DNA from: an uncultured Bacteroidales bacterium
GTDB taxonomy: Bacteria > Bacteroidota > Bacteroidia > Bacteroidales > P3
DNA length: 64,000 bases
Direction: 5' to 3'
Assembly (NCBI GenBank): GCA_944321735.1
Contig: CALUMK010000014.1
Location: 1-64,000, forward strand
Made by a program: the position numbers and the translations under genes. The notes under the pieces were generated by a model. It searched no databases and was not told the origin of the DNA. It saw only the letters and a program-made list of their open reading frames with translations. Numbering within the stretch: the first letter of the stretch is position 1; every line of letters starts with the position of its first letter. Below are positions 1-64,000 of this stretch, in pieces.

Positions 1-111
1 ATCTTGCTCCTCGCTACGCCTCGACGTAGCCCGCTACGCCTTCGGCTAGGCGAGAAGCATGCTGCATGACATAAGCGGACAATCTACCCAAAGTCTAATG
101 ACCGATTTGGG
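1..111 (+). repeat. MITE-like element, copy 1 (cut by window edge)
   Basis: This is the right-hand part of a dispersed repeat that also occurs complete at 1980-2174 (opposite orientation) and 25282-25476 (same orientation). It contains the strong inner hairpin built from GCTACGCC/GGCGTAGC-type arms and ends in the terminal unit CCCAAAGTCTAATGACCGAT..GGG at 87-111. The left end lies outside the window, so its target duplication cannot be checked. It sits directly upstream of the cation transporter. Confidence 0.85.
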
Positions 112-192
112 GTAAATGTTGTTTGTAATATGGGAGATTCTGTTGGGGGTGGTTTTGCCGTTTCCTCCGGATTGCCGTATCTTCGCGGGGTT

Positions 193-1275
193 ATGGCAGA
201 GAACAGCGAAAAGAGTAATCGGTGTGCGGCGGGCGGCGTGCAGGCCGGCGGTTCGGGCGAGGTTGCGCCGGGCGATGCCGGATTGGGCGTTGAGGAGAGC
301 GGTCGCCGGGCTGAATCGGGTGGAATGCAGGATTCCATGAATGGGACGGGCGATGCCGGGACGGAGAAGAGGCAGCGGCAGGTGCTGCGGGCTTCCGGCG
401 TGAGCATTGCCGGCAACGCGGTCTTGTCGGTGGCCAAGATTGTGGTCGGTTTCATCAGCGGCAGTTTCGCGGTGGTCAGCGATGGTATCGATTCGGCATC
501 GGACGTGGCTATTTCCATCGTGATGATCGTGACGGCCAAGATTATGGGGAGGAAGCCGAACAAGAAGTACGTGTATGGTTACGCCAAGGCCGAATCCATT
601 GCCACCAAGCTGCTTTCGATGCTGATTTTCTTTGCCGGGGCGGAGATGTTGATTTCGGCGGTGCAGCATTTGTTTTCAAAAGAGACAAGGGTGATGCCGC
701 AGGCGATAGCCATCTACGTGACAGTTTTCTCGATTGTCTGCAAGCTTCTGCTGGCTCGTTACCAGACGGTGGTGGGCAAGCGGACCGGCTCTTCGATGTT
801 GGTGGCCAACGGGGTCAATATGCGAAACGATGTGCTGATTTCGTTAAGCGTTTTAGCGGGACTGTTTTTCTCGATAGGTTTGAACCTTCCGGTGCTCGAC
901 TCGGTGACGGCGTTGATTGTGAGCTGCTTCATCATCCGCTCGGCCATCAAGATTTTCATGGATTCGAATGTGGAACTGATGGACGGGGTCAAGGACGAGT
1001 CGGTCTATCAGAAGATTTTCGATGCGATAAACGGGGTGGAAGGGGTCGGTAATCCGCATCGGGTCCGTTCCCGGAGTATCGGGGGCAAGTATATGATTAC
1101 CTTGGATGTGGAGGCCGATGGCAACTTGACCTTGAACCAGGCGCATGCGCTGGCTACCCAGGTGGAGCAGAGCATCCGGGAGACGATTCCGGAGGTCTAT
1201 GACATCGTGGTTCATGTGGAGCCTTTCGGCACGCATCCCGAAGAAGTCTTCGGCATCAACAAGAAAGCCAAGTGA
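193..1275 (+). CDS. Cation diffusion facilitator (CDF) family metal efflux transporter
   Basis: Inner-membrane antiporter expected to export a divalent cation. The core starts at VLRASGVSIAGN and has about six membrane helices, then a cytoplasmic C-terminal domain (YDIVVHVEP). Metal-site motifs are visible: SDGIDSASD in helix 2 (a D-x3-D pattern) and ANGVNMRND in helix 5 (N-x3-D). The D-x3-D form is more typical of manganese or iron CDFs than of zinc ones (family knowledge, weak inference). The frame is open from 130; ATGs at 193, 325 and 337 are possible. The first 45 residues from 193 are Gly/Ala/Ser-rich and unlike CDF proteins, so 325 or 337 is quite possible. It lies alone between two inverted MITE copies together with the toxin-antitoxin remnant. 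Confidence 0.85.
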   Translation: MAENSEKSNRCAAGGVQAGGSGEVAPGDAGLGVEESGRRAESGGMQDSMNGTGDAGTEKRQRQVLRASGVSIAGNAVLSVAKIVVGFISGSFAVVSDGIDSASDVAISIVMIVTAKIMGRKPNKKYVYGYAKAESIATKLLSMLIFFAGAEMLISAVQHLFSKETRVMPQAIAIYVTVFSIVCKLLLARYQTVVGKRTGSSMLVANGVNMRNDVLISLSVLAGLFFSIGLNLPVLDSVTALIVSCFIIRSAIKIFMDSNVELMDGVKDESVYQKIFDAINGVEGVGNPHRVRSRSIGGKYMITLDVEADGNLTLNQAHALATQVEQSIRETIPEVYDIVVHVEPFGTHPEEVFGINKKAK

Positions 1276-1347
1276 GAAAGCGGATCTATACGTGTCCTGC
1301 CATTATCCTGCAGGTATGGGGATGATTCAGGAAGCTTGTGTTTTAGC

Positions 1348-1659
1348 CTAGTAGGTCAATGCGAATTTGAGCCCTACGGCATCGGAAATCATGATGAAAG
1401 TGGAAAGTTGCATATCGGTTTCCCCTTTTTCCAACATGGCGATATACTCGCGTTTTTTTCCGATTTTTTCGGCTAACTGCTTTTGGGTCAATCCGGCTGC
1501 TTTCCTGGCGTTTTTCAAGACTTCGGCATAATACCAGGCTCGCGATTTTGCATCGAATTCCTCGCGGGAAACAGTTCCTTTAGGTCCATGTTCTTTGGTG
1601 AGCAAGGTTTCGATGGTGGGGAGTTTTTGAAGTTTCGTTGGATCAAGTGTCGTTCTCAT
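1348..1659 (-). CDS. HigA-type antitoxin, XRE-family HTH
   Basis: This 103-residue protein has a helix-turn-helix in its C-terminal half (LTQKQLAEKIGKKREYIAMLEKG), as in antitoxins that follow HigB/Gp49-type toxins. It would bind and neutralise the toxin and repress their shared promoter. Its start overlaps the toxin stop by 4 bases (ATGA type), the usual coupling in this pair. The toxin gene upstream is broken by a repeat insertion, so this antitoxin is now probably without a working partner and may lack its original promoter. Confidence 0.8.
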   Translation of the reverse strand: MRTTLDPTKLQKLPTIETLLTKEHGPKGTVSREEFDAKSRAWYYAEVLKNARKAAGLTQKQLAEKIGKKREYIAMLEKGETDMQLSTFIMISDAVGLKFALTY

Positions 1660-2188
1660 AGCGTCAGTTCTTTTAAAATGGTTCGTGCTTTTTCTATTTC
1701 TTTTTTGTAGTCCTTGGTGGATTTTTTCATGAAGCCGTTCAGTAGTAGGATTTGAGTCGCTTCAATGAGGTTTTCATGGTCGATGGTAAATAGGATGATG
1801 CGGTATTCATTTCCTACGGATATTCTGAGCTCATAGAATTCGGTATCAATTAATTTCTTTGCCAGTTTCGTATTGACGACTCTGATTTCTGAGATAATGT
1901 TCAAAGCATATTCTATTTTGGTTTTGACATTTCCTCGGAGTGTTTTGTAAAACTGGTCGAATTCTTGGGTTCGGATAATCCCAAATCGGTCATTAGACTT
2001 TGGGTAGATTGTCCGCTTATGTCATGCAGCATGCTTCTCGCCTAGCCGAAGGCGTAGCGGGCTACGTCGAGGCGTAGCGAGGAGCAAGATGCGGACAGAA
2101 GCGAACAAGATGCACAAAAGCATCCCTCTTCGAAAACAGGAAACACACTCGGCGAGTCTAATGACCGATTTGGGATAATGGTTCTCAT
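1656..2188 (-). pseudogene. HigB/Gp49-type toxin gene interrupted by MITE insertion
   Basis: The body reads IIRTQEFDQFYKTLRGNVKTK.. to KARTILKELTL and resembles RelE/HigB-like mRNA interferases of the phage Gp49 type, which normally begin M-x-x-IRTQEF. The reading frame has no ATG before IIRTQEF because a 195-bp repeat (1980-2174) sits there. Removing the repeat and one copy of the 5-bp duplication ATAAT (1975-1979, 2175-2179) joins the ATG at 2188-2186 to the body as M-R-T-I-I-R-T-Q-E-F. The insertion is therefore after the third codon and, together with its duplication (200 bp), shifts the frame. A TACTTTTG box at 2201-2194 just upstream may be the original promoter. Residual translation from TTG at 1904 cannot be excluded. 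Confidence 0.85.
1980..2174 (-). mobile_element. MITE-like element, copy 2, complete, 195 bp
   Basis: It begins CCCAAATCGGTCATTAGACT and ends with the inverse of the same sequence, giving 20-bp terminal inverted repeats. The 5-bp sequence ATAAT flanks it on both sides (1975-1979 and 2175-2179), a target duplication. Inside is a long hairpin (2039-2087 region, GCCTAGCCGAAGGCGTAGC and its partner). No protein is encoded, so it would need a transposase from elsewhere. It interrupts the toxin gene. Confidence 0.85.
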
Positions 2189-2288
2189 GCCGGCAAAAGT
2201 AATAAATTTATTACAAAAATCGGGCGTTTTCGGGAAATAGCAGGAATTTAGAGAGGACAGCCGGGAGAAGATGAAATAGGACGGAGGC

Positions 2289-2783
2289 TCAGAGTTCTTC
2301 CCATTCCCCGCCCCAGAGTTGGATGAAGCGGTACATGTCTTCGCGGCTGATTTCGAGCGAGGCGGTGTTGTCGTTGGGGTGGAAGGTGACCCTTTCGGCC
2401 TGCCGCAGGTCTTTGTCCAAATAGAGCTTGACTTGGTGTTCTGGGTCGTTGATCAGGCCGAACAGCGATACCGAACCCGGCACGGTTCCTAAGCAGCGTT
2501 CCATCCGCTGCTCGGAGGCAAAGGAGAGCTTGCCTTGGTGCAGCTGGTGTTCCAAGCCGTGGATATCCATCTGCTTGTGGCATTCCAAAATCACCAGATA
2601 GTGCCGGTTGCCTTTATGGTTCCGGAAAAAGAGGTTCTTGCAGTGGGTCGAATCGAAGTCTTTCCAGTATTTCATCGCTTCTTCGATGGTGGGCAAGGGC
2701 GGATGCTCGTGCATCACGTACCCGATGTTCCATTCCTTGAGCTTGTCCAAGACTTTCTGCCGTCTGGCTTCTGCGGTTTCCAT
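2289..2783 (-). CDS. YbaK/ProX-type aminoacyl-tRNA deacylase
   Basis: A 164-residue protein of the YbaK/prolyl-tRNA editing superfamily, which hydrolyses mischarged tRNA in the cytoplasm. Supporting stretches are HEHPPLPTIEEAMKYW near the N terminus, the CKNLFFRNHKGNRHYLVIL core with its conserved lysine and asparagine, and GSVSLFGLIND, matching the G-x-(V/L)-(S/T)-P/LF-x-L motif of ProX proteins. The start METAEARRQ at 2783 fits family length; a longer open frame to 2918 is unlikely. A short palindromic repeat (2806-2831) lies 22 bases upstream of the start. Substrate (Ala-tRNA-Pro or another) is not determined by sequence. Confidence 0.85.
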   Translation of the reverse strand: METAEARRQKVLDKLKEWNIGYVMHEHPPLPTIEEAMKYWKDFDSTHCKNLFFRNHKGNRHYLVILECHKQMDIHGLEHQLHQGKLSFASEQRMERCLGTVPGSVSLFGLINDPEHQVKLYLDKDLRQAERVTFHPNDNTASLEISREDMYRFIQLWGGEWEEL

Positions 2784-2805
2784 AAAAGTAATCTTATTTA
2801 CTTTA

Positions 2806-2831
2806 CCCCGAATTCTAATGACCGGTTCGGG
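2806..2831. repeat. Solo 25-bp palindromic repeat unit
   Basis: CCCCGAATTCTAATGACCGG followed by TTCGGG matches the terminal unit of the 195-bp MITE but stands alone. The ends CCCGAA and TTCGGG pair. It lies between the YbaK-like gene start and the DUF4857 gene. Confidence 0.7.
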
Positions 2832-2962
2832 TTTAAGGCCGCGAAGATAATGGATGTTTCCCAATCGCGTCAATCCCGCTCCTGTAGTTCGCGGATGCAA
2901 TGTTCGGAATGCTTGCAAAACGTGTTGGAACTCTTGCGTGTTCCCTTTTTTCCGACAATGGC

Positions 2963-3994
2963 TTAGTAGAACCGGGGTTTTACGTAGGAGTCGGTGGAGG
3001 AGGTGAAGCAGAGGCCGTGGATGCGGCTGCGTTCGCGGGCGTAGGAATATCGGCCCAAGGAGGAAAATCCGGAGGTCTCCACGGCATAGTAACGGACGCT
3101 GTCGGACGAGGAAATGGTCAAGGTCCAGTCCAAGAGGTTGCCTAAGATGGAGAGGTTCTCCTTCTCCGGGTCGAAGGAAGGAATGTCGATGGCTTGGACC
3201 GAATAGCCCGGCATCCGGATGGCGTAGAGGCGGTTCCGCGTATCGGTGAACAGTCCTAGCATATCGCGGGCTTCCACTTCGGTGAGGAAAAGGTATTCGG
3301 GATGGACATCTTCGGGCAGTGGAATCTGGCGGAAATAGGGCGTGCCGCGCATCATCTTCAGATGGTAGAGGCGGCCTTCGGCATCGCTCAGCAGATAGCC
3401 TTCGTCGTACTCTTTCTGCGCGGTGGGATTCCCGGCGATTTGCCGTGCCGGGAACACGAAGCCTTTCGACTTCATCATTTCGGTGAAAATGCGGCTTTTT
3501 TCAGGTTTCAAGGTGTTGGTTTCCATATCGATGAACTCGATGCCCCGGGCATTGATCCGGAAAGCATCGTCGGGCATTTCCAAATCGACCCGGCCCGACA
3601 TGGACTCTAACAGGAAATAGATTCCCGGCTTCACTTTGTTGATGTCGCGGGGCGAGGAGCGGAAAAAGAAATCGTGTCGCATGGCTTCCTGGAAACGGAT
3701 CGGCCTGCCGTGGATTTCGGTAGGGAACCGGCCTTCGGAAAACAGCTGGCGGGCATAGAGCAAGGGGAGGATGGAGTCGAACTGTTCTTCGGTATAGATC
3801 CTCCCTTGCCGATCGGTATAGACCAATTCATCGCCGCTGGCATCGATCATGGCGAAGTCCTGTATCATGCAGCTGTAAACGGTGAACGGATGGCGCGATG
3901 GTTTGGAACTGACAAAAGCAGCGAGCCAGGGCAGTTGCCAAAGGACGATGAGGGCGACTAAAAAAGCGAGAAATATTTTTCCAAAAGTTTTCAT
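2963..3994 (-). CDS. DUF4857 family membrane-anchored protein
   Basis: This 343-residue protein has one N-terminal membrane segment (FGKIFLAFLVALIVLWQLPWLAAFV) and a large extracytoplasmic part. I assign it to the Bacteroidota family DUF4857 from its overall sequence and its place after an ABC ATPase and permease. The start at 3994 (MKTFGK) is preferred over 4021 because the hydrophobic segment then begins near residue 5. It is the last gene of the minus-strand unit 6787-7386 / PepSY / ATPase / permease / this gene, and lies about 110 bp after the permease. Function unknown; repeated residues such as LYHLKMMRGTP and LYAIRMPGY suggest a beta-propeller-like fold (inference). Confidence 0.75.
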   Translation of the reverse strand: MKTFGKIFLAFLVALIVLWQLPWLAAFVSSKPSRHPFTVYSCMIQDFAMIDASGDELVYTDRQGRIYTEEQFDSILPLLYARQLFSEGRFPTEIHGRPIRFQEAMRHDFFFRSSPRDINKVKPGIYFLLESMSGRVDLEMPDDAFRINARGIEFIDMETNTLKPEKSRIFTEMMKSKGFVFPARQIAGNPTAQKEYDEGYLLSDAEGRLYHLKMMRGTPYFRQIPLPEDVHPEYLFLTEVEARDMLGLFTDTRNRLYAIRMPGYSVQAIDIPSFDPEKENLSILGNLLDWTLTISSSDSVRYYAVETSGFSSLGRYSYARERSRIHGLCFTSSTDSYVKPRFY

Positions 3995-4108
3995 TTTCTT
4001 GTGTTTTGAGTTGTTGGTCAACCGCTGCCGGATGGGGGCTGGCGTTGGATTAAGGCGTGCCGGGTCTTACGCTGGAATTTTGAGTGTTTCGGGTCTTGGC
4101 GGTGGTTT

Positions 4109-4780
4109 TCAGTCCTGTTTCCCGGCTTTGAACCGCAGGACGGAAAGCCATACTAAGGAAATCAGGGCAATCACGCAAAGGCTGAGCCAGGGCAGGAAGG
4201 CGTTGTAGGCTTCCGGTGCTGGCGCCATGAAAAATATCTTGAGGCAGAATGCCGCGATAACCATATTGAATACCCGGCGTTTCCAAGTGGGTTCCAGCGT
4301 GATCCATGCCGAAAAAAGGTAGGCGGCGTATCCGGCCACGAACCAGGGCAGGCTGCTCAGGACTATGCGGCTGGATAGTTCGGACGGGAATACTTGGGTC
4401 AGCGGTATCCACAGCAGGAGGATGGATGCGGTGAAGCAGAGGCTCAGCCCAAGCAGGCCGTAGAGCAGCATGGCGAGCGTCATCCGCAGGGCCGGGTAGG
4501 GTAGATGCAGGGTTAACTTGAAGCATTTGCGTTGCATTTCCGGGAAATACTGGAAGAGTCCCAGTGCCAAGCCTATCAATAGAGGCACAAAGGTTATCGG
4601 TTCGGCAAAAAGGGCGTCCCGGCTTACAGTCACTTCCCAGATGTGGCCCGCTCCTTGCAGTTCGATGGCTTTCATGACCCGGCTCGCGATGTAGATGGAG
4701 AATCCGGAGCATAACACGAAGGCGGCTAGCAGGCACCAGCGTGTCTTGAGCCATTCCTTGAAAAATATCGCTTTGAACAT
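4109..4780 (-). CDS. ABC-type membrane permease subunit
   Basis: A 223-residue protein with about six hydrophobic helices (for example LLAAFVLCSGFSIYIA, ITFVPLLIGLALGLFQYF, MTLAMLLYGLLGLSL, SLCVIALISLVWLSVL) and a short cytoplasmic N terminus (MFKAIFFKEWLKTR) typical of ABC-2 type permeases. It follows the ATPase gene at 5139-6044 on the same strand but is separated from it by a 358-bp gap filled by fold-back repeats. With the ATPase it would form an ABC transporter or exporter in the inner membrane; the substrate is not evident. Confidence 0.8.
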   Translation of the reverse strand: MFKAIFFKEWLKTRWCLLAAFVLCSGFSIYIASRVMKAIELQGAGHIWEVTVSRDALFAEPITFVPLLIGLALGLFQYFPEMQRKCFKLTLHLPYPALRMTLAMLLYGLLGLSLCFTASILLLWIPLTQVFPSELSSRIVLSSLPWFVAGYAAYLFSAWITLEPTWKRRVFNMVIAAFCLKIFFMAPAPEAYNAFLPWLSLCVIALISLVWLSVLRFKAGKQD

Positions 4781-4810
4781 TGTTTTGTTGTTTTAAATTC
4801 GTCCGGCTTT

Positions 4811-4966
4811 TGCGCCTATTGAGCCGTGTGTCGGAACGGCTGAGGTCTCGATGCGGCGTTTAGAGGGACAAGATGCAAGGCCGCGCCCATCATCGCACCT
4901 ATTGAGCCGTGTGTCAGAATGGGTGAGGTCTCGATGCGGTGTTTAGAGGGGCAAGATGCAAGGCCG
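4811..4966. repeat. Tandem duplication of about 80 bp in the permease-ATPase gap
   Basis: Two direct copies of a unit starting TATTGAGCCGTGTGTC and running through GAGGTCTCGATGCGG to CAAGATGCAAGGCCG lie at about 4817-4891 and 4890-4966. The second copy runs into the fold-back element at 4933-5140. Confidence 0.7.
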
Positions 4967-5140
4967 CCGAGGGTGAGGACGAGGGAGCGTACTTAAGTAC
5001 GTGACCGAGTCCGAATCCCGAAGGCAACGCCGCAAAGACTGTGCAAACCGAGCGCAAAGCCTAACTTGTTCCTTGTTTGTGCTTTGCCGAGGTGCAGCCA
5101 GTCTTCGGCGAAGCCAGATTGCCCCTCTAAACACCGCATC
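4933..5140. repeat. Fold-back element E1 (family 2)
   Basis: A perfect 20-bp inverted repeat (4933-4952 with 5121-5140, GATGCGGTGTTTAGAGGGGC) encloses a core containing GGGAGCGTACTTAAGTACG and GTGACCGAG. Compared with the other copies it carries an extra insert at about 5030-5105 belonging to repeat family 3. The stop codon of the ABC ATPase (5139-5141) overlaps its edge. Confidence 0.85.
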
Positions 5141-6044
5141 AATATTTGCCGGTCAGACTAAGGAAAGCCTCCTCCAACCCCACCCCCTCGCTCCTCAACT
5201 GACTGTATCCTATCTGTTTCTGCCGCAGGATTTGGTCCACTTCGGCATCGCTCAGGAATGAACCGAACTCCAGATTCTGGCGAATCAGCGAAGGATGGTA
5301 CAGCTTGTCGCAGCCTTCTATCGAGGACAGGAGCTCTTCCCCGTTCCGGTATTCGTCTATCTGGCATCGGTAAATCCTGAAATTGCTTAGGATTTGCGCT
5401 ACCGGGCATTGCAGCAGGATTCGGCCGTAATCCATGATGATGCAGTCGTCCACCAGGCGTTCCATGTCCTGGATGATGTGGGAAGTCAGGAAGACGGTCT
5501 TGCCCTCGGCCTTGGCATATTCCCGCAGGTAGTCCACGAACAGGCGGCGGTAGCCGGGGTCGAGACCCAAGGAGAAGTCGTCCAAGACCAAGAGGTCGGG
5601 ATTCTGAGCCAGGATAAGCCCCAAGGCCACTTGCGAACGCTGCCCGCAGGACATGTTGGCGATGCGTTGTCCGGGCGCTACTTTGAGCTTGGCCATCAGT
5701 TCGTAATAGGCATCCTTGCGCCACTGGGGATAAAAGGCGGAATAGAAACGCTCTATTTGGCGGATGGTCATGAACTGGTATTGCACATGGCCTTCTATCA
5801 GCAGCCCGATTCTGGCTCGTGTGGCCGGATTCATGTTCCGGATGTTCTCGCCGAAAATCAGGCATTCGCCCTTGCGGGGTTCCAGATAACCGCTCAGGAT
5901 ATTAATCGTGGTGGTCTTGCCGGTCCCGTTCTTGCCCAGCAGCCCCAAAATCCGGCCTTCAGGCACTTTGAAATTCAGGTTTTCGTAAATGAGCCTTTTC
6001 CCGTAGAAATGGGTCAGGTTCCTGCATTCTATGATGGATTCCAT
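5139..6044 (-). CDS. ABC transporter ATP-binding subunit, divergent catalytic motifs
   Basis: A 301-residue ABC ATPase. Walker A is GKNGTGKTT (residues 38-46). The signature is MSCGQRSQ instead of LSGGQ, Walker B reads LLVLDDFSLGLD where LLLLDEPTxGLD is usual, and the H-loop is LTSHIIQD. The Asp in place of the catalytic Glu may lower ATP hydrolysis. About 80 C-terminal residues follow the nucleotide-binding domain, as in YtrB/EcsA-type exporters. The PepSY gene stop lies 3 bases before this start, so the two are probably co-translated. The partner permease is downstream. Confidence 0.9.
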   Translation of the reverse strand: MESIIECRNLTHFYGKRLIYENLNFKVPEGRILGLLGKNGTGKTTTINILSGYLEPRKGECLIFGENIRNMNPATRARIGLLIEGHVQYQFMTIRQIERFYSAFYPQWRKDAYYELMAKLKVAPGQRIANMSCGQRSQVALGLILAQNPDLLVLDDFSLGLDPGYRRLFVDYLREYAKAEGKTVFLTSHIIQDMERLVDDCIIMDYGRILLQCPVAQILSNFRIYRCQIDEYRNGEELLSSIEGCDKLYHPSLIRQNLEFGSFLSDAEVDQILRQKQIGYSQLRSEGVGLEEAFLSLTGKY

Positions 6045-6047
6045 AAG

Positions 6048-6617
6048 TTACATGACTAACAGTATTATAACCGGTATCAGGATGCCGATGCCGAACTCGA
6101 TGCCGCCCTTTCCCCAGAGTCCGTTCTTTCCTTTGAGCATGGCAAGGCCGGTAATCGTGATCAGGATCATGGCGATGCCGAAAGCGTCGGCGAAATACGT
6201 CCAGAGACGACCGGGATTGTAATGCAGCTTGGTCACGAAGCTGAAAATGGGCCGACGGCTCAGTTTCTCATAGACCCCGGTTCCGTTTTCCATGTCGATG
6301 ACGACCGACGAGCCGCCTTTGAGGAAGATTTTCAGCTGGTTCGGTTCAGGGTAATAGAACTGGGTGAAGTTCCGGCTTTCGCCGATTGGTTCCAAAATCC
6401 GGAGCACTTGTTCCTTGCCCGCTTTGCCTTGGCTGAACAGGCTTTTGTCCACTTTCAGTTCGCTGCGTTTCACCGAATAATTGGGGTTGAAGCTGTCCCG
6501 ATGGTTCATGGCGATGCCGGAAAGGGCATAGACGATGAACATCCCGGCAAAGACAAAGGAGAGGTCTCGATGCCAAGTACGGCACCATGACCTGATTTTC
6601 GCTGCGTTGAGTTTCAT
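6048..6617 (-). CDS. PepSY-associated transmembrane protein
   Basis: A 189-residue inner-membrane protein. It starts with an arginine-rich stretch (KIRSWCRTWHRDLSF) and a first helix (FVFAGMFIVYALSGIAMNH), has an extracytoplasmic part of about 90 residues with a PepSY-like segment, a second helix (FADAFGIAMILITITGLAML) and a third at the C terminus. The WHRDL..GIAMNHRD pattern with histidines next to helices is the hallmark of PepSY_TM-like proteins, several of which reduce or move iron or heme behind TonB receptors. Start at 6617 rather than 6671 because the helix then follows directly. It is translationally close to the ATPase. Confidence 0.8.
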   Translation of the reverse strand: MKLNAAKIRSWCRTWHRDLSFVFAGMFIVYALSGIAMNHRDSFNPNYSVKRSELKVDKSLFSQGKAGKEQVLRILEPIGESRNFTQFYYPEPNQLKIFLKGGSSVVIDMENGTGVYEKLSRRPIFSFVTKLHYNPGRLWTYFADAFGIAMILITITGLAMLKGKNGLWGKGGIEFGIGILIPVIILLVM

Positions 6618-6786
6618 TTTATCAAAGAGGAGAAAATGCCGTGTTTTCTTTCCGCGGTTGATTCCCGACAAGAATCATCCCGGGATTGGAAAAGCCTCGG
6701 TGCGTCTAGAGGCCGACAGGGGTTGATCTTCAGCTTGGTAGGACGTGGCGAGTACGGGGTGGACGAAAACAAGGTGTAGGTCAGCG

Positions 6787-7386
6787 TTAATCTTCAATCT
6801 GGTAGGCCGTGGCGGTCACGTAGTAGAACGACAGGTAGTCCTTGCCTTCCTTGGCCTTGCGTTCGGCTATCTGGGCGCGGAAATCGGCAATGCGCTCCTC
6901 TACCGTGTTGCCGGTCTCGCCCCGGGCCTTCTTTTCGGAATCACAGCCGGCTTCGCCATCTCCATGCTGTTCCATGGTCTGGTTCTTGGCCGATTCCTCC
7001 CATTGCTGGAGATAGGCTTCGTCGATGCGCTGTTCTTCCACGATGCCGGTCACTTGCACTAAGTTGTTGATGCAGCGGGTATCGAAGCTGCCTAACGAAC
7101 CGCTTTCCACGCGGATGGTCTTGGTGTCGTCGCTGCCCATCATGAACATCTTTTTCGCACCATGTTTGCAGGTATGGGTGCAGATACCTTTGAAGGTCAC
7201 TTCTTTGCCAATGTTCTTTTCTGCCGATGCCAAAAGCTCGTCAATGCTCATCACGGCCAGGGGTGCCGCTTTTTGTTCGGTCGAGGCTGTTGTGCCAGGT
7301 TGGGCGGTCTTGTTGCCGCAGGAGACCATCAATGTCAGCGTCAGGGCCGATGCCAGGACGCATAAGGATTTGTTTAAGGTTATCAT
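6787..7386 (-). CDS. Lipoprotein with Cys/His motif, first gene of the ABC/PepSY unit
   Basis: A 199-residue lipoprotein with a signal peptide and lipobox (LTLMVSCGN). The central part has GKEVTFKGICTHTCKHGAKK then MFMMG and VQVTGIVEEQRIDE, a pattern resembling OB-fold domains that carry a cysteine/histidine cluster (CTHTCKH) able to hold a metal (inference). The C-terminal third is a charged helix (EERIADFRAQIAERKAK). Start at 7386 (MITLNKSL) places the lipobox at a normal distance. It leads the minus-strand unit and has a TACTTTTG promoter and a paired operator upstream, identical in layout to those of the TonB receptor unit. Confidence 0.75.
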   Translation of the reverse strand: MITLNKSLCVLASALTLTLMVSCGNKTAQPGTTASTEQKAAPLAVMSIDELLASAEKNIGKEVTFKGICTHTCKHGAKKMFMMGSDDTKTIRVESGSLGSFDTRCINNLVQVTGIVEEQRIDEAYLQQWEESAKNQTMEQHGDGEAGCDSEKKARGETGNTVEERIADFRAQIAERKAKEGKDYLSFYYVTATAYQIED

Positions 7387-7477
7387 GACTGTGAGTTTTT
7401 GCTTTCTGTAGGGGACAACCGCACTGCCTCGGTAAACCAAGGTCGGCTTTCCGGGACATCATGCTGGAAAAACAGGG

Positions 7478-7485
7478 CAAAAGTA
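7478..7485 (-). promoter_or_regulatory. Predicted -7 box of the ABC/PepSY unit
   Basis: TACTTTTG on the minus strand matches the Bacteroidota TAnnTTTG -7 consensus, about 90 bases upstream of the lipoprotein start. No TTTG is seen at -33; the operator half-site lies there instead. Confidence 0.65.
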
Positions 7486-7507
7486 CTTCTGATAGACGGC
7501 CTTCCCT

Positions 7508-7557
7508 ATACCTAAAAATGGGGATATGTGCGGTGTGGAATACCTAAAAATGGGTAT
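7508..7557. promoter_or_regulatory. Paired 18-bp operator-like palindromes, site 1
   Basis: ATACCTAAAAATGGGGAT (7508-7525) and ATACCTAAAAATGGGTAT (7540-7557) are near-palindromes 32 bp apart. The proximal one begins 23 bp from the TACTTTTG box. The same pair with the same spacing occurs at 15995-16045 upstream of the TonB receptor. Likely bound by an activator, since it occupies the -33 region. Confidence 0.75.
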
Positions 7558-7849
7558 TTCCCATCGATTTGCCAAGGCCGTTGTTGGCACCGATTGGTTA
7601 TTAAGACGCACCGAGGCCAACCAAAAATTTGATGGCCGATTCGGGTCGATTGGCTCGATGCTGTTGATGGCTCGATGCGGATGATGAGGTTGTTCGCCCT
7701 TGGTTTGTCGAGCTGCTTTCGGGCGGAATCAAAAAGGCAGGAAGGAGAAGCATAGGAAAAGAGGGGCGTTGGAGTAGGGAAAATTGGAATCGCGTAAAAT
7801 TTTGTTATTTTTGGAACACGCTCCAAAAACTTTTGTTTTTACAATACTT

Positions 7850-7880
7850 TTTGGAATGTAGTCCTGAAAATGTATATTTG
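7850..7880 (+). promoter_or_regulatory. Promoter of the DUF4143 ATPase gene
   Basis: TTTG at 7850-7853 and TATATTTG at 7873-7880, 19 bp apart, match the Bacteroidota -33/-7 consensus very well. The start codon is about 80 bases downstream. Confidence 0.75.
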
Positions 7881-7960
7881 CAGTGGGGTTCGAGAAGGAG
7901 CATCGCTAAGGACGACCACTAATCCGAATTTATAGAACATGCCTAAAGAAAAATTTGACC

Positions 7961-9157
7961 ATGAAACTGATTGCCAGGCCAGCCTATCTTGAGAAACTTA
8001 TCGGTTTTAAAGAGAAACAGTTGATAAAAGTGATAACCGGCATACGCCGTTGTGGGAAATCAACCTTGTTGGAAATGTACCGTCAATGGCTGCTGGAGCA
8101 TGGTGTCGGATCCGATCAGATAATTGCCATCAATTTTGAGGATTACGACTTTTATGAACTGCGCCAAGCCAAATTGTTGCATTCGTATGTGAAGCAACGT
8201 TTGCGCCAAGGCAGGACTACCTATATTTTTTTTGACGAGGTTCAGCACGTAGAGAATTTTGCCGAGGTGGTTGACAGCCTGTATATCAGGGCTGGTGTGG
8301 ATTTGTATATTACAGGTTCCAATGCCTATATGCTGTCGAGCCAGATAGCGACTCTATTGTCAGGTCGTTACGTTGAGATTCCTGTTCTTCCCTTGTCCTT
8401 TAGGGAATATGTGGATGGACGAGGGGCTGCTTCGAATCTTGCACAGAAATATTCGGAATACATATCTTGGGGCAGTTTTCCCTATGTTCTGGATTTGGAA
8501 GAGTGGGGTCAAGTATCGGCTTATTTATCAGGGATATATGATACAGTGGTGGTCAAGGATATTGTCTCGCGGAATAAGATTTCGGATGTGCTGATGCTGG
8601 AGAGCGTGATTCGTTTTCTAGCGGATAATATAGGCAACGCATTGTCTATGAAGAAGATTTCCGACACAATGGTGACCGATGGCCGGAAAATGGATTCAAA
8701 GACAGTGGAACGATACGTGGCTGCCTTGTGCGAAAGTTTTGTCCTTTACCGGGCTATGCGTTATAATATTCGCGGCAAGCAGTTGCTGAAGACCATGGAA
8801 AAGTATTATTTGGTAGATATGGGGTTGAGGCGGGTTCTGTTAGGAAGCCGTTCCTTTGATGCGGGTCGGATATTGGAAAATGTGGTTTATTTGGAGCTTC
8901 TGCGGCGCGAACCGGAAGTCTATGTGGGTAAAATGGACAATTTGGAGGTGGATTTTGTGGTTCGAAACGACCAAGGTCTTGCTTACTATCAAGTGGCGGC
9001 TACGGTGAGATCCGAAGATACTTTGCGGCGTGAATTGGCATCATTGCAGCGAATAAAGGATCAATACCCCAAATGGATATTGACATTGGACGAGGATCCC
9101 GATGCCGATTATGATGGAATCCGCCGAATCAACGCTTTACGTTGGCTCTTGGGATAG
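7961..9157 (+). CDS. AAA ATPase with DUF4143 domain
   Basis: A 398-residue protein of the common prokaryotic AAA_14/DUF4143 family. Walker A is GIRRCGKST (about residues 28-36), Walker B YIFFDEVQ, and a sensor-like TGSNAYML follows. The C-terminal DUF4143 part includes MDNLEVDFVV and YYQVAATV, which look like a degenerate PD-(D/E)XK fold. The biological role of the family is unsettled. The ATG at 7961 is chosen over TTG at 7955. The gene has its own consensus promoter and stands apart from the minus-strand genes around it. Confidence 0.9.
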   Translation: MKLIARPAYLEKLIGFKEKQLIKVITGIRRCGKSTLLEMYRQWLLEHGVGSDQIIAINFEDYDFYELRQAKLLHSYVKQRLRQGRTTYIFFDEVQHVENFAEVVDSLYIRAGVDLYITGSNAYMLSSQIATLLSGRYVEIPVLPLSFREYVDGRGAASNLAQKYSEYISWGSFPYVLDLEEWGQVSAYLSGIYDTVVVKDIVSRNKISDVLMLESVIRFLADNIGNALSMKKISDTMVTDGRKMDSKTVERYVAALCESFVLYRAMRYNIRGKQLLKTMEKYYLVDMGLRRVLLGSRSFDAGRILENVVYLELLRREPEVYVGKMDNLEVDFVVRNDQGLAYYQVAATVRSEDTLRRELASLQRIKDQYPKWILTLDEDPDADYDGIRRINALRWLLG

Positions 9158-9258
9158 CTTGCTGTTTCTCCTTTTCCATTCTAAATTTTCTGCAAATTTA
9201 CAGCAAGTTTAGAATAGTGGCGTTTGTGTTCGGTTTTGATGCGATTCCGGTCTCTGCT

Positions 9259-9284
9259 TCAAAGTCTGATGACGGATTCGGATT
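9259..9284. repeat. Degenerate copy of the 25-bp repeat unit
   Basis: CAAAGTCTGATGACGGATTC followed by GGATT resembles the CCCAAAGTCTAATGACCGAT.. unit with four changes. It lies in the short gap between the convergent ATPase and barrel protein genes. Confidence 0.45.
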
Positions 9285-9306
9285 CAAGACGTTGTAATGC
9301 CAAATT

Positions 9307-10914
9307 TCAGAAATTGAACCCAATGCCGAGCCGGAGCTGGAAAACATGCGGGCTGTGGCCGGAGCGCCGGGCGTATTCGTTCCATGGAGACATGTTCCGC
9401 CAGCTTTCGGACAGGAAATAGCCGTAACAGGCCGAGAGGTCTATGTGGAAAGAAGTTTTTCCGATGCCGATGGCCCAACGGGCATCGAGACCGAGCTTCG
9501 CCGCCGGGTCGAGAACGCCTGCACCTTGACGGTAGGAAAGTTCGCCGCCCAATAAGAAAGCATTCTCCCGATGATTCCTTTGCCCGTTCAGCGTCCAGAT
9601 TTTCCGGATGCTAGCCCCGAGGCTGATGCCCATTCCATCAAAGCTTTCCTCCGGGGACTGATGCCGGTAGGCGAGGTATTCATAGGCGGCAAAAGGCTGC
9701 AAGAACAGCTCTCCTTTCGTTTGTTCCCATAGCAAATCCGCTTGCAGGCGGGCTTCTCCGTGGTGGATATCCATGTTTTGGACCCGCATCAGTTCCGGAT
9801 AGATGTCGCTTTGGCTCGGGCCGTAGATGATATCCTTTCCGTAGCGGTGTTCGTAGTCCAAATGGAGCGAGATGCCCCACGGGAGCCGATGATGTTCCGG
9901 ATTCCAATAGGCCGTTTTCCAACTGAAAATATCGTAGTCTAAAGTGTTTAGATCTAATTCGATATTGGCCGAGCCTCCGTTGCTGATCCGGGTCAATAGC
10001 TGATGCTGGTAGGAAAATGTGCTGTGCCATCCGCTCCGTTTTTCAGGACTTAGCGAGAGGCTGAAGCCGTAATGCCCTCCGGCATAGTCGATGGAAGCGT
10101 TGTCCAAGCTGAAACGGCTCAGATAAGATTCCAAGCCGGTCATATTGTAAGTGGGTGGCCCTCCCAAAGGATTGTAGAAGACCACTTGGTTGCTTTGGTT
10201 GTACAAGCCGCCTTCGATGCCGAAGCCCAAGAAATAGCGTCCTGGCAGGCGGAATGCCATCGAGGCTTCGATATTCAAGTCCGAAGTGATGTTGCGAGGC
10301 CGGGGATCCACCTTGCGGTATTCCTGTTTGGCAACATAATCGAGCGATGCTCCCCAGCGTATCTTGTCGTTCCCACGGGCGTATCCCCCGCCGAAACTGT
10401 ATTCTTCATAAGTCAGGTCTCCGCCAGCCGTGTCGCTCATGATGTAGGGGAAGAGCATCAGGTAGTCGGAAGTCTCGTTGCCGATTACGGCTTGTTTCTG
10501 GCCGTAGGTGTAGTGGGCCTTGCCCCAGAAGACATCGCTGTATTCCTTTTCTTTTTTCCGGGCTTTCTTTTTGGCATTTTCGGCAAGCCGGATATAGGAG
10601 TCGGCGCCGATGGAAAACTCGGCGAAGCCATTGCCCAAGGAAGTAGGCTGATGCCGATCACGGTTGTATGTGCCGATGATATGGACAGTGGTCAGCGAGG
10701 CAGGATGCAGTGGCAGGCGGCTGTCCGGCAGCATCTGTTGTACTTGCGTGTAGCCGTAAGGCGTATGGTAGGAAACGATCGATGCCAAGCTGGCCTTTTT
10801 GCGCGAGGCAAGGCTGTCGTTTCCTTGCGCTTGCAAGGATGAGGTGTGCAGGCAAGAGAGGGTCAGACCAGCAAAAAAAATGAAGGCGAATTTGGAAAAA
10901 TGGTAATCAGGCAT
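9307..10914 (-). CDS. DUF6850-like outer membrane beta-barrel protein
   Basis: A 535-residue predicted outer membrane protein with a signal peptide (FSKFAFIFFAGLTLSCLHTSSLQAQ) and many alternating amphipathic strands ending in an aromatic strand (HVFQLRLGIGFNF), as expected for a barrel. I place it in DUF6850, a Bacteroidota barrel family often found next to DUF4876 and a TonB receptor (family recall, not searched). Start at 10914 (MPDYHFSK) fits the signal peptide. It is the third gene of the TonB / DUF4876 / barrel unit; the 232-bp gap to the DUF4876 gene holds two strong hairpins. It probably helps the receptor move its ligand across the outer membrane. Confidence 0.75.
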   Translation of the reverse strand: MPDYHFSKFAFIFFAGLTLSCLHTSSLQAQGNDSLASRKKASLASIVSYHTPYGYTQVQQMLPDSRLPLHPASLTTVHIIGTYNRDRHQPTSLGNGFAEFSIGADSYIRLAENAKKKARKKEKEYSDVFWGKAHYTYGQKQAVIGNETSDYLMLFPYIMSDTAGGDLTYEEYSFGGGYARGNDKIRWGASLDYVAKQEYRKVDPRPRNITSDLNIEASMAFRLPGRYFLGFGIEGGLYNQSNQVVFYNPLGGPPTYNMTGLESYLSRFSLDNASIDYAGGHYGFSLSLSPEKRSGWHSTFSYQHQLLTRISNGGSANIELDLNTLDYDIFSWKTAYWNPEHHRLPWGISLHLDYEHRYGKDIIYGPSQSDIYPELMRVQNMDIHHGEARLQADLLWEQTKGELFLQPFAAYEYLAYRHQSPEESFDGMGISLGASIRKIWTLNGQRNHRENAFLLGGELSYRQGAGVLDPAAKLGLDARWAIGIGKTSFHIDLSACYGYFLSESWRNMSPWNEYARRSGHSPHVFQLRLGIGFNF

Positions 10915-10953
10915 GTTGTAAAGTGGCAATTGGCAAAGAAGAGAAGGAGAAAA

Positions 10954-11037
10954 CATCCTCAAGGCTTTTCGGAGGAAAAATGCCCGTTGGCATGAGGTCA
11001 TGCGGGGATTTTCTACCCGGAAAAGGGCTTGAGGATG
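10954..11037. repeat. Inverted repeat hairpin in the DUF4876-DUF6850 gap
   Basis: CATCCTCAAGGCTTTTCGG (10954-10972) pairs with CCGGAAAAGGGCTTGAGGATG at 11017-11037. It lies just upstream of the barrel gene start, inside the transcription unit. Confidence 0.7.
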
Positions 11038-11049
11038 TCTTTTAGGACA

Positions 11050-11128
11050 GGTTCAGAAAATCGCCTCGCCTCGATTTATAGAACTGGCGTTGCCTCGCCT
11101 AAATGAGATCTATGCGATTTTCTGAACC
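11050..11128. repeat. Inverted repeat hairpin after the DUF4876 gene
   Basis: GGTTCAGAAAATCGC (11050-11064) pairs perfectly with 11114-11128. It begins 19 bases after the DUF4876 stop on the minus strand. Confidence 0.7.
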
Positions 11129-11146
11129 CGTCTTGCATGGCGCGGA

Positions 11147-12343
11147 TTATCGCAGGAAGAACGGAACGGCATCCGCCTCGAAGTCCTCGGTGGAATTGTT
11201 GGAGTCTATCAGTATGAACTTGTTCTGCGAATCGGATTTACGCATCACGGATTTGTTGTACCGGTTCTCGTCATGGTCTTGTTCGCCGCAATGCGTCCAG
11301 CCGCGGTCCAAGGACGGGTCGGTGCAAATCTGCTGGAACATGCTGCTGATGCTCAGGTTCACGGCATCGATGATCCATTCGTTGGGTACTTTGTAGGCTT
11401 CCCCGTCCATCGGGAAGGGATCGTAGCCGGGAACGACCAATTCATAGTTGTAAGTATAGAGGTTGTTGGCCAAGAACTCTTCCTTGCTGGTTTCCATACG
11501 GGCAATGGCGTAGGAACGGAAGCCTCGGTTATGCAGGCTCCATACAGTGGCTGTATAACTGTACCATTTGTCCAAGTTAGGCACATCGGGATTATCTGTA
11601 TCCAGGAAATTAGGGTTAGGGGAATCGTCGTACCATTCAAAGTCAGCCCCGCTCAGGTCAAAGGAATTGGGGTTGGCTTCGCGATGATCCAAGGCCTGGT
11701 CGCAAATAATGAGGCTGCTGCGCGGAGCCACCGGATGGTCGTCCCCGTCGCCAGGAATCACATAGACGGCATCGGCCGAGAAATATTCGGACATGATGTC
11801 GGGGGTATAGGTGTAGTCGTCCACGGTCATGAAGGCCGATTCGAGAATCGCTACGCCATCGGCATAGACGGTATCGTCCGAATTGTTGTACAGGCGGATG
11901 TACTGGTCGCCGCTGTACTGTTCGTTCTCAGGTGTCGTGGTCCCGGTGAAGAAGATTTCGGCAATTACCAAGTCGCCGCTGATTTTGCCGAGGCTCATCT
12001 GGATTTCAATCGTTTGGTTGTCTTCCATGATGGAGATGTTCTCGGCCAAGCCCACGTAGCTGTATTCGTCTAATTTCCCGGATACTTCCACGGTGTAGGC
12101 CCCTTTATCCAAGGTCACGATGGCCGAGTTGGCCACGAATTCGGTTACGGATGTCTTGGCGGTGGTGTTGAGGTTGGTGAAGTTGCAGCTGACTTCGCTC
12201 AGTTCGCCGGTAGTGCCTTCGGGCAGAACCAGGTTGACGGTCACTTGGCTTTGGGGGTTGTCTTTGTTGGGATCCTTGCAGCCGGTAGCCACGATGCCGA
12301 TTCCCATAAGCAGGAAAAGGCTCAATTTAGTGAAAACTTTCAT
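11147..12343 (-). CDS. DUF4876 family surface lipoprotein
   Basis: A 398-residue lipoprotein (signal peptide and lipobox GIVATGC) starting with a short Ig-like/PEGA-type domain (VTVNLVLPEGTTGELSEVSC.. AYTVEVSGKL) followed by the DUF4876 domain (ISGDLVIAEIFFTG, QYIRLYNNSDDTVYADGVAILES). By analogy with SusD-like and XusB-like partners it may capture the ligand for the TonB receptor (inference). The start at 12343 (MKVFTKLSLFLL) is chosen over 12403 because the signal peptide begins there. It is the second gene of the unit and is separated from the receptor gene by fold-back element E2. Confidence 0.8.
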   Translation of the reverse strand: MKVFTKLSLFLLMGIGIVATGCKDPNKDNPQSQVTVNLVLPEGTTGELSEVSCNFTNLNTTAKTSVTEFVANSAIVTLDKGAYTVEVSGKLDEYSYVGLAENISIMEDNQTIEIQMSLGKISGDLVIAEIFFTGTTTPENEQYSGDQYIRLYNNSDDTVYADGVAILESAFMTVDDYTYTPDIMSEYFSADAVYVIPGDGDDHPVAPRSSLIICDQALDHREANPNSFDLSGADFEWYDDSPNPNFLDTDNPDVPNLDKWYSYTATVWSLHNRGFRSYAIARMETSKEEFLANNLYTYNYELVVPGYDPFPMDGEAYKVPNEWIIDAVNLSISSMFQQICTDPSLDRGWTHCGEQDHDENRYNKSVMRKSDSQNKFILIDSNNSTEDFEADAVPFFLR

Positions 12344-12546
12344 TTTGTTTAAGTGTTTAGTTATTAATAATTTGTTGTTTTTTTTATCGGTGGTTGTCCG
12401 CAATTGGGAGGACAGTCGGTTGCAGCCTTGCTTTTCCCAATCCTATTACCTTCTTGAAAGTGGACGGGTTGGAACCCTTATTTCCTTTGGCTCGCGGACG
12501 GTGTGTCTACCTATTCAAAGCTGTTGTGTCTTTTATCATAGTTCGC

Positions 12547-12673
12547 AGACGGCGTGTCAGAATGGGTAAGATGCAAGGCCGCCGAGGGTGAGGACGCGGG
12601 AGCGTACTTGGGTACGTGACCAAGTCCGAACCCGACGGCAACGCCGCAGATTGCCCATTATCACACGCCGTCT
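12547..12673. repeat. Fold-back element E2 (family 2)
   Basis: Arms AGACGGCGTGTCAGAATGGG (12547-) and TTGCCCATTATCACACGCCG (12651-12670, then TCT) pair with three mismatches over 23 bp. The core contains GGGAGCGTACTTGGGTACGT and GACCAAG, shared with E1, E3 and E4. The TonB receptor stop codon TAG (12672-12674) overlaps its edge. Confidence 0.85.
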
Positions 12674-15551
12674 ATATGCGGAAGTTCAGCTCCATCCCAA
12701 AATACGGCCTACTCCTCCTCTTCACCTTCACCCCATACACATAATACGGCGGCGCGCAGTACGCGATGCCGTTCACGAACAAGGCCAGCCGCAGTTTCTC
12801 CTGCAAGAAGTTCTTGGTCACTTTCAGGTTCACCGACATCGAGAACCGTTCCTTTTGCGGCACGAACACCCCGGAAGCGAAGTCCTGGTGCAGGTGCTGG
12901 AGGTAGAGGTCGTCCATGCAGTCTTCTGTCCAAGGGTGCATCTGTCCATGCAGGTCCATGTAGGCTATCGGATCCTCGCTGGCTCGGACGGTCTGGTGCA
13001 TCTGCAGCCATTGGCATTGCAGGCTTATCGAAAAGCCCAGGCCCAAGCGCGGGATATCGGTATCGATCATCAAGTTGGTATAGAACTGCTCGTAGCGCAT
13101 GTCCCGGTCGTATTCGTAAAGCCCGATGTAGGGCAAGGCCTCGTTGTCCACAATCTCGTTCGAGGCGATGTACACCGGCTCGTTGTTGCCGTAAGTGTTC
13201 CAGAACCAAGCCCCGTTGAAGGTGAAGCGGGTGCGGATGGCTTCGATGCGCTGCGAGCTGAATTGAAATTCCACGCCTTGCTTGTAGATGCTGCTGTTGT
13301 TGGTGTAGGTGCCATAGGTGCTTATAGCTGTATCCGGATAGTGCGTGAACTGCTCTGCGGTGGGTTTCCCTTCAAAACCCGGTTCAATCGAGGTGAGGTC
13401 GTAATGCGTGTAATGCAGGATTTTCGGCATGACATCCGCCCGGAACGCATTGTGCATGGATTCCCGGTAGTAGGTCACCGAGAGTCGGTTGCCGGCATAC
13501 GACCCGTCGAAGCGGATTTCCCATTTGAGGTTGCGGGCCGGTACCAGCTTGTAATTGGTGGGGTCGGTGATGAAAGTGGTGAGCAGGATGTATCTCCATT
13601 CCGGATTGGTATGGAAATAGTTGAGCTGCACCAAGTCGTTATAAATCGGATCAGGGTAGAGATGGGCCAAGGTGGGCATCTTGGTCTGCATCCCGATGCC
13701 GCCTCCTAAGCTGAACTGCATCGGGCGGCCTTTCACTTGCAGGCTCGGGAAAACCCAGTCCGCATTGATGCGGGGATCCCAATAGACCTTGCCGTGCATG
13801 GCGTAGTCCCGGCTCAATCCCAACAGGCTGCTGCCTCGGATTCCGGCCATGATTTCCAGTCGGTTCGCCCCTATCGAAACCGTGCTTCGGTCTTCGGCGT
13901 AGAAAGCCAAGGGGTGCATTCCGGGAATGTCCTTGTAGGCACGCGGCCGCAAGGAGGAGGTAGGGTTGAGCGGATGTTCAAGGTCGTAAACGGGACCTTC
14001 CCCGAAATTCTTGCTGTATTTGTATTCGATGCCGGCTTTGACATGGTTGCTCCAAGAGGGCAGGTTGAGTTCGAAATGGGAAGAAAGCCGCCAGAAAATA
14101 TCGAAAGGCTTGCCGTAATCGGTATAATAAGCGGTGTATTTGCTGGCCAGGTAGGAGGCTTCATGTTCCCCTTCTTCCATGCTGTTGGGAATCGGCAGGG
14201 GGCGGTTGGGCTGGACAAGGCGTTTGATTTCTGTCTTGGAATCCTCGTAGTTCAAGCCGAAGATCATGACAAGGCTTTTCCAGAAGTCCATTTCTTTGGA
14301 CGGCAGGAACGAGAGGCTTTGGTTGAGGCCGAGGCTCTGGCTGCTGCGGTGGTAGCGGTCGTCGGTAAAGTCCAAGTCGGGGTCGTTCTCTTCCATGTCG
14401 AAGTTGCCGCCATAGTCTAGGCTGCTGTTCCAAAGGACATCGCCCGCGTTGCTTTCCCAGCGTTTCTGGGTACGGATGGATGCCGTGGCTCGTTTGTAGT
14501 TCTCCAGGCGGTTTCGCGGGTCGATTTTGGCATCCAAATAATCGATGCCGATGTTCATCTTGAAGTTCTGCGGTTCGAACTCCAATCCTTTGCCGAGGAA
14601 GAAAAGCTTGCTGCGGGTGTCGGCCTTGAAGCGGGCTGTCCAGTCCTTCCCGCCTAATTTGCGTTTGATTTTGACTAAGCCCGAAGTCAGGTCGCCGTAT
14701 TCCACCGAGGGGATGCCCCGGATGATTTCCACTTGCTCTATCTGGTCGGTGGAGATGCTGCGCATATCCACACCCCGGTTCTGCCGGGTTTGTTCCCAAG
14801 TCGTGCCATGTTCGAGGGTCGAAGAGGTGGGTATCGGCACATCGTCCATCACGAACAGGGTTCCCAAGGAATTGATGCTGAAATCCTCGTTGCTTTCGGG
14901 CGCGTTGGCTGTTTCGCGCAAGTGGATGAAGTTGGCCGAACCATAGACCGGGCCTTGGGCCACGTTGCCAGGCACTAATTCCAATAAGTCGGTAAACGAA
15001 GAGGGTTGCAGATGATCCATGGCTTTCTGGTCGATGACCGAAGCAGAACCCTCGCGCCGGGATTCGGTGGCGGTGACCACCACATCGTTCAGGACGTAGA
15101 TTTCGGGGCTGAGACGGAGGGTGATGGCCGTGTCTTGGTGCAGGCTGAGCCAAGTGTCGAGGCTTTTGTAGCCGATAAGCGAGGTCTGGAGACGGTAGCG
15201 TCCGGATGGGATGCCCTCGAAGGCGCATTGGCCGTCCGTGATGGAACTGTTTCCGTAGCGGTGGCCGTCGGCATGGGTCAGTACGATATAGGCAAAGTCG
15301 AGGGGCTGGGCGCTGAGGCTGTCGAGGAAACGGATTCGAACCTTTACGGGCAGAATAGATTCTGCGGGGCTTATGCAGGAGGCGTTTTGTGCGTTTTGCC
15401 GGTGCAGGTTGGCATTGCCTGTTTTCTGGATTTCAGACAACTCCCCGACGGTCGCGCCTCCCTCTCGGGAGGCTGCGCCGTGGAGAACTGAACACAAACC
15501 TGTAAAAAAGCAAAAAAACAAAACGAAATATGGCACTTCTTTGCGTCGCAC
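12672..15551 (-). CDS. TonB-dependent outer membrane receptor with carboxypeptidase-like N-terminal domain
   Basis: A 959-residue receptor. After a signal peptide comes a carboxypeptidase-D-like regulatory domain (about 68-150, SSITDGQCAFEGIPSGRYRLQTSLIGYKSLD), a plug beginning LNDVVVTATESRREGSASVI (about 154-290) with the EQVEIIRGIPSVEYGDLTSGLV motif, and a 22-strand-type barrel to the terminal SRPYFGMELNFRI. It imports a ligand with TonB energy. No SusD partner follows; the partner is a DUF4876 lipoprotein, which argues against a glycan and for a metal or cofactor ligand (inference, supported by the PepSY unit under the same operator). No ATG exists in frame at the 5' end; GTG at 15551 or 15536 is the likely start. 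Confidence 0.9.
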   Translation of the reverse strand: MRRKEVPYFVLFFCFFTGLCSVLHGAASREGGATVGELSEIQKTGNANLHRQNAQNASCISPAESILPVKVRIRFLDSLSAQPLDFAYIVLTHADGHRYGNSSITDGQCAFEGIPSGRYRLQTSLIGYKSLDTWLSLHQDTAITLRLSPEIYVLNDVVVTATESRREGSASVIDQKAMDHLQPSSFTDLLELVPGNVAQGPVYGSANFIHLRETANAPESNEDFSINSLGTLFVMDDVPIPTSSTLEHGTTWEQTRQNRGVDMRSISTDQIEQVEIIRGIPSVEYGDLTSGLVKIKRKLGGKDWTARFKADTRSKLFFLGKGLEFEPQNFKMNIGIDYLDAKIDPRNRLENYKRATASIRTQKRWESNAGDVLWNSSLDYGGNFDMEENDPDLDFTDDRYHRSSQSLGLNQSLSFLPSKEMDFWKSLVMIFGLNYEDSKTEIKRLVQPNRPLPIPNSMEEGEHEASYLASKYTAYYTDYGKPFDIFWRLSSHFELNLPSWSNHVKAGIEYKYSKNFGEGPVYDLEHPLNPTSSLRPRAYKDIPGMHPLAFYAEDRSTVSIGANRLEIMAGIRGSSLLGLSRDYAMHGKVYWDPRINADWVFPSLQVKGRPMQFSLGGGIGMQTKMPTLAHLYPDPIYNDLVQLNYFHTNPEWRYILLTTFITDPTNYKLVPARNLKWEIRFDGSYAGNRLSVTYYRESMHNAFRADVMPKILHYTHYDLTSIEPGFEGKPTAEQFTHYPDTAISTYGTYTNNSSIYKQGVEFQFSSQRIEAIRTRFTFNGAWFWNTYGNNEPVYIASNEIVDNEALPYIGLYEYDRDMRYEQFYTNLMIDTDIPRLGLGFSISLQCQWLQMHQTVRASEDPIAYMDLHGQMHPWTEDCMDDLYLQHLHQDFASGVFVPQKERFSMSVNLKVTKNFLQEKLRLALFVNGIAYCAPPYYVYGVKVKRRSRPYFGMELNFRI

Positions 15552-15559
15552 TTCCTATG

Positions 15560-15964
15560 GTCAGTTTTTGCGAAGCTGTTTCCCGGTCCGGCTTGTTGCG
15601 GAAAGCTTTGCTACAAGGTTCGTGGCAAGCCAATCTGTCGTGGCAAGTCGGTTCGCTTTGGCAATTCGCTTGCCGTGGCGGATGGTGGAAAACAACTTTT
15701 AATGAACTGTAGTCACCAAAGGTTCAGGGCAAGATAGGGTGTCTTGTGCTTTCGCCCTTGCGGGTATCGGACAAAAGACGGGTCGTCTGTCTTTTGTCTT
15801 GTTTCGTCTTGGCGGCTTCGGTTGACCCGGCAAGCAGAAAGTTCCCTACGCTTCCTGCTTGCATGGGCCGGGTCAACCTTGTCTCGCCATCGGCATCCCG
15901 CCGTTCCGGTGCTTCTTTTCCGGCTTCGAGGTCGGGATTCCTTATACCCTTAAAAACTACGATG
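15560..15964 (-). promoter_or_regulatory. Long hairpin-rich leader of the TonB receptor unit
   Basis: About 400 bases separate the predicted promoter from the receptor start. They contain two strong hairpins: GGTTGACCCGG..CCGGGTCAACC with inner CAAGCAG/CTGCTTG arms (15828-15883) and GACAAAAGAC..GTCTTTTGTC (15771-15799). No conserved cobalamin-riboswitch boxes are visible. Either a regulatory leader or a further fold-back repeat insertion. Confidence 0.5.
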
Positions 15965-15972
15965 CAAAAGTA
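15965..15972 (-). promoter_or_regulatory. Predicted -7 box of the TonB receptor unit
   Basis: TACTTTTG on the minus strand. As in the ABC/PepSY unit there is no clear TTTG at -33 and a near-palindrome begins 23 bp upstream. Confidence 0.6.
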
Positions 15973-15994
15973 GAACCGCTAAACAAGCTGTGAA

Positions 15995-16045
15995 ATCCCC
16001 ATTTCTTGGTATTTTTTGCCCTCCAGCATCCCCATATTTGGGTAT
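15995..16045. promoter_or_regulatory. Paired 18-bp operator-like palindromes, site 2
   Basis: ATCCCCATTTCTTGGTAT (15995-16012) and ATCCCCATATTTGGGTAT (16028-16045), 33 bp apart, match the reverse complement of the pair at 7508-7557. Distance to the -7 box (23 bp) is identical in both places. Confidence 0.75.
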
Positions 16046-16217
16046 GCTGATTCTTAATACGCTGTGGGGTAGTTTGTTGTATGCCTTTTAGGTGGCTTCT
16101 TTTGGTGCGATTTTCTTCTGAAAGGAAAGCCGTATTTTGCTATAGACAAAGCCGTTTCCGCAAAGTTGCTTTTCGGACTGATTTGTGAACTGGGTAGAGT
16201 TTTTTCCTTTGAGGAAC

Positions 16218-17807
16218 TTAGTCTTCGATTCTCCACTCCTTGATTCGTCTCGTCTCGCTGGAAAAACCGACACCGATTTTGAAGAGTTTGCGAGGATTGG
16301 CGGCAAAGGGCTTGGCGTAGCCTTTGTCCTCGATTTGTTTCAAGGCCTCGTCCGCGCTGGCATCCATTTTCAACTCCATGATATAGACGTACTGGTCGGT
16401 CTGCACTACGATGTCCATTCTTCCATTGCTGGTGTGCCGTTCCACTTGGGTGTATTGCCCCATCAGCTTGCATAGCACGTACATCGTGTTTTGGAAGTAG
16501 AGCTTGGCATCGCCCACATGCGGTGTGTGATAATGGGCAAGCTACTTCGTTGCGAACCTTGCATGGCTTGGTCACGTACCAAAGTACGCTCCCGCGCCAC
16601 GCTGCGATTCGACGCCTCGTATCTTGCCCATTCTGACACACCGATTGGACTGGACATGAATCTTTTATATTGTTGTTTGTTTCCGTTTGTTTTGTTTGGC
16701 CAGGCATTCCATGAAGCCGCGCTCCACTTCCTTGTTGGGATACTTCAAGGTATAGCTCTGCCAGCGTTCATCGTAGCTCTGGATGGTCAGGTAGCCGCTC
16801 TGGTAGAGGACGGGAATCGGGTCGGAATCGTCGGCGTTGACCCCGGTCAAGGCCGAAGCAGGAACACCTTCCAGCGTTAAATCCTCCAGATTGAATTGCC
16901 CCCTTTTCAAAGCTTTGACTACAAAAGTAGGAGTGCCGGTCTCGTACCAGTAATCGCTGAACCGCTTCTTTCGCAAGGCGCTGAGCAGGCTGAAAGGATT
17001 GTAGATGTCTTCGGAACCCTCGCAGAAATGGTATCCATCGTAATAGTCTTTTAGCTTGGCGTAGCATTCATTTTTTGAAATCTTGTTGGCGGCAGCCATG
17101 GCGGCCACTTCTTGGTCAAAGCAAGCGTGGAGGTCGGTTTCGGAGATGCCGCAAAGACTGGAAAATTCCAAGTCCATGGAGATGTCGTTGAGGTTGTTGA
17201 GGCCGCTGAAGATGCTGAGCTTGCCGAGCTTGGTGATGCCGGTCAGGAAGCCGAAGCGGATTTTGCCGTCGCGGGTCTTCATCACGCTGTAGAAACCTTG
17301 CAGGCGGCTGCGGTAGGATTCCCGGAGTGTTTCGTTGCCCGCTGAATCCAATAGCGGCTTGTCGTATTCGTCAATCAGGATGGCGACGGGTTTGCCGGTC
17401 TTTTCATAGAGTGTATCGATTACATCCTTGAATCGGGCATCGGGTTCGGGATACCTTGCCGCTATGCCGCCATCCTTTTCCCATTGGCGCAGGTGCTGAT
17501 CCAAGGTGATTTCCAGGTCTTCGGCCTTGTTGTAGGTTTTCCCGCTCAGATCCAGATGCAGTACCGGATATTCCTTCCAGTCTTTTTCCAGATTCTCGAT
17601 GGCCAAGCCTTTGAATAGATCCTTTTTCCCTTGGAAATAGGCCTCCATTGTCGAAACCAAGAGGCTCTTGCCGAAACGGCGGGGACGGCTTAAGAAATAA
17701 TAGCCGCCTGTCCGGACTATTTGGTAAATCAAATCAGTCTTGTCCACATAGACATAACTGCCTTCGCGGATTTTTTCAAAGTTCTGGATTCCAATCGGGT
17801 ACAGCAT
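16218..17807 (-). pseudogene. AAA-ATPase / PD-(D/E)XK nuclease-like gene split by a fold-back repeat
   Basis: The N-terminal part (16665-17807) is an AAA_ATPase_like domain: YPIGIQNFEKIREGSYVYVDKT, the Walker A-like SRPRRFGKSLL, and AILIDEYDKPLLD. The C-terminal part (16218-16517) is the PD-(D/E)XK_9 nuclease-like end: GRMDIVVQTDQYVYIMELKMD and IEDKGYAKPFA. In intact relatives these are one protein of about 520 residues, common in Bacteroidota, with roughly 60-90 residues between them. Here fold-back element E3 (16521-16643) sits between the halves, the first half ends with an unrelated tail (KQNKRKQTTI), and the linking segment is missing. The second half has only a GTG start at 16517. The gene is probably inactive. 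Confidence 0.8.
16521..16643. repeat. Fold-back element E3 (family 2)
   Basis: CGGTGTGTGATAATGGGCAA.. (16521-16541) pairs with CTTGCCCATTCTGACACACC.. (16623-16643). The core GGTCACGTACCAAAGTACGC and TCCCGCG is the inverted form of that in E2, so the element lies in the opposite orientation. It interrupts an AAA-ATPase/nuclease-like gene. Confidence 0.85.
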
Positions 17808-18266
17808 GGCGTGATGTTTTTTGCACAGCAGCGGTTTGCTAAAGGCTTGTTAAGGCTTCGGCATCGTTTGTCGGATACAAGCATCCTTGTTGACAGACAA
17901 AATTAGCATTTTTCCGGGATGCCGCCCTTTGCTTCCCGTTTTGTTGTCCGGGATGCTGCATTGAAGAGGCAAGCTTTCAAGGATAAGCCTTATATCTGTT
18001 TGGAGGCAAGGGCCACGATGGTGTTTGTGAGAGGGCGATTCTGAGCTTACATGAGATTGCCGAGTCTTATTTCCGATGCCAGGGGTTGGACAATCGGCCT
18101 TGCGCTCGGATAGGGTTTTCGTTTTGATTTTTGCCATCCAGATTCAAAATGCAAGGAATCCGAAAACGGTCTCTATTCATCCCTTGGTATTCGACGGCAT
18201 CCATGCCAATCTTTGCCTCCTTGAACCCAAAGACCGATGCCCGGTTCGGGTTAAAACCGATAGCGT
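17808..18266. other. Intergenic region upstream of the recombinase
   Basis: No gene is seen. A TAATTTTG box on the minus strand (17898-17905) could serve the AAA-ATPase pseudogene. A degenerate repeat unit (18226-18252, CCCAAAGACCGATG..TTCGGGTT) ends 14 bases before the recombinase start. Confidence 0.5.
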
Positions 18267-19427
18267 ATGAAGAGGAAAGAACAATGCAACAGAAGCGGAC
18301 AGGGACAGGCTGCCGCTCCGAAAACTGTCGCGAGAGGGCAACGCGGCAAGCCCAAGACGATGCTGTGCTGGCTTGGAATTCTGGCGGAAGAAGCCCGCTC
18401 GGAGGGCAGGCAACGCCGAGCGGAGGTATGGCGGACTACCTTTAACAGCTTCTCCCGCTTCCTCGGCGGCAAGGACATCGGCTTACGTCAGATGGAGGGC
18501 CGCCTTATGCAGCGGTACGAGAACTGCCTGCAGACCGGCGGCCTCTGCCCCAACACCACCTCCTTCTACCTCCGCAACCTGCGTTCGGCCTACAGCAAAG
18601 CGGTCAGGGCCAAGCTTTGCCCCGTGCCGCGGCAGAACCCGTTTGCGGAGGTCTATACCGGGGTGGCCAAGACGCGCAAGCGGGCGGTCTGTGCCGATAC
18701 TTTGCGGGCTATCCGGGAATTGGATTTGGACGAGCGGCCCGATTTGGACTATGCCCGTAACCTGTTCCTGCTGAGCTTCTACACGCGGGGGATGGCGTTC
18801 GCGGACATGGCCGGGCTGCGGCGGAGCGACTTGAAGGAGGGCATCCTGTGTTACGTGCGGCGCAAGACGGGCAGGCCGCTGTTCATCCGCTGGGAGGGAC
18901 GGATGCAGGAGGCGGTGGAAGCTCTGTGGCGGAACGCGGAGGCGATGGGGGCTGCTGTCCGGCGGCGGGGAGGGAAGCGGCTTTCCCGCCGCGATGCCGG
19001 GCTGCTTGCTTGCAAGCGGGGCAAGACCGCTGGCAAGAAACGGGATGCGGGTTGCCTTGGGATTGGCATGGTGGGAGGAAAGGGAACGGCTTCGTCCCGT
19101 GCCGGAAAGGATGCCGATGGGGACGGTTACCTCCTGCCGATTGTCCGCGACGGGGAAGCCCATGCCCGGTCTGCTTACCGGAACGTGCAGTACAAGGTGA
19201 ACCAAGGCCTAAAAGAGATAGGGAAGATGCTGGGCTTGAAGATGCCGCTGACGATGTACGTGGCGCGGCATTCGTGGGCGAGCCTAGCCAAGGCCAAGGA
19301 AGTACCGCTCGCAATCATCAGCGACGGCTTGGGACATGCTTCGGAAAAGGTCACGCGGATCTACCTTTCCACCCTCGACATGAACGCGGTGGACGAAGCC
19401 AACCGGTTGATTATAAACGGGATATGA
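18267..19427 (+). CDS. Tyrosine recombinase, probable DNA invertase for the adjacent switch
   Basis: A 386-residue site-specific recombinase of the Bacteroidota integrase type with an N-terminal SAM-like domain (SFSRFLGGKDIGLRQMEG) and a catalytic domain. Catalytic residues visible: Arg in YTRGMAFADMAGL, His/Arg in ARHSWAS, His in LGHASEK and the Tyr nucleophile in TRIYLSTLD. Relatives flip promoters of surface genes (Tsr type). About 55 extra Gly/Arg/Lys-rich residues (about 228-285) interrupt the catalytic domain between EALWRNAEA and GYLLPIV. The gene is markedly GC-rich. Its stop lies 11 bases before the left inverted repeat of the 19439-19624 segment. Confidence 0.85.
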   Translation: MKRKEQCNRSGQGQAAAPKTVARGQRGKPKTMLCWLGILAEEARSEGRQRRAEVWRTTFNSFSRFLGGKDIGLRQMEGRLMQRYENCLQTGGLCPNTTSFYLRNLRSAYSKAVRAKLCPVPRQNPFAEVYTGVAKTRKRAVCADTLRAIRELDLDERPDLDYARNLFLLSFYTRGMAFADMAGLRRSDLKEGILCYVRRKTGRPLFIRWEGRMQEAVEALWRNAEAMGAAVRRRGGKRLSRRDAGLLACKRGKTAGKKRDAGCLGIGMVGGKGTASSRAGKDADGDGYLLPIVRDGEAHARSAYRNVQYKVNQGLKEIGKMLGLKMPLTMYVARHSWASLAKAKEVPLAIISDGLGHASEKVTRIYLSTLDMNAVDEANRLIINGI

Positions 19428-19438
19428 GAGGTTGGCAA

Positions 19439-19624
19439 ATCTCTTGGCAAGAGATACTTAGAACCGACTGCAAAAGTACGAAAATTTTTGGAACTGCGGC
19501 ATTTCCGGCAAGCGGAGTATCTCTTTCTAGGCAACAATCCCGCACATAAGATTGCATCTTGTGTCAATGTAAGATGTTCTTTTATTGAGGATTGCCGACA
19601 CAAAAGTATCTCTTGCCAAGAGAT
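19439..19624. promoter_or_regulatory. Predicted invertible promoter segment
   Basis: Perfect 21-bp inverted repeats at 19439-19459 and 19604-19624, each built on the palindrome ATCTCTTGGCAAGAGAT, flank 144 bp. A TACTTTTG box on the minus strand at 19478-19471 points left, away from the LRR protein gene; inversion would point it right at 19585-19592. In the present orientation no TAnnTTTG box in the segment faces the gene, so this looks like the OFF state (inference). Confidence 0.8.
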
Positions 19625-19663
19625 ATTCCCTTTAGGAAAGATATTTGTAATAAAAATTTGGAT

Positions 19664-22264
19664 ATGAAAACATTGCGATTTATTTACCTGCTGATTTGCG
19701 CGTTCGTGTTGCAAGGATTGGCAGACAAGAGCCAGGCTCAGGAGATGATTCCTGGCTATGATGATTTTCCCGTGCTTATAGACGAGGAACATTTCCCCGA
19801 TCCGGTCTTTCGAACGGTAATCGAAATGGCCGATATTGATGAAGATGGACTCCTTTCCAAGGAGGAATGTGCTTCTTTGCGTGCTTGTGACTTGTCTTCC
19901 ATGGGGATAGCCAATTTGGAAGGCATCCGCTATTTGTTTGCCTTGGATACGCTGGATTGTTCCTTCAATCATCTGTCGAGTCTTGATATAAGCGGATCCC
20001 CAAATCTGAAGGTGCTTTTTTGCCAAGGCAATGGTTTGACGGAATTAAATATAGAGGATGCCGATAATCTTAACGCCTTGTATTGCTACAGCAACGCTTT
20101 GGAACAATTGGATTTGCGAACGAATCTGCGTTTAAAAACGCTCTCTTGTGAATGGAATCAATTGACTGAATTAAATCTGGATAGATTGGATAGTTTGACG
20201 GATTTCTATTGTACGGGGAATCGACTCGGCCATTTAAACTTGTCCGGCTTGATTATGTTGAAGGATTTTGATTGCTCGGGCAATCAATTGGAAAGTTTGG
20301 ATTTGAACGGTAATGATTCTCTGATTGTGGCGAGTGCATCGGAAAACCCTTTCTCAACAGTGAATTTGAGCGGTTGTTCTTCCTTGCAGGATTTTTATTG
20401 TCTCAATAATGATTCGTTGGAACGTGTGGATTTGGAAGGAACGATTAATTTGGAGACCTTGGTTTGCGCCAATAATCCCAAATTGCGAGAACTGGATGTG
20501 AACAGTATCAATTTGATAGAATTGTATTGTTATGGCAATGATCTTGAGGTATTGCAAACGGCCGGTTTGCCTGCGTTGCGGACGATAGATTGCGCAGAAA
20601 ATGACTTATTTAGAATTGATTTGTCGGATAATAGATATTTGAAACAGATTTCTTGTCAAAATAATCGGCTGGTGGGATTGCATCTTGCTTCATCTAATTA
20701 TTATCTGCGAGGAGTGAATTGCAGCATGAATAGATTGCAGGATCTTTCGCTTGGCTTCTGCTGGAACCTCTATTCCGTAGCCTGCGATTCCAATCAATTG
20801 ACGAGTCTGGATGTCAGTGGTTGCCAAGTTTTGGCCAGCTTGAGTTGCAAGGGCAATCATCGTTTTGTTCCTGTTGACGATAATCGGGATTTTATTTTGG
20901 GACAGTTGCCTGATTTCGATGAGGATAAGGTCATTTCTTGGATGGGTGGGTCTTTGCATGGCGATACCTTGCACTTCGACCAGGAAAGGCTGTTCTATAA
21001 CTATCTGGTAAAAGAGGATACGGTTCAATTTAGCTTGACTATGGTGCCACGTGTCAAGATTGATAGCATTGCTTTCCCGGATACGGCATTCCGTGATTAC
21101 GTGGCGAGTCGTTTGGATGTGGATGGAGATGGATATTTGGTGCTCTCTGAACGGGAATCGATTTCAAGTTTGGATGTGTCTCATCGCGGTTTGCGAAGCC
21201 TGATAGGAATCGAATATTTTGGTTGGTTGGAATACTTGGATTTTTCTCACAACGAGATTACGAGCGTCGATTTGTCGGCCAATACCCTGTTGGACGAGAT
21301 TGTTGCCGAGGGCAATGCTTTGGAGGTGGTTGTGGATGACGACTGGGGGTTCAATCTGGCTTCATTGCCTGACTTGCGCGCAGACAAGGTTTATGATTTG
21401 CAAGATGCTTGGATAAAAGATAGTATTTTGTTTTTTGAAAAGGACAGCGTGTCTTACGCCTATCAATACTCTTATCAGGGTAAGGCTTCATTGCCGGAAG
21501 TCCGTTTTACTTTGTTTTCTAATCTCCCTGTGCGGATACTGGTAGATGCAGGTCATTTCCCGGATACGATCTTCCGCTCTTATGTGAGGAAGAATATCGA
21601 TTTGTCCGGAAACGGGTTCTTGAATGAGGAGGAAATCGCGGAAGTTCGGGATTTGGATGTGTCCGGTTTGGGCATTAAGGATTTGCGAGGGATTGAATGT
21701 TTCACCGAATTGGAGAGTCTCGATTGCTCGGATAATGAATTGACCAGTCTTGACTTGTTCGAAAACAAGCTTCTTATGGATTTGGAGGCACGAAACAACC
21801 GTTTGGATATTGTTTTGGACGAGGGCGATGCTTTTGACATGTCCACTTTGCCGGGCTTTGACCGCCACTATGCTTCTGATTGGGAAGGCGCTGATATGGA
21901 CGGAGATATTTTGATATTCACTCAGCAAGAGGTTACCTATAGTTACGATACCCGCTATAGGGGAGACAGCGAGGATGAAGGCTTGAAATCGGTTGAGTTT
22001 ACGCTTGTGGCTGATCGCGATCCATCCGAAGGATCCGAGCCTGATCCTGACCCGACGACCAGCGAAGAAATAGATGGATCCCGGGCTCGTGTTTATGCCT
22101 GTGGTCATGTCGTCTATGTCGAAGGCATTGAAGACGAGATTAGTATTTATAACATTGCTGGCATTCTTTATTATCAGGGTTTTGATAGTGAAATACCGAT
22201 GCAGAATACAGGTGTCTATATTGTTCGTTCCGGTCAGCAAATCTGGAAAGTCTTGGTGATGTAG
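19664..22264 (+). CDS. Secreted leucine-rich repeat protein with EF-hand-like loops and T9SS sorting domain
   Basis: An 866-residue exported protein. A signal peptide (IYLLICAFVLQGLADKSQAQ) is followed by a module FPDxxFRxxV plus an EF-hand-like loop (DIDEDGLLSKEE, 57-68), then about 16 leucine-rich repeats of the LxxLDCSxNxLxxLDLS type. Similar FPD/loop modules recur at about 475-495 (DVDGDGYL) and 635-656 (DLSGNGFLNEEE), each with a few more repeats. The C terminus (ISIYNIAGILYYQG..NTGVYIVRSGQQIWKVLVM) matches a type A T9SS sorting domain. The protein is likely displayed or released at the surface. ATG at 19664 lies 39 bases after the invertible segment, so expression is probably phase-variable. 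Confidence 0.85.
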   Translation: MKTLRFIYLLICAFVLQGLADKSQAQEMIPGYDDFPVLIDEEHFPDPVFRTVIEMADIDEDGLLSKEECASLRACDLSSMGIANLEGIRYLFALDTLDCSFNHLSSLDISGSPNLKVLFCQGNGLTELNIEDADNLNALYCYSNALEQLDLRTNLRLKTLSCEWNQLTELNLDRLDSLTDFYCTGNRLGHLNLSGLIMLKDFDCSGNQLESLDLNGNDSLIVASASENPFSTVNLSGCSSLQDFYCLNNDSLERVDLEGTINLETLVCANNPKLRELDVNSINLIELYCYGNDLEVLQTAGLPALRTIDCAENDLFRIDLSDNRYLKQISCQNNRLVGLHLASSNYYLRGVNCSMNRLQDLSLGFCWNLYSVACDSNQLTSLDVSGCQVLASLSCKGNHRFVPVDDNRDFILGQLPDFDEDKVISWMGGSLHGDTLHFDQERLFYNYLVKEDTVQFSLTMVPRVKIDSIAFPDTAFRDYVASRLDVDGDGYLVLSERESISSLDVSHRGLRSLIGIEYFGWLEYLDFSHNEITSVDLSANTLLDEIVAEGNALEVVVDDDWGFNLASLPDLRADKVYDLQDAWIKDSILFFEKDSVSYAYQYSYQGKASLPEVRFTLFSNLPVRILVDAGHFPDTIFRSYVRKNIDLSGNGFLNEEEIAEVRDLDVSGLGIKDLRGIECFTELESLDCSDNELTSLDLFENKLLMDLEARNNRLDIVLDEGDAFDMSTLPGFDRHYASDWEGADMDGDILIFTQQEVTYSYDTRYRGDSEDEGLKSVEFTLVADRDPSEGSEPDPDPTTSEEIDGSRARVYACGHVVYVEGIEDEISIYNIAGILYYQGFDSEIPMQNTGVYIVRSGQQIWKVLVM

Positions 22265-22291
22265 AGGAAATCCGAGAAACATAGGGGGTAG

Positions 22292-22353
22292 TAAAAGGGC
22301 TGTGCCGTGCATGGGGAAGCAAGGGCTTCTTCGCGCACGGCACAGTTCCTTTT
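22292..22353 (+). terminator. Hairpin terminator after the LRR protein gene
   Basis: AAAAGGGCTGTGCCGTGC pairs with GCACGGCACAGTTCCTTTT across a 22-base loop, ending in TTTT. It begins about 28 bases after the stop codon. Confidence 0.75.
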
Positions 22354-22470
22354 AAGACGGCATGCGACGATGTGGTATCATGTGTTCTTGTGTTCATTTG
22401 CATCCGGCATCCGGGGCGCGTATACGGGCGCGTATATCGGATTCCTTTTTCTCATTTGCGCTAAAAATCG

Positions 22471-22478
22471 TAATTTTG
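22471..22478 (+). promoter_or_regulatory. Predicted -7 box of mutA
   Basis: TAATTTTG matches TAnnTTTG, 57 bases upstream of the start codon. No convincing -33 TTTG at the expected spacing. Confidence 0.5.
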
Positions 22479-22534
22479 CCTGTTTTTAGGGAGGCGGACG
22501 CGAGCTGCTTCCTTACTTTGCAAAAACAAGCATC

Positions 22535-24424
22535 ATGGAAAAGAATCAAGAAAGACTTTTTCCCGAATTCCCGTCCGTTTCTACCCAGGAATGGATGGAT
22601 GTGATTGTCAAGGACCTCAAAGGAGCCGATTTCAACAAGAAACTCGTATGGAAAACGCCCGAAGGCTTTGACGTGAACCCCTTCTACCGCAAGGAAGATC
22701 TGGAACATATAGAATACCTCGATGCCCGGCCGGGCGATTTCCCTTATGTGCGCGGTCATAACGGCGAGGCCAACAACTGGGAAATCCGTCAGGACTTCCG
22801 TCTTGAAGACATCGCCGCTTGCAACGCTTTGGCCGCCCAGGCTGCCGCCAAAGGGGCCGATTCGGTAGGTCTCGACGTCTGCAAGGTATCCACGTTAGAA
22901 GAAATGGAACAGCTCTTGCAAGGCATCGACCCGACCAGGACCGGCATCCATTTCATCGGTTCGACCGATTACGCCAAGACCCTCGGCCTTTTTGTGGAAT
23001 ACTTGGACAAGAAGAAGATTCCGGCCGACAAGGTGTCCGGTTCGATTGATTTCGATCCTTTCCATTACGCCTTGCTGCATGGTCGTTTTTATGGTTTGCT
23101 CGATGCCAATATCGAGGAAACAGTGCAGCTTTTCAAGCAGTATGCCGGCAAGCTTCCTCATTTCCGTCTGTTGGCGGTCAATGCCGCTTCCTTGCATGAT
23201 GCCGGAGCGTACAATGTGGAAGAGATGGGCTTCGCGCTCAACTGGGCCTGCGACTATTTTTCCAAGTTGACCGACAAGGGATTGGATATCGATACCTTGG
23301 CATCGCGCACTACCTTGGTGTTGGCAATCGGATCGGATTATTTCATGGAAATTTCCAAGCTCCGGGCCATGCGTTTGCTGTGGGGCTATATGGTGGACGG
23401 TTTCAAGCCCAAGGAAGAAAAAAGCAAAGTGCCTTTCATCCACGCCCGCACTTCTTTCTGGAACAAGTCGGTCTATGACCCCTATGTGAATATGCTGCGT
23501 TCCACTACCGAGACCATGAGCGCGGCTATCGGCGGTGCCGACTCCATCTGCGTCTCCGACTTTTCGGAAGCCTTCCGTCCCGCCGATGAGTTCTCGGCCC
23601 GGATTGCCCGCAACCAGCAGGTAATCTTGAAGGAAGAATCTTTCTTCAACCGTATCGTCGATCCGGCGGCCGGGTCGTATTATGTGGAAAACCTGACATT
23701 GAACCTGGCGCAGCAGGCGTGGAAGCGCTTCCTCGAAACCGAGGAGAAAGGCGGCTTTGCAGCTTGCATCCAATCGGGTGCCGTGGCCGATGCCGTGGAA
23801 GCTTGCGCGGCCAAGCGCGATGCCGACCTTGCCAAGCGCAAGACGGTGCTGACCGGGGTCAACCAGTATCCGAACCTGAACGAGACGGAAATGGATCATA
23901 TTGCCGTGCCGGCTTTCTCGGGCGATGCCAAGAGGGATGCCGAAGCGGCGGGCAAGAACGAAGGCGGCTTCAAGGCGATTCGTCCTTACCGGGGCGCGGA
24001 AGCTTTTGAAAAACTGCGTTTGGAAACCGAAGCCTATCAGAAGAAGACTGGAAAACGTCCTAAAGTGTTCTTGTTGACATACGGGAATTTGGCCATGCGC
24101 AAGGCAAGAGCCGGGTTCGCGACCAATTTCTTCGGTTGCTTGGGCTATGAAATCATCGACAACCCCGGTTTCGAGAACGGGAAGCAGGGGGCGGAAGCGG
24201 CTTTGGCATCGGGTGCCGAAGTTACGGTGCTTTGCAGCAGCGATGAGGAATACGCGGCTTTGACGGCCGAGGCTTGCCCGATTTTGAAAGGCAAGACGCA
24301 TATTGTCTATGCCGGGATGGCGGCCGACGAGGCGCCTTTCCGCGAATTGGGCGTTTCGGATTTCATCCATGTCCGCAGCAATGTGCTGGAAACCTTGGCC
24401 AAGTTCCAGAAGGAATTGTTGTAA
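22535..24424 (+). CDS. mutA: Methylmalonyl-CoA mutase small (beta) subunit
   Basis: A 629-residue protein homologous to methylmalonyl-CoA mutase. The first 470 residues form the TIM-barrel domain (VIVKDLKGADFNKKLVWKTPEGFDVNPFYR, and ARNQQVILKEESFFNRIVDPAAGSYYVE). The C-terminal flavodoxin-like domain (RPKVFLLTYGNLAMRKARAGFATNFFGC) lacks the DxHxxG cobalamin motif, which marks it as the non-catalytic small subunit. With MutB it interconverts succinyl-CoA and methylmalonyl-CoA in propionate formation. MutB usually follows immediately but here does not; a cluster of palindromic repeats and mntP come next. Confidence 0.92.
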   Translation: MEKNQERLFPEFPSVSTQEWMDVIVKDLKGADFNKKLVWKTPEGFDVNPFYRKEDLEHIEYLDARPGDFPYVRGHNGEANNWEIRQDFRLEDIAACNALAAQAAAKGADSVGLDVCKVSTLEEMEQLLQGIDPTRTGIHFIGSTDYAKTLGLFVEYLDKKKIPADKVSGSIDFDPFHYALLHGRFYGLLDANIEETVQLFKQYAGKLPHFRLLAVNAASLHDAGAYNVEEMGFALNWACDYFSKLTDKGLDIDTLASRTTLVLAIGSDYFMEISKLRAMRLLWGYMVDGFKPKEEKSKVPFIHARTSFWNKSVYDPYVNMLRSTTETMSAAIGGADSICVSDFSEAFRPADEFSARIARNQQVILKEESFFNRIVDPAAGSYYVENLTLNLAQQAWKRFLETEEKGGFAACIQSGAVADAVEACAAKRDADLAKRKTVLTGVNQYPNLNETEMDHIAVPAFSGDAKRDAEAAGKNEGGFKAIRPYRGAEAFEKLRLETEAYQKKTGKRPKVFLLTYGNLAMRKARAGFATNFFGCLGYEIIDNPGFENGKQGAEAALASGAEVTVLCSSDEEYAALTAEACPILKGKTHIVYAGMAADEAPFRELGVSDFIHVRSNVLETLAKFQKELL

Positions 24425-24519
24425 ACCGTTGTCTGGCCGGGACTTCCCGGTATGGCTTTTTTCGGCTTGCTCTTTGATAGCGGTGTGTCAAGATGGGATT
24501 CCTGATACGCCTGCTTCAA

Positions 24520-24626
24520 ACCCAATCGGTCATCAGGCTTTGGGTTTCCCCCGAATCGGTCATTAGATTTTGGGTCTCTTGCTCGGAATCGGAAACGGAC
24601 TCGGCGGGTCTAATGACCGATTCGGG
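24520..24626. repeat. Compound short form of the MITE, about 107 bp
   Basis: Three terminal units lie in a row: CCCAATCGGTCATCAGGCTT.. (24521-24544), CCCGAATCGGTCATTAGATT.. (24550-24574) and the inverse GGTCTAATGACCGATTCGGG (24607-24626). TTCAA occurs on both outer sides (24515-24519 and 24627-24631), a possible target duplication. It lies between mutA and mntP. Confidence 0.7.
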
Positions 24627-24671
24627 TTCAAGGGGCAAGCCGGTTTGTTTGTAATTACACGCTGAATTTTT

Positions 24672-25298
24672 ATGAGCTTTTTTTCGTTGGTGTTGCTGGC
24701 TTTGGCCTTGTCGATAGACTGTTTCACGGTCTGCCTGGTGTTCGGGATGCAGCGTTCCGCATACCGGCGGGCATTGAAGCCGGGCGAGAAAGACCCCTTT
24801 CCTTCTTTGGGTGGAACGGCGGCCAAGGCCGGTTTGGTGTTTGCCGTCTATCATATCATCATGATTGTCTTGGGTTGGCTGTTGGGCTGGGGGGTGAACG
24901 CGATTGTGGCCCGTTACGACCATTGGTTCGCCTTCGCCTTGCTTCTCGGTATCGGTGTCAAGACTATTATCGACGGCTTCAATGCCCGCGACGCCCAGCT
25001 CAAGGTGCATTCGATGTTCGATTGGAAGTCTCTTCTTTTGATGGGGCTGGCGGTCAGCATCGATGCTTTTGCGGTAGGCATCAGCTTGAAGATGATTGAA
25101 GTTTCCCTGCTGGAGATTTGCACCGTGGTGCCGGTGGTGGTTTTCCTCGCCAGCCTTTTCGGGGTATTCCTGGGATTCCATACGCACAAGCAGATGAAGC
25201 GGATTTCGCTTCCGGCGGTGAACCTTATAGGGGGCTTGGTGTTGATTGGGATTGGGGTGAGGATACTGATTGAGCATTTAACCCAAATCGGTCATTAG
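24672..25298 (+). CDS. mntP: MntP-type manganese efflux pump
   Basis: A 208-residue membrane protein with six helices arranged as two related halves, each opening with the family motif: LALALSIDCFTVCLVFG and GLAVSIDAFAVGISLKM. It exports Mn2+ across the inner membrane. A hydrophilic loop after helix 1 (RRALKPGEKDPFPSLGG) is as in Bacteroidota members. The natural C terminus would be near RILIEHL; the last residues TQIGH and the TAG stop are supplied by the MITE that begins at 25282. No manganese riboswitch is visible upstream. Confidence 0.88.
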   Translation: MSFFSLVLLALALSIDCFTVCLVFGMQRSAYRRALKPGEKDPFPSLGGTAAKAGLVFAVYHIIMIVLGWLLGWGVNAIVARYDHWFAFALLLGIGVKTIIDGFNARDAQLKVHSMFDWKSLLLMGLAVSIDAFAVGISLKMIEVSLLEICTVVPVVVFLASLFGVFLGFHTHKQMKRISLPAVNLIGGLVLIGIGVRILIEHLTQIGH

Positions 25299-25476
25299 AC
25301 TCGCCGAGTGTGTTTCCTGTTTTCGAAGAGGGATGCTTTTGTGCATCTTGTTCGCTTCTGTCCGCATCATGCTCCTCGCTACGCCTCGACGTAGCCCGCT
25401 ACGCCTTCGGCTAGGCGAGAAGCATGCTGCATGACATAAGCGGACAATCTACCCAAAGTCTAATGACCGATTTGGG
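25282..25476 (+). mobile_element. MITE-like element, copy 3, complete, 195 bp
   Basis: Same length and sequence plan as copy 2, with ends CCCAAATCGGTCATTAGACT and AGTCTAATGACCGATTTGGG. TTTAA flanks it on both sides (25277-25281 and 25477-25481). It provides the stop codon of mntP. Confidence 0.85.
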
Positions 25477-25481
25477 TTTAA

Positions 25482-25600
25482 GTGGCGTGTAAGCGGCGTA
25501 TCTTGCCCATTCTGACACTCCGCCCCGGCGCGGAAAAGATGACAGGCAATCAGCTTTATTGCGAGCCTTGTGTCCGTTCTGGTACACCGCCCGATGTGCG
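25482..25600. repeat. Remnant of a family 2 fold-back element
   Basis: GCGTATCTTGCCCATTCTGA followed by CACTCCGCC matches the right arm of E3 (ATCTTGCCCATTCTGACACACCG) but the left arm and the GTAC core are missing. Confidence 0.5.
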
Positions 25601-25717
25601 AATAGGATGAGCAAGTATGCCCATTTGTGGTTGTCGATGCCCATGTTTTTTAAATCAACAGTTACTGTCGACGCTTTTCTGTGTCGATAGCGATTCGCTG
25701 TTTTTTGAGTTTTTACT

Positions 25718-26185
25718 ATGCCAACACTCAGTATTACAAAGATTTTTACATTCGAAGCTGCCCACGCCCTATTGGGATACGACGGGCTGTGCGCCAATAT
25801 CCACGGGCATTCCTACCGATTGGAAGTGACCGTGTGCAGTCCGGCTTTGGATTCGGTAGAACCGGGCCGTTATATCGAATCGGACAAAGCCGACCCCAAG
25901 AACGGGATGCTGTTCGACTTTTCGGAATTGAAGAAGTGCGTGAACCAGTCGATTGTGGATGTATTCGACCATGCCTTGATTCTGAACCGGGAGGGGAATG
26001 CCGAGATAGGGGAGATGCTTAAGACCCGTTACCAGAAGGTGTTCTGCGTCCCTTTCCAGCCTACCAGCGAGAATCTTTTGTTGGACTTCGCCCAACGCTT
26101 GCAAGCGGTGCTTCCCGAAAAGATTCGTTTGAAGCGGATGCGGCTGTACGAAACGGCTACCTCCTATACCGACCTCGATTTTTGA
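25718..26185 (+). CDS. queD: 6-carboxytetrahydropterin synthase (QueD / PTPS family)
   Basis: A 155-residue enzyme that makes 6-carboxy-5,6,7,8-tetrahydropterin on the way to queuosine, using zinc. Zinc ligands are visible as H in FEAAHALLG and the pair in NIHGHSYRLEV, the catalytic Cys in GLCANIHGH, DHALILN and PTSENL follow, and the substrate-binding Glu is in RLYETATSY. Queuosine neighbours (queC, queE) are not present in the window. Start at 25718 matches family length. Confidence 0.9.
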   Translation: MPTLSITKIFTFEAAHALLGYDGLCANIHGHSYRLEVTVCSPALDSVEPGRYIESDKADPKNGMLFDFSELKKCVNQSIVDVFDHALILNREGNAEIGEMLKTRYQKVFCVPFQPTSENLLLDFAQRLQAVLPEKIRLKRMRLYETATSYTDLDF

Positions 26186-26615
26186 GGGCAGTGGCAGAAG
26201 GTAACATGCTCAGCCCTTTGTATTCAATGGAATAACCTGCAAATTTTCCGGTGGCTCGCAAGAAAGTCTCCGCTTTCCACCGCAAGCGCTCCCTATCTAT
26301 GATTCGAAATGGCCGTTTCCGAAACGACTGTTTCGGAACTGCAAACATGTGGAGTCTGATACTGACCGATATGTTTATGTCGTTCATGGAATCCTGTGTC
26401 ATCCAGATGCTTGGCTGTAGTCGGTTCAATGTTTGTTTTGATGGTCGAACGGCGGGTTGTAAAATAAAGTGTATCTTTGGCTGTCGCCGAAGATGGCTTG
26501 GTCTCGGCAAAGGTAGTGCAAGCCGAATACAGAGCAAAGCTTGTTCACTATCTTCGACATTCTAAGACACTGGAAACCTCGGTGTCATGCTTCGGAAACC
26601 TACTTTTTATTGAAA
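26186..26615. other. Intergenic region upstream of apbE
   Basis: No gene is seen in this 430-bp stretch. It contains a TATCTTTG -7-like box (26472-26479) and a family 3 repeat (26502-26553). The leader from that box to apbE would be about 130 bases. Confidence 0.5.
26502..26553. repeat. Family 3 short repeat, copy upstream of apbE
   Basis: CGGCAAAGGTAGTGCAAGCC then GAATACAGAGCAAAGCTTGT resembles GCAAAGACTGTGCAAACCGA.. inside E1 (about 5030) and GCAAAGATAGTGAAAGTCGA.. at 54014. Confidence 0.6.
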
Positions 26616-27704
26616 ATGAATATGTTCTTCGGTAAAAAATCAGCCTTGGCGTTGTTCTTCTCGGTTCTGGCAGTGGTTCTGCTGGCCGTTTCGCTCTTGT
26701 TTTTGCAGACGTCCTGTACCTCCAAGCCCCGGCTTCAGTTCCAGAAGATGATGGGCATTGCCCAAGGCTCGTATTATGCTATCAGCTATTATGCCGATGC
26801 CCGGCAAGAGGGTTTGAATGCCAATGCTTTGCAGCCTGAGATTGATTCCCTGTTGGCGGTGTTCGACCTTTGCGCATCCTTGTGGAACGACAGTTCCGAG
26901 ATATGCCGGGTGAACCGCAACGAGGACATAGAACTGAGCGAGGCTTTCTGCGATATGCTGGTCAAGTCCCAGCAGGTTTCCGAGCTTACCGGCGGCGTGT
27001 TCGATGTCACGGTAGGACCTTTGGTGCAGGCTTACGGCTTCACGCCGGGCGGCGGGCCGAGCCGTCTGCCGGGGGACGAGGAACTGATAGAGATTCTGCA
27101 ATATGTGGGCTGGCAGAAAGTCCGTATCGAGGATTCCCGCCTGATTAAGGATCATCCGCTGCTCCGCTTGGATTTCAACGCGATTGCCCAAGGCTATTGC
27201 AGCGACATGGTTTCGGAATATCTTGAAAGCAAGGGTATTGCTACTTATTTGGTGGATATAGGCGGCGAAATCCGTGCCAGAGGGCTTAAGCCGGACGGTT
27301 CGTCTTGGGTCGTGGGCATCGAGAAGCCGGCTCAAGACTCCTTGGCGCAGCAGAGCATCCTGCAAAAGCTGGCCTTGACCGACAACTCCATTGTCACATC
27401 GGGCAATTACCGCAAGTATTTCGAGGCCGGCGGCCAGCGCTATTCGCATACGATTAATCCGCAGACCGGACGGCCTGTGCAGCATAACCTTCTCAGTGCT
27501 ACCATCCTTTGCAAGGATTGCTGGGAGGCCGATGCCTTGGCGACCGCCTGCATGGTCTGGGGAACCGATTCAAGCCGGGCTTTCCTGCAAAAGCATCCTG
27601 AATACGAGGCTTATCTGATTTATACCGAACCGGTTCCCGGCACGGACTCCCTCGCCCTCCGCACTTGGTGTACCCCTGGTTTTTCCACCTTGATTCTGGA
27701 ATAA
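26616..27704 (+). CDS. apbE: FAD:protein FMN transferase (ApbE)
   Basis: A 362-residue lipoprotein (lipobox FLQTSC, Cys34) of the ApbE family, which attaches FMN to Thr/Ser of redox membrane proteins such as RnfG/NqrC. Family stretches: MMGIAQGSYYAISY, LASLWNDSSEICRVNRN, GGVFDVTVGPLVQAYGF, LRLDFNAIAQGYCSDMV, YLVDIGGEIRARG and YSHTINPQTGRPV. Start at 26616 is chosen because the signal peptide begins there. It precedes, in the same direction, a polyferredoxin gene and a ferredoxin-type reductase, so it may flavinylate a partner in that electron-transfer chain (inference). Confidence 0.92.
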   Translation: MNMFFGKKSALALFFSVLAVVLLAVSLLFLQTSCTSKPRLQFQKMMGIAQGSYYAISYYADARQEGLNANALQPEIDSLLAVFDLCASLWNDSSEICRVNRNEDIELSEAFCDMLVKSQQVSELTGGVFDVTVGPLVQAYGFTPGGGPSRLPGDEELIEILQYVGWQKVRIEDSRLIKDHPLLRLDFNAIAQGYCSDMVSEYLESKGIATYLVDIGGEIRARGLKPDGSSWVVGIEKPAQDSLAQQSILQKLALTDNSIVTSGNYRKYFEAGGQRYSHTINPQTGRPVQHNLLSATILCKDCWEADALATACMVWGTDSSRAFLQKHPEYEAYLIYTEPVPGTDSLALRTWCTPGFSTLILE

Positions 27705-27787
27705 TGGTGTGTTCTTTGAATACAGGGTTCTGTACAATAATCCCAAGAATCTGTAATCTGTATTAGCAGGCAAAAGGCCAAGTGTTT

Positions 27788-27914
27788 TATCTTTGCAAGA
27801 CCTGTAAAGCGGGATGGTGCGAGCCTGGCCGGAATCCTCTTGAGTCCGGAAGAGTCCCGGTACGAAGTCTTTTCGAAAAAGAGGCATCGCCTGTCCCGAT
27901 AAAAACAAACCTGT
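27788..27914 (+). promoter_or_regulatory. Promoter box and 120-base leader of the polyferredoxin gene
   Basis: TATCTTTG (27788-27795) fits the -7 consensus. The following leader holds GC-rich potential helices (CTCTTGAGTCCGGAAGAG and GCCTGGCCGG). It does not match any riboswitch I recognise. Confidence 0.45.
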
Positions 27915-29531
27915 ATGCTACGGAAAATCCGAATCACGCTTGCTATCGTGTTCTTCAGCCTGTTGACGCTGCTGTTCCTCGATATTTCCGGCGTGCTGCA
28001 CCTGTATTTCGGCTGGATGGCCAAGATACAGCTCCTGCCTGCCGTGTTGGCTCTGAACCTCGGGGTCATCCTCTTCTTGCTTTTGCTCACCTTGCTTTTC
28101 GGCCGGGTCTATTGCTCGGTCATTTGCCCCTTGGGCGTATTCCAGGACATCGCCGCCTGGTTCGGCAAGAAGCAGAAAAAGAACCGCTACACCTATTCCA
28201 AAGCCATTTCCTGGCTGAGATACACGGTTTTGGTCCTGTTCGTGGCGGCTTTGATCGGCGGCATCGCCTCCTTTGTAGCCTTGCTCGACCCCTATTCCGC
28301 CTACGGCCGTATCGCTTCCAATCTTTTCGCCCCTGTTTACCGCTGGGGCAACAACCTGCTGGCCTTCTTTTCCGAACGAGCCGGAGGCTACGCTTTCTAC
28401 CCGGTCGAGGTTTACGTCAAAAGCCTGCCTACCTTTCTGATTGCAGCGGCTACTTTCGTGATTCTCATTGTCTTGGCATGGCGCAATGGCCGCACCTATT
28501 GCAACACGGTATGCCCGGTCGGGACTTTGCTCGGCTTCCTGTCCCGTTTCTCCTGGTTCAAGCCCGTCATCGATGCCTCCCAATGCGTCAGCTGCAAACG
28601 CTGCGAACGAAACTGCAAGGCCTCCTGCATCGACATCGCCCACCATCAAATAGACTACAGCCGCTGCGTGGCCTGCATGGATTGCATCGGCAAATGCCCC
28701 AAGGACGCGATTCATTACCGGCATCCTTCCAAGAGGGAACTTGCCGCAGGCGCGCAGAACGTTTCGCCCAAGTCCTTTTCCGTTAAGGAGAGAGGGAATC
28801 GAACCCAAAATGGGGAAGCAGTCCAGCCGCTCGATTCGGATTCCGGCCATGTTATGCAAGCGGCACAATCCCGTCTGAACGTAAAAACGGTCGCCCCGGT
28901 GGATACCTCCCGCCGCAAATTCCTGGCCGCCTCGGCTTTGTTGGCCACTTCGGCCGCCCTGAAAGCCCAGGAAAAGAAAGTGGATGGCGGTCTGGCGGTG
29001 ATTGAAGACAAGAAAGTGCCCGACCGTGCCACCCGGATACTGCCGCCCGGCTCGGTCAACGCTCGGCATTTCGCCCAGCACTGCACCGGCTGCCAGCTTT
29101 GCGTGGCCAATTGCCCCAATGGTGTCTTGCGGCCCTCTACCGACCTGCTGCATCTGATGCAACCCGAAATGTCTTACGAGAGAGGTTATTGCCGGCCCGA
29201 GTGCGTGCATTGCTCCGAAGTCTGCCCGGCAGGGGCTATCGAGCCAATCACGGTAGCCGATAAATCCGCGACCCAGATAGGTCATGCGGTCTGGATTATG
29301 GACAACTGTGTGCCGATTACCGATGGCCAGGAATGCGGCAACTGCGCCCGGCATTGTCCTTCGGGCGCGATACAGATGGTGCCTTCCGAACCCTCCAATC
29401 CGGCTTCGCTCAAGATTCCGGTGATAAATACCGAACGCTGCATCGGCTGCGGGGCCTGCGAATACCTTTGTCCGGCTCGGCCTTTCAGCGCGATTTACGT
29501 GGAAGGCCACAGTGCGCACAGGACGATGTAA
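27915..29531 (+). CDS. Fused NapH/NapG-like membrane polyferredoxin
   Basis: A 538-residue electron-transfer protein. The first half is NapH/NosR-like: four membrane helices with two GRxYCxxxCPxG motifs (GRVYCSVICPLG and GRTYCNTVCPVG), then two cytoplasmic 4Fe-4S sites (CVSCKRCERNCKASC, CVACMDCIGKCPKD). After a linker of about 60 residues comes a twin-arginine-like segment at 332-350 (SRRKFLAASALLATSAALKA) and a NapG-like part with further clusters (CTGCQLCVANCP, CSEVCPAG, CGNCARHCP, CIGCGACEYLCP). This joins two usually separate proteins. It probably passes electrons from the quinone pool or cytoplasm to a periplasmic acceptor. The reductase gene follows 41 bases later. Confidence 0.85.
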   Translation: MLRKIRITLAIVFFSLLTLLFLDISGVLHLYFGWMAKIQLLPAVLALNLGVILFLLLLTLLFGRVYCSVICPLGVFQDIAAWFGKKQKKNRYTYSKAISWLRYTVLVLFVAALIGGIASFVALLDPYSAYGRIASNLFAPVYRWGNNLLAFFSERAGGYAFYPVEVYVKSLPTFLIAAATFVILIVLAWRNGRTYCNTVCPVGTLLGFLSRFSWFKPVIDASQCVSCKRCERNCKASCIDIAHHQIDYSRCVACMDCIGKCPKDAIHYRHPSKRELAAGAQNVSPKSFSVKERGNRTQNGEAVQPLDSDSGHVMQAAQSRLNVKTVAPVDTSRRKFLAASALLATSAALKAQEKKVDGGLAVIEDKKVPDRATRILPPGSVNARHFAQHCTGCQLCVANCPNGVLRPSTDLLHLMQPEMSYERGYCRPECVHCSEVCPAGAIEPITVADKSATQIGHAVWIMDNCVPITDGQECGNCARHCPSGAIQMVPSEPSNPASLKIPVINTERCIGCGACEYLCPARPFSAIYVEGHSAHRTM

Positions 29532-29572
29532 TGGCTTGCGCGATTTGTTCAAACATTCAATTTTTTGGGGAA

Positions 29573-31123
29573 ATGAAAACATCGAAACAAGATAAGATAA
29601 TGGATTCGGAAGCTGGAACTTGCATGGGTTCGGGAGAGCGCAGGGGAAATCAGGCGGGACGAGGAGAGCCGAACCTCCGGAAAGACGAACTGAAACCTCG
29701 GCAAGAATCGCTGCCGAATGGCCGGGGCTGCCAAGGCATGAGCCGGCGGGATTTCCTGAAAGTGGCTGGCGTGGCCGGGGCGGTTACCTTGGGTGCCGGA
29801 CTGGCCTCCTGCGGCAAGCGGGGCGGGCAGGGCGATGCCTCCGCCTCTGCGGAACCGGAAGGGGAGATGACCTACCGGACCAATCCCAAAACGGGCGAAA
29901 AGGTTTCGTTACTGGGCTATGGTTGCATGCGCTGGCCTTCAATCGGGGGCAAGAGCGCCCGCGAAGGCAATGCGGCGATAGACCAGGAAATGGTCAACGA
30001 ATTGGTGGATTATGCCATTGCGCACGGGGTCAATTATTTCGATACGTCTCCGGCCTATTGCCAAGGCACTTCCGAACGGGCTACCGGCATCGCCCTCAGT
30101 CGGCATCCCCGCAGCAAATATTACATAGCCACCAAGCTTTCCAATTTCGCCCCTTCCACCTGGAGCCGGGAAGCCTCTTTGGCCATGTATCATAACTCGC
30201 TCAAGGAATTGCAGGTGGACTATCTCGATTACATGCTGTTGCATGGCATTGGCATGGGCACGGACGCGATGGCCGAGTTCAACGCCCGCTATATAGATAA
30301 TGGTATCTTGGATTTCCTGTTGCAGGAGCGCGAGGCGGGACGGATCCGGAACCTGGGATTCTCCTACCACGGGGACATCCGGGTGTTCGACTACCTGCTG
30401 GCCAAGCATGACAAGTACAAATGGGATTTTGTGCAAATACAGCTCAACTATTTGGACTGGAGGTATGCCAAGCAGATTAATCCGCGCAATACCGATGCCG
30501 AGTACCTGTACAACGAGCTGGCCAAGCGGAACATTCCGGCGGTTATCATGGAGCCTCTGTTGGGAGGGCGGCTTTCGAACGTGCCAGACAATATCGTGGC
30601 CCAGCTCAAGGAACGCGAGCCTAATCAGAGCGTAGCTTCCTGGGCTTTCCGTTTTGCCGGGAGTTTTCCCGGGGTGTTGACCGTGCTGAGCGGCATGACC
30701 CGGATGGAGCATTTGCAGGATAACCTCAAGACCTATTCGCCCTTGAAGCCTCTTACCGAAGAGGAATTCGACTTCCTGCAACGGACGGCTACCCGGATGA
30801 TGGAGTTCGATACCATTCCCTGCAACGATTGCAAGTATTGCATGCCTTGCCCTTACGGCATCGATATTCCAACCATCCTGTTGCATTACAACAAATGCTT
30901 GAACGAGGGCAATATAGCGGCAAGTTACAAGGACGAAAACTATCGAGAAGCCAGACGGGTCTATTTGGTAGGCTACGACCGCAGCGTGCCCAAATTACGG
31001 CAGGCGGATCACTGCATCGGCTGCAACCAGTGCAGTCCGCATTGTCCGCAAGGCATCGACATTCCGCATGAGTTGCACCGGATTGCCGATTATGTGGAAA
31101 CGCTTAAGCGGAATAAGCCTTGA
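29573..31123 (+). CDS. Tat-exported aldo/keto reductase with C-terminal 4Fe-4S domain
   Basis: A 516-residue protein. A hydrophilic N-terminal stretch of about 56 residues precedes a twin-arginine signal (MSRRDFLKVAGVAGAVTLGAG) with a lipobox-like ASC. The aldo/keto reductase barrel follows (VSLLGYGCMRWPS, GVNYFDTSPAYCQGTSE, VDYLDYMLLHGI, IRNLGFSYHGD) and ends with 4Fe-4S motifs CNDCKYCMPCPYGIDIP and CIGCNQCSPHCPQGIDIP. ATG at 29573 gives the shortest distance from the polyferredoxin gene; an inner ATG at 29738 (MSRRDF) is an alternative start. Together with the preceding gene and ApbE it forms a likely redox unit. Substrate unknown. Confidence 0.85.
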   Translation: MKTSKQDKIMDSEAGTCMGSGERRGNQAGRGEPNLRKDELKPRQESLPNGRGCQGMSRRDFLKVAGVAGAVTLGAGLASCGKRGGQGDASASAEPEGEMTYRTNPKTGEKVSLLGYGCMRWPSIGGKSAREGNAAIDQEMVNELVDYAIAHGVNYFDTSPAYCQGTSERATGIALSRHPRSKYYIATKLSNFAPSTWSREASLAMYHNSLKELQVDYLDYMLLHGIGMGTDAMAEFNARYIDNGILDFLLQEREAGRIRNLGFSYHGDIRVFDYLLAKHDKYKWDFVQIQLNYLDWRYAKQINPRNTDAEYLYNELAKRNIPAVIMEPLLGGRLSNVPDNIVAQLKEREPNQSVASWAFRFAGSFPGVLTVLSGMTRMEHLQDNLKTYSPLKPLTEEEFDFLQRTATRMMEFDTIPCNDCKYCMPCPYGIDIPTILLHYNKCLNEGNIAASYKDENYREARRVYLVGYDRSVPKLRQADHCIGCNQCSPHCPQGIDIPHELHRIADYVETLKRNKP

Positions 31124-31272
31124 TGATATAGAAAGTCAGGGTGGTAGAGACTATTCAACGATTTTCAGCTCCGACAGCCTTCCCGCTGTTTGAGGATATG
31201 CGGACTTAGGGTAGGGAAGAGCTGCTGGCTTGACGCTCGGATTTCAGCCTCATCAGGCCGGCAGTTTTCTAC

Positions 31273-31297
31273 CCCAAAGTCTAATGACCGATTCGGG
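31273..31297. repeat. Solo 25-bp palindromic repeat unit
   Basis: CCCAAAGTCTAATGACCGAT followed by TCGGG, ending one base from the stop codon of the 36-residue membrane protein gene on the minus strand. Confidence 0.75.
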
Positions 31298-31298
31298 T

Positions 31299-31409
31299 TT
31301 ATTTGGCGGTTTTCTCCTTTTTCGCCTCCCTGTGTTCCTTGACCTTGTAGTAAATTAAGGTAGAGATGGCAAAGGCGAGGACAAGCGAACACATCATGTA
31401 CAATCCCAT
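31299..31409 (-). CDS. Small single-span membrane protein, 36 residues
   Basis: ATG at 31409, stop TAA at 31301-31299. It has one hydrophobic helix (MGLYMMCSLVLAFAISTLIYY) followed by a strongly basic tail (KVKEHREAKKEKTAK), so the tail should face the cytoplasm. The layout is like small subunits of respiratory oxidases (CcoQ/CydX type), but no oxidase genes are adjacent and I cannot assign a function. A GGAG stretch lies a few bases upstream of the start. It is located 55 bases from engB. Confidence 0.65.
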   Translation of the reverse strand: MGLYMMCSLVLAFAISTLIYYKVKEHREAKKEKTAK

Positions 31410-31464
31410 ATCTTACTCCTTCCTGTTTTTTGTCAGCAACAGACCAATGGAAAGCCCCGACTTG

Positions 31465-32073
31465 TTAACCCTGGCTGGCTGCTGTTTTGTTGGCCTTGTC
31501 GATGAAGTCCAGGATTTCCTCCCGGCCTAAGCCGGTCTCGGACGAAGAGAGGATGAAAGGCGGGAGCGGTTCCCACATTTCTCCCAAGGCGGCCTTGATG
31601 GCTTCCGCCGAACTTTCCAAAGCCATTTTCCCGAGTTTGTCGGCCTTTGTGCCGATGACGCAGAGCGGCAGCTCGTTTTCTCCTAGGAATTGCAGGAATT
31701 CCAGGTCTATCTTTTGCGGCGGAATCCGCAAGTCCACCAAGACGAACACGCAGAAAAGGTTGGGGCGGCGCAAAAGGTAATCCCTTGTCATCTTTTGCCA
31801 TTGTTCACGTTGCTTTTTGCCCACGCTGGCATAGCCGTAGCCCGGCAAATCGGCCAAGAACCACCGGTCGTCCACCTTGAAATGCACAATCGTCTGCGTC
31901 TTGCCCGGAGAGGAGGATGTCTTGGCTAAGCCGTTCTGCTGGCAGAGGCAGTTGATCAAAGAGGATTTCCCCACATTGGATCTTCCGATAAAGGCATATT
32001 CGGGCAGGTCCTCCTGAGGGCACTTCCGGTAGTCGGAGCAGCAGGAAAGGAATTCGGCTTTCTGGATGTTCAT
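31465..32073 (-). CDS. engB: Ribosome biogenesis GTP-binding protein EngB/YsxC
   Basis: A 202-residue GTPase needed for 50S ribosome assembly. G1 is GRSNVGKSS (30-38), G2 in SSPGKTQTI, G3 DLPGYG, G4 GTKADK and G5-like SSSETG. Length and motif order are typical of the family. It is followed by the small membrane protein gene and preceded by glsB on the same strand with a 136-bp gap. Confidence 0.95.
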   Translation of the reverse strand: MNIQKAEFLSCCSDYRKCPQEDLPEYAFIGRSNVGKSSLINCLCQQNGLAKTSSSPGKTQTIVHFKVDDRWFLADLPGYGYASVGKKQREQWQKMTRDYLLRRPNLFCVFVLVDLRIPPQKIDLEFLQFLGENELPLCVIGTKADKLGKMALESSAEAIKAALGEMWEPLPPFILSSSETGLGREEILDFIDKANKTAASQG

Positions 32074-32209
32074 GTTGCTTGCTGGGTGTTTCAGGGTGTA
32101 AAGGAAAAGGCCGTTGGCGTTTTTGCGCGGATGTTCAGGCCTCTTTGCACGCAGGGTGGTTCAAGCGAAAACTGCAAAAACCTTTCGTTTATGCCGCCTT
32201 GGGCAGCGG

Positions 32210-33172
32210 CTATAAGGAGGCTGGGTTCTCAGGCTTCGGCGGCACTTGCACGGATTCGATGTTTTCCGGGATATGCCGTTCTTTCTTGGTCGGGTAGATT
32301 TCATCGATCTTGATCAAGATGCCCGTTTCTTCCACGCCGCCGAAATGGGTGTTTATGCAAGTCCCGAACGAGCGCATTTCGGGGGAGAGCTTGATGTAGG
32401 AGTTGAACAATGGCGGAATGTTTTCGCCCAATTCGCGGATGCGCTTGTTGGCCACTTTGTAAGCCTCTTCCATGTCCAATCCGGAAAACAACCCGTCAAG
32501 CTGCGCCTTTGGGGTAACAGGCTGAATCGGGTCGATAGGAATCACCAAGTCTTCCGGGTCATGATGGTAATGGTTCACGTAATAGAGCAGAGTGTCCCGC
32601 GCTTCCTTGTTATAGGAAGTGTACATCGTGACTTTGCCGAAAAAGTACTGCATCCAGGACTTGTTGATAGTCACCAATCCGCCTAGGCCGTCCCAAAGGT
32701 TGTCCAAGGAGAATACGCCCCGGCGGGCCGACTGGTATTTGGGCTGCACGAACGAGCGGCCCAATTCTATGGTTTTAGGGAGGTATTCCTTGATGAATTG
32801 GTCGGAAAAGCGGAATATCTCGGTGGTGGAGAGCAAGGGTTTGCCGTCGGCCGAAAATTTGACCCGGTTCCCTTCGATAAAGCGGTATCCTCCCACGATT
32901 TCTTCTTCGGCCGGATCCCAGACTACCAATTGTTTGTAGGGGTCTGGCATCGTATCGAACTCGTCGATGTCGGCGCTTTTCCCCGTGCCGCCTCCTCCGC
33001 TGCGGAACGCTTCTTCTCGCAACCGCCCCAGTTCCTGCATGACATTGGGCGCATCATGTGCAGTGACTACATAGACCAATCGGTTGCCGAAATTAGTATA
33101 ACGCAGGAATTTGTCTTCGGTCAGTTCCTGTTTGAGAAGCTCTCTGCTGATGGGAGGTATTATGTCTTGCAT
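32210..33172 (-). CDS. GNAT-type N-acyltransferase, GlsB-like (glycine lipid synthesis)
   Basis: A 320-residue acyltransferase of the OlsB/hemolysin-like type. Stretches such as LRYTNFGNRLVYVVTAHDAPNVMQELGRLREEAFR, IVGGYRFIEGN, FIKEYLPKTIELGRSFVQPKYQ and LGGLVTINKSWMQYFFGKVTMYTSY are characteristic. In Bacteroides the homologous GlsB adds a 3-hydroxy fatty acid to glycine, and GlsA adds a second acyl chain. The neighbouring PlsC-like gene ends 17 bases upstream, matching that pair. Start at 33172 (MQDIIPPIS). Confidence 0.82.
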   Translation of the reverse strand: MQDIIPPISRELLKQELTEDKFLRYTNFGNRLVYVVTAHDAPNVMQELGRLREEAFRSGGGGTGKSADIDEFDTMPDPYKQLVVWDPAEEEIVGGYRFIEGNRVKFSADGKPLLSTTEIFRFSDQFIKEYLPKTIELGRSFVQPKYQSARRGVFSLDNLWDGLGGLVTINKSWMQYFFGKVTMYTSYNKEARDTLLYYVNHYHHDPEDLVIPIDPIQPVTPKAQLDGLFSGLDMEEAYKVANKRIRELGENIPPLFNSYIKLSPEMRSFGTCINTHFGGVEETGILIKIDEIYPTKKERHIPENIESVQVPPKPENPASL

Positions 33173-33189
33173 ATGCAAAAGGTTTCTGC

Positions 33190-34041
33190 TCAATAATTGA
33201 ATTCCGCTGCCGGGTCTTTTTCCAGCCTGTAGACATGCTCGCGGATCAATGCAGCCCACTCTTTGTCTGTGTGGCTTTTATCCAAGGCTTGGGAGCGAAT
33301 CGGCTTCCCCAAAGTTAAACAAATCTTTTGATCTCGGAGTTTGAACATTTCGTTAACCAAAAGGGCTTGTTCTATATTTACTTTCAAACCTATTCTGGTT
33401 CTGAATTTTGCCACATTGTAAAAGGTGTTGGAGTTTTTGCCCGAAATGAAAACCGGGATGATGTCCCGTTCCGAATTCCGGGCTTGCGTCACGAAGGTCT
33501 TCTTCCATTCCGGATCGGCAATCACGCCTCTTTTCTGCTTGCGCGAGCATAATCCGGCAGGAAAATAGAGCAGGGTGGAATCCCCGTGGAAGGCTTCTTC
33601 CAAGCCTCGGCGGTTGGATGTGTTCTTGGAGAGTTTGCTTACCGGCAGGAATACGGGTTGGAGCGGCGGCAAGGCCAAAAGCATGTCGTTGACCGGGAAC
33701 ATGATGTCTTTGCGGATCTTGCCTATCTGGCTGATGAATGCCATGCCGTCCAAACCTCCCAATGGATGGTTGGCGCAGAAAATCAGCTTTCCTTCAGCCG
33801 GGACGTTTTCCGCTCCTTTCAAACTTACGTTGCAGCCGAAATCTTCCAGAATGGCGGTGGCGAAGTCGATGCCGGTCTTGTCTCTTTCCTTGTATAGGAA
33901 ACTGTTCACTTCTTTTTCATGCAGCAGCTTGCGCATCAGGGGGAACACGAATCCGGGCAGTTTCCGGTACAGTTCCGGCGCTTTTTCCTTGATGACCTCC
34001 TCTATGTTGATGGTCCGTTCGGAGATGGTGAAAGAAAGCAT
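33190..34041 (-). CDS. PlsC-like O-acyltransferase, GlsA-like (glycine lipid synthesis)
   Basis: A 283-residue lysophospholipid acyltransferase-like protein with the NHPLGGLDG version of the HX4D motif (about 91-99) and an FPAGLCSR substrate-binding motif. With the GlsB-like protein it would complete glycine (flavo-) lipids of the membrane. The pair is oriented away from the dcw cluster and shares the 455-bp upstream region with mraZ. Confidence 0.82.
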   Translation of the reverse strand: MLSFTISERTINIEEVIKEKAPELYRKLPGFVFPLMRKLLHEKEVNSFLYKERDKTGIDFATAILEDFGCNVSLKGAENVPAEGKLIFCANHPLGGLDGMAFISQIGKIRKDIMFPVNDMLLALPPLQPVFLPVSKLSKNTSNRRGLEEAFHGDSTLLYFPAGLCSRKQKRGVIADPEWKKTFVTQARNSERDIIPVFISGKNSNTFYNVAKFRTRIGLKVNIEQALLVNEMFKLRDQKICLTLGKPIRSQALDKSHTDKEWAALIREHVYRLEKDPAAEFNY

Positions 34042-34496
34042 GTTCTATAAGTTGAAAATGAAACAGCGGAATGGACGAAACGGAGTGCAGGACATCGGCT
34101 TCGACCCTGTAAAAGTAACAAAAAAGTGCGTTTTTGGAAAATGTCGAGTCTGTTTTTTGTCGTATGGCGTTGACATATATGGCGTTGGATGCTTTTGGCC
34201 GGATGGGGCGGTGCTGAAGTTGTATCCGCCACTGCTAAGTTGTCAACAAATTAACAATTTTTTGTGGATAACCCAGCTTTTGAAACCGGGCAAAGGGGGC
34301 TTTTCAGGGATTCCGGCTCGACTTAAGTCTCTGAAAATTTTTTTGAAATGGGATTTTATGGGAGAAAATGGAAAAAATATTAACAAAATGGAAATTTTCG
34401 GATTTTTCTCTGTAATTTTGGAGCGTCCAATCAAGGCATAGGCACGGACTATGAAAAAGCCTTGTGGTTGACAAACAATTGGTTAATAGTTTTGTC
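34042..34496. promoter_or_regulatory. Divergent regulatory region between glsA-like gene and mraZ
   Basis: It contains a perfect DnaA box TGTGGATAA (34264-34272), three MraZ-type boxes (34349-34373) and a TAATTTTG -7 box (34413-34420) in front of mraZ. No coding potential is seen. Confidence 0.6.
34349..34373 (+). promoter_or_regulatory. MraZ-binding repeats upstream of the dcw cluster
   Basis: TGGGA (34349), TGGGA (34359) and TGGAA (34369) recur with an exact 10-bp period, separated by five bases. E. coli MraZ binds TGGGN repeats with 5-nt spacers, so this is probably the autoregulatory site. It lies 40-64 bp upstream of the -7 box at 34413. Confidence 0.7.
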
Positions 34497-34961
34497 ATGG
34501 CCATTTTAGTAGGTAAGGAATATTGCAAGGTGGATCCGGCTGGTCGGTTCAAGTTCCCGGCAGTGCTTAAAAAGGCATTGTCGAGCGTGATCGATGCTGG
34601 CTTTGTGATCAAGGAGAGCATCTTTGATCCTTGCCTCGAATTGTATCCTCGGGCCGAGTTTGAAAGGGAAATCGAGACCAAGGTGGCCAAGCTGAACCAT
34701 TACAATCCGCAGGATCGTCTCTTGATTCGCAAACTGTCCGAGGGTAATCCTGTGGAATTGGATGCCAATGACCGTTTGTTGATTCCGGGCGATTTGAAGA
34801 AGGCTAAGAATATCGGCAAAGAAATCGTGCTGATATCCAAGATCAACATTATCGAGATATGGGATGTGGCAACCTACGACAAGATGAACGGCATGGATGT
34901 CGATTTTGCCGCTTTGGCTGCCGAGCGCTTGGGGCAGATAAATGTCGGTGAAACCCTATAA
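34497..34961 (+). CDS. mraZ: Transcriptional regulator MraZ
   Basis: A 154-residue protein with two SpoVT/AbrB-like halves. Family features include the DPAGRFKFPAVLKKAL segment in the first half and LDANDRLLIPGDLKKAKNIGKEIVLIS in the second. It forms rings that bind TGGGN repeats and controls the division and cell wall cluster. It is the first gene of the cluster and has matching repeats upstream. ATG at 34497 is preferred over 34464 because family members start close to the first strand. Confidence 0.92.
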   Translation: MAILVGKEYCKVDPAGRFKFPAVLKKALSSVIDAGFVIKESIFDPCLELYPRAEFEREIETKVAKLNHYNPQDRLLIRKLSEGNPVELDANDRLLIPGDLKKAKNIGKEIVLISKINIIEIWDVATYDKMNGMDVDFAALAAERLGQINVGETL

Positions 34962-34973
34962 GAGGAGGTTGGC

Positions 34974-35906
34974 ATGGAGGCGGAATATCATATCCCCGTC
35001 TTGTTGCAGGAAGCAATAGACGGTCTGGACATACAGGAGAACGGTACTTATGTGGATGTGACCTTCGGGGGAGGCGGTCATTCGCGTCAGATATTGCGGG
35101 GGCTTGGGCCGGAGGGGCGTTTGCTGGCTTTCGACCGGGATCCGGATGCAGCGGCAAGGGCGGCGCAAGACTCCGATTTTGTTCGGGCTGGTCATCGGTT
35201 CATCCTTGTCAGAGAGAATTTCCGATACCTTAAGAATTACCTGCGTTTTTACAAGGTTGTTCCCGTGGATGGTATTCTGGCGGATTTGGGCGTCTCTTCG
35301 CATCAGTTCGATGTGGCGGAACGGGGTTTTTCGATTCGTAGCCATGGCCCTTTGGATATGCGGATGGATCAGGCCGGTTCGCTTACGGCTTCGGAGGTGT
35401 TGAATACTTATTCTGAAGAAGAGTTGGCGCGGATTTTCGTGCAATACGGGGAGATCCCTTTTGGGAGACGTTTGGCATCGGCAGTTGTCAAGGCTCGCGA
35501 AGAGGCTTCTTTTGAATACACGGATCAGGCGGTGGATTTCTTCATTCCTTTTGCAGGTAAAGGCAAGGAAAATAAATTCTTGGCGACGGTTTTTCAAGCT
35601 TTGCGGATAGAGGTGAACGGGGAAATGGAGAATCTGAAAGGGTTGCTGGCGCAGAGTTTGGAGGTGTTGAAGCCCGGGGGAAGGCTGGTGGTGATTTCCT
35701 ATCATTCGCTGGAGGATCGGATGGTCAAGAACTTCATGCGTTCGGGTAATGTGGAGGGGCGGATAGAGAAGGACTTTTATGGCAACGATCTTTCGCCGGT
35801 GGAACCGGTGTCCCGTAAGGCCGTGATGCCGACAGAAGAAGAATTGACACGAAATCCTCGGTCGCGAAGCGCCAGGCTCAGGGTTGCCAGGAAGAAAGAA
35901 CTGTAA
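34974..35906 (+). CDS. rsmH: 16S rRNA m4C1402 methyltransferase RsmH (MraW)
   Basis: A 310-residue S-adenosylmethionine-dependent enzyme that methylates N4 of C1402 in 16S rRNA. HIPVLLQEAIDGL, the SAM-binding VDVTFGGGGHSRQIL, DGILADLGVSSHQFD, RGFSIRSHGPLDMRMD and VISYHSLEDRMVKNF are diagnostic. It begins 13 bases after mraZ and its stop overlaps the ftsL start by one base (TAATG), so translation is coupled. Confidence 0.95.
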   Translation: MEAEYHIPVLLQEAIDGLDIQENGTYVDVTFGGGGHSRQILRGLGPEGRLLAFDRDPDAAARAAQDSDFVRAGHRFILVRENFRYLKNYLRFYKVVPVDGILADLGVSSHQFDVAERGFSIRSHGPLDMRMDQAGSLTASEVLNTYSEEELARIFVQYGEIPFGRRLASAVVKAREEASFEYTDQAVDFFIPFAGKGKENKFLATVFQALRIEVNGEMENLKGLLAQSLEVLKPGGRLVVISYHSLEDRMVKNFMRSGNVEGRIEKDFYGNDLSPVEPVSRKAVMPTEEELTRNPRSRSARLRVARKKEL

Positions 35907-36421
35907 TGGGAGGGTGGATTATGGGAAAGAACAAGTTTAAGCCGAAGCCTCCTGTCAAGGATCCTGTGCCGGAGCCGGAATTGCTCTCCGAATTCTCTGG
36001 GGTTGAACCGGAAAAAGAGCCTGTACGGCCACAGCAGGAAGAGGATCCGGAAATAAGGGCGCGTCGTCGGCTTCGCAAGGAGAAGTTCAGGTCGGCCATG
36101 GATGGGACTTTCGTGTTGGACAAGGGCGTCCGAAAACACCTTTCTTTGATTGTGTATGTGTTTGTGCTTGCCTTGGTCGTGATAACAAACAGCTATTTTT
36201 CAGAAAAAGTAGTGAGAGAAAGCGCAGCCATTAAGAGCGAATTGAAGGAATTGCAATACAGGCAGATTTCGGCTAAGGCGGAATGGATGAGGTTGAGCAG
36301 GCAATCTTCGATTGCGGCCATGCTGGACAGCACGGGGGTGAAAGAATCGGTAGTCCCTCCTTATAAAGTGAGGGAACCCGAACCGGAAAAGCGCGGATGG
36401 TGGTTGTTTAAAGGAAGGTAG
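35906..36421 (+). CDS. ftsL: FtsL-like cell division protein
   Basis: A 171-residue bitopic protein: a long acidic/proline-rich cytoplasmic part (about 1-75), one membrane helix (LSLIVYVFVLALVVITNSYF), and a periplasmic coiled coil (VVRESAAIKSELKELQYRQISAKAEWMRLSRQSSIAAML). This topology and its position between rsmH and ftsI identify it as the Bacteroidota FtsL-type divisome protein. Sequence conservation in FtsL is low, so the name rests mainly on context. Start 35906 or 35921. Confidence 0.8.
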   Translation: MGGWIMGKNKFKPKPPVKDPVPEPELLSEFSGVEPEKEPVRPQQEEDPEIRARRRLRKEKFRSAMDGTFVLDKGVRKHLSLIVYVFVLALVVITNSYFSEKVVRESAAIKSELKELQYRQISAKAEWMRLSRQSSIAAMLDSTGVKESVVPPYKVREPEPEKRGWWLFKGR

Positions 36422-36541
36422 GCGCAGCAAAGAGCGCTCATGAGGGACGAGGGCGCATGTGGATGGATTGAAAATGAAGGGAAATCAAAGTGGGGTTTAG
36501 GAGTAGTTACAAATAAAGAGGCTCGTTATTGCGGGCTGCAG

Positions 36542-38659
36542 ATGAGAATGGCAAAGAAGGACGAACAAGAAAACAAGACCGGTTTCTGGTGGAAGGTGTA
36601 CCTGGTGTATGCTTTCTTGCTCTTGTTCGCTCTTGCCATCGTGCTTCGGATGGGAACGGTGATTTTTGTGGAGGGCGAAGAATTGCTTGGGCTCTCCAGG
36701 CAGCAGAGCTTGAGTCCCGAAACAACGGAGGCGGTGCGAGGCAATATCTATTCTGCCGATAGTTCGTTGCTGGCAGTATCGGTTCCTTTGTTCAATATCC
36801 GTCTGGATTTGCATCCCAGCGTGGTGGCGAATGATACGTTTTTCAAGTATCTCCGTCCGTTGTGTGATAGCCTTCATGAAATGTACCCGGCAAGGAGCAA
36901 GGAACAGTACCGGCAATTTTTGCTTAAGGGGCGAAGGGAAAAAAGACGTAGCCTGTTGCTTAAGCGGAATGTGACTTATATGGAGCTGGCTCGGATGAGG
37001 GAGTTCCCCATTTTTGAGAAAGGGCAGTTTGCTGGAGGCTTTATCGTGGAGGAACATGAGAGGAGGCGTCTGCCTAACGGTTATCTGGCTGCCCGGACTA
37101 TTGGGTATTACAATCAGGAAAGCCATTATGGTGTGGGGCTGGAGAGGACATATGATGCTGAATTGAGAGGGAAGGATGGTTTTCGTCTGACGCAGAGGAT
37201 TGCTGGCAATGTTTGGCGTCCGGTTTATAGCAAGGATGAGGTTGAACCGGAAAACGGGCACGATCTTATCACGACCATAGATATTCGGATTCAGGATGTT
37301 GCGGAGGCGGCTTTGCAAGAATGCATGGAAACCAATGAGGCGCAGCATGGATGTGTGGTCTTGATGGAAGTGCAGACGGGCAAAGTGGTGGCGATAGCTA
37401 ATTTGCGGAAGCAGGAAGATGGAAGTTATGCGGAAGTGATGAATTATGCGGTGGGGGAAGCGGTGGAACCGGGATCCACTTTCAAGCTGGCTTCGACGAT
37501 AGCCATTCTGGAAGAGAGTCATATCGATACGGCGGTCAAAGTGCCGACAGGGAGACTTAAATATTACAGCCGTTGGATGAACGATTCCCATCGGGAAGGC
37601 TGGGGCGAGCTGAGTTTTTTGGAGGCTTTTGAGAAATCTTCGAATGTGGGGATTTCCTATTTGGCCAACGAGGTGTTCCACAGCAAGCAGCAACGTTTTG
37701 TGGACTATTTGTGCAAGATGCATCTGGACAGGCCGTTGGGTTTGGAAATTGCAGGAGAGGGCGAACCCTATATTAAAAATACATCCGACAAGACATGGTC
37801 GGGGATTTCCTTGCCATGGATGTCGATTGGATATGAGGTGAAAGTGACGCCGATGCAGATATTGAGCTTGTATAATGCGGTGGCGAATGATGGAAAGATG
37901 GTCAAGCCGATGTTTGTGCAGGAAATCCGCCGGGGCAACGAAGTGATTCGTTCTTTCAAGCCTACCGTGCTGGTTGACAAGATTTGCAGTGATCAGACAT
38001 TGGCCACGGTTCAGGCCATGCTGCAAGGAGTGGTGGAGCGTGGTACGGCGACAAACTTGCGGAACTCGCTTTATAAGGTGGCGGCAAAGACGGGAACGGC
38101 GCAGATGAATTACGGGCAGAGGGGGAGCGAGAGGATGACATACCGGGCTTCGGTGGTCGGGTACTTTCCGGCGGACAATCCGCGTTACTCCTGCATCGTG
38201 ATGATTACGAACCCTCAGAAGAACCGGATTTACGGAGGATCGGTGGCCGGGCCGGTATTCAGGGAGATAGCCGACAAGGTGTTCGCCACCCTGATGAAAG
38301 GGGGAGAGGAACCGCCGATGATGCATCCCGATCAAGTGGATACCTATATGGCTGGAGGCTATGCGGAGGATATTGAAAAGGTTTATGCGGGGATAGGGAT
38401 AGAGTCGCCGCAATTGGAACCGACCACCTTTGTGCGACTTCGAGGGGCGGCGGACAATGCCCAGGCTTTTGATGAAGTGAGTTTGGTGAAGGATGTGGTA
38501 CCCAATCTGACTGGTATGGGGTTGCGGGATGCTTCCTATCTGCTGGAACGTTATGGTTTGTCGGTGCGGATTCAAGGAAAGGGGAGAGTGAAACGCCAGG
38601 AACCTCGTGCTGGCAGCCCGTGCCGGAAGGGGCAGACGGTATGGTTGTATCTCGGTTAG
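36542..38659 (+). CDS. ftsI: Penicillin-binding protein 3 / FtsI, peptidoglycan transpeptidase with PASTA domain
   Basis: A 705-residue class B penicillin-binding protein. One N-terminal membrane helix (VYLVYAFLLLFALAIVLRMGTVIF), a dimerisation domain, and the transpeptidase domain with SxxK (EPGSTFKLAS, about 310), SxN (KSSNVG, about 366) and KTG (AAKTGTAQ, about 517). A C-terminal PASTA domain (VPNLTGMGLRDASYLLERYGLSV) follows. It cross-links septal peptidoglycan. ATGs at 36542 and 36548 fit the membrane anchor; the frame is open from 36440. The gap of 120 bp after ftsL is larger than usual for this cluster. Confidence 0.93.
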   Translation: MRMAKKDEQENKTGFWWKVYLVYAFLLLFALAIVLRMGTVIFVEGEELLGLSRQQSLSPETTEAVRGNIYSADSSLLAVSVPLFNIRLDLHPSVVANDTFFKYLRPLCDSLHEMYPARSKEQYRQFLLKGRREKRRSLLLKRNVTYMELARMREFPIFEKGQFAGGFIVEEHERRRLPNGYLAARTIGYYNQESHYGVGLERTYDAELRGKDGFRLTQRIAGNVWRPVYSKDEVEPENGHDLITTIDIRIQDVAEAALQECMETNEAQHGCVVLMEVQTGKVVAIANLRKQEDGSYAEVMNYAVGEAVEPGSTFKLASTIAILEESHIDTAVKVPTGRLKYYSRWMNDSHREGWGELSFLEAFEKSSNVGISYLANEVFHSKQQRFVDYLCKMHLDRPLGLEIAGEGEPYIKNTSDKTWSGISLPWMSIGYEVKVTPMQILSLYNAVANDGKMVKPMFVQEIRRGNEVIRSFKPTVLVDKICSDQTLATVQAMLQGVVERGTATNLRNSLYKVAAKTGTAQMNYGQRGSERMTYRASVVGYFPADNPRYSCIVMITNPQKNRIYGGSVAGPVFREIADKVFATLMKGGEEPPMMHPDQVDTYMAGGYAEDIEKVYAGIGIESPQLEPTTFVRLRGAADNAQAFDEVSLVKDVVPNLTGMGLRDASYLLERYGLSVRIQGKGRVKRQEPRAGSPCRKGQTVWLYLG

Positions 38660-38760
38660 GGATGGAAGAAGATGTGCCAAGATGGGAAGAGGTTGCGGGG
38701 TGTGGCTTCATGGTGATGGGTTCGCAAAAAATGCTGGCAAGGAAAGCAAGTGGATTGAAA

Positions 38761-38815
38761 CCCGGATCGGCCATTAGACATGCAGAGGTCGTTTCCGGTT
38801 TGGAAATGATGCCAA
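38761..38815. repeat. Degenerate left end of the MITE between ftsI and murE
   Basis: CCCGGATCGGCCATTAGAC then TCGTTTCCGGTTTGGAA resembles the left end of the 195-bp element (CCCAAATCGGTCATTAGAC.. TGTTTCCTGTTTTCGAA). The right end is absent. Confidence 0.5.
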
Positions 38816-38843
38816 AGTTAATGAGCGGTTTGGCTTAAAATAA

Positions 38844-40301
38844 ATGCAAATGAAACTGAAAGAACTCTTGACGGAAGAATGCGGCATCCTCGACAGACGG
38901 GGTGCTGAAGACGTGGAGGTCATGTCTTTGCAGCAGGATTCGCGCAAAGTGGAAGCCGGATCGGTGTTCTTTGCCGTGAGAGGCACGGTTTCGGACGGCC
39001 ATGCTTTTATCGAGTCGGCGTTAGGGAAGGGGGCTGTGGCGGTGGTCTGCGAGGAACTGCCGGAGGTGTTGCGACCGGAGGTCTGCTATCTGAAGGTGAA
39101 GGACAGCAGCGTGGCGATGGGGTACATGGCTTCGGCTTTTTACGGGAATCCGTCGCGGGAATTGAAATTGGTGGGCATAACCGGAACCAACGGCAAGACC
39201 ACGACGGTGACTTTGCTTTACCGCTTGTTCAAGAGTCTGGGTTACGAAGCGGGTTTGCTTTCGACGATAGAGAACCGTATCGGGGACAGGGTGGTCCCCA
39301 GCACGCATACCACGGGCGATGCCTTGGAGATAAATGCCTTGCTGAGGGAAATGGTGGATGCCGGCTGCGACTATGCTTTCATGGAAGTAAGTTCCCATGC
39401 GGTGGTGCAGGAACGGATCGCCGGCTTGCATTTCGCCGGGGCGATCTTCAGCAATATCACGCGCGACCATTTGGATTACCATAAGACGTTCGATGCCTAT
39501 ATCAAGGCCAAGAAGAAGTTCTTCGATAATCTGCCTTCGTCGGCCTTTGCTTTAGTGAATGCCGATGACAAGAACGGCTTGGTGATGTTGCAGAATACCA
39601 AGGCTTCGAAGTATACCTATGCCTTGCGGGTTCCAGCCGATTTCAAATGCCGGCTGTTGGATGACTCTTTGTCGGGCTTGCATCTGGAAATGGATGGGAC
39701 GGAAGTGTATATGCGCCTGGTAGGCAGGTTCAACGCTTATAATCTGACGGCTATTTACGCTACGGCCTTGCTGCTGGGCATGGACAAGATGGAAGTGTTG
39801 CAGGCGATGAGCAATTTGGGGGAAGCTCCGGGGCGGTTCGAGGTGTTCAAATCGCAACGGGACGGCAAAACCGGCATCGTGGACTACGCCCACACGCCCG
39901 ATGCCCTCGAAAATGTGCTGGAAACGATCAACGAATTGCGGCAGGACGGCCAGCAAGTGATTTGCGTGGTAGGCTGCGGCGGAAACCGGGATGCAGGCAA
40001 ACGCCCTGAGATGGCCCGGATTGCCGCCCGCCTCTCCGACCGTCTGATTATCACTACCGACAATCCCCGCTTCGAGGAACCCCAGGCCATTGCCGAGCAG
40101 ATGAAAGCCGGCTTGGATATGCTGGATGCCGCCAAGAGCCTCTGCATCTTGGATCGGGAGGAAGCCATCAAGACCGCTTGCGCCTTGGCCGGGCCGGAGG
40201 ATGTGATTTTGGTGGCGGGCAAAGGGCACGAGCCGTACCAGGAGGTGAAAGGCGTGAAACACCATTTCGATGACAGGGAGGTTCTGGTCAAATATTTGTG
40301 A
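38844..40301 (+). CDS. murE: UDP-MurNAc-L-Ala-D-Glu:meso-diaminopimelate ligase MurE
   Basis: A 485-residue Mur ligase that adds the third residue to the peptidoglycan precursor. Visible are the substrate domain (SLQQDSRKVEAGSVFFAVRG), the ATP site GITGTNGKTTT, the carbamylated-lysine region, RFEVF, and the DNPR motif (TTDNPRFEEP) that marks meso-diaminopimelate specificity. The wall is therefore expected to be of the DAP type. It starts 184 bp after ftsI, with a degenerate repeat in the gap. Confidence 0.95.
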   Translation: MQMKLKELLTEECGILDRRGAEDVEVMSLQQDSRKVEAGSVFFAVRGTVSDGHAFIESALGKGAVAVVCEELPEVLRPEVCYLKVKDSSVAMGYMASAFYGNPSRELKLVGITGTNGKTTTVTLLYRLFKSLGYEAGLLSTIENRIGDRVVPSTHTTGDALEINALLREMVDAGCDYAFMEVSSHAVVQERIAGLHFAGAIFSNITRDHLDYHKTFDAYIKAKKKFFDNLPSSAFALVNADDKNGLVMLQNTKASKYTYALRVPADFKCRLLDDSLSGLHLEMDGTEVYMRLVGRFNAYNLTAIYATALLLGMDKMEVLQAMSNLGEAPGRFEVFKSQRDGKTGIVDYAHTPDALENVLETINELRQDGQQVICVVGCGGNRDAGKRPEMARIAARLSDRLIITTDNPRFEEPQAIAEQMKAGLDMLDAAKSLCILDREEAIKTACALAGPEDVILVAGKGHEPYQEVKGVKHHFDDREVLVKYL

Positions 40302-40428
40302 CCGGTGCCTGTAGACACCTGTAAAGGATATTCTGATTTGCCGAATTTCGGAAGAGAAGGATGTCCTGGCAGAAAAGATGAAGACGGGCAATAATAGATG
40401 AAATAAAAGGATAGTAAAGCGCAAGACA

Positions 40429-41676
40429 ATGTTGTACTATTTGTTTGACTATTTGCATGAATGCGGAGTTCCGGGGGCAGGGGTGTTCCAATACATCTCT
40501 TTTCGGGCAGCGGCAGCTATTGTGGTGTCCCTGTTCATTTCGATGGTGGTAGGCAAACGGATTATCCGGGTATTGGCCCGCAAGCAAATCGGGGAGACGG
40601 TTCGCGATTTGGGTCTGGCAGGCCAGAAGGAAAAGGAGGGTACGCCTACGATGGGAGGGCTGATTATCATAGCCGCCATTCTGATTCCGGTGCTGTTGCT
40701 GTGCCGGTTGGACAACATCTATGTATTGTTGATGATACTGACGACGGTCTGGTTGGGCACGATGGGCTTTCTGGACGATTATATTAAGGTGTTCAAGCAC
40801 GACAAGCATGGCTTGCAAGGCAAGTTCAAGGTCTTCGGTCAGGTGGGATTGGGGTTGATTGTGGGCTTGGTCATGTGCTTCCATCCCGATATCGTGGTTT
40901 CGCAGAAGAACAACGATGTGATTGTGGAAGAGCATAACCTGTTGCAGAATACCGAGTACCAGAAAGCGGTGGCTTCGTTCGAGAACAATACCGAGAAGTC
41001 GTTGGTGACTACGATTCCGTTTGTTAAGAACAACGAATTGAGCTATACTGCCATTATGGAAGCCATTCATGACGGTTGGGGCAAATACGCTTGGATTTTG
41101 TTTGTATTGGTGGTCATCCTGGTGATTACGGCGGTTTCCAACGGCTGCAACCTGACGGATGGGATGGACGGCTTGGCCACGGGGACTTCGGCGATTATCG
41201 GGGCTACCTTGGCTATTTTGGCTTGGGTATCGGGCAATATCATCTTTGCCGACTACCTCAATATCATGTATATCCCCCATACCGGCGAGCTGGTGATTTT
41301 CATTGCGGCCTTTGTGGGTGCGGCTATCGGTTTCCTTTGGTACAATGCCTATCCGGCTCAGGTGTTCATGGGGGATACCGGAAGCTTGACTATCGGCGGG
41401 ATCATCGCGGTCTTCGCTTTGCTGATCCGCAAGGAACTGCTGTTGCCGATCCTGTGCGGGATTTTCTTGGTGGAGAGCCTTTCGGTGATTATCCAGGTGA
41501 CGTATTTCCGTTACACCAAGAAGCGTTACGGCGAAGGGCGGCGGGTGTTCTTGATGTCGCCTTTGCATCATCACTATCAGAAAAAAGGATACAAGGAGCC
41601 TAAGATAGTGCTGAGGTTTTTTATCGTGGGTATCATGCTGGCGGTGGTGACATTGGCAACGTTGAAGTTACGATAG
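40429..41676 (+). CDS. mraY: Phospho-MurNAc-pentapeptide transferase MraY
   Basis: A 415-residue enzyme with about ten membrane helices that transfers phospho-MurNAc-pentapeptide to undecaprenyl phosphate, making lipid I. Motifs: GTPTMGG in the first part, [44 protein letters not shown] and [15 protein letters not shown] charged loop of about 55 residues ([23 protein letters not shown]..) between helices is typical of Bacteroidota MraY. Confidence 0.95.
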
Positions 41677-41772
41677 ACGGGGCGTTAGTCATGGTTTATA
41701 TGGAGTAGCCGTGTGGTGATGTCGTGCGGTCAGTGTGGTAGCAAAAATGAGAATAAAGCGAGGAGAATAGAT

Positions 41773-42321
41773 ATGAGAACAAATTTGGAAATTTTAGCAC
41801 AGCAGGGTGTTGTATCCCGTTCAATGGCCGAATCGGTATCGATGAGGATCAAGGATATGCGGAAACGGGCCATTCAGGAGAGTTTTCAGGATTTTGGCCA
41901 TGCAGGGCATCGTTTGGAATACGTGGCTACAGTGAGAGGCGTGGATTACTTGGACGATGCCAAGGCTTGCAATCTGAATTCCACATGGTTTGCTTTAGAG
42001 ACCATGAAGCGTCCTGTGATTTGGATTGCAGGTGGCCAGGGCAAGGATACGGATTGGAATGCGATGAAGGATTTGGTTTCGCGGAAAGTGAAACATTTGA
42101 TTTGCGTGGGGGTGGATAACAAGGCGCTGCATACTGCCTATGGGGATTTGTTTCCGGACATGGTAGAAGCCGATTCGATGATGGCTGCGGTGCAGGCTGC
42201 ATACCTGTTGGCCAATGAGGGAGAAGTGGTTCTGCTTTCACCGGCATGTCCCAGCTTCGACTTGTTTGAAAGTTACCAGGATAAGGGCTTGCAGTTCAAA
42301 AAGGCTGTCTGCGAATTATAA
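41773..42321 (+). CDS. murD: Truncated MurD: C-terminal domain only
   Basis: A 182-residue protein in the place where MurD (about 450 residues) is expected. From GHAGHRLEYVATVRGVDYLDDAKACN it aligns with the end of the central domain and the whole C-terminal domain of UDP-MurNAc-L-Ala:D-Glu ligase, through IWIAGGQGKDTDW to VVLLSPACPSFDLFESYQDKG. The UDP-binding N-terminal domain and the GxxGKT ATP-binding domain are absent; no P-loop can be found in the frames of the 96-bp gap after mraY. AGGAGA precedes the ATG at 41773. On its own it cannot be a ligase. The C-terminal part has no frameshift and keeps family motifs, so a full murD elsewhere or a split enzyme must be considered, as well as simple decay. 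Confidence 0.85.
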   Translation: MRTNLEILAQQGVVSRSMAESVSMRIKDMRKRAIQESFQDFGHAGHRLEYVATVRGVDYLDDAKACNLNSTWFALETMKRPVIWIAGGQGKDTDWNAMKDLVSRKVKHLICVGVDNKALHTAYGDLFPDMVEADSMMAAVQAAYLLANEGEVVLLSPACPSFDLFESYQDKGLQFKKAVCEL

Positions 42322-42383
42322 CGGATTCGGGATGATGGTGGGTAAGACATCCTCCCTGTTCCAATTTGTTGAAAGAAGAAGCA

Positions 42384-43613
42384 ATGCAAAACCGAGGCAC
42401 GGGCATATTCAAGTATTTGCGAGGAGATAAGGGCATCTGGTATATCATGATGGTGCTTTCCCTGCTCTCCATTCTGGCGGTCTATAGCGCTACCGGGCTT
42501 ATGGCCTATCGCTATCAAGGCGGCCATACGGCTTATTATGTCCTCAAGCATGTGGCTATCTTGACGGCTGCTTGGATTACGATGTTCGTTGTGCACCGGA
42601 TCAAGTACACTCGTTTTGCCAAGATGTCGAAATTGCTGATTTGGCCGGTGATTTTTTTGTTGCTGTATACCTTGACCGTGGCGGCAGTCAATGATGCCAG
42701 CCGATGGATTTCGATATTCGGCTTTACTTTTCAGACTTCGGAACTGGCCAAGGTCGTGTTGGTGGTATATATGGCTCGGGTTCTGACCAAGTATCAGCCG
42801 GAAATAAAAGAATCCCGTTCGTTCTGGCGTATCGTGTGGGCGCCATTGGTAGTCTGCGGGCTGATCTTTTCAGAGAATTTTTCCACTGCGGCTTTGCTGA
42901 TGCTCACTTGTGTCGTGCTGATGATGGTGGGAGGGGTTTCTGGAAAACATTTGGGTGCTTTAATGGGGGCTGGCGTATTGGCGGCAGGTATCTTGGTTTC
43001 CATCTGTCTTGCGGTACCGGAAGATTCTCTTCCCGGCCGTCTGGCAACATGGAAAAGCCGGATCGAGGGATTCACCTCCGATTCGGAAGAGGCTTATCAA
43101 GTGACGCAGGCTAAGATTGCGGTGGCTACGGGCGGAATTATCGGTAAGGGTCCCGGCAATAGCACGCAGAGGAACTTTTTGCCGCATCCGTATTCGGATT
43201 ATATATATGCTTTGATTATCGAGGAATATGGCATGGCTGTCGCCATTGTGGTTTTGTTCCTTTACCTCTGGTTTTTGCGGCGGGGAATCAGTATAGCCCG
43301 GCGTTGTAAGGGATCGTTTGGCAGTTATGTGGTGTTAGGTATGACTTTCATGTTGACATTGCAGGCTTTGGTAAATATGGGGGTTGCGGTCGATTTGCTT
43401 CCTGTGACGGGACAGCCGTTGCCCTTTTTGAGCATGGGGGGAACCTCTCTTTTATTTACTGCTTTGGCTGTAGGAATCGTGTTGAGCGTGAGTGCCTCTG
43501 TGCAGGAGCAGGAGGAATCGGAGGCGATGGCGCCCCTAAGACCTAAAGCGGCTTCTTCTTTGTCGCGGGCGCGGATATTGCAGCCGGCAGCTGCGGATGG
43601 GAAGCCGCAATGA
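42384..43613 (+). CDS. ftsW: Septal peptidoglycan glycosyltransferase FtsW
   Basis: A 409-residue SEDS-family polytopic membrane protein with about ten helices. Family stretches: LSILAVYSATG, FQTSELAKVVLVVYMARVL, LIFSENFSTAALLMLTCVVLMMVGGV and GVAVDLLPVTGQPLPFLSMGGTSLL. It polymerises lipid II with FtsI at the septum. Its place between murD' and murG favours FtsW over RodA. Start at 42384 (MQNRGTG) or 42366. Confidence 0.93.
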   Translation: MQNRGTGIFKYLRGDKGIWYIMMVLSLLSILAVYSATGLMAYRYQGGHTAYYVLKHVAILTAAWITMFVVHRIKYTRFAKMSKLLIWPVIFLLLYTLTVAAVNDASRWISIFGFTFQTSELAKVVLVVYMARVLTKYQPEIKESRSFWRIVWAPLVVCGLIFSENFSTAALLMLTCVVLMMVGGVSGKHLGALMGAGVLAAGILVSICLAVPEDSLPGRLATWKSRIEGFTSDSEEAYQVTQAKIAVATGGIIGKGPGNSTQRNFLPHPYSDYIYALIIEEYGMAVAIVVLFLYLWFLRRGISIARRCKGSFGSYVVLGMTFMLTLQALVNMGVAVDLLPVTGQPLPFLSMGGTSLLFTALAVGIVLSVSASVQEQEESEAMAPLRPKAASSLSRARILQPAAADGKPQ

Positions 43614-43650
43614 TGTGTTTTTGTTTTATGATAGAGAAAATCAGAATGAT

Positions 43651-44832
43651 ATGGAAGCGACGGATAATGCAATAGGAAATGCCAATGGTAACATTCGGGT
43701 GGAAAGCCCGGTACGAGTGATTATCAGTGGCGGAGGAACGGGAGGACATATCTTTCCGGCCATTGCCATTGCCAATGAAATAAAACGTCGGAAGTCCGAT
43801 GCGGAAATTCTTTTTGTGGGAGCGGAAAACAGGATGGAAATGGAAAAGGTTCCTGCTGCAGGATACAGGATTGTGGGTTTGAATGTGGTAGGGTTGAATC
43901 GCAAACAATGGTGGAAGAATTTCTCCTTGCCATTCAAACTGGCTTCGAGCTTGCGTCTTACCAGACGGATGATTAAGGATTTCGATCCGGATGTAGTGGT
44001 TGGTGTTGGCGGGTATGCCAGTGCGCCCACTTTGTATTCGGCGCAGAAGTTACATGTGCCTACGTTGTTGCAGGAGCAGAATTCCTTGCCGGGGGTTACG
44101 AACAAGATTCTTGCCAAGAAGGCCGATAGGATATGCGTGGGTTATGACGAAATGGATCGTTTCTTCCCAAGGGAAAAGATAATCTGGACAGGAAATCCTA
44201 TCCGGCAGGATATTTCGGACATCAATAGCAAGCGGGATGAGGCTTACTCTTTTTATAATTTGGATTCTTCTAAACCAGTGGTTCTGGTCATGGGGGGAAG
44301 TTTGGGGGCTTTGAGTATCAATGTGGGGATGCAGAATGCTTTGGACGACTTGCTGGCAAATGGTTTTCAGGTGATTTGGCAGACAGGCAAGTATTATTAT
44401 CAGAGAATGTTGCCCTCGGCAGAAGGCAAGGAGCATTTGGTGATGCTCGATTTTGTGCGTCGGGTGGATTTGGCATATGCGGCGGCGGATATCATTGTTT
44501 CACGGGCCGGGGCAATCACGATTTCTGAACTTTGCGTGGTTGGCAAGCCGGTTATTCTGGTTCCATCGCCCAATGTGGCTGAAGACCATCAGACAAAAAA
44601 CGCACAGGCTTTGAGTGCTAAGAATGCAGCCGTATTATTGACCGACGACAGGGTGTCCCAGGAACTTGGCAAGACTATTGTGGCTTTGTATCATGATACT
44701 CGCCGGAGAGAGCTTCTTTCGCAGAACATTTCCCGCATGGGGACGACGACTGCCGCGCGCGATATTGTGGATGAGGTATTGAAACTTGCCCAGATAGGCC
44801 GTAGGCAAAAGGAAAACCGCAAGAACAAGTAA
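43651..44832 (+). CDS. murG: UDP-GlcNAc:undecaprenyl-PP-MurNAc-pentapeptide transferase MurG
   Basis: A 393-residue GT-B glycosyltransferase making lipid II. Motifs: ISGGGTGGHIFPAIAIANE near the N terminus, VVGVGGYASAPTLYSAQ, LLQEQNSLPGVTNK, VMGGSLGALSIN, VSRAGAITISELCVVGKPVILVPSP. About 25 extra residues precede the first strand from the chosen ATG at 43651. The stop is immediately followed by the murC start. Confidence 0.94.
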   Translation: MEATDNAIGNANGNIRVESPVRVIISGGGTGGHIFPAIAIANEIKRRKSDAEILFVGAENRMEMEKVPAAGYRIVGLNVVGLNRKQWWKNFSLPFKLASSLRLTRRMIKDFDPDVVVGVGGYASAPTLYSAQKLHVPTLLQEQNSLPGVTNKILAKKADRICVGYDEMDRFFPREKIIWTGNPIRQDISDINSKRDEAYSFYNLDSSKPVVLVMGGSLGALSINVGMQNALDDLLANGFQVIWQTGKYYYQRMLPSAEGKEHLVMLDFVRRVDLAYAAADIIVSRAGAITISELCVVGKPVILVPSPNVAEDHQTKNAQALSAKNAAVLLTDDRVSQELGKTIVALYHDTRRRELLSQNISRMGTTTAARDIVDEVLKLAQIGRRQKENRKNK

Positions 44833-46269
44833 ATGATGAACGCAGGAGATTTCAAGCATCCGTACTTTTTGGGAATAGGCGGCATCGGAATGAGCGCCTT
44901 GGCTTGGTATTACCTGCGGAAAGGCTGTTTGGTGCACGGTTACGATAGGATCCCGTCTCCTTTGACGCGGCATCTGGAACAGGCAGGAGCGGAAATCCAT
45001 TATGACGAAGATCCGGAAAAACTTCCTGCTGATACGGATGTGGTTGTCTATACACCGGCTATTCCTCAAGATCATGCTGAGTGGCCGGAGATTCACCGCA
45101 GGGAAATCCCGGTTTTGAAACGGGCTGAGGTTTTGGGGATGATTTGCAGGGACTATACCACTTTGGCAGTGGCTGGCACGCATGGCAAGACAACGACTTC
45201 GTCGATGCTGGCTTATCTGTTGCGGCATAGTGTGGGGTGCAATGCCATCCTGGGGGGCGTTTCTCTTGATTTGGACGGAAACTACCATTACGATGCCTCC
45301 AGTTCGTTGATGGTGACGGAGGCAGATGAGTACGACCGTTCATTCTGGCAGTTGTATCCTTGGTTTTCTGCCGTGACCGCTTGGGATGCCGACCATTTGG
45401 ATGTTTATGGCAGCGTGGAAAACATGCGTGCTGCATATTGTCGGTTTATGCGTCAAAGTACGCATTTCATTGCTTGCGAAAGCATGAAGGCAGACCTTCG
45501 CGAACCTAAGGCGGATTATTTCTACGGGCAGGATTCTTGGGAAGAAAACTTGGAATCGGGCTTTGCAGTAGAGAGGGTTGAAGAAGGGAGGCAAGTCTCG
45601 GCTCGGGCTGTACATGTTAGGGTTCAAAACGGGGCTTATCATTTCGATTATGTCGGGCCTCGCGCTGCGATTTGCGGGCTGGAGCTGCATTGCCCCGGTC
45701 GGCACAATGTGCTCAATGCGGTAGCTGCCATCAGTTTGGCTTTGGAATCCGGTGTGGGGCCGGGTGATGTGAAGCGCTTGCTCCCGGGTTTCAAGGGGGT
45801 GGCGCGGCGTTTGGAACTTAAGGACAGGGCGGTAGGCCGTCTTTATTATTATGATGATTACGCTCATCATCCTGCCGAAATCAAGGCTTCGGTGGATGCT
45901 TTGAGGGAATTTTATCCCGAAGCCCGGCTTTGCATCGTGTTCCAACCGCATCTTTATACGCGTACCCGCGATTTGGCTGATGGATTTGCCAGGAGTTTGT
46001 CAGAAGCGGACGAACTCTTTCTGGTCGATATTTATCCGGCAAGGGAGCTCCCGTTGGACGGTGTGGATACGCATTTGATTGGCGATAAGATAGCGGGCAA
46101 GGAAGTGCATTATGGCAGCCGGGAAGATGCTTTGGCTTGGATTGAGAGGAGGATTTCCCGGATGAGGGAATGCGCTGGTTGCTTGGTTCTGGTAACCATG
46201 GGGGCCGGTGACATAGATCGGATTGTGGATCAGGTTGGAGCATTGGTGAAGAAGGAGGCTGGAGTATGA
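44833..46269 (+). CDS. murC: UDP-MurNAc:L-alanine ligase MurC
   Basis: A 478-residue Mur ligase that adds L-Ala to UDP-MurNAc. FLGIGGIGMSALAWYYL is the UDP-binding start, AGTHGKTTTSSMLAYLL the P-loop, EADEYDRSFWQLYP and YDDYAHHPAEIKASVDALRE conserved motifs. Start at 44833 directly abuts the murG stop (ATGATG; 44836 is equally possible). Its stop overlaps the ftsQ start by four bases. Confidence 0.95.
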   Translation: MMNAGDFKHPYFLGIGGIGMSALAWYYLRKGCLVHGYDRIPSPLTRHLEQAGAEIHYDEDPEKLPADTDVVVYTPAIPQDHAEWPEIHRREIPVLKRAEVLGMICRDYTTLAVAGTHGKTTTSSMLAYLLRHSVGCNAILGGVSLDLDGNYHYDASSSLMVTEADEYDRSFWQLYPWFSAVTAWDADHLDVYGSVENMRAAYCRFMRQSTHFIACESMKADLREPKADYFYGQDSWEENLESGFAVERVEEGRQVSARAVHVRVQNGAYHFDYVGPRAAICGLELHCPGRHNVLNAVAAISLALESGVGPGDVKRLLPGFKGVARRLELKDRAVGRLYYYDDYAHHPAEIKASVDALREFYPEARLCIVFQPHLYTRTRDLADGFARSLSEADELFLVDIYPARELPLDGVDTHLIGDKIAGKEVHYGSREDALAWIERRISRMRECAGCLVLVTMGAGDIDRIVDQVGALVKKEAGV

Positions 46270-47072
46270 AACGGAAGACCGTCTTGTGGCTGATTCTGAT
46301 GGCTTGTTTTTCGGCCTTTTTCATATTAATGCTGGCATATTCTTCTACTCGGCGCAGTGAACAGTATGTGGGTTATGTGGATATCCGCATTGAACGGGAT
46401 GGCGTACTGTATTTGCAAGAGCAGGATGTGCGTTCTTGGCTCAAACAACATGGCATTCGCTTGGAAAATAGATCTTTTGATGAATTTGACGTGTCGAATG
46501 TCGAACATGTTTTACGGCAGAATCCCTATGTGGCGTCTGTCCAGGTATATCCTGTGGGCGACACGGTTTTGAGTGTGGCTATGAAGCAACGGAATCCGGT
46601 ACTGAAAGTGTACAGTTCGGGACATGCCATGTTCCAGATTGATGAAAATGGCGTGGAAATGCCGGTGAATCCGAAATACACGGCGCGTTTGCGCGTTTTG
46701 ACCGGCAATTTGCCATATGCGCCGGATTACGGTTTTGACTTGAAACGATTGTCGGATACTTCGGAGCAAGTCATGTTGAGGACTGCTTTTGAACTCAATG
46801 AATATCTGTTGGCGGATCCTTTGTGGGATGCCATGTTTGAACAGATATATTTGACCAAAGACAATGAATTCGAGTTGATTCCGAAGGTTGGAGGGCAATT
46901 GGTCAGGTTGGGACGATTGAAAGGCTTGGCTGATTTGGAGGATAAGATGAGGAGGCTCAGGTTGTTCTATCAATATGGCATGGGGGACGATGGATGGGAG
47001 AAGTATTCGGTTTTGGATTTGCGGTATGAAGATCAGCTGGTAGCTACGCGGAGGCGGGGTTTTTCAAGATGA
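46266..47072 (+). CDS. ftsQ: FtsQ-like cell division protein
   Basis: A 268-residue bitopic membrane protein: short basic cytoplasmic start, one helix (VLWLILMACFSAFFILMLAY), a POTRA-like part (VRSWLKQHGIRLENRSFDEFDVSNVEHVLRQNPYVASVQVY) and a beta-rich FtsQ domain. It links early and late divisome proteins. The ATGA overlap with murC and the position before ftsA support the name. Confidence 0.88.
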   Translation: MKRKTVLWLILMACFSAFFILMLAYSSTRRSEQYVGYVDIRIERDGVLYLQEQDVRSWLKQHGIRLENRSFDEFDVSNVEHVLRQNPYVASVQVYPVGDTVLSVAMKQRNPVLKVYSSGHAMFQIDENGVEMPVNPKYTARLRVLTGNLPYAPDYGFDLKRLSDTSEQVMLRTAFELNEYLLADPLWDAMFEQIYLTKDNEFELIPKVGGQLVRLGRLKGLADLEDKMRRLRLFYQYGMGDDGWEKYSVLDLRYEDQLVATRRRGFSR

Positions 47073-47120
47073 TGCGAAGGCAGATGGAATAGTATAAAAA
47101 AACAGATAAAACAGAAGAAG

Positions 47121-48560
47121 ATGGAAGAAAATCAAGTAGCGTATGACGACAGCTTGGATGTGGTTGTCGGTTTGGATATCGGTACGACGAAAACGGTTGC
47201 CGTAGTAGGTGCCAGAGATAAGGCAAGTGGAAAGATTCGGATTTTGGGGTATGGCCGCACCGAATCTGTCGGCGTGCTCAGAGGCGCGGTCATGAATCTG
47301 GAAAAGTCGTCCATGGCGATTCGGATTGCGGTGCAAGAAGCCGAAGTGAATTCGAATGTGGAGATTAAGGAGGTTTATGTGGGCATTGCAGGCCAGCATA
47401 TTAAAAGTTATCGTTCCGATATAGGTTATGTGCGGGAGGATAGGGACAAAGTGTTCACACGGCAGGAGATAGAAGACTTGAAGCGGAAGATGAGTTGCTC
47501 GAACGTGCAGCCGGGGGACAAGATCATTCATGTGATTCCTCAATCGTTCGAGGTGGATGGCGTGCCGGATATCCTTGAGGACGATGTGGTGGGGATGGTA
47601 GGCGCGAATGTAAAGGTTTCTTTCAATATTGTTACCGCTAATGCGGCGGCCATGCGTAGTATTCAGCGTAGTGTGGAAATGGCTGGTTTGGAAGTGAAAG
47701 GTTTTATTTTGGAACCTTTGGTTTCGGCCGAAGCGGTATTGAATGAGAATGACAAGGTGGCAGGCGTCGTTTTGGTGGATATAGGCGGTGGGACAACCGA
47801 TGTGGCCATTTTCAAAAACAGCATTCTTTGCCATACTGCTGTGATTCCTTTGGCCGGGTCGGTCATAACATCGGATATCAAGGAAGGTTGCAATATTTTG
47901 CCCAAGCAAGCGGAATCCTTGAAAGTCAAGTTCGGTTCGGCCTTGCCAAGCGCGAACAGCGATGAGCAAATAGTGTCGATTCCGGCTTTGACAGGGCGTC
48001 CGGCCAAGGAAATATCGCTCAAGCAGCTTGCTGAAATCATCGGGGCTCGTGTCCGGGAGATTTTTGAAAGCGTGGCATGTGAAATCAATAATTGCGAATG
48101 CGATTTGAGCCGTTTCATTGGCGGGGTCGTGCTGACCGGCGGTGGATCCAAACTGCGGCATATAGACAAAGTCTGTGAATATCTTACCCAGTTGGATACT
48201 CGTCTTGGCAAGCCTCGGGAACATATTACGGCAGATTCGCCTAAGGAATTGGAGGATCCGATTTTCGCCACGGCTATTGGGCTTGTAATCTATGGAATCC
48301 GCTGCGAGGAAGAAAACAAGTCTTTCCATGTGGAAGTGGAGCATCTGCACAATGAAGACCGGGTATCGGCTTCAGAAGAAATGGTTATGGAAACAGCCTC
48401 TGCATCTGCTGTCATGGCCGAAGTTCCTGTTCGGGATGAAGATGTTGAAGAAGTTGAAGAAGAAAGCCGGATGGGAAAATTCTCGAAAGGATTTACCGAT
48501 AAGGTGCGTCGCTTTTTGGTGGGCTTGTTTTCGGATGATGACGATGAGATAAGGGCATAG
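47121..48560 (+). CDS. ftsA: Cell division protein FtsA
   Basis: A 479-residue actin-like ATPase that tethers FtsZ to the membrane. Motifs: VVVGLDIGTTKTVAVVG, the 1C subdomain insertion after GAVMNLEKS, VLVDIGGGTTDVAIF and GGVVLTGGGSKLRHID. A long acidic linker (VEVEHLHNEDRVSASEEMV..EDVEEVEEES) leads to a C-terminal amphipathic helix (GKFSKGFTDKVRRFLVGLFSDD) that should bind the membrane. Confidence 0.95.
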   Translation: MEENQVAYDDSLDVVVGLDIGTTKTVAVVGARDKASGKIRILGYGRTESVGVLRGAVMNLEKSSMAIRIAVQEAEVNSNVEIKEVYVGIAGQHIKSYRSDIGYVREDRDKVFTRQEIEDLKRKMSCSNVQPGDKIIHVIPQSFEVDGVPDILEDDVVGMVGANVKVSFNIVTANAAAMRSIQRSVEMAGLEVKGFILEPLVSAEAVLNENDKVAGVVLVDIGGGTTDVAIFKNSILCHTAVIPLAGSVITSDIKEGCNILPKQAESLKVKFGSALPSANSDEQIVSIPALTGRPAKEISLKQLAEIIGARVREIFESVACEINNCECDLSRFIGGVVLTGGGSKLRHIDKVCEYLTQLDTRLGKPREHITADSPKELEDPIFATAIGLVIYGIRCEEENKSFHVEVEHLHNEDRVSASEEMVMETASASAVMAEVPVRDEDVEEVEEESRMGKFSKGFTDKVRRFLVGLFSDDDDEIRA

Positions 48561-48626
48561 GTGTTTTTAACAGGTAGCCGTTTACAAATGCCGTGCGGAT
48601 GCCTGTCAAATGCTGTTGCGGGATTG

Positions 48627-48634
48627 TAATTTTG
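48627..48634 (+). promoter_or_regulatory. Predicted internal promoter in front of ftsZ
   Basis: TAATTTTG matches the -7 consensus, 60 bases upstream of the ftsZ start in the 133-bp gap after ftsA. It would allow separate expression of ftsZ. No clear -33 element. Confidence 0.5.
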
Positions 48635-48693
48635 TAAATTAACGGTAGGGATTGCTTCTGGAACGTCCAGAAGCGGTCTCTTCCATAATAAAT

Positions 48694-50493
48694 ATGACGA
48701 TTATGGACGAACTGAAAAACCAAGGAGGGGATATCCTCAATTTCGTATTGCCCAAGAATCAGTCCTCTTACATCAAGGTGATTGGTGTGGGCGGTGGTGG
48801 AAGCAATGCGGTGAACCATATGTTCCGGGCTGGGATCAAAGGGGTGGATTTTGTGGTCTGCAATACGGATGCCCAGGCTTTGGAAAGCAGTCCGGTTCCG
48901 GTCAAGATACAGTTAGGGAAAGGCTTGGGGGCTGGAAACGTGCCTCAAGTGGCTCGGGATGCGGCTGTTGAGAAGCATGATGAGATAAAGGATGCCATCA
49001 AGGATGCGAAGATGTTGTTCGTGACAGCCGGGATGGGGGGCGGTACCGGTACTGGAGCTGCTCCGGTAGTGGCTTCTATTGCCAAGGAAATCGATTTGGT
49101 CGGAGATGAAGTGACCAAGATTCTGACAGTGGCCATCGTGACTACGCCCTTTTCGTTCGAAGGTCGCAAGCGCCAGGAACAAGCCAAGGCAGGTATTGCG
49201 GAATTGCGTAAGAATGTGGATGCCATTTTGGTTATCAATAATGACAAGCTTAAGGAATTTCGCAAGATGACTTTGATGGAAGCCTTTGCGATGGCGGATG
49301 ATGTGTTGACAACGGCCGCGAAAGGTATTTCGGAAATCATCACGGTAAAATCATACGTGCAGATAGACTTCAAGGATGTCAATACGGTGATGCATGATAG
49401 CGGGGTCGCTTTGATGGGATTCGGTTCGGCCGAAGGGGAAAATCGTGCGGAAACGGCTGCTTTGATGGCCATGGAGTCTCCATTGCTGAACGACAATAGC
49501 ATTGAGGGAGCCAAGAATATGCTGTTGTATTTTGGCTATGGACCCGAATCGCCATTGATTATGGATGAAATTGAGGCGATTACCTCGGCTATTTTGGATC
49601 GAGCCGGGAAAGGGGTCGATTTGATTTGGGGAGCCGGAGAAGATGAAACCTTGGGCAAGAGCTTGAATATAACGTTGATTGCAACAGGCTTTAACGAAAA
49701 GAGGGCTTTGGGTGAAAGGGACGTGACGGTTTATTCGTTGGAGTCCGATAAGAAAAATGAGGCTCAAGAGCCGGCTCAAGAATCGAAAGGCAGTGGGGAA
49801 AAGCCGTTGGCTCAGGAAGCTGCTGCGGCTCCCGTACAGCCTCGGGTTATTGCCGTCTTGGATGAAGAAGGCGAATTATGCAAGCGGCAGGAGTCTCAGG
49901 CAGATGGGATCTTGTCGGATTCGCAGCCTGAAAGGATTTCAGGACAAGAGAAAAGCGAAAGCCAAGCGGTGGCTTCCGCAACGGGAGAAAAGATAGATGT
50001 GGAAACGCAAGTCGATGCATGGTTTTCGGATTTGAGCTCGATTCTCGGCGATGTGAAACCTGAAGCCATGCCAGTGCAAGAGGATTCCGGCAATTTTGGT
50101 GAGCCGGTGGCGGTGAGGAAGGATGCTTCTTCAAATTCTGTTCCTGCGTTCAAGATAACGGTCGGCTCCACTCAGGCATCGGTAAAGCCTGTGGTGACGG
50201 TTACAGAAGAGGTTGCGCCTGCCGGAAAAGAGAAATCTTCTTTCGGCCAGATGATTAAACAGCGTTTTGAAAACAATCATGCGCGTTTGGAACGGATGCG
50301 TGAGATTTCGGCTCGTATCAAGACGCCTGAAGAGTTGAATCGGATTGAACGGGAGCCGGCTTTCAGACGTCAAGGGATATATATGGAATTTACTAATACG
50401 GCCTCGGTTTCTGAAGCCAGCAAGCATGTCATAGGTAAAGACGGGCAGGTGATAGTGAACGAACCTCCTTTTTTGGCTGACAAGGCGGATTAG
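48694..50493 (+). CDS. ftsZ: Cell division GTPase FtsZ with extended C-terminal tail
   Basis: A 599-residue tubulin-like GTPase that forms the Z-ring. The GTPase core has VIGVGGGGSNAVNHM, the tubulin signature GMGGGTGTGAAPVVA, NNDKLKEFR and the T7 loop. The core ends near DVTVYSLES (about 350). The remaining 250 residues are a low-complexity Glu/Gln/Ser/Ala linker, then a conserved-looking end (RIKTPEELNRIEREPAFRRQGIYM .. NEPPFLADKAD). The tail is much longer than in E. coli (383 residues total) and longer than I expect for Bacteroides. ATG at 48694 or 48703. It is the last gene of the cluster. Confidence 0.95.
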   Translation: MTIMDELKNQGGDILNFVLPKNQSSYIKVIGVGGGGSNAVNHMFRAGIKGVDFVVCNTDAQALESSPVPVKIQLGKGLGAGNVPQVARDAAVEKHDEIKDAIKDAKMLFVTAGMGGGTGTGAAPVVASIAKEIDLVGDEVTKILTVAIVTTPFSFEGRKRQEQAKAGIAELRKNVDAILVINNDKLKEFRKMTLMEAFAMADDVLTTAAKGISEIITVKSYVQIDFKDVNTVMHDSGVALMGFGSAEGENRAETAALMAMESPLLNDNSIEGAKNMLLYFGYGPESPLIMDEIEAITSAILDRAGKGVDLIWGAGEDETLGKSLNITLIATGFNEKRALGERDVTVYSLESDKKNEAQEPAQESKGSGEKPLAQEAAAAPVQPRVIAVLDEEGELCKRQESQADGILSDSQPERISGQEKSESQAVASATGEKIDVETQVDAWFSDLSSILGDVKPEAMPVQEDSGNFGEPVAVRKDASSNSVPAFKITVGSTQASVKPVVTVTEEVAPAGKEKSSFGQMIKQRFENNHARLERMREISARIKTPEELNRIEREPAFRRQGIYMEFTNTASVSEASKHVIGKDGQVIVNEPPFLADKAD

Positions 50494-50508
50494 GATAAGA
50501 AATACTGG

Positions 50509-50556
50509 ACATAGAAAAAGCCGGTCTCATCATGATGAGACCGGCTTTTTCTATGT
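50509..50556. terminator. Bidirectional rho-independent terminator after ftsZ
   Basis: A nearly perfect hairpin: AAAAAGCCGGTCTCAT pairs with ATGAGACCGGCTTTTT and the flanking ACATAG/CTATGT extend it. A-tract and T-tract on the two sides allow termination from both directions, fitting its place between convergent ftsZ and the MBG protein gene. Confidence 0.93.
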
Positions 50557-50577
50557 GCGCCTTGTGTCGGGAATCCG

Positions 50578-53500
50578 CTACTTTTTGATGAAGCGGATGA
50601 CATGGGTTTTGTCTCCTTCCCGTAAGCGGATAAAGTATAATCCGGATTTGTAAGACTCCAGCAAGACCGTAGTATTTGCTCCTTGGCTTTGCAACCTTTG
50701 CATGGTTCGGCCATTGGCGTCCAGGATAACGATTTCGGCAGATGCCGGAACTCCGTTGATATGGATTTCATTCTGGGCGGGATTCGGATAGCAATGGACG
50801 TTGGCAAACATGTTCGGCTCTATATCGGTAGTGTCCGGAGGAAGGATAGGGATGGTGTCGATATGCGTGATTTCTACTTCTTTGCTGATAGGAGTAGCTG
50901 CAAGGTAGTTTTCATCGCCTTCCTGCGATGCAGTAAGGGTTACCCTTCCTATGTCAGTCCGGCATTCCAGATAGAATACGCCTGCTTCTTGAATGATATC
51001 GGCGGCCTGGGGGTCGCTGCTTGTGTAGCTAACCGGCAGGCCGGACGTGGCTTGAGCCGTCAAGGCTATACGTTCGCCTTCCGTGAGTATGGGGAATGTT
51101 TGATCCCATACGATGCTTTGTTGCGCTTGGTTTACGGTCAGGCTGCCAGCTGCATAAGAAAACTCGTAGTTGTCGGCTTCTCCTCCGGATACGGTGATGG
51201 GGTAGCTGCCAGCAAGCGGGGTTTGTCCGGCGGGGCAGGAAACTGTTGGCTGGACCTTCAGCGCGGAACTGTCTTCCCCATAGGCAAAACCTGAATACAG
51301 TATTTGCAGATCCGGCACGGGTTCACCATATTGGATGGTGTAAGATTTGGCTGTGGCAAGCAGGGTTGCCTTGCTTACGTTCAGCGATGCTCCGGTGTGG
51401 GAAAATTCGTAATTCTGGGCTGAGCCGCCGGATACGCTGATTGGATACTGGCCTGCACCGGGGCGTTCTCCGGCAGTGGATTGGATGGAGGGCTTTTCGC
51501 TTAGGCACGATTCGTCGTCTCCGTTGACAAAGCCTTCAAACTTATAGGTTAGGTCGAACGGGTTGCCATAAATCACATTCACATCCTGCGCTATGACTTG
51601 CAGAGGCGCTTTCTCGATTGTCAAGGTTCCTGCAAGGTATTCCAGTTCATAGTTTTGGGATTCTGTTGCCGTCAGGCTGATGTCGTAGATTCCGGTTGCC
51701 GATTCGGTTGTGGCCGTTGTCACAACCGTGGCCTCGGCAATTTCGCCGGGGTTTTGGTCGTCATTGGCAAGTCCACTGTAAACCACGGTACTGAGTACAT
51801 CCTTGGCTGTTGGATTGGCGGCCCCATAGATTCGGTTCAGCGTGCCGACTTTGCCTGTGATGGCCTTTTTAAGTACGATGAAGTCGGCCGGTATATATTG
51901 GAATCGGTAATTGTCGGCTTCGCCTCCTTCTACGGAAACTTGATAGGTTCCGGCATCGGCTTTGGCGGATGCGTTGCTGCTGGCAACCGGCAGTTTTGTC
52001 AAGACGCTTTCGTCTTCATTGTAAACAAATCCGTCGAGTTTGTATTGGAAATCCGGAAGACTTTCTCCGTAAACGATGGTATCGGCTTGGGCTGTGGCTG
52101 TCAAAAGGGCTTGGTTCACCGTCAAGATGCCATTTTCATGGGTGATTTCATAATTGGCGGCTGTGGCTCCGGAAACCTCGATGGTGTGTTCGTCTGCAAC
52201 AGGATTGACTCCACCGTTGTAAGCGAGTTTGGCAGGTGTGATGAGAACGCTTTGGTCTTCATCGTACACAAAGCCATCGTAGAGTATTTCCATTGGATCC
52301 GGTGCCGGTTCTCCATAGGTGATGGTATAGGATTGAGCTGTAATTGTCAGTGGCTCTTTTTCAACGGTCAATGTGTCATTTACATAAGAAATGGAATAGT
52401 TCTGGGCATCCGCGTTTCCAGGGGTGAGCACATACTTGCCGGGAATAGGTCTGTCGCCTCCTGTATATTCTACTTCGGCTTGGGGTTGCAGGACGGATTG
52501 ATTTTCGTTGTTCTTGAATCCGATATAACGGCAATCGAATTCGGGCAGTTCATCCCCGTATTTTATGGTGTATGGCTTGGCCTGGATTGTCAATGGGGCT
52601 TTGGTGATGGTCAGTGTCCCTGGTATGTAGAAGAGGAGGTAGTTTTGAGTTTTGCCGTCTTCTGTCAAACTGATACTGAGGGAACTTACCGATGTGGTCG
52701 AGATCGCATCGGTGACAACGGCGGATGGAAACTTGGTAAAGCCGGGGTCGTTTTCATTGTTGACAAAACCACTGTATGTCAGGCTTTCAAGCACCTCTTC
52801 AGGGCTGGGATTCGGGTCGCCGTATTCGCGAGTGAAATTTCCAACATAGGCGGTAAGCACCTTCGGGGTGATGGTGTAGGAAAAAGAGGGCATGGAGCAT
52901 TCCATTGTGTCATGAAATCCGGTATTGTTGGATATCACAATGTTCACCTTGTGGACTTGGTACGTACCGGCATTCGGATTCCAGCCTTTCGTGTCGAGGC
53001 TCAGGTGGTAAGTGCTCGATGTGTTGCCTTGGATTTCCATCGTGGGAACTTGTCCGGTATATTCAAAAACAGGACGGGATATGCTTAAGGTGGCTTTTTT
53101 TGCGAAGTCCCATGCCTCAGGCTGGGTTGCTTGTATGAAGCTGTACAAGGTGGGATTGGCCCCTATATTGAGGAAGGCGGAGTTGTCTGCTTGCGGGTAT
53201 TCGGCAGACCAAAGGAATATTTCGTTCAGTGCCTGGCATCCGTTAAAAGCTGCTTCATCGATGCTTTCAAGGGTGTAGGGCAGGGATATCATGGAAAGGT
53301 TCAGGCAACTGAGAAAGGCGGATTTCCTGATGAATTTCAAACTGTCAGGCATGTTGATTGATCGCAGTCTCGTACATCCCGAAAAGGCTGATGCGGGTAT
53401 TTCTTCCAAGCCGCTGGGCAGATTGATGGACGGCAGCGAGGAGCAGTTCCTGAACGTATATTCTCCCAAGGTGGCCAGTTGGCTGTTTGCTTTGAATGTG

Positions 53501-53820
53501 ACCGATTGCAGGTTGCTGCATCCGGCAAAGGCTTCTTTCCCGATGCTGGTAATCGTGGAAGGCAATTCTACGGCGGTTATTTTGGTGTTGTTGTAGAAAG
53601 CCCGGTCATCGATGCCGATTACTGTCCATGAGTCGTTCTTGTAGAAGACGTCGCTTGCGATAGTGGCTGTTCCATGTAAGGATTCGTCCACGTCGGTTAA
53701 CATCACATACCCTTCTCTCACGACTCTGTACGTATAAGAGTCAAAGGGAAAGGTCTGGGCAACGGCCACTTGCAGCAGTGTGGCGGCTGCCATGAAAAAG
53801 GATAAAACATGTTTTTTCAT
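50578..53820 (-). CDS. Secreted surface protein with BspA-like LRRs, seven MBG-like modules and T9SS sorting domain
   Basis: A 1080-residue exported protein. After a signal peptide (VLSFFMAAATLLQVAVAQ) come BspA-type leucine-rich repeats (about 60-215, for example AVELPSTITSIGKEAFAGCSNLQSV), a linker domain, and seven modules of about 80 residues with the pattern LTITAQSYTITYGEPAPD .. YDGFVYDEDQSVL .. YEITHENGILTV, typical of MBG/YDG domains. An Ig-like segment (QSIVWDQTFPILTEGERIALTAQATSG) and the T9SS type A sorting domain (VHCYPNPAQNEIHINGV .. SGLYFIRLREGDKTHVIRFIKK) finish it. It is probably an adhesin-like surface protein. Confidence 0.88.
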   Translation of the reverse strand: MKKHVLSFFMAAATLLQVAVAQTFPFDSYTYRVVREGYVMLTDVDESLHGTATIASDVFYKNDSWTVIGIDDRAFYNNTKITAVELPSTITSIGKEAFAGCSNLQSVTFKANSQLATLGEYTFRNCSSLPSINLPSGLEEIPASAFSGCTRLRSINMPDSLKFIRKSAFLSCLNLSMISLPYTLESIDEAAFNGCQALNEIFLWSAEYPQADNSAFLNIGANPTLYSFIQATQPEAWDFAKKATLSISRPVFEYTGQVPTMEIQGNTSSTYHLSLDTKGWNPNAGTYQVHKVNIVISNNTGFHDTMECSMPSFSYTITPKVLTAYVGNFTREYGDPNPSPEEVLESLTYSGFVNNENDPGFTKFPSAVVTDAISTTSVSSLSISLTEDGKTQNYLLFYIPGTLTITKAPLTIQAKPYTIKYGDELPEFDCRYIGFKNNENQSVLQPQAEVEYTGGDRPIPGKYVLTPGNADAQNYSISYVNDTLTVEKEPLTITAQSYTITYGEPAPDPMEILYDGFVYDEDQSVLITPAKLAYNGGVNPVADEHTIEVSGATAANYEITHENGILTVNQALLTATAQADTIVYGESLPDFQYKLDGFVYNEDESVLTKLPVASSNASAKADAGTYQVSVEGGEADNYRFQYIPADFIVLKKAITGKVGTLNRIYGAANPTAKDVLSTVVYSGLANDDQNPGEIAEATVVTTATTESATGIYDISLTATESQNYELEYLAGTLTIEKAPLQVIAQDVNVIYGNPFDLTYKFEGFVNGDDESCLSEKPSIQSTAGERPGAGQYPISVSGGSAQNYEFSHTGASLNVSKATLLATAKSYTIQYGEPVPDLQILYSGFAYGEDSSALKVQPTVSCPAGQTPLAGSYPITVSGGEADNYEFSYAAGSLTVNQAQQSIVWDQTFPILTEGERIALTAQATSGLPVSYTSSDPQAADIIQEAGVFYLECRTDIGRVTLTASQEGDENYLAATPISKEVEITHIDTIPILPPDTTDIEPNMFANVHCYPNPAQNEIHINGVPASAEIVILDANGRTMQRLQSQGANTTVLLESYKSGLYFIRLREGDKTHVIRFIKK

Positions 53821-54141
53821 GACACGTTTAGTTTATAATTTTAGTTGTATAATTCTTGCAACACGTAAGCGATGCCCTTCGGATTCTATGACCGGGGCTT
53901 GCTTTGTGTTTCGGAAACTGATAGGAGTCCAATGGGGGAAATTTGGGCCTACCTTTTGGAAAAGGGCCTCGCAAATGTTGGATTTTTTTTATCAAATGGG
54001 ACTTTCCAAGTCTTTGCGAGCCGCAAAGATAGTGAAAGTCGAGCGCAAAGCCAAGTTGTGAGTTTTTAGCGGATGGGATATTTGTTTGGCGTTTTTTTTA
54101 CTTTTGCCATGACTTCCCTTGGAATGTATGACTATTATTCT
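53821..54141. other. Intergenic region with a family 3 repeat
   Basis: No gene is seen. CCGCAAAGATAGTGAAAGTC then GAGCGCAAAGCCAAGTTGTG (about 54012-54062) is a family 3 repeat, about 80 bases before the barrel protein start. Confidence 0.55.
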
Positions 54142-54840
54142 ATGATGTGTCTGAGGAATTTTGTTACTGTATGTTGCTTGGCAATTCTTTCGAGTCTTTT
54201 TGCTCCGGATACACGGGCAGAGTGTTCCCGTGATTCTGTTCAATTGGTGACGGGCGGATTAAAGGCAGAGGCCAATATGTCCGGATATGTTTTCCCGGAT
54301 TTGTCGAGCGATGTGGTGCATGCGGATCCTGGATTCGGCGGTACATTGGGCGGCTTTGTTTTTTTTGATTTTCATCGGCATTTCGGCTTGCAAATGGAAT
54401 GGCTGTATCATGTGCGGATGGCCCATGTCCATCAACCGGGTCATAAGGGCTTGCTTTTTTATGCGGGCTTTGAGGTGCCTTTGTACTGGTCGGTGCAGTG
54501 GACATTCAATCGCTGCGATAGGGTTTTCTTGCTGTTCGGTCCTACGGTGGAATACGGGTACAAGGCTCAGATTTTCGAAGACGGGGAATCGATAGACCTC
54601 TACAAAAAAGACGACGAGACCCAATTGTCGGCCATGAAGGATGTGAGTATGGGCTGGTCTTTTGTTTTCGGGTACGAGTTCCGTTTCGGATTGCAGGTTC
54701 AGCTTTCCTGCAAGATGGGATTTTACAATATCTTGGATGCGAACCGTTCCGAGGTGGAAGCCTATCCGTATTCGCTGAGCGCGGGTTTGGCTTATCGTTT
54801 TGGCGCGATGCGAGGGAGGGGAGGGGCGCATGGGAAATAA
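54142..54840 (+). CDS. Outer membrane beta-barrel protein (porin-like, PorT/OmpW style)
   Basis: A 232-residue predicted outer membrane protein. A signal peptide (CLRNFVTVCCLAILSSLFAPDTRA) is followed by about eight amphipathic strands (GGLKAEANMSGYVF, GFGGTLGGFVFFDFHRHFGLQMEWLYHV, GLLFYAGFEVPLYW, VSMGWSFVFGYEFRFGLQVQLSCKMGFYNI) and a final aromatic strand (PYSLSAGLAYRF). The frame extends back to 54073, but the start at 54142 or 54145 gives a normal signal peptide. It overlaps the next gene by 11 bases, so both are probably translated together. Confidence 0.75.
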   Translation: MMCLRNFVTVCCLAILSSLFAPDTRAECSRDSVQLVTGGLKAEANMSGYVFPDLSSDVVHADPGFGGTLGGFVFFDFHRHFGLQMEWLYHVRMAHVHQPGHKGLLFYAGFEVPLYWSVQWTFNRCDRVFLLFGPTVEYGYKAQIFEDGESIDLYKKDDETQLSAMKDVSMGWSFVFGYEFRFGLQVQLSCKMGFYNILDANRSEVEAYPYSLSAGLAYRFGAMRGRGGAHGK

Positions 54841-56143
54841 GCGTTTTGCAAAGAGATGGTGTTTCGTCTTGTGTTTTTCCCTGATCTTGGTATTGGGGCA
54901 GGATATGCATGCGGCAGGTTTTTGCATGGATTCGGCGGCAGCAGAGGCTGAGGGATCCCCTGCTGTGGCGGATACGCTCTTGAGAGATAGTGCCGATTCG
55001 GTCAAGGCGGCAGGGGGCGTGAAGGAACCGTGGTCGGATGTATTGTTCAATGTCGAGGTGAAGCCCTTTGTCCCTAAGAAAAAGAAGAATGGAAAGAAAG
55101 GGGGCGGATTTTTGAGCCATACTTTCGGCGGGCATGTGGATCGGACTTTTGAAAAGGCTTTTGACTACAGTATTGTCTTGGTGCCATCTTTTTCCCGGGA
55201 GGGGAGCGTTGGGATTGGCGGGATGGGTGCGGCTCTTTTCCGTTTGGATCGGAAAGATTCCTTGATGCCGCCTTCGGATATCAGTCTTTCGGGAAATGCT
55301 TCGATAAAAGGTTTCTTTTATGCCGGGATTTTGGGTAATATGTATTTTCCCGGACGCAAGTCCCGCTTGAATTACGAGTTTTCGTTTTCGCAGCGGGTCT
55401 TGAATTTCTGGGGGATCAATTACGATTCCTGCCTGGTGCGGCCGGCTGTGTTTTATACGCGCTGGAATGTCAGGGCGGCGGCTTTTTACGATTATCAGAT
55501 TCTGAAAGGCTTCTATCTTGGCGCGGCAGTCGATTTTTCGTATAATTCGGCAGTCAAGATAGATGACATTTCCTATCTGGATGGCCAAAACCGATCTTAT
55601 ACGCTGACCGGGATTGGCTTGTCTCTCCAATACGATACCCGGGATTTCATCAAGACGCCGACGAGAGGGATGAATTTCCTGCTCCGGCAGATGATATATC
55701 CGGAATTCATGGGTAATGCCGGGCGGACTTTGTGGAGGACTACGTTTACGGCCAATTATTACCAGCGGCTTTGGGACGGAGCGGTTCTGGCGTTCGATCT
55801 TTATGCGGAAATCAACTCCGAAAACGCGCCTTGGGCTTTGCGGGAGGAAGCCGGCGGGCAGTATCGGCTGCGGGGGTATTACCGGGGACGTTACATGGAT
55901 AACAATCTGGCTTCTTTTCAGGTAGAGCTTCGGCAAAAGTTGTTCTGGCGTGTCGGTGTCGCCGTTTTCGGAGGCTTGGGATCCGTGTTCCCCTCGTTCA
56001 AGGAATGGCGGGCCGATCAGCTTCTGTTTACCGCCGGGCTTGGTTTGCGGTTCGAATTCAAGCATAATGTGAACCTGCGGGTCGATTACGGATTCGGGCG
56101 GGGGACGAGCGGGTTTGTTCTTTCTTTGGGCGAATCCTTTTAA
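54830..56143 (+). CDS. Omp85/BamA-TamA-type outer membrane protein without POTRA domains
   Basis: A 437-residue protein with a signal peptide and about 85 residues of charged linker (VPKKKKNGKKGGG) before a 16-strand-type barrel of the bacterial surface antigen family. The segment YRLRGYYRGRYMDNNLASFQVELRQKLFWRVGVAVFGGLGSV holds the conserved RGYxxGRY motif of the inner barrel loop and matches Bacteroidota patatin-like or TamA-like barrels. No POTRA domain is visible. It is coupled to the preceding barrel gene. The stop codon is followed directly by fold-back element E4. Confidence 0.85.
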   Translation: MGNKRFAKRWCFVLCFSLILVLGQDMHAAGFCMDSAAAEAEGSPAVADTLLRDSADSVKAAGGVKEPWSDVLFNVEVKPFVPKKKKNGKKGGGFLSHTFGGHVDRTFEKAFDYSIVLVPSFSREGSVGIGGMGAALFRLDRKDSLMPPSDISLSGNASIKGFFYAGILGNMYFPGRKSRLNYEFSFSQRVLNFWGINYDSCLVRPAVFYTRWNVRAAAFYDYQILKGFYLGAAVDFSYNSAVKIDDISYLDGQNRSYTLTGIGLSLQYDTRDFIKTPTRGMNFLLRQMIYPEFMGNAGRTLWRTTFTANYYQRLWDGAVLAFDLYAEINSENAPWALREEAGGQYRLRGYYRGRYMDNNLASFQVELRQKLFWRVGVAVFGGLGSVFPSFKEWRADQLLFTAGLGLRFEFKHNVNLRVDYGFGRGTSGFVLSLGESF

Positions 56144-56470
56144 AAAGCGTTTAGAACGGTGTCTTCTGCGTTACGCGAGGGATTCGAAAATGCTCACGTA
56201 AAAAGTACGCTCCGCTTTTCTCGCCCTCGCGTGCCTTGAATCCACTCGTTCTAAACGCTTTTTACGATGGATAGGAATTTCTTTTTGGCAGGTGTCAACT
56301 TCGTTGCGAACCTTATCCGGCTCAGTCACGTACAAGAGTATGCTCCTTCGCCGTCTTTCGGCTCGACGCCTCGTAGCTGCCTGCCAGAATCGCTTTTTAT
56401 AGCCTATGGATGCTCGGCTTTTTCACCCTCGCGATGCCTTGAATCCACTCGTTCTAAACGCTTTTTAGGA
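56142..56470. repeat. Fold-back element E4 with a duplicated arm (family 2)
   Basis: AAAAAGCGTTTAGAACG (56142-56158) pairs perfectly with 56247-56263. A second copy of the right arm region (GCCTTGAATCCACTCGTTCT and following) occurs at about 56434-56467, a direct repeat of about 38 bp. Between them GGCTCAGTCACGTACAAGAG and TATGCTCCTTCGCC match the family core. It starts at the Omp85 stop and fills the gap between convergent genes; the T-rich arm end could terminate transcription. Confidence 0.8.
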
Positions 56471-56505
56471 TAGGGTCTTTTTTTCTCGGTTCGATGCCTC
56501 GTATC

Positions 56506-57579
56506 CTATTTGATTCGGAGGTGTTCGATGGGTTCGGATTCCTCCTTGTCGAGAGGGAATGCGGCGAACTTGGTTTTGGAAAAGTCGATTTGCCGGAGGT
56601 CGATGCAGCGGACGGTGCTGTTGTACATGGTCCGGTAATAGAGTCTTCCGTTTGTCATGTCGGAAGCCGTGGTCCATTGGGTCGCGCTGGGTATGTCAGG
56701 GGCTTGCCCGGCTTTATGTTCGACGCCTATAGGGATGTCGAAATTGTTCAGGATATGGAAGGCCTGGAGGGCGGTTGTTTCTCCATCGGGCTGTTGAGGC
56801 GCGGTGGCCTGATAGAAGAAAGCCCTTACGAAACGGGAGGGTGGTGTCACGTCACCGGGCAGTCCCAAGAACCCGGCTCCCGCCCCGAATTGCCGCAGGC
56901 TGGTATTGTCCCAAGTCTGTTCGGCCACCGCGCCGGGATAGAGGTTCACGTAATTGTTCAGGTTTGTCATCTGCCACGGGAAACCGGGCGAGTTGGTCAG
57001 GACTCCGGCAGGATTGTCATAGACTTGGGCTCGGCCATCGATGAATTCGATCACGATTTGCCTGCCGCTGCTGTCGGCCACCCTCCAGTGTACCGTGGAC
57101 GCTCCTTGCAAGACGGTCACTTGCAGGTTTTTGACCGACTCCTTCACTTCGTCCACTGTGGCGTGCTGGGAAAGGATCCAGCAGACTACTTGCAAGTCGG
57201 CTATGGTCTTGCTTGGGTTCGTGCTGTCGAAATCCGGATACTGGCCGTAGCCGGGGAAGTAGAACAGTCCCGCCGAAAGCCCGGCTTCGTTCATGCCTTC
57301 GGTGATGAATTCCTTTTGAACTACCGAAAGGCCTACCAGTCCGTATTTTGTTGTGAATTTGAGACCGTTGATGCCGGTTGGCGTATAGGAGGTGAATTCT
57401 GTCCCTCTCGGCACGATCACGTACATGCTCGGCAGCTTGCTGCCGCCCCATTCGATGGTGCGGGCTACGATTCGGCTGCCGTCTTGAGCTGTGAGCGAGA
57501 TTCCGGTGCAAGCTAAGGACGGGAGGCTGAAGATGCCGGATAAAGTGAACAGCAGTGCTGCTGCGATGTTGTTTTTCAT
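56506..57579 (-). CDS. Linear amide C-N hydrolase (choloylglycine hydrolase / penicillin V acylase family)
   Basis: A 357-residue Ntn-hydrolase with a signal peptide (IAAALLFTLSGIFSLPSLA) cleaved before Cys24, the N-terminal nucleophile (ACTGISL). Other conserved points: ARTIEWG, GMNEAGLSAGLFYFPGY, VIEFIDG, TNSPGFPWQ with the oxyanion Asn, and RFVRAFFY with the catalytic Arg. The family includes bile salt hydrolases and penicillin acylases; the sequence is near Bacteroides-type periplasmic enzymes but substrate cannot be decided. It stands alone between fold-back E4 and two lipoprotein genes. Confidence 0.88.
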   Translation of the reverse strand: MKNNIAAALLFTLSGIFSLPSLACTGISLTAQDGSRIVARTIEWGGSKLPSMYVIVPRGTEFTSYTPTGINGLKFTTKYGLVGLSVVQKEFITEGMNEAGLSAGLFYFPGYGQYPDFDSTNPSKTIADLQVVCWILSQHATVDEVKESVKNLQVTVLQGASTVHWRVADSSGRQIVIEFIDGRAQVYDNPAGVLTNSPGFPWQMTNLNNYVNLYPGAVAEQTWDNTSLRQFGAGAGFLGLPGDVTPPSRFVRAFFYQATAPQQPDGETTALQAFHILNNFDIPIGVEHKAGQAPDIPSATQWTTASDMTNGRLYYRTMYNSTVRCIDLRQIDFSKTKFAAFPLDKEESEPIEHLRIK

Positions 57580-57624
57580 GATGTTTTGTTTTCCCTGTTT
57601 ATGGTTCGGTGTTTGGCCGGAAGC

Positions 57625-58470
57625 TTATTTGTAGGCTATGCGGACGGTTTTAGTCAGCTCTCCGTATGAGTACTGGGAGATTTCCGTTACCAGTCCTTCG
57701 TTGTTGAAGGTGTATTCATAGCCGTGCGAATTGTTGCCGATGTCTATGATGTTCTGGTTGATTTTCCCAAAATAACCCCATATCGCCAGATGTCTCATTT
57801 CTTCGGTGTAAAAGGATAGGCTGCCCGACAAGAAAACCCCCATGTCCATGTTGGACAAGTTCCTGTGGTTCGTGTAGGCGTAATGGATCGTATTATTGTA
57901 GGAATCGGTTTGGGATACCATATTCCCGGATTCCCAGACATAAGTGTCATGATTGTCGTATCTGTCGTTGGCTGACCTCCGGCTGATTAATTGTCCTTTG
58001 CTGTCGTAATAGTAGTTTTCCATTTCCTGACCGTTGATAGGGTTGACGCAGGCGGCTACATGGCCTTGTTCGTTCAGGCGGAACGGAATGGACATGGAAA
58101 GTTCCGTGGTGGATCCGAATACCAAATCTTCATCTTTACTGGACATGGCGAAATTCAGCCTGTCTCCTGAAATATCAAAGGTGTATGTGGTCTTCGTCTT
58201 CCCGTGGTGTATGTAGATGCCGTTTCCTGTTTGCGTGGAATATTCTTCAAAGTGGGAGATTGCGGCAACTTGGCCGTCCGAGTGGTATTCGAAAGTGTAG
58301 TATTCGGTGCGGGATTGCTGTACCGTAGTGTCTACCGTGGCGGTTTGGGGATGTTCGATATCGATGCGGGAAATCAATTTTCGCCCATCCGGATTCTGGC
58401 TCGGCTCGTCCGGGCTGCAGGAGAAAAGGACAAGGCATAGGAAAGGTATGGTGAAAACATGTTTTTTCAT
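57625..58470 (-). CDS. Lipoprotein, paralogue A of a tandem pair
   Basis: A 281-residue lipoprotein (lipobox VLFSC) with an extended chain of YD-like beta segments (YTFEYHSDGQVAAISHFEE, YYYDSKGQLISRRS, YEYTFNNEGLVTEISQYSYGELTKTVRIAYK). It is clearly related over its whole length to the next gene. Similar proteins occur as DUF4595-like lipoproteins in Bacteroidales; the assignment is tentative and the function unknown. Confidence 0.75.
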   Translation of the reverse strand: MKKHVFTIPFLCLVLFSCSPDEPSQNPDGRKLISRIDIEHPQTATVDTTVQQSRTEYYTFEYHSDGQVAAISHFEEYSTQTGNGIYIHHGKTKTTYTFDISGDRLNFAMSSKDEDLVFGSTTELSMSIPFRLNEQGHVAACVNPINGQEMENYYYDSKGQLISRRSANDRYDNHDTYVWESGNMVSQTDSYNNTIHYAYTNHRNLSNMDMGVFLSGSLSFYTEEMRHLAIWGYFGKINQNIIDIGNNSHGYEYTFNNEGLVTEISQYSYGELTKTVRIAYK

Positions 58471-58501
58471 GGCTGTAAGTATTGTTTTTGATGAGCGATC
58501 T

Positions 58502-59344
58502 TTATTTGTAAGAGATTTCGATGGTCTCTTGGAGCTTGTGGCTGGTAGGGTGGTATTTCCGGATTCTCGTCACGTATCCGTTCTTATCGAAATCGCATTG
58601 GATATGGTAGGCGTATGTGGCGCCATCTGCCAGGATGTTCTTGTTGATGTTGCCCATGTAGCCGAATAGGGAAAGATACCACGGTATTGGAAGGCTGTTA
58701 TCTGCGAAGGCAAATGCGCCTAAATCCATGTTGCATAGGTTTTCGTCTGGTGAATAAGAGAAGTGCCGGGACGAATTGTCAACAAGGATGGAAACCATGT
58801 TGCCATCGGCCCATGTGTATTCGTATGTACTTTGATACCAATCATAGTCGAGGAAGTAGGAAATCAATTGTCCTTGCTGGTTGTATGAGAAGGTTCGTGT
58901 GGTTCCATTCCCATTGTTTTCCCGTGGGTCCATCGGAATGGAAGAGATGAAGCCTTGATTGTTGATTTCGAAAGCCCCGGAAGAACTTGTCTTGTATTCG
59001 TAATCCGCATTCAGCAATTTTTTCCTGTAGTTGGTGGATACGGTCAGCGTGTTCCCCTCTATCTGAATGGCGTGGTTTCTCTCTTCTTCCTGTTCGATTT
59101 GAACGCCGGATTCGATGTAAGAGGATTTGGTGTAGTCTTTGACATTGGATAGCCGGCCGTCAGGAAAGTAGGATAAAGTTACGATCCGGTCGGCTGTTGC
59201 GTCCGGGTCGAGCGTTTCATCGGTGATTCTGAGTTGGGAAACAAGCTTTTTCCCCGAAGGGTCTGTGGTTGGTTCTTCCTCAGGATTGCATCCTGCTAAC
59301 GATAAGAAAAAGCAGGGGGCTAAAAAGAGAAGTGCCTTTTTCAT
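58502..59344 (-). CDS. Lipoprotein, paralogue B of a tandem pair
   Basis: A 280-residue lipoprotein (lipobox LSLAGC) with the same plan as its neighbour: GKKLVSQLRITDE, YFPDGRLSNVKDYTKSS, FSYNQQGQLISYFLDYD, NMDLGAFAF and the ending ITIEISYK-like strand (LQETIEISYK). The two genes are 31 bases apart on the same strand and probably arose by duplication. TACCTTTA on the minus strand near 59446 is a near-match to a -7 box. Confidence 0.75.
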   Translation of the reverse strand: MKKALLFLAPCFFLSLAGCNPEEEPTTDPSGKKLVSQLRITDETLDPDATADRIVTLSYFPDGRLSNVKDYTKSSYIESGVQIEQEEERNHAIQIEGNTLTVSTNYRKKLLNADYEYKTSSSGAFEINNQGFISSIPMDPRENNGNGTTRTFSYNQQGQLISYFLDYDWYQSTYEYTWADGNMVSILVDNSSRHFSYSPDENLCNMDLGAFAFADNSLPIPWYLSLFGYMGNINKNILADGATYAYHIQCDFDKNGYVTRIRKYHPTSHKLQETIEISYK

Positions 59345-59540
59345 GGTTTTTGTTTTTGGTTTTTCAATATTTGCTTATGCGATAAGTCGGATTCGCTATG
59401 TTGTTAGTGCGGTTTAACGTGCTCTTTTTTGAGGGTTTGATAAATGTAAAGGTAGGCATTTTTGGATTACAAATGCAAATCGGGACCTCTGTCGACAGGC
59501 CGGAAAGGAGTCGTGTTTCGGACCTGGAGGTCTGTTGAAA

Positions 59541-59577
59541 ATAAAAAGCCTCTCAAATCCAGTGATTTAAGAGGCTT
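59541..59577 (-). terminator. Terminator of the tRNA-Lys gene
   Basis: On the minus strand AAGCCTCTTAAATC pairs with GATTTGAGAGGCTT and is followed by TTTATTTTC. It starts 5 bases after the tRNA. Confidence 0.85.
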
Positions 59578-59581
59578 GTGG

Positions 59582-59654
59582 TGCTCTCGCAGGGACTCGA
59601 ACCCTGGGCCCAATGATTAAGAGTCATTTGCTCTACCAACTGAGCTACGAGAGC
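59582..59654 (-). tRNA. tRNA-Lys (anticodon CTT)
   Basis: A full cloverleaf on the minus strand: acceptor GCTCTCG/CGAGAGC, D arm GCTCAGTTGGTAGAGC, anticodon arm AATGACTCTTAATCATT with loop CTCTTAA (anticodon CTT), variable loop GGGCC, T arm CAGGGTTCGAGTCCCTG, discriminator A. The 3' CCA is not encoded. Confidence 0.95.
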
Positions 59655-59823
59655 TTTTCCCGAAAAGGGAGTGCAAAAGTAGTTCTTTTTTGGGAAAATG
59701 CAAATATTGTTAAAATAATTTTAATCGAAACAGGGATTTTTATACATTTGAAGTTCGGGATACCGGCCCGGAGGCAGGTTGCGCTTGTTGGAAGCATTGC
59801 CTAGGGCTAAGAAAAATAGCAGA

Positions 59824-60282
59824 ATGATGGAAACTATTGAAAGCAGGAAGCCGCATCGTCGTTGGCGCAAATTCAAGATTATTTTCTTTTCGGCATTGGT
59901 CGTGGTATTGGCCGTGTTCGTATGGATTCGCTTCTATTTTCCTTACGGGGAGGGGGTGAAGACCGGGCAATTGAATTTTGTGGTTCGTAAGGGAGTTGTG
60001 TTCAAGACTTATGAGGGGAAACTGATTCAGACCGGTTTCTGGTCGGCTAAAGCCGGGGCGGTGCAATCCAATGAATTCAATTTCTCGATAGCCGACAAGG
60101 AGATAGCCGAACAGTTGATGAATGCCGGCGGCCAAGTGGTGGAACTCCATTACACGGAATATTTCGGAGCTTTGCCGTGGCGGGGATTTTCCAAGTATGT
60201 CGTGGACAAGATCGTCAATATGGAACCGGCTGAAACTGGCGCGGAAATTCCGCCGGTGCTTCCAGAGGTTCCAGCGGAATGA
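59824..60282 (+). CDS. Conserved membrane-anchored protein of unknown function
   Basis: A 152-residue protein with a basic start (RKPHRRWRKFK), one helix (IIFFSALVVVLAVFVWIRFYF) and a small extracytoplasmic domain with YGEGVKTGQLNFVVRKGVVFKTYEGKL, a segment I recognise from widespread Bacteroidota proteins without a known role. The frame runs from TTG at 59779, but ATG at 59824 or 59827 puts the helix at a normal distance. Confidence 0.7.
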   Translation: MMETIESRKPHRRWRKFKIIFFSALVVVLAVFVWIRFYFPYGEGVKTGQLNFVVRKGVVFKTYEGKLIQTGFWSAKAGAVQSNEFNFSIADKEIAEQLMNAGGQVVELHYTEYFGALPWRGFSKYVVDKIVNMEPAETGAEIPPVLPEVPAE

Positions 60283-60426
60283 GTTCGCCTCTTGGCAGCC
60301 GCTGCTGGCAGGAGGATTTAGGATGCCTTTCAAGATCCTTGACGGAGCTGTGGCGAGTATCACGTGCGTGCTTATGGCTTTGCTCGGGGAGGGGATTATT
60401 CAGGCTTGAGGAAACGAAGGGCATCG

Positions 60427-60446
60427 CCCCCAATGACCGCTTTGGG
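60427..60446. repeat. Degenerate copy of the 25-bp repeat unit
   Basis: CCCCAATGACCGCTTTGGGT is a shortened match to the CCCAAAG..AATGACCGATTTGGG unit, located between convergent genes. Confidence 0.45.
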
Positions 60447-60464
60447 TTAATGGCTTTCCTATGG

Positions 60465-62144
60465 TCAGAGGCTTTCTATGAAAGTCATCAGGTTCGTGTC
60501 CGTCCCGTGCAATCCCATTTTCTTGCGCAGCCGGAAGCGGGCCTGTTCCACGTTGCCCACGGTGGTATGGGTCAAGGCTGCGATTTCTTTGGAATTCATG
60601 TTCAGTTTCAAGTAGGCGCAAAGCCTTTTTTCGGTAGGCGATAGGTTGGGGAAGCGTTCGTTCAGCTTCTTGAAGAAATCCGTATGGACTTGCTCGAAGC
60701 GGAGTTCGAATTCCTCCCAGGAGTTGTCCTTGGTGGATTGCGTCAGCTCGCGGATGATTTGGTCGATGATAGGCTGGTTGGAGACCTTGAACAGATGCTT
60801 GGCCTTTTCCAGCCGGTCCACGATGTCGGCCAGCAATTTGTTTTTTTGTTGCAGGTAGAGTGTCTTCGTGGTGATTTCCTTGTTCTTTTGTTCCAGTTCC
60901 AGATAGGTCTGGTCTTGCTTGAGCTGGATGTTCTTGAGCTTGATTTTCTGCCGCGACTGCCATGTCCATAAGAGCAGGAGCGTCAAACCGGAAAAAGATG
61001 TTATGAGAATCCACCGCGTGGTCTTCTTATGGGTTTCGGCCTCCATTTCGGCCAATTGCTGCTTGTACTGGTACTCGTGCCTCAAACGGTAGAGGTTCTC
61101 CCGGTTGGTCTTCTGGTTCAGCGCGTTGTTGTCTCGGTTCTGCCTGACAGCATAGCGGTAGGCTTGTTCGTATTCTCCCATGCTTTCATAGAGAGCGGCG
61201 ATATGCCCGGCTGTATAGGCCTGGATGTCCAGGAGTTCCAGCTGCCGTGCAATGCTGTCGGCCTGGAGGAGGCAGGCCAAGGCTTCGGGATCGTGCTGGG
61301 TGATGAAATGGATGTATCCTATGTAATATAGAGACTGGGCGGTGGAAAGAAGGTTGTTCTTTTCTTCGGCCGATGCCAGTGCCATTTTCCCGTATTCCAG
61401 AGCCTGGTCGTAATGGCCGCTTTCGATGTAGATGCGGCAGAGACTCAGTTGCAGGAAGGTCAGATTGTAGGGAATGTCTTGGCTCAGGACACGCTGGATT
61501 TGTTCCTTGAGCAGCCTTTCCCCTCTTTCGATTTCCTTGTTGTAGATGCAGCATAAGGCCAGGTTGCTGTTCAACAAGATGATTTGCTGTTTGTCCCGGA
61601 GTGTGTCAATCAGCGAAAGACCTTTTTCTATATAGTTTTGCGCTTGTTCGTATTGGGATTGCTTGGCAGCTAAGACTCCCAGCGCATTATACCCGTTTCC
61701 TAACTTGTCGCTGTTGGTTTCCGGTTCCTGTAGGAGGATGGCGATGGCTTGGGTCAGATGGGTGTAGGCCGCATCGAAGATTCCCATGTCCAAGTATACT
61801 GTCCCGGTCAGCATCAAGGCCTGCGCCAGGAGCGCGTCATCGTGGAGTTGCTGGGAAAGGTCGCGGAGGCTTTGGGCGTAAGACAATGCCTTCTCGTATT
61901 CCCCTTTGCCTTGATGTGCGTTGGCGATTTTGGCCACGGCGAGCGCCTGGGACATTTTGTCTTTCTGTATCACGCTCTCGGTGTAGGCTTGGCTGGCATA
62001 GTAAAGGCAGGAGTCTTCGTTCAAATATTCGTAATAATCGGCTTTCCCTAATAAAAATGCAATATTTGCCGACGACTGCGCCTGGAGACAGGTGCAAATG
62101 CCGCTATGGAGACAAAGAAGAAGCAATATTATCCGGACAGGCAT
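60465..62144 (-). CDS. TPR-containing membrane regulator with C-terminal LuxR-type HTH
   Basis: A 559-residue protein with a signal peptide (IILLLLCLHSGICTCLQAQ), six or more TPR repeats in the periplasm (for example ALAVAKIANAHQGKGEYEKALSYAQSL), one membrane helix (WILITSFSGLTLLLLWTW, about 372-390), a coiled coil (KLKNIQLKQDQTYLELEQKNKEI) and a cytoplasmic GerE/LuxR-type HTH (LSPTEKRLCAYLKLNMNSKEIAALTHTTVGNVEQARFRLRKKMGL). Such one-component regulators are frequent in Bacteroidota. It is divergent to the large secreted protein at 62523, a plausible target. Confidence 0.85.
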   Translation of the reverse strand: MPVRIILLLLCLHSGICTCLQAQSSANIAFLLGKADYYEYLNEDSCLYYASQAYTESVIQKDKMSQALAVAKIANAHQGKGEYEKALSYAQSLRDLSQQLHDDALLAQALMLTGTVYLDMGIFDAAYTHLTQAIAILLQEPETNSDKLGNGYNALGVLAAKQSQYEQAQNYIEKGLSLIDTLRDKQQIILLNSNLALCCIYNKEIERGERLLKEQIQRVLSQDIPYNLTFLQLSLCRIYIESGHYDQALEYGKMALASAEEKNNLLSTAQSLYYIGYIHFITQHDPEALACLLQADSIARQLELLDIQAYTAGHIAALYESMGEYEQAYRYAVRQNRDNNALNQKTNRENLYRLRHEYQYKQQLAEMEAETHKKTTRWILITSFSGLTLLLLWTWQSRQKIKLKNIQLKQDQTYLELEQKNKEITTKTLYLQQKNKLLADIVDRLEKAKHLFKVSNQPIIDQIIRELTQSTKDNSWEEFELRFEQVHTDFFKKLNERFPNLSPTEKRLCAYLKLNMNSKEIAALTHTTVGNVEQARFRLRKKMGLHGTDTNLMTFIESL

Positions 62145-62218
62145 CAGTCAGCGTTTGGTTTAATGTATCCCGCTTTATGGACGGTGTTTCTTTTGTTTCA
62201 AACAGGTAAAGCTCGGAA

Positions 62219-62226
62219 CAAAGATA
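62219..62226 (-). promoter_or_regulatory. Predicted -7 box of the TPR/LuxR regulator gene
   Basis: TATCTTTG on the minus strand matches TAnnTTTG, about 75 bases upstream of the start codon. The remaining 300 bp to the divergent gene hold no other gene. Confidence 0.5.
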
Positions 62227-62522
62227 ATCCAATCGGGAGAATTGTGCCGGTTCGATGGGCAAGGAATATGGCGGTGGCTTGGAAAAATCTACGTTTTTTG
62301 TCTTCCCAGTCCTTTGGTTTATGATGTTTATTCATTGAAAACAAAATGATTGTTGATTTGACTAAGGAAAAGATAAGTACGTTTCCGGCAGAGATAAAAT
62401 TTTTGTCGGGGGACAAAAGGAGTGTCGGGAAATGAAAAGCCCTACTTTTATATCGAACCCGGATGGCGGGTTCCTCTGTACCGATGCAAGGCAAAATATC
62501 ATAAACCAAAAATATCACGATT

Positions 62523-64000
62523 ATGAAACGATTGTTCATGTTTTTTGCAATGCTGGCAGGTTGCTTGGCAGCATCCAATGCCACGGTGGTGACCGGGGAT
62601 GTCACGTTCGATTACTACGGGAATCCGCAACCGGTCAATTCGGGGACGGTTGTCCTGAACCAAGAAGGTTCTGCGGTCCATTCGGTGTCGGTGGTTACCG
62701 GGTATGATCCCCAGACCTACCGCTCCTATGCCCGCTATGCCATCGAAGGCGTGGCCGAAGGGACGTATACGCTGGTCTTCAGGGGGCAGGGCTACGGGAG
62801 CGTGAAATCCTACACGGCGCAGGTGACCGTGGACCCCGGCGTGGATACCTTGACCTATGACATTGCGGCGGAAGACGACCCGACGCATGTGTTCATGACG
62901 GTTGTCACCTACCAAGGCCCGTATTCGTGGAATTCGCCGACGGTACCGGGAGTGGAAGTCACATGTACGTTGGCCGACGAGGTCCAGGAAGGGACAACCG
63001 ACTCGTATGGTTCGATCCAGTTTTTCTGCGATACCTCCAGCCTGTACACCCTTTCTTTCCACAAGGAGGGCTATGAAGACACGAGTTTCGAGACCAAAGC
63101 CGTGGAGTCCTCTTATTACGGAGGCGTGTCGGCCAAGCGGGTGCAAGTCTATCTGACCGAAGACCTTGGCGTGCAGGTGGCCGTTTCCGGGAAAGTGACC
63201 TTGGATGGTGAAGAATGGGATGAGTTCCTGTCCATGAGCACCGAGCAGATTGCGCTTGTTTCGTCTTTGGACAAGACCTATGCGAGCCGGGTCGTGAACG
63301 GGGCTTATTCCTTTCCGGAGGTAACCGTGGGGGATGCCCGTTTTTTCGTCCAGAACACTTCCGGCTACACGGCAGCGGAGTCCAGGAATTTCCGTGTCAA
63401 GACCCCGGCGGACGGAGCCGTGACGATTGCCGGGGATGCCGGGGATACCTTTACCCAGGATATCGTCATTGAACGGATCGGGGCGACGGTGACAGGCCGG
63501 GTGACCGGTACGGACGGAGCGGCTTTGCGGAACCAGGCGTTTGTCCGTATGGAAAGCTCCGATACCGTGTACTCGGCTTATACGGATTATTCGGGTGCTT
63601 TCAGCATGGACGGGATTCCGGAAGGCACGTATGCCTTGCAACTGACTTCTGCAGGCATGGACACGGCCACCGGGCAGGTAGAGGTCGACTTTGCCGCTTT
63701 GGGTACCGGCTCGGTCAATGCCGGGACTTTTGAACTGAGTCCGGTCGCCACGGATATCAGGCTTTACGGCATAGCACGTTATTATAACAATTCGCTATAT
63801 CGTTACGATACGGTGGCCGGGATGCTTTTCTCGGTTTACGATTCGGCCGGCGTGGTGCTGATTGATTCGGTACGAGCCGATGACAAGGGTTGGTTCGAGA
63901 CTACGATACATGGGTATTTGAACGAATATTATACGATTAGCTGCACGCATCCCTCTATCAACGATTATACGACAAGCTTGTTCGTCACTGCCGATGCGAT
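62523..64000 (+). CDS. Large secreted protein with carboxypeptidase-regulatory-like repeats (partial)
   Basis: Open from ATG at 62523 to the window end, at least 492 residues. A signal peptide (RLFMFFAMLAGCLAASNA) is followed by repeated Ig-like, CarboxypepD_reg-type domains with the pattern VTGDVTFDYYGNPQPVNSGTVVL .. IEGVAEGTYTLVFRGQGYG, GKVTLDG .. FPEVTVGDARFFV, TGRVTGTDGAALRNQAFV .. SGAFSMDGIPEGTYALQLTSAGM. Such proteins in T9SS bacteria usually carry a C-terminal sorting domain, which would lie outside the window. TACTTTTA upstream (near 62443) is one base off a -7 box. Confidence 0.75.
   Translation, partial: MKRLFMFFAMLAGCLAASNATVVTGDVTFDYYGNPQPVNSGTVVLNQEGSAVHSVSVVTGYDPQTYRSYARYAIEGVAEGTYTLVFRGQGYGSVKSYTAQVTVDPGVDTLTYDIAAEDDPTHVFMTVVTYQGPYSWNSPTVPGVEVTCTLADEVQEGTTDSYGSIQFFCDTSSLYTLSFHKEGYEDTSFETKAVESSYYGGVSAKRVQVYLTEDLGVQVAVSGKVTLDGEEWDEFLSMSTEQIALVSSLDKTYASRVVNGAYSFPEVTVGDARFFVQNTSGYTAAESRNFRVKTPADGAVTIAGDAGDTFTQDIVIERIGATVTGRVTGTDGAALRNQAFVRMESSDTVYSAYTDYSGAFSMDGIPEGTYALQLTSAGMDTATGQVEVDFAALGTGSVNAGTFELSPVATDIRLYGIARYYNNSLYRYDTVAGMLFSVYDSAGVVLIDSVRADDKGWFETTIHGYLNEYYTISCTHPSINDYTTSLFVTADA

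Follow-up and report, generated by a model that had tools for sequence, protein, structure and literature searches.

How can a cell wall gene cluster whose neighbouring genes are complete hold only the last third of murD, and what would such a remnant do? We examined this question in the dcw cluster of an uncultured Bacteroidales bacterium, contained in an analysed stretch of 64,000 nucleotides (hereafter the window). The cluster lies on the plus strand in the order murE-mraY-orphan-ftsW-murG-murC, the orphan being an open reading frame with its own ATG (41773 to 42321) that encodes 182 aa and is referred to here as MurD-C. A preliminary description of this DNA had given the span as 41677 to 42321; the end was correct, whereas 41677 is the first base past mraY and the ATG is at 41773. 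Either the interval 41677 to 41772 lies wholly between genes, or part of it belongs to an open frame that begins with a GTG at 41713. This in-frame extension (41713 to 41772, plus strand) would give a 202-aa version of the protein, and it is probably not translated because the frames of most relatives start near the ATG. As described earlier, AGGAGA (41761 to 41766, plus strand), a ribosome-binding-like motif read from the sequence, precedes the ATG by 6 nucleotides. The surrounding genes, all on the plus strand, are complete: murE (38844 to 40301; NF001126, 604 bits), mraY (40429 to 41676; TIGR00445, 321 bits), murG (43597 to 44832; TIGR01133, 290 bits) and murC (44833 to 46269; TIGR01082, 353 bits) exceed their profile cut-offs, and ftsW (42384 to 43613) is full length by TIGR02614, the best of six family matches at 261.7 bits, below the cut-off of 337.5.

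The profile searches bore out the earlier view that murD is reduced here to its C-terminal domain, with the UDP-binding and ATP-binding domains missing. MurD-C matched TIGR01087 (murD) at positions 270 to 439 of 441 (152.5 bits, E 1.8e-44), a score below the 211.95-bit cut-off for the three-domain enzyme; a second NCBIfam family did not appear at E<=0.001. Its sole Pfam match was Mur_ligase_C (E 1.4e-11), and the P-loop domain Mur_ligase_M was absent from both the 182- and the 202-aa protein at E<=1. Among solved MurD chains, MurD-C aligned roughly to the last 150 residues (11 distinct sequences, E<=0.01); homologues with 64-86% identity occurred in 12 named GTDB contigs. The orphan resembles full-length dcw MurD in its homology over the last ~170 residues, in its place in the cluster and in 40-53% identity to the full-length frames of relatives, but differs in the absence of the N-terminal UDP-binding and P-loop domains and in the partial or whole loss of ligand residues. 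Judged from this domain content, MurD-C alone cannot ligate, because the P-loop (ATP) domain is absent.

Three explanations had been offered: a full MurD encoded elsewhere, a split enzyme, or a changed precursor pathway. The genome assembly (2.71 Mb, 39 contigs, 94.7% complete) contained one further full match to the murD profile, a 1045-aa frame on contig C2 that is a MurL-MurD2 fusion. Its first half matches MurL (NF041275, 241 bits, E 1.7e-71, below the 700-bit Xanthomonadales cut-off) and its second half matches the murD profile (TIGR01087, 235.9 bits, above cut-off). This MurD2 has a C-domain by TIGR01087, the match running to position 440, and Pfam Mur_ligase_C was undetected in it at E 0.1. 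Glutamate racemase MurI had no match in the genome even at E<=10, and no D-amino-acid transaminase exceeded the cut-off (best 41.5 bits versus 277.45), so that no other D-Glu source was found in the 94.7% complete assembly. The idea of a full MurD elsewhere therefore holds solely for a non-orthologous MurD2, a putative L-Glu ligase; a full canonical MurD was rejected, MurD2 being the only full match. A split enzyme was not borne out: the same assembly yielded no N-terminal or ATPase-only MurD piece, and every PF08245 match was accounted for, the remaining ones being MurE, MurC, MurF, MurF-Alr, a MurC/Mpl-like ligase below both cut-offs and a MurB-FolC fusion. What fits is the changed pathway, with the MurL-MurD2 fusion present, MurI absent and no other MurD found; from gene content, the peptidoglycan precursor pathway is most likely altered, its MurD step having passed to MurL-MurD2. 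Two further features of the genome were that MurB is fused to FolC (G000:C1, L004:334-2634; 767 aa; 372 and 362 bits) and that there are two MurF genes (L010, L002), one free and the other fused to alanine racemase.

We then surveyed 120 related genomes, counting MurL at E<=0.001 and MurI over its curated cut-off (146.65 bits). MurL was present in 82, MurI in 32, both in none and neither in six. Racemase-like matches of 21-43.5 bits (E<=0.001) in three MurL-positive genomes (G056, G098, G112) lay far under the MurI cut-off. In the window's own family (73 genomes), 68 had MurL and none had MurI over cut-off; the five without a MurL match are 76-90% complete, and one of them (G031) has MurD2. 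The orphan accompanied ftsW in the fetched locus of 63 family members and lay directly 3' of mraY in another (G064); six had an orphan-sized frame, one a contig-edge fragment and two no true mraY that was found. A full dcw MurD was seen in none of the 73. MurL-positive genomes of other families (14) were divided: six had the orphan, seven a full-length dcw MurD (L106, L108-L113), and one (G092) yielded no true mraY. Of the seven full proteins, six had P-loop, D182, H183 and K348 intact; in the seventh (G084) the N-terminus is disturbed near a contig end and the P-loop further on is intact. None of these seven genomes had a D-amino-acid transaminase over cut-off, the match in G118 reaching 140 bits. 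A full MurD was present in all 25 fetched MurI-positive loci (32 MurI-positive genomes in all), and orphan and MurL occurred together in 64 of the 70 orphan genomes fetched. Across a phylum sample of 148 genomes, searched at a threshold (E<=1e-40) that would miss diverged orphans, 147 had a murD match over cut-off, that of the window's own genome being MurD2; the exception was G197, with no murD match, and in G130 the match extended over the first 279 positions only.

An assembly deletion is excluded as the cause because many separate assemblies show the same arrangement. To judge by its distribution, the MurD remnant is a widely conserved gene in its own right. The window's genus group probably includes Candidatus Pullibacteroides excrementavium, since the orphan DNA of G011, of the same genus, is identical to that of this organism. 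The same Bacteroidales dcw cluster is contained in database records titled Ruminococcus flavefaciens (L029) and Bacteroides sp. (L030), the first of which looks like a mislabelled MAG.

The MurL-MurD2 proteins of these relatives share features with the pathway of Xanthomonas, in which L-Glu is ligated and then epimerised. The GGGKDS motif was present in 43 of 43 MurLs. MurL and MurD2 (L237-L276, L009, L183, L184) were fused in 34 of 43 loci and adjacent yet separate in three; in six, MurL occurred without MurD2 in the fetched stretch. MurL matches in all 82 relatives stayed below the 700-bit NF041275 cut-off. According to PMC8788868, D182E and K348R in Xanthomonas MurD2 replace residues of the D-Glu-specific MurD, and the L-Glu signature positions are E182, R348, P414 and F416. 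Glu at 182 and Arg at 348 were found in all 37 MurD2 domains compared, every one from the own family, which also invariably had T321 and S415; the D182E/K348R signature occurred in none of 31 full dcw MurDs. At the other two positions, Pro was present at 414 in 5 of 37 and Tyr, not Phe, at 416 in 37 of 37. MurL homology, the Glu and Arg signature of MurD2 and the absence of MurI are thus common to both systems, which differ in that here, in Bacteroidales, a single fused protein predominates (34 of 43 loci). By the portions available of PMC8788868 and PMC5808125, the MurL route is known from Gamma- and Alphaproteobacteria and actinobacteria, and orthologues of low similarity occur in cyanobacteria as well as in a fungus and an amoeba; these portions do not mention Bacteroidota, and the main text of neither paper contains the word Bacteroidales.

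Trees of MraY+FtsW+MurG placed the MurL-positive genomes, together with MurL-less members of the family, on one side of a branch with support of 0.997 in one tree and 100 in a quick tree built from 45 genomes, out of 102 for which a dcw MurD had been fetched. The free 45-genome tree did not recover the own family as one clade, and a tree constrained to hold it together scored higher. Full and orphan states were interleaved on the MurL side, requiring six changes in the quick tree, G087 included; a single orphan origin on that side was nonetheless compatible with the data (AU p 0.361). G087 (98% complete, about 10 contigs; L107), with a degenerate 170-aa orphan in dcw, falls on the MurI side of the tree and therefore represents a second truncation, clearly separate from the MurL-side orphans and near the same cut point. 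Searches of this genome returned no MurI, MurL or MurD2 match; a full MurD was missing as well, and nothing exceeded the MurC cut-off. Its ligases are MurE, MurF, FolC and one MurC/Mpl-like protein (murC 251 bits, mpl 194, both below cut-off). Mpl with scavenged tripeptide can bypass MurC, MurD and MurE, and G087 could use this bypass if its MurC/Mpl-like ligase is Mpl.

The 70 fetched orphan loci (63 from the own family, seven from other families) were next examined as genes. The frame was open in all 70 (161-185 aa, median 179), in a sample biased against broken copies by having been fetched for a match, and no internal stop occurred among the orphan matches listed for relatives. ftsW was present in all 70 loci and mraY in 69, the 70th ending at a contig edge. 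Length and place were kept in all 12 genus groups of the own family, g8 being represented by a contig-edge fragment only. Starts were assigned by script as the ATG giving the length nearest 180 aa, and stop-to-stop frames were <=200 aa in 62 of 70. Full-length Bacteroidales MurD has an internal Met, and the start so chosen coincided with its column in 58 of 70 and lay <=4 columns from it in 10; in two the alignment put the first residue far from it. Same-genus pairs numbered 210, of which 81 were saturated. In all 11 with dS <0.5, dN/dS was 0.009-0.133; the 16 pairs at dS 0.5-1 gave 0.042-0.653, the high values falling in pairs with large dN, and more divergent pairs gave 0.2-0.65 with dS near saturation. 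In 15 close pairs, hand-picked and in part sharing a genome, median dN/dS was 0.061 for the orphan, 0.041 for mraY, 0.081 for ftsW, 0.061 for murG and 0.065 for murE. Even the most eroded orphans (161-162 aa), no longer listed by the murD profile, gave dN/dS of 0.013 at dS 0.20 (G027/G070). The orphan is under purifying selection about equal to that on mraY, ftsW, murG and murE.

We compared residues in E. coli MurD numbering, transferred to the alignment by motif; the positions include D317, T321, S415, F419 and F422. Near orphans (n=22) retained R302, D317, S415 and F419 in 22 of 22, K319 in 20 and K348 in 10, with A414 changed to Pro in 19. Among the numbered MurD positions, D182, K348, A414, L416 and K319 are named in PMC8788868, and Arg302 in PMC4816537. 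In the far, diverged orphans (n=47), K319 remained in six, T321 in five and S415 in seven, and residues 416-417 were a gap in 42. The same proteins kept D317 (43 of 47), the N (44) and W (46) of the NxTW motif (NATW), the W and I of a WI pair (45 each) and a C-terminal V (45), and had several fixed residues that canonical MurD lacks, one example being F38 (44 of 47; L in 25 of 25 canonical proteins). Thus ligand residues disappear and core residues are retained; by this alignment, MurD residues for ATP, substrate and Glu are mostly lost in diverged orphans.

We propose, with a probability of roughly 0.6, that MurD-C is a pseudo-enzyme: a non-catalytic, probably protein-binding component of the lipid II machinery, kept after catalysis moved to MurL-MurD2. 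MurD catalysis would have passed to the MurL-MurD2 route. Comparison shows that this clade has lost the two front domains of its former dcw MurD, the rest, from near an internal Met, persisting as a separate gene. Most likely its product binds other proteins of the cytoplasmic lipid II machinery or acts as their scaffold; MurG, FtsW and MurE are the first candidate partners. A role in protein binding explains most simply why selection outlasts loss of the ligand site. MurD reportedly interacts with MigC in Acinetobacter. Thermotoga MurD, MurE and MurF are reported to bind MurG (PMC6420597). Covariation of branch-rate residuals (35 genomes, seven proteins each, six partners tried) gave +0.31 for the orphan with FtsW, +0.29 with MurG, +0.35 with MurE, +0.07 with MraY and -0.09 with each of MurL and MurD2, against +0.56 for the positive control, MurL with MurD2. 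The FtsW signal persisted in four test variants; on tip branches, the MurG interval included zero and MurE fell to +0.05. Rate covariation thus weakly favours FtsW, MurG or MurE over MurL-MurD2 as candidate partner.

That last comparison bears on a different role, in which the orphan acts in trans on MurL-MurD2, as a subunit or regulator that might, for instance, stand in for a divergent MurD2 C-domain or aid it. Its co-occurrence with MurL in most orphan genomes and the failure of Pfam to detect Mur_ligase_C in the own MurD2 point this way, but MurD2 has a C-domain of its own by TIGR01087, with T321, R348 and S415 invariant, its rates and those of MurL do not covary with the orphan, and G087 has an orphan with neither partner; we regard such a role as unlikely. 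Improbable, too, is a ligand sensor or carrier that would still bind D-Glu, UDP-MurNAc-Ala-Glu or nucleotide and thereby signal how much precursor is present. The conserved R302, D317, S415, F419 and K319 of near orphans would suit it, whereas K348 is kept in fewer than half of them, far orphans have largely lost K319, T321, S415 and residues 416-417, and strong selection persists within the far genera. Erosion of catalytic motifs in far orphans might also be expected of a decaying pseudogene that is open by chance. Low dN/dS in close pairs, selection like that on neighbouring genes, and a length and place preserved over the genus groups led us to reject a dying gene, which we consider very improbable. 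For a split enzyme or assembly deletion, nothing speaks beyond first impression; since none of the matches in the own genome is an N-terminal half of MurD and separate assemblies show the same structure, it is hardly credible.

A further possibility concerns origin: full-length murD of Bacteroidota may already yield a C-terminal product from the internal Met, a nested gene that deletion of the front exposed. Met occupies this column in 21 of 25 MurI-positive, 7 of 7 MurL-positive and 19 of 30 other-phylum-member full-length MurDs. Moreover, when mRNA structure was compared with synonymous shuffles at 101 sampled columns in 56 genes, this column was the least structured, in a set from which six near-duplicates had been dropped by eye; paired tests with these six still included gave p 0.016, 0.011 and 0.003. 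However, other internal Mets are equally conserved, genes with and without the Met do not differ significantly (0.89, n=42 versus 0.37, n=14; p 0.18), the column ranks third in the seven MurL-positive genes alone, the statistics rest on related genes and overlapping windows that are not independent, and a Met would be required in any case after front loss. We therefore think a nested gene rather unlikely. Doubtful, though offered as a tentative extension of the pseudo-enzyme reading, is that in Bacteroidota the last third of MurD also performs an essential task other than catalysis, in division or in making lipid II, possibly as a nested product, and that MurL-MurD2 let the enzyme shrink to this function, at least twice.

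A stand-alone MurD C-domain was named in none of the literature titles and abstract openings searched, a scope outside which subscription papers and preprints fell. Non-catalytic relatives of Mur ligases are known in the MurE-like proteins of the plant plastid RNA polymerase complex. As proposed for MurD-C, these keep the Mur ligase fold for a role other than ligation; they work in plastid transcription and keep more of the enzyme, whereas the orphan consists of the C-domain only and resides in a cell wall operon. MurD is usually viewed as an enzyme and drug target. The conserved last third of the protein hints at an unrecognised non-catalytic job, and a lineage that lacks MurD catalysis but keeps the final domain, selected about as strongly as its neighbours, allows a possible structural role to be told apart from the chemistry, making such a role of the MurD C-domain directly testable. 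In addition, the MurL-MurD2 route, with its gene fusion, is now extended to many uncultured Bacteroidales.
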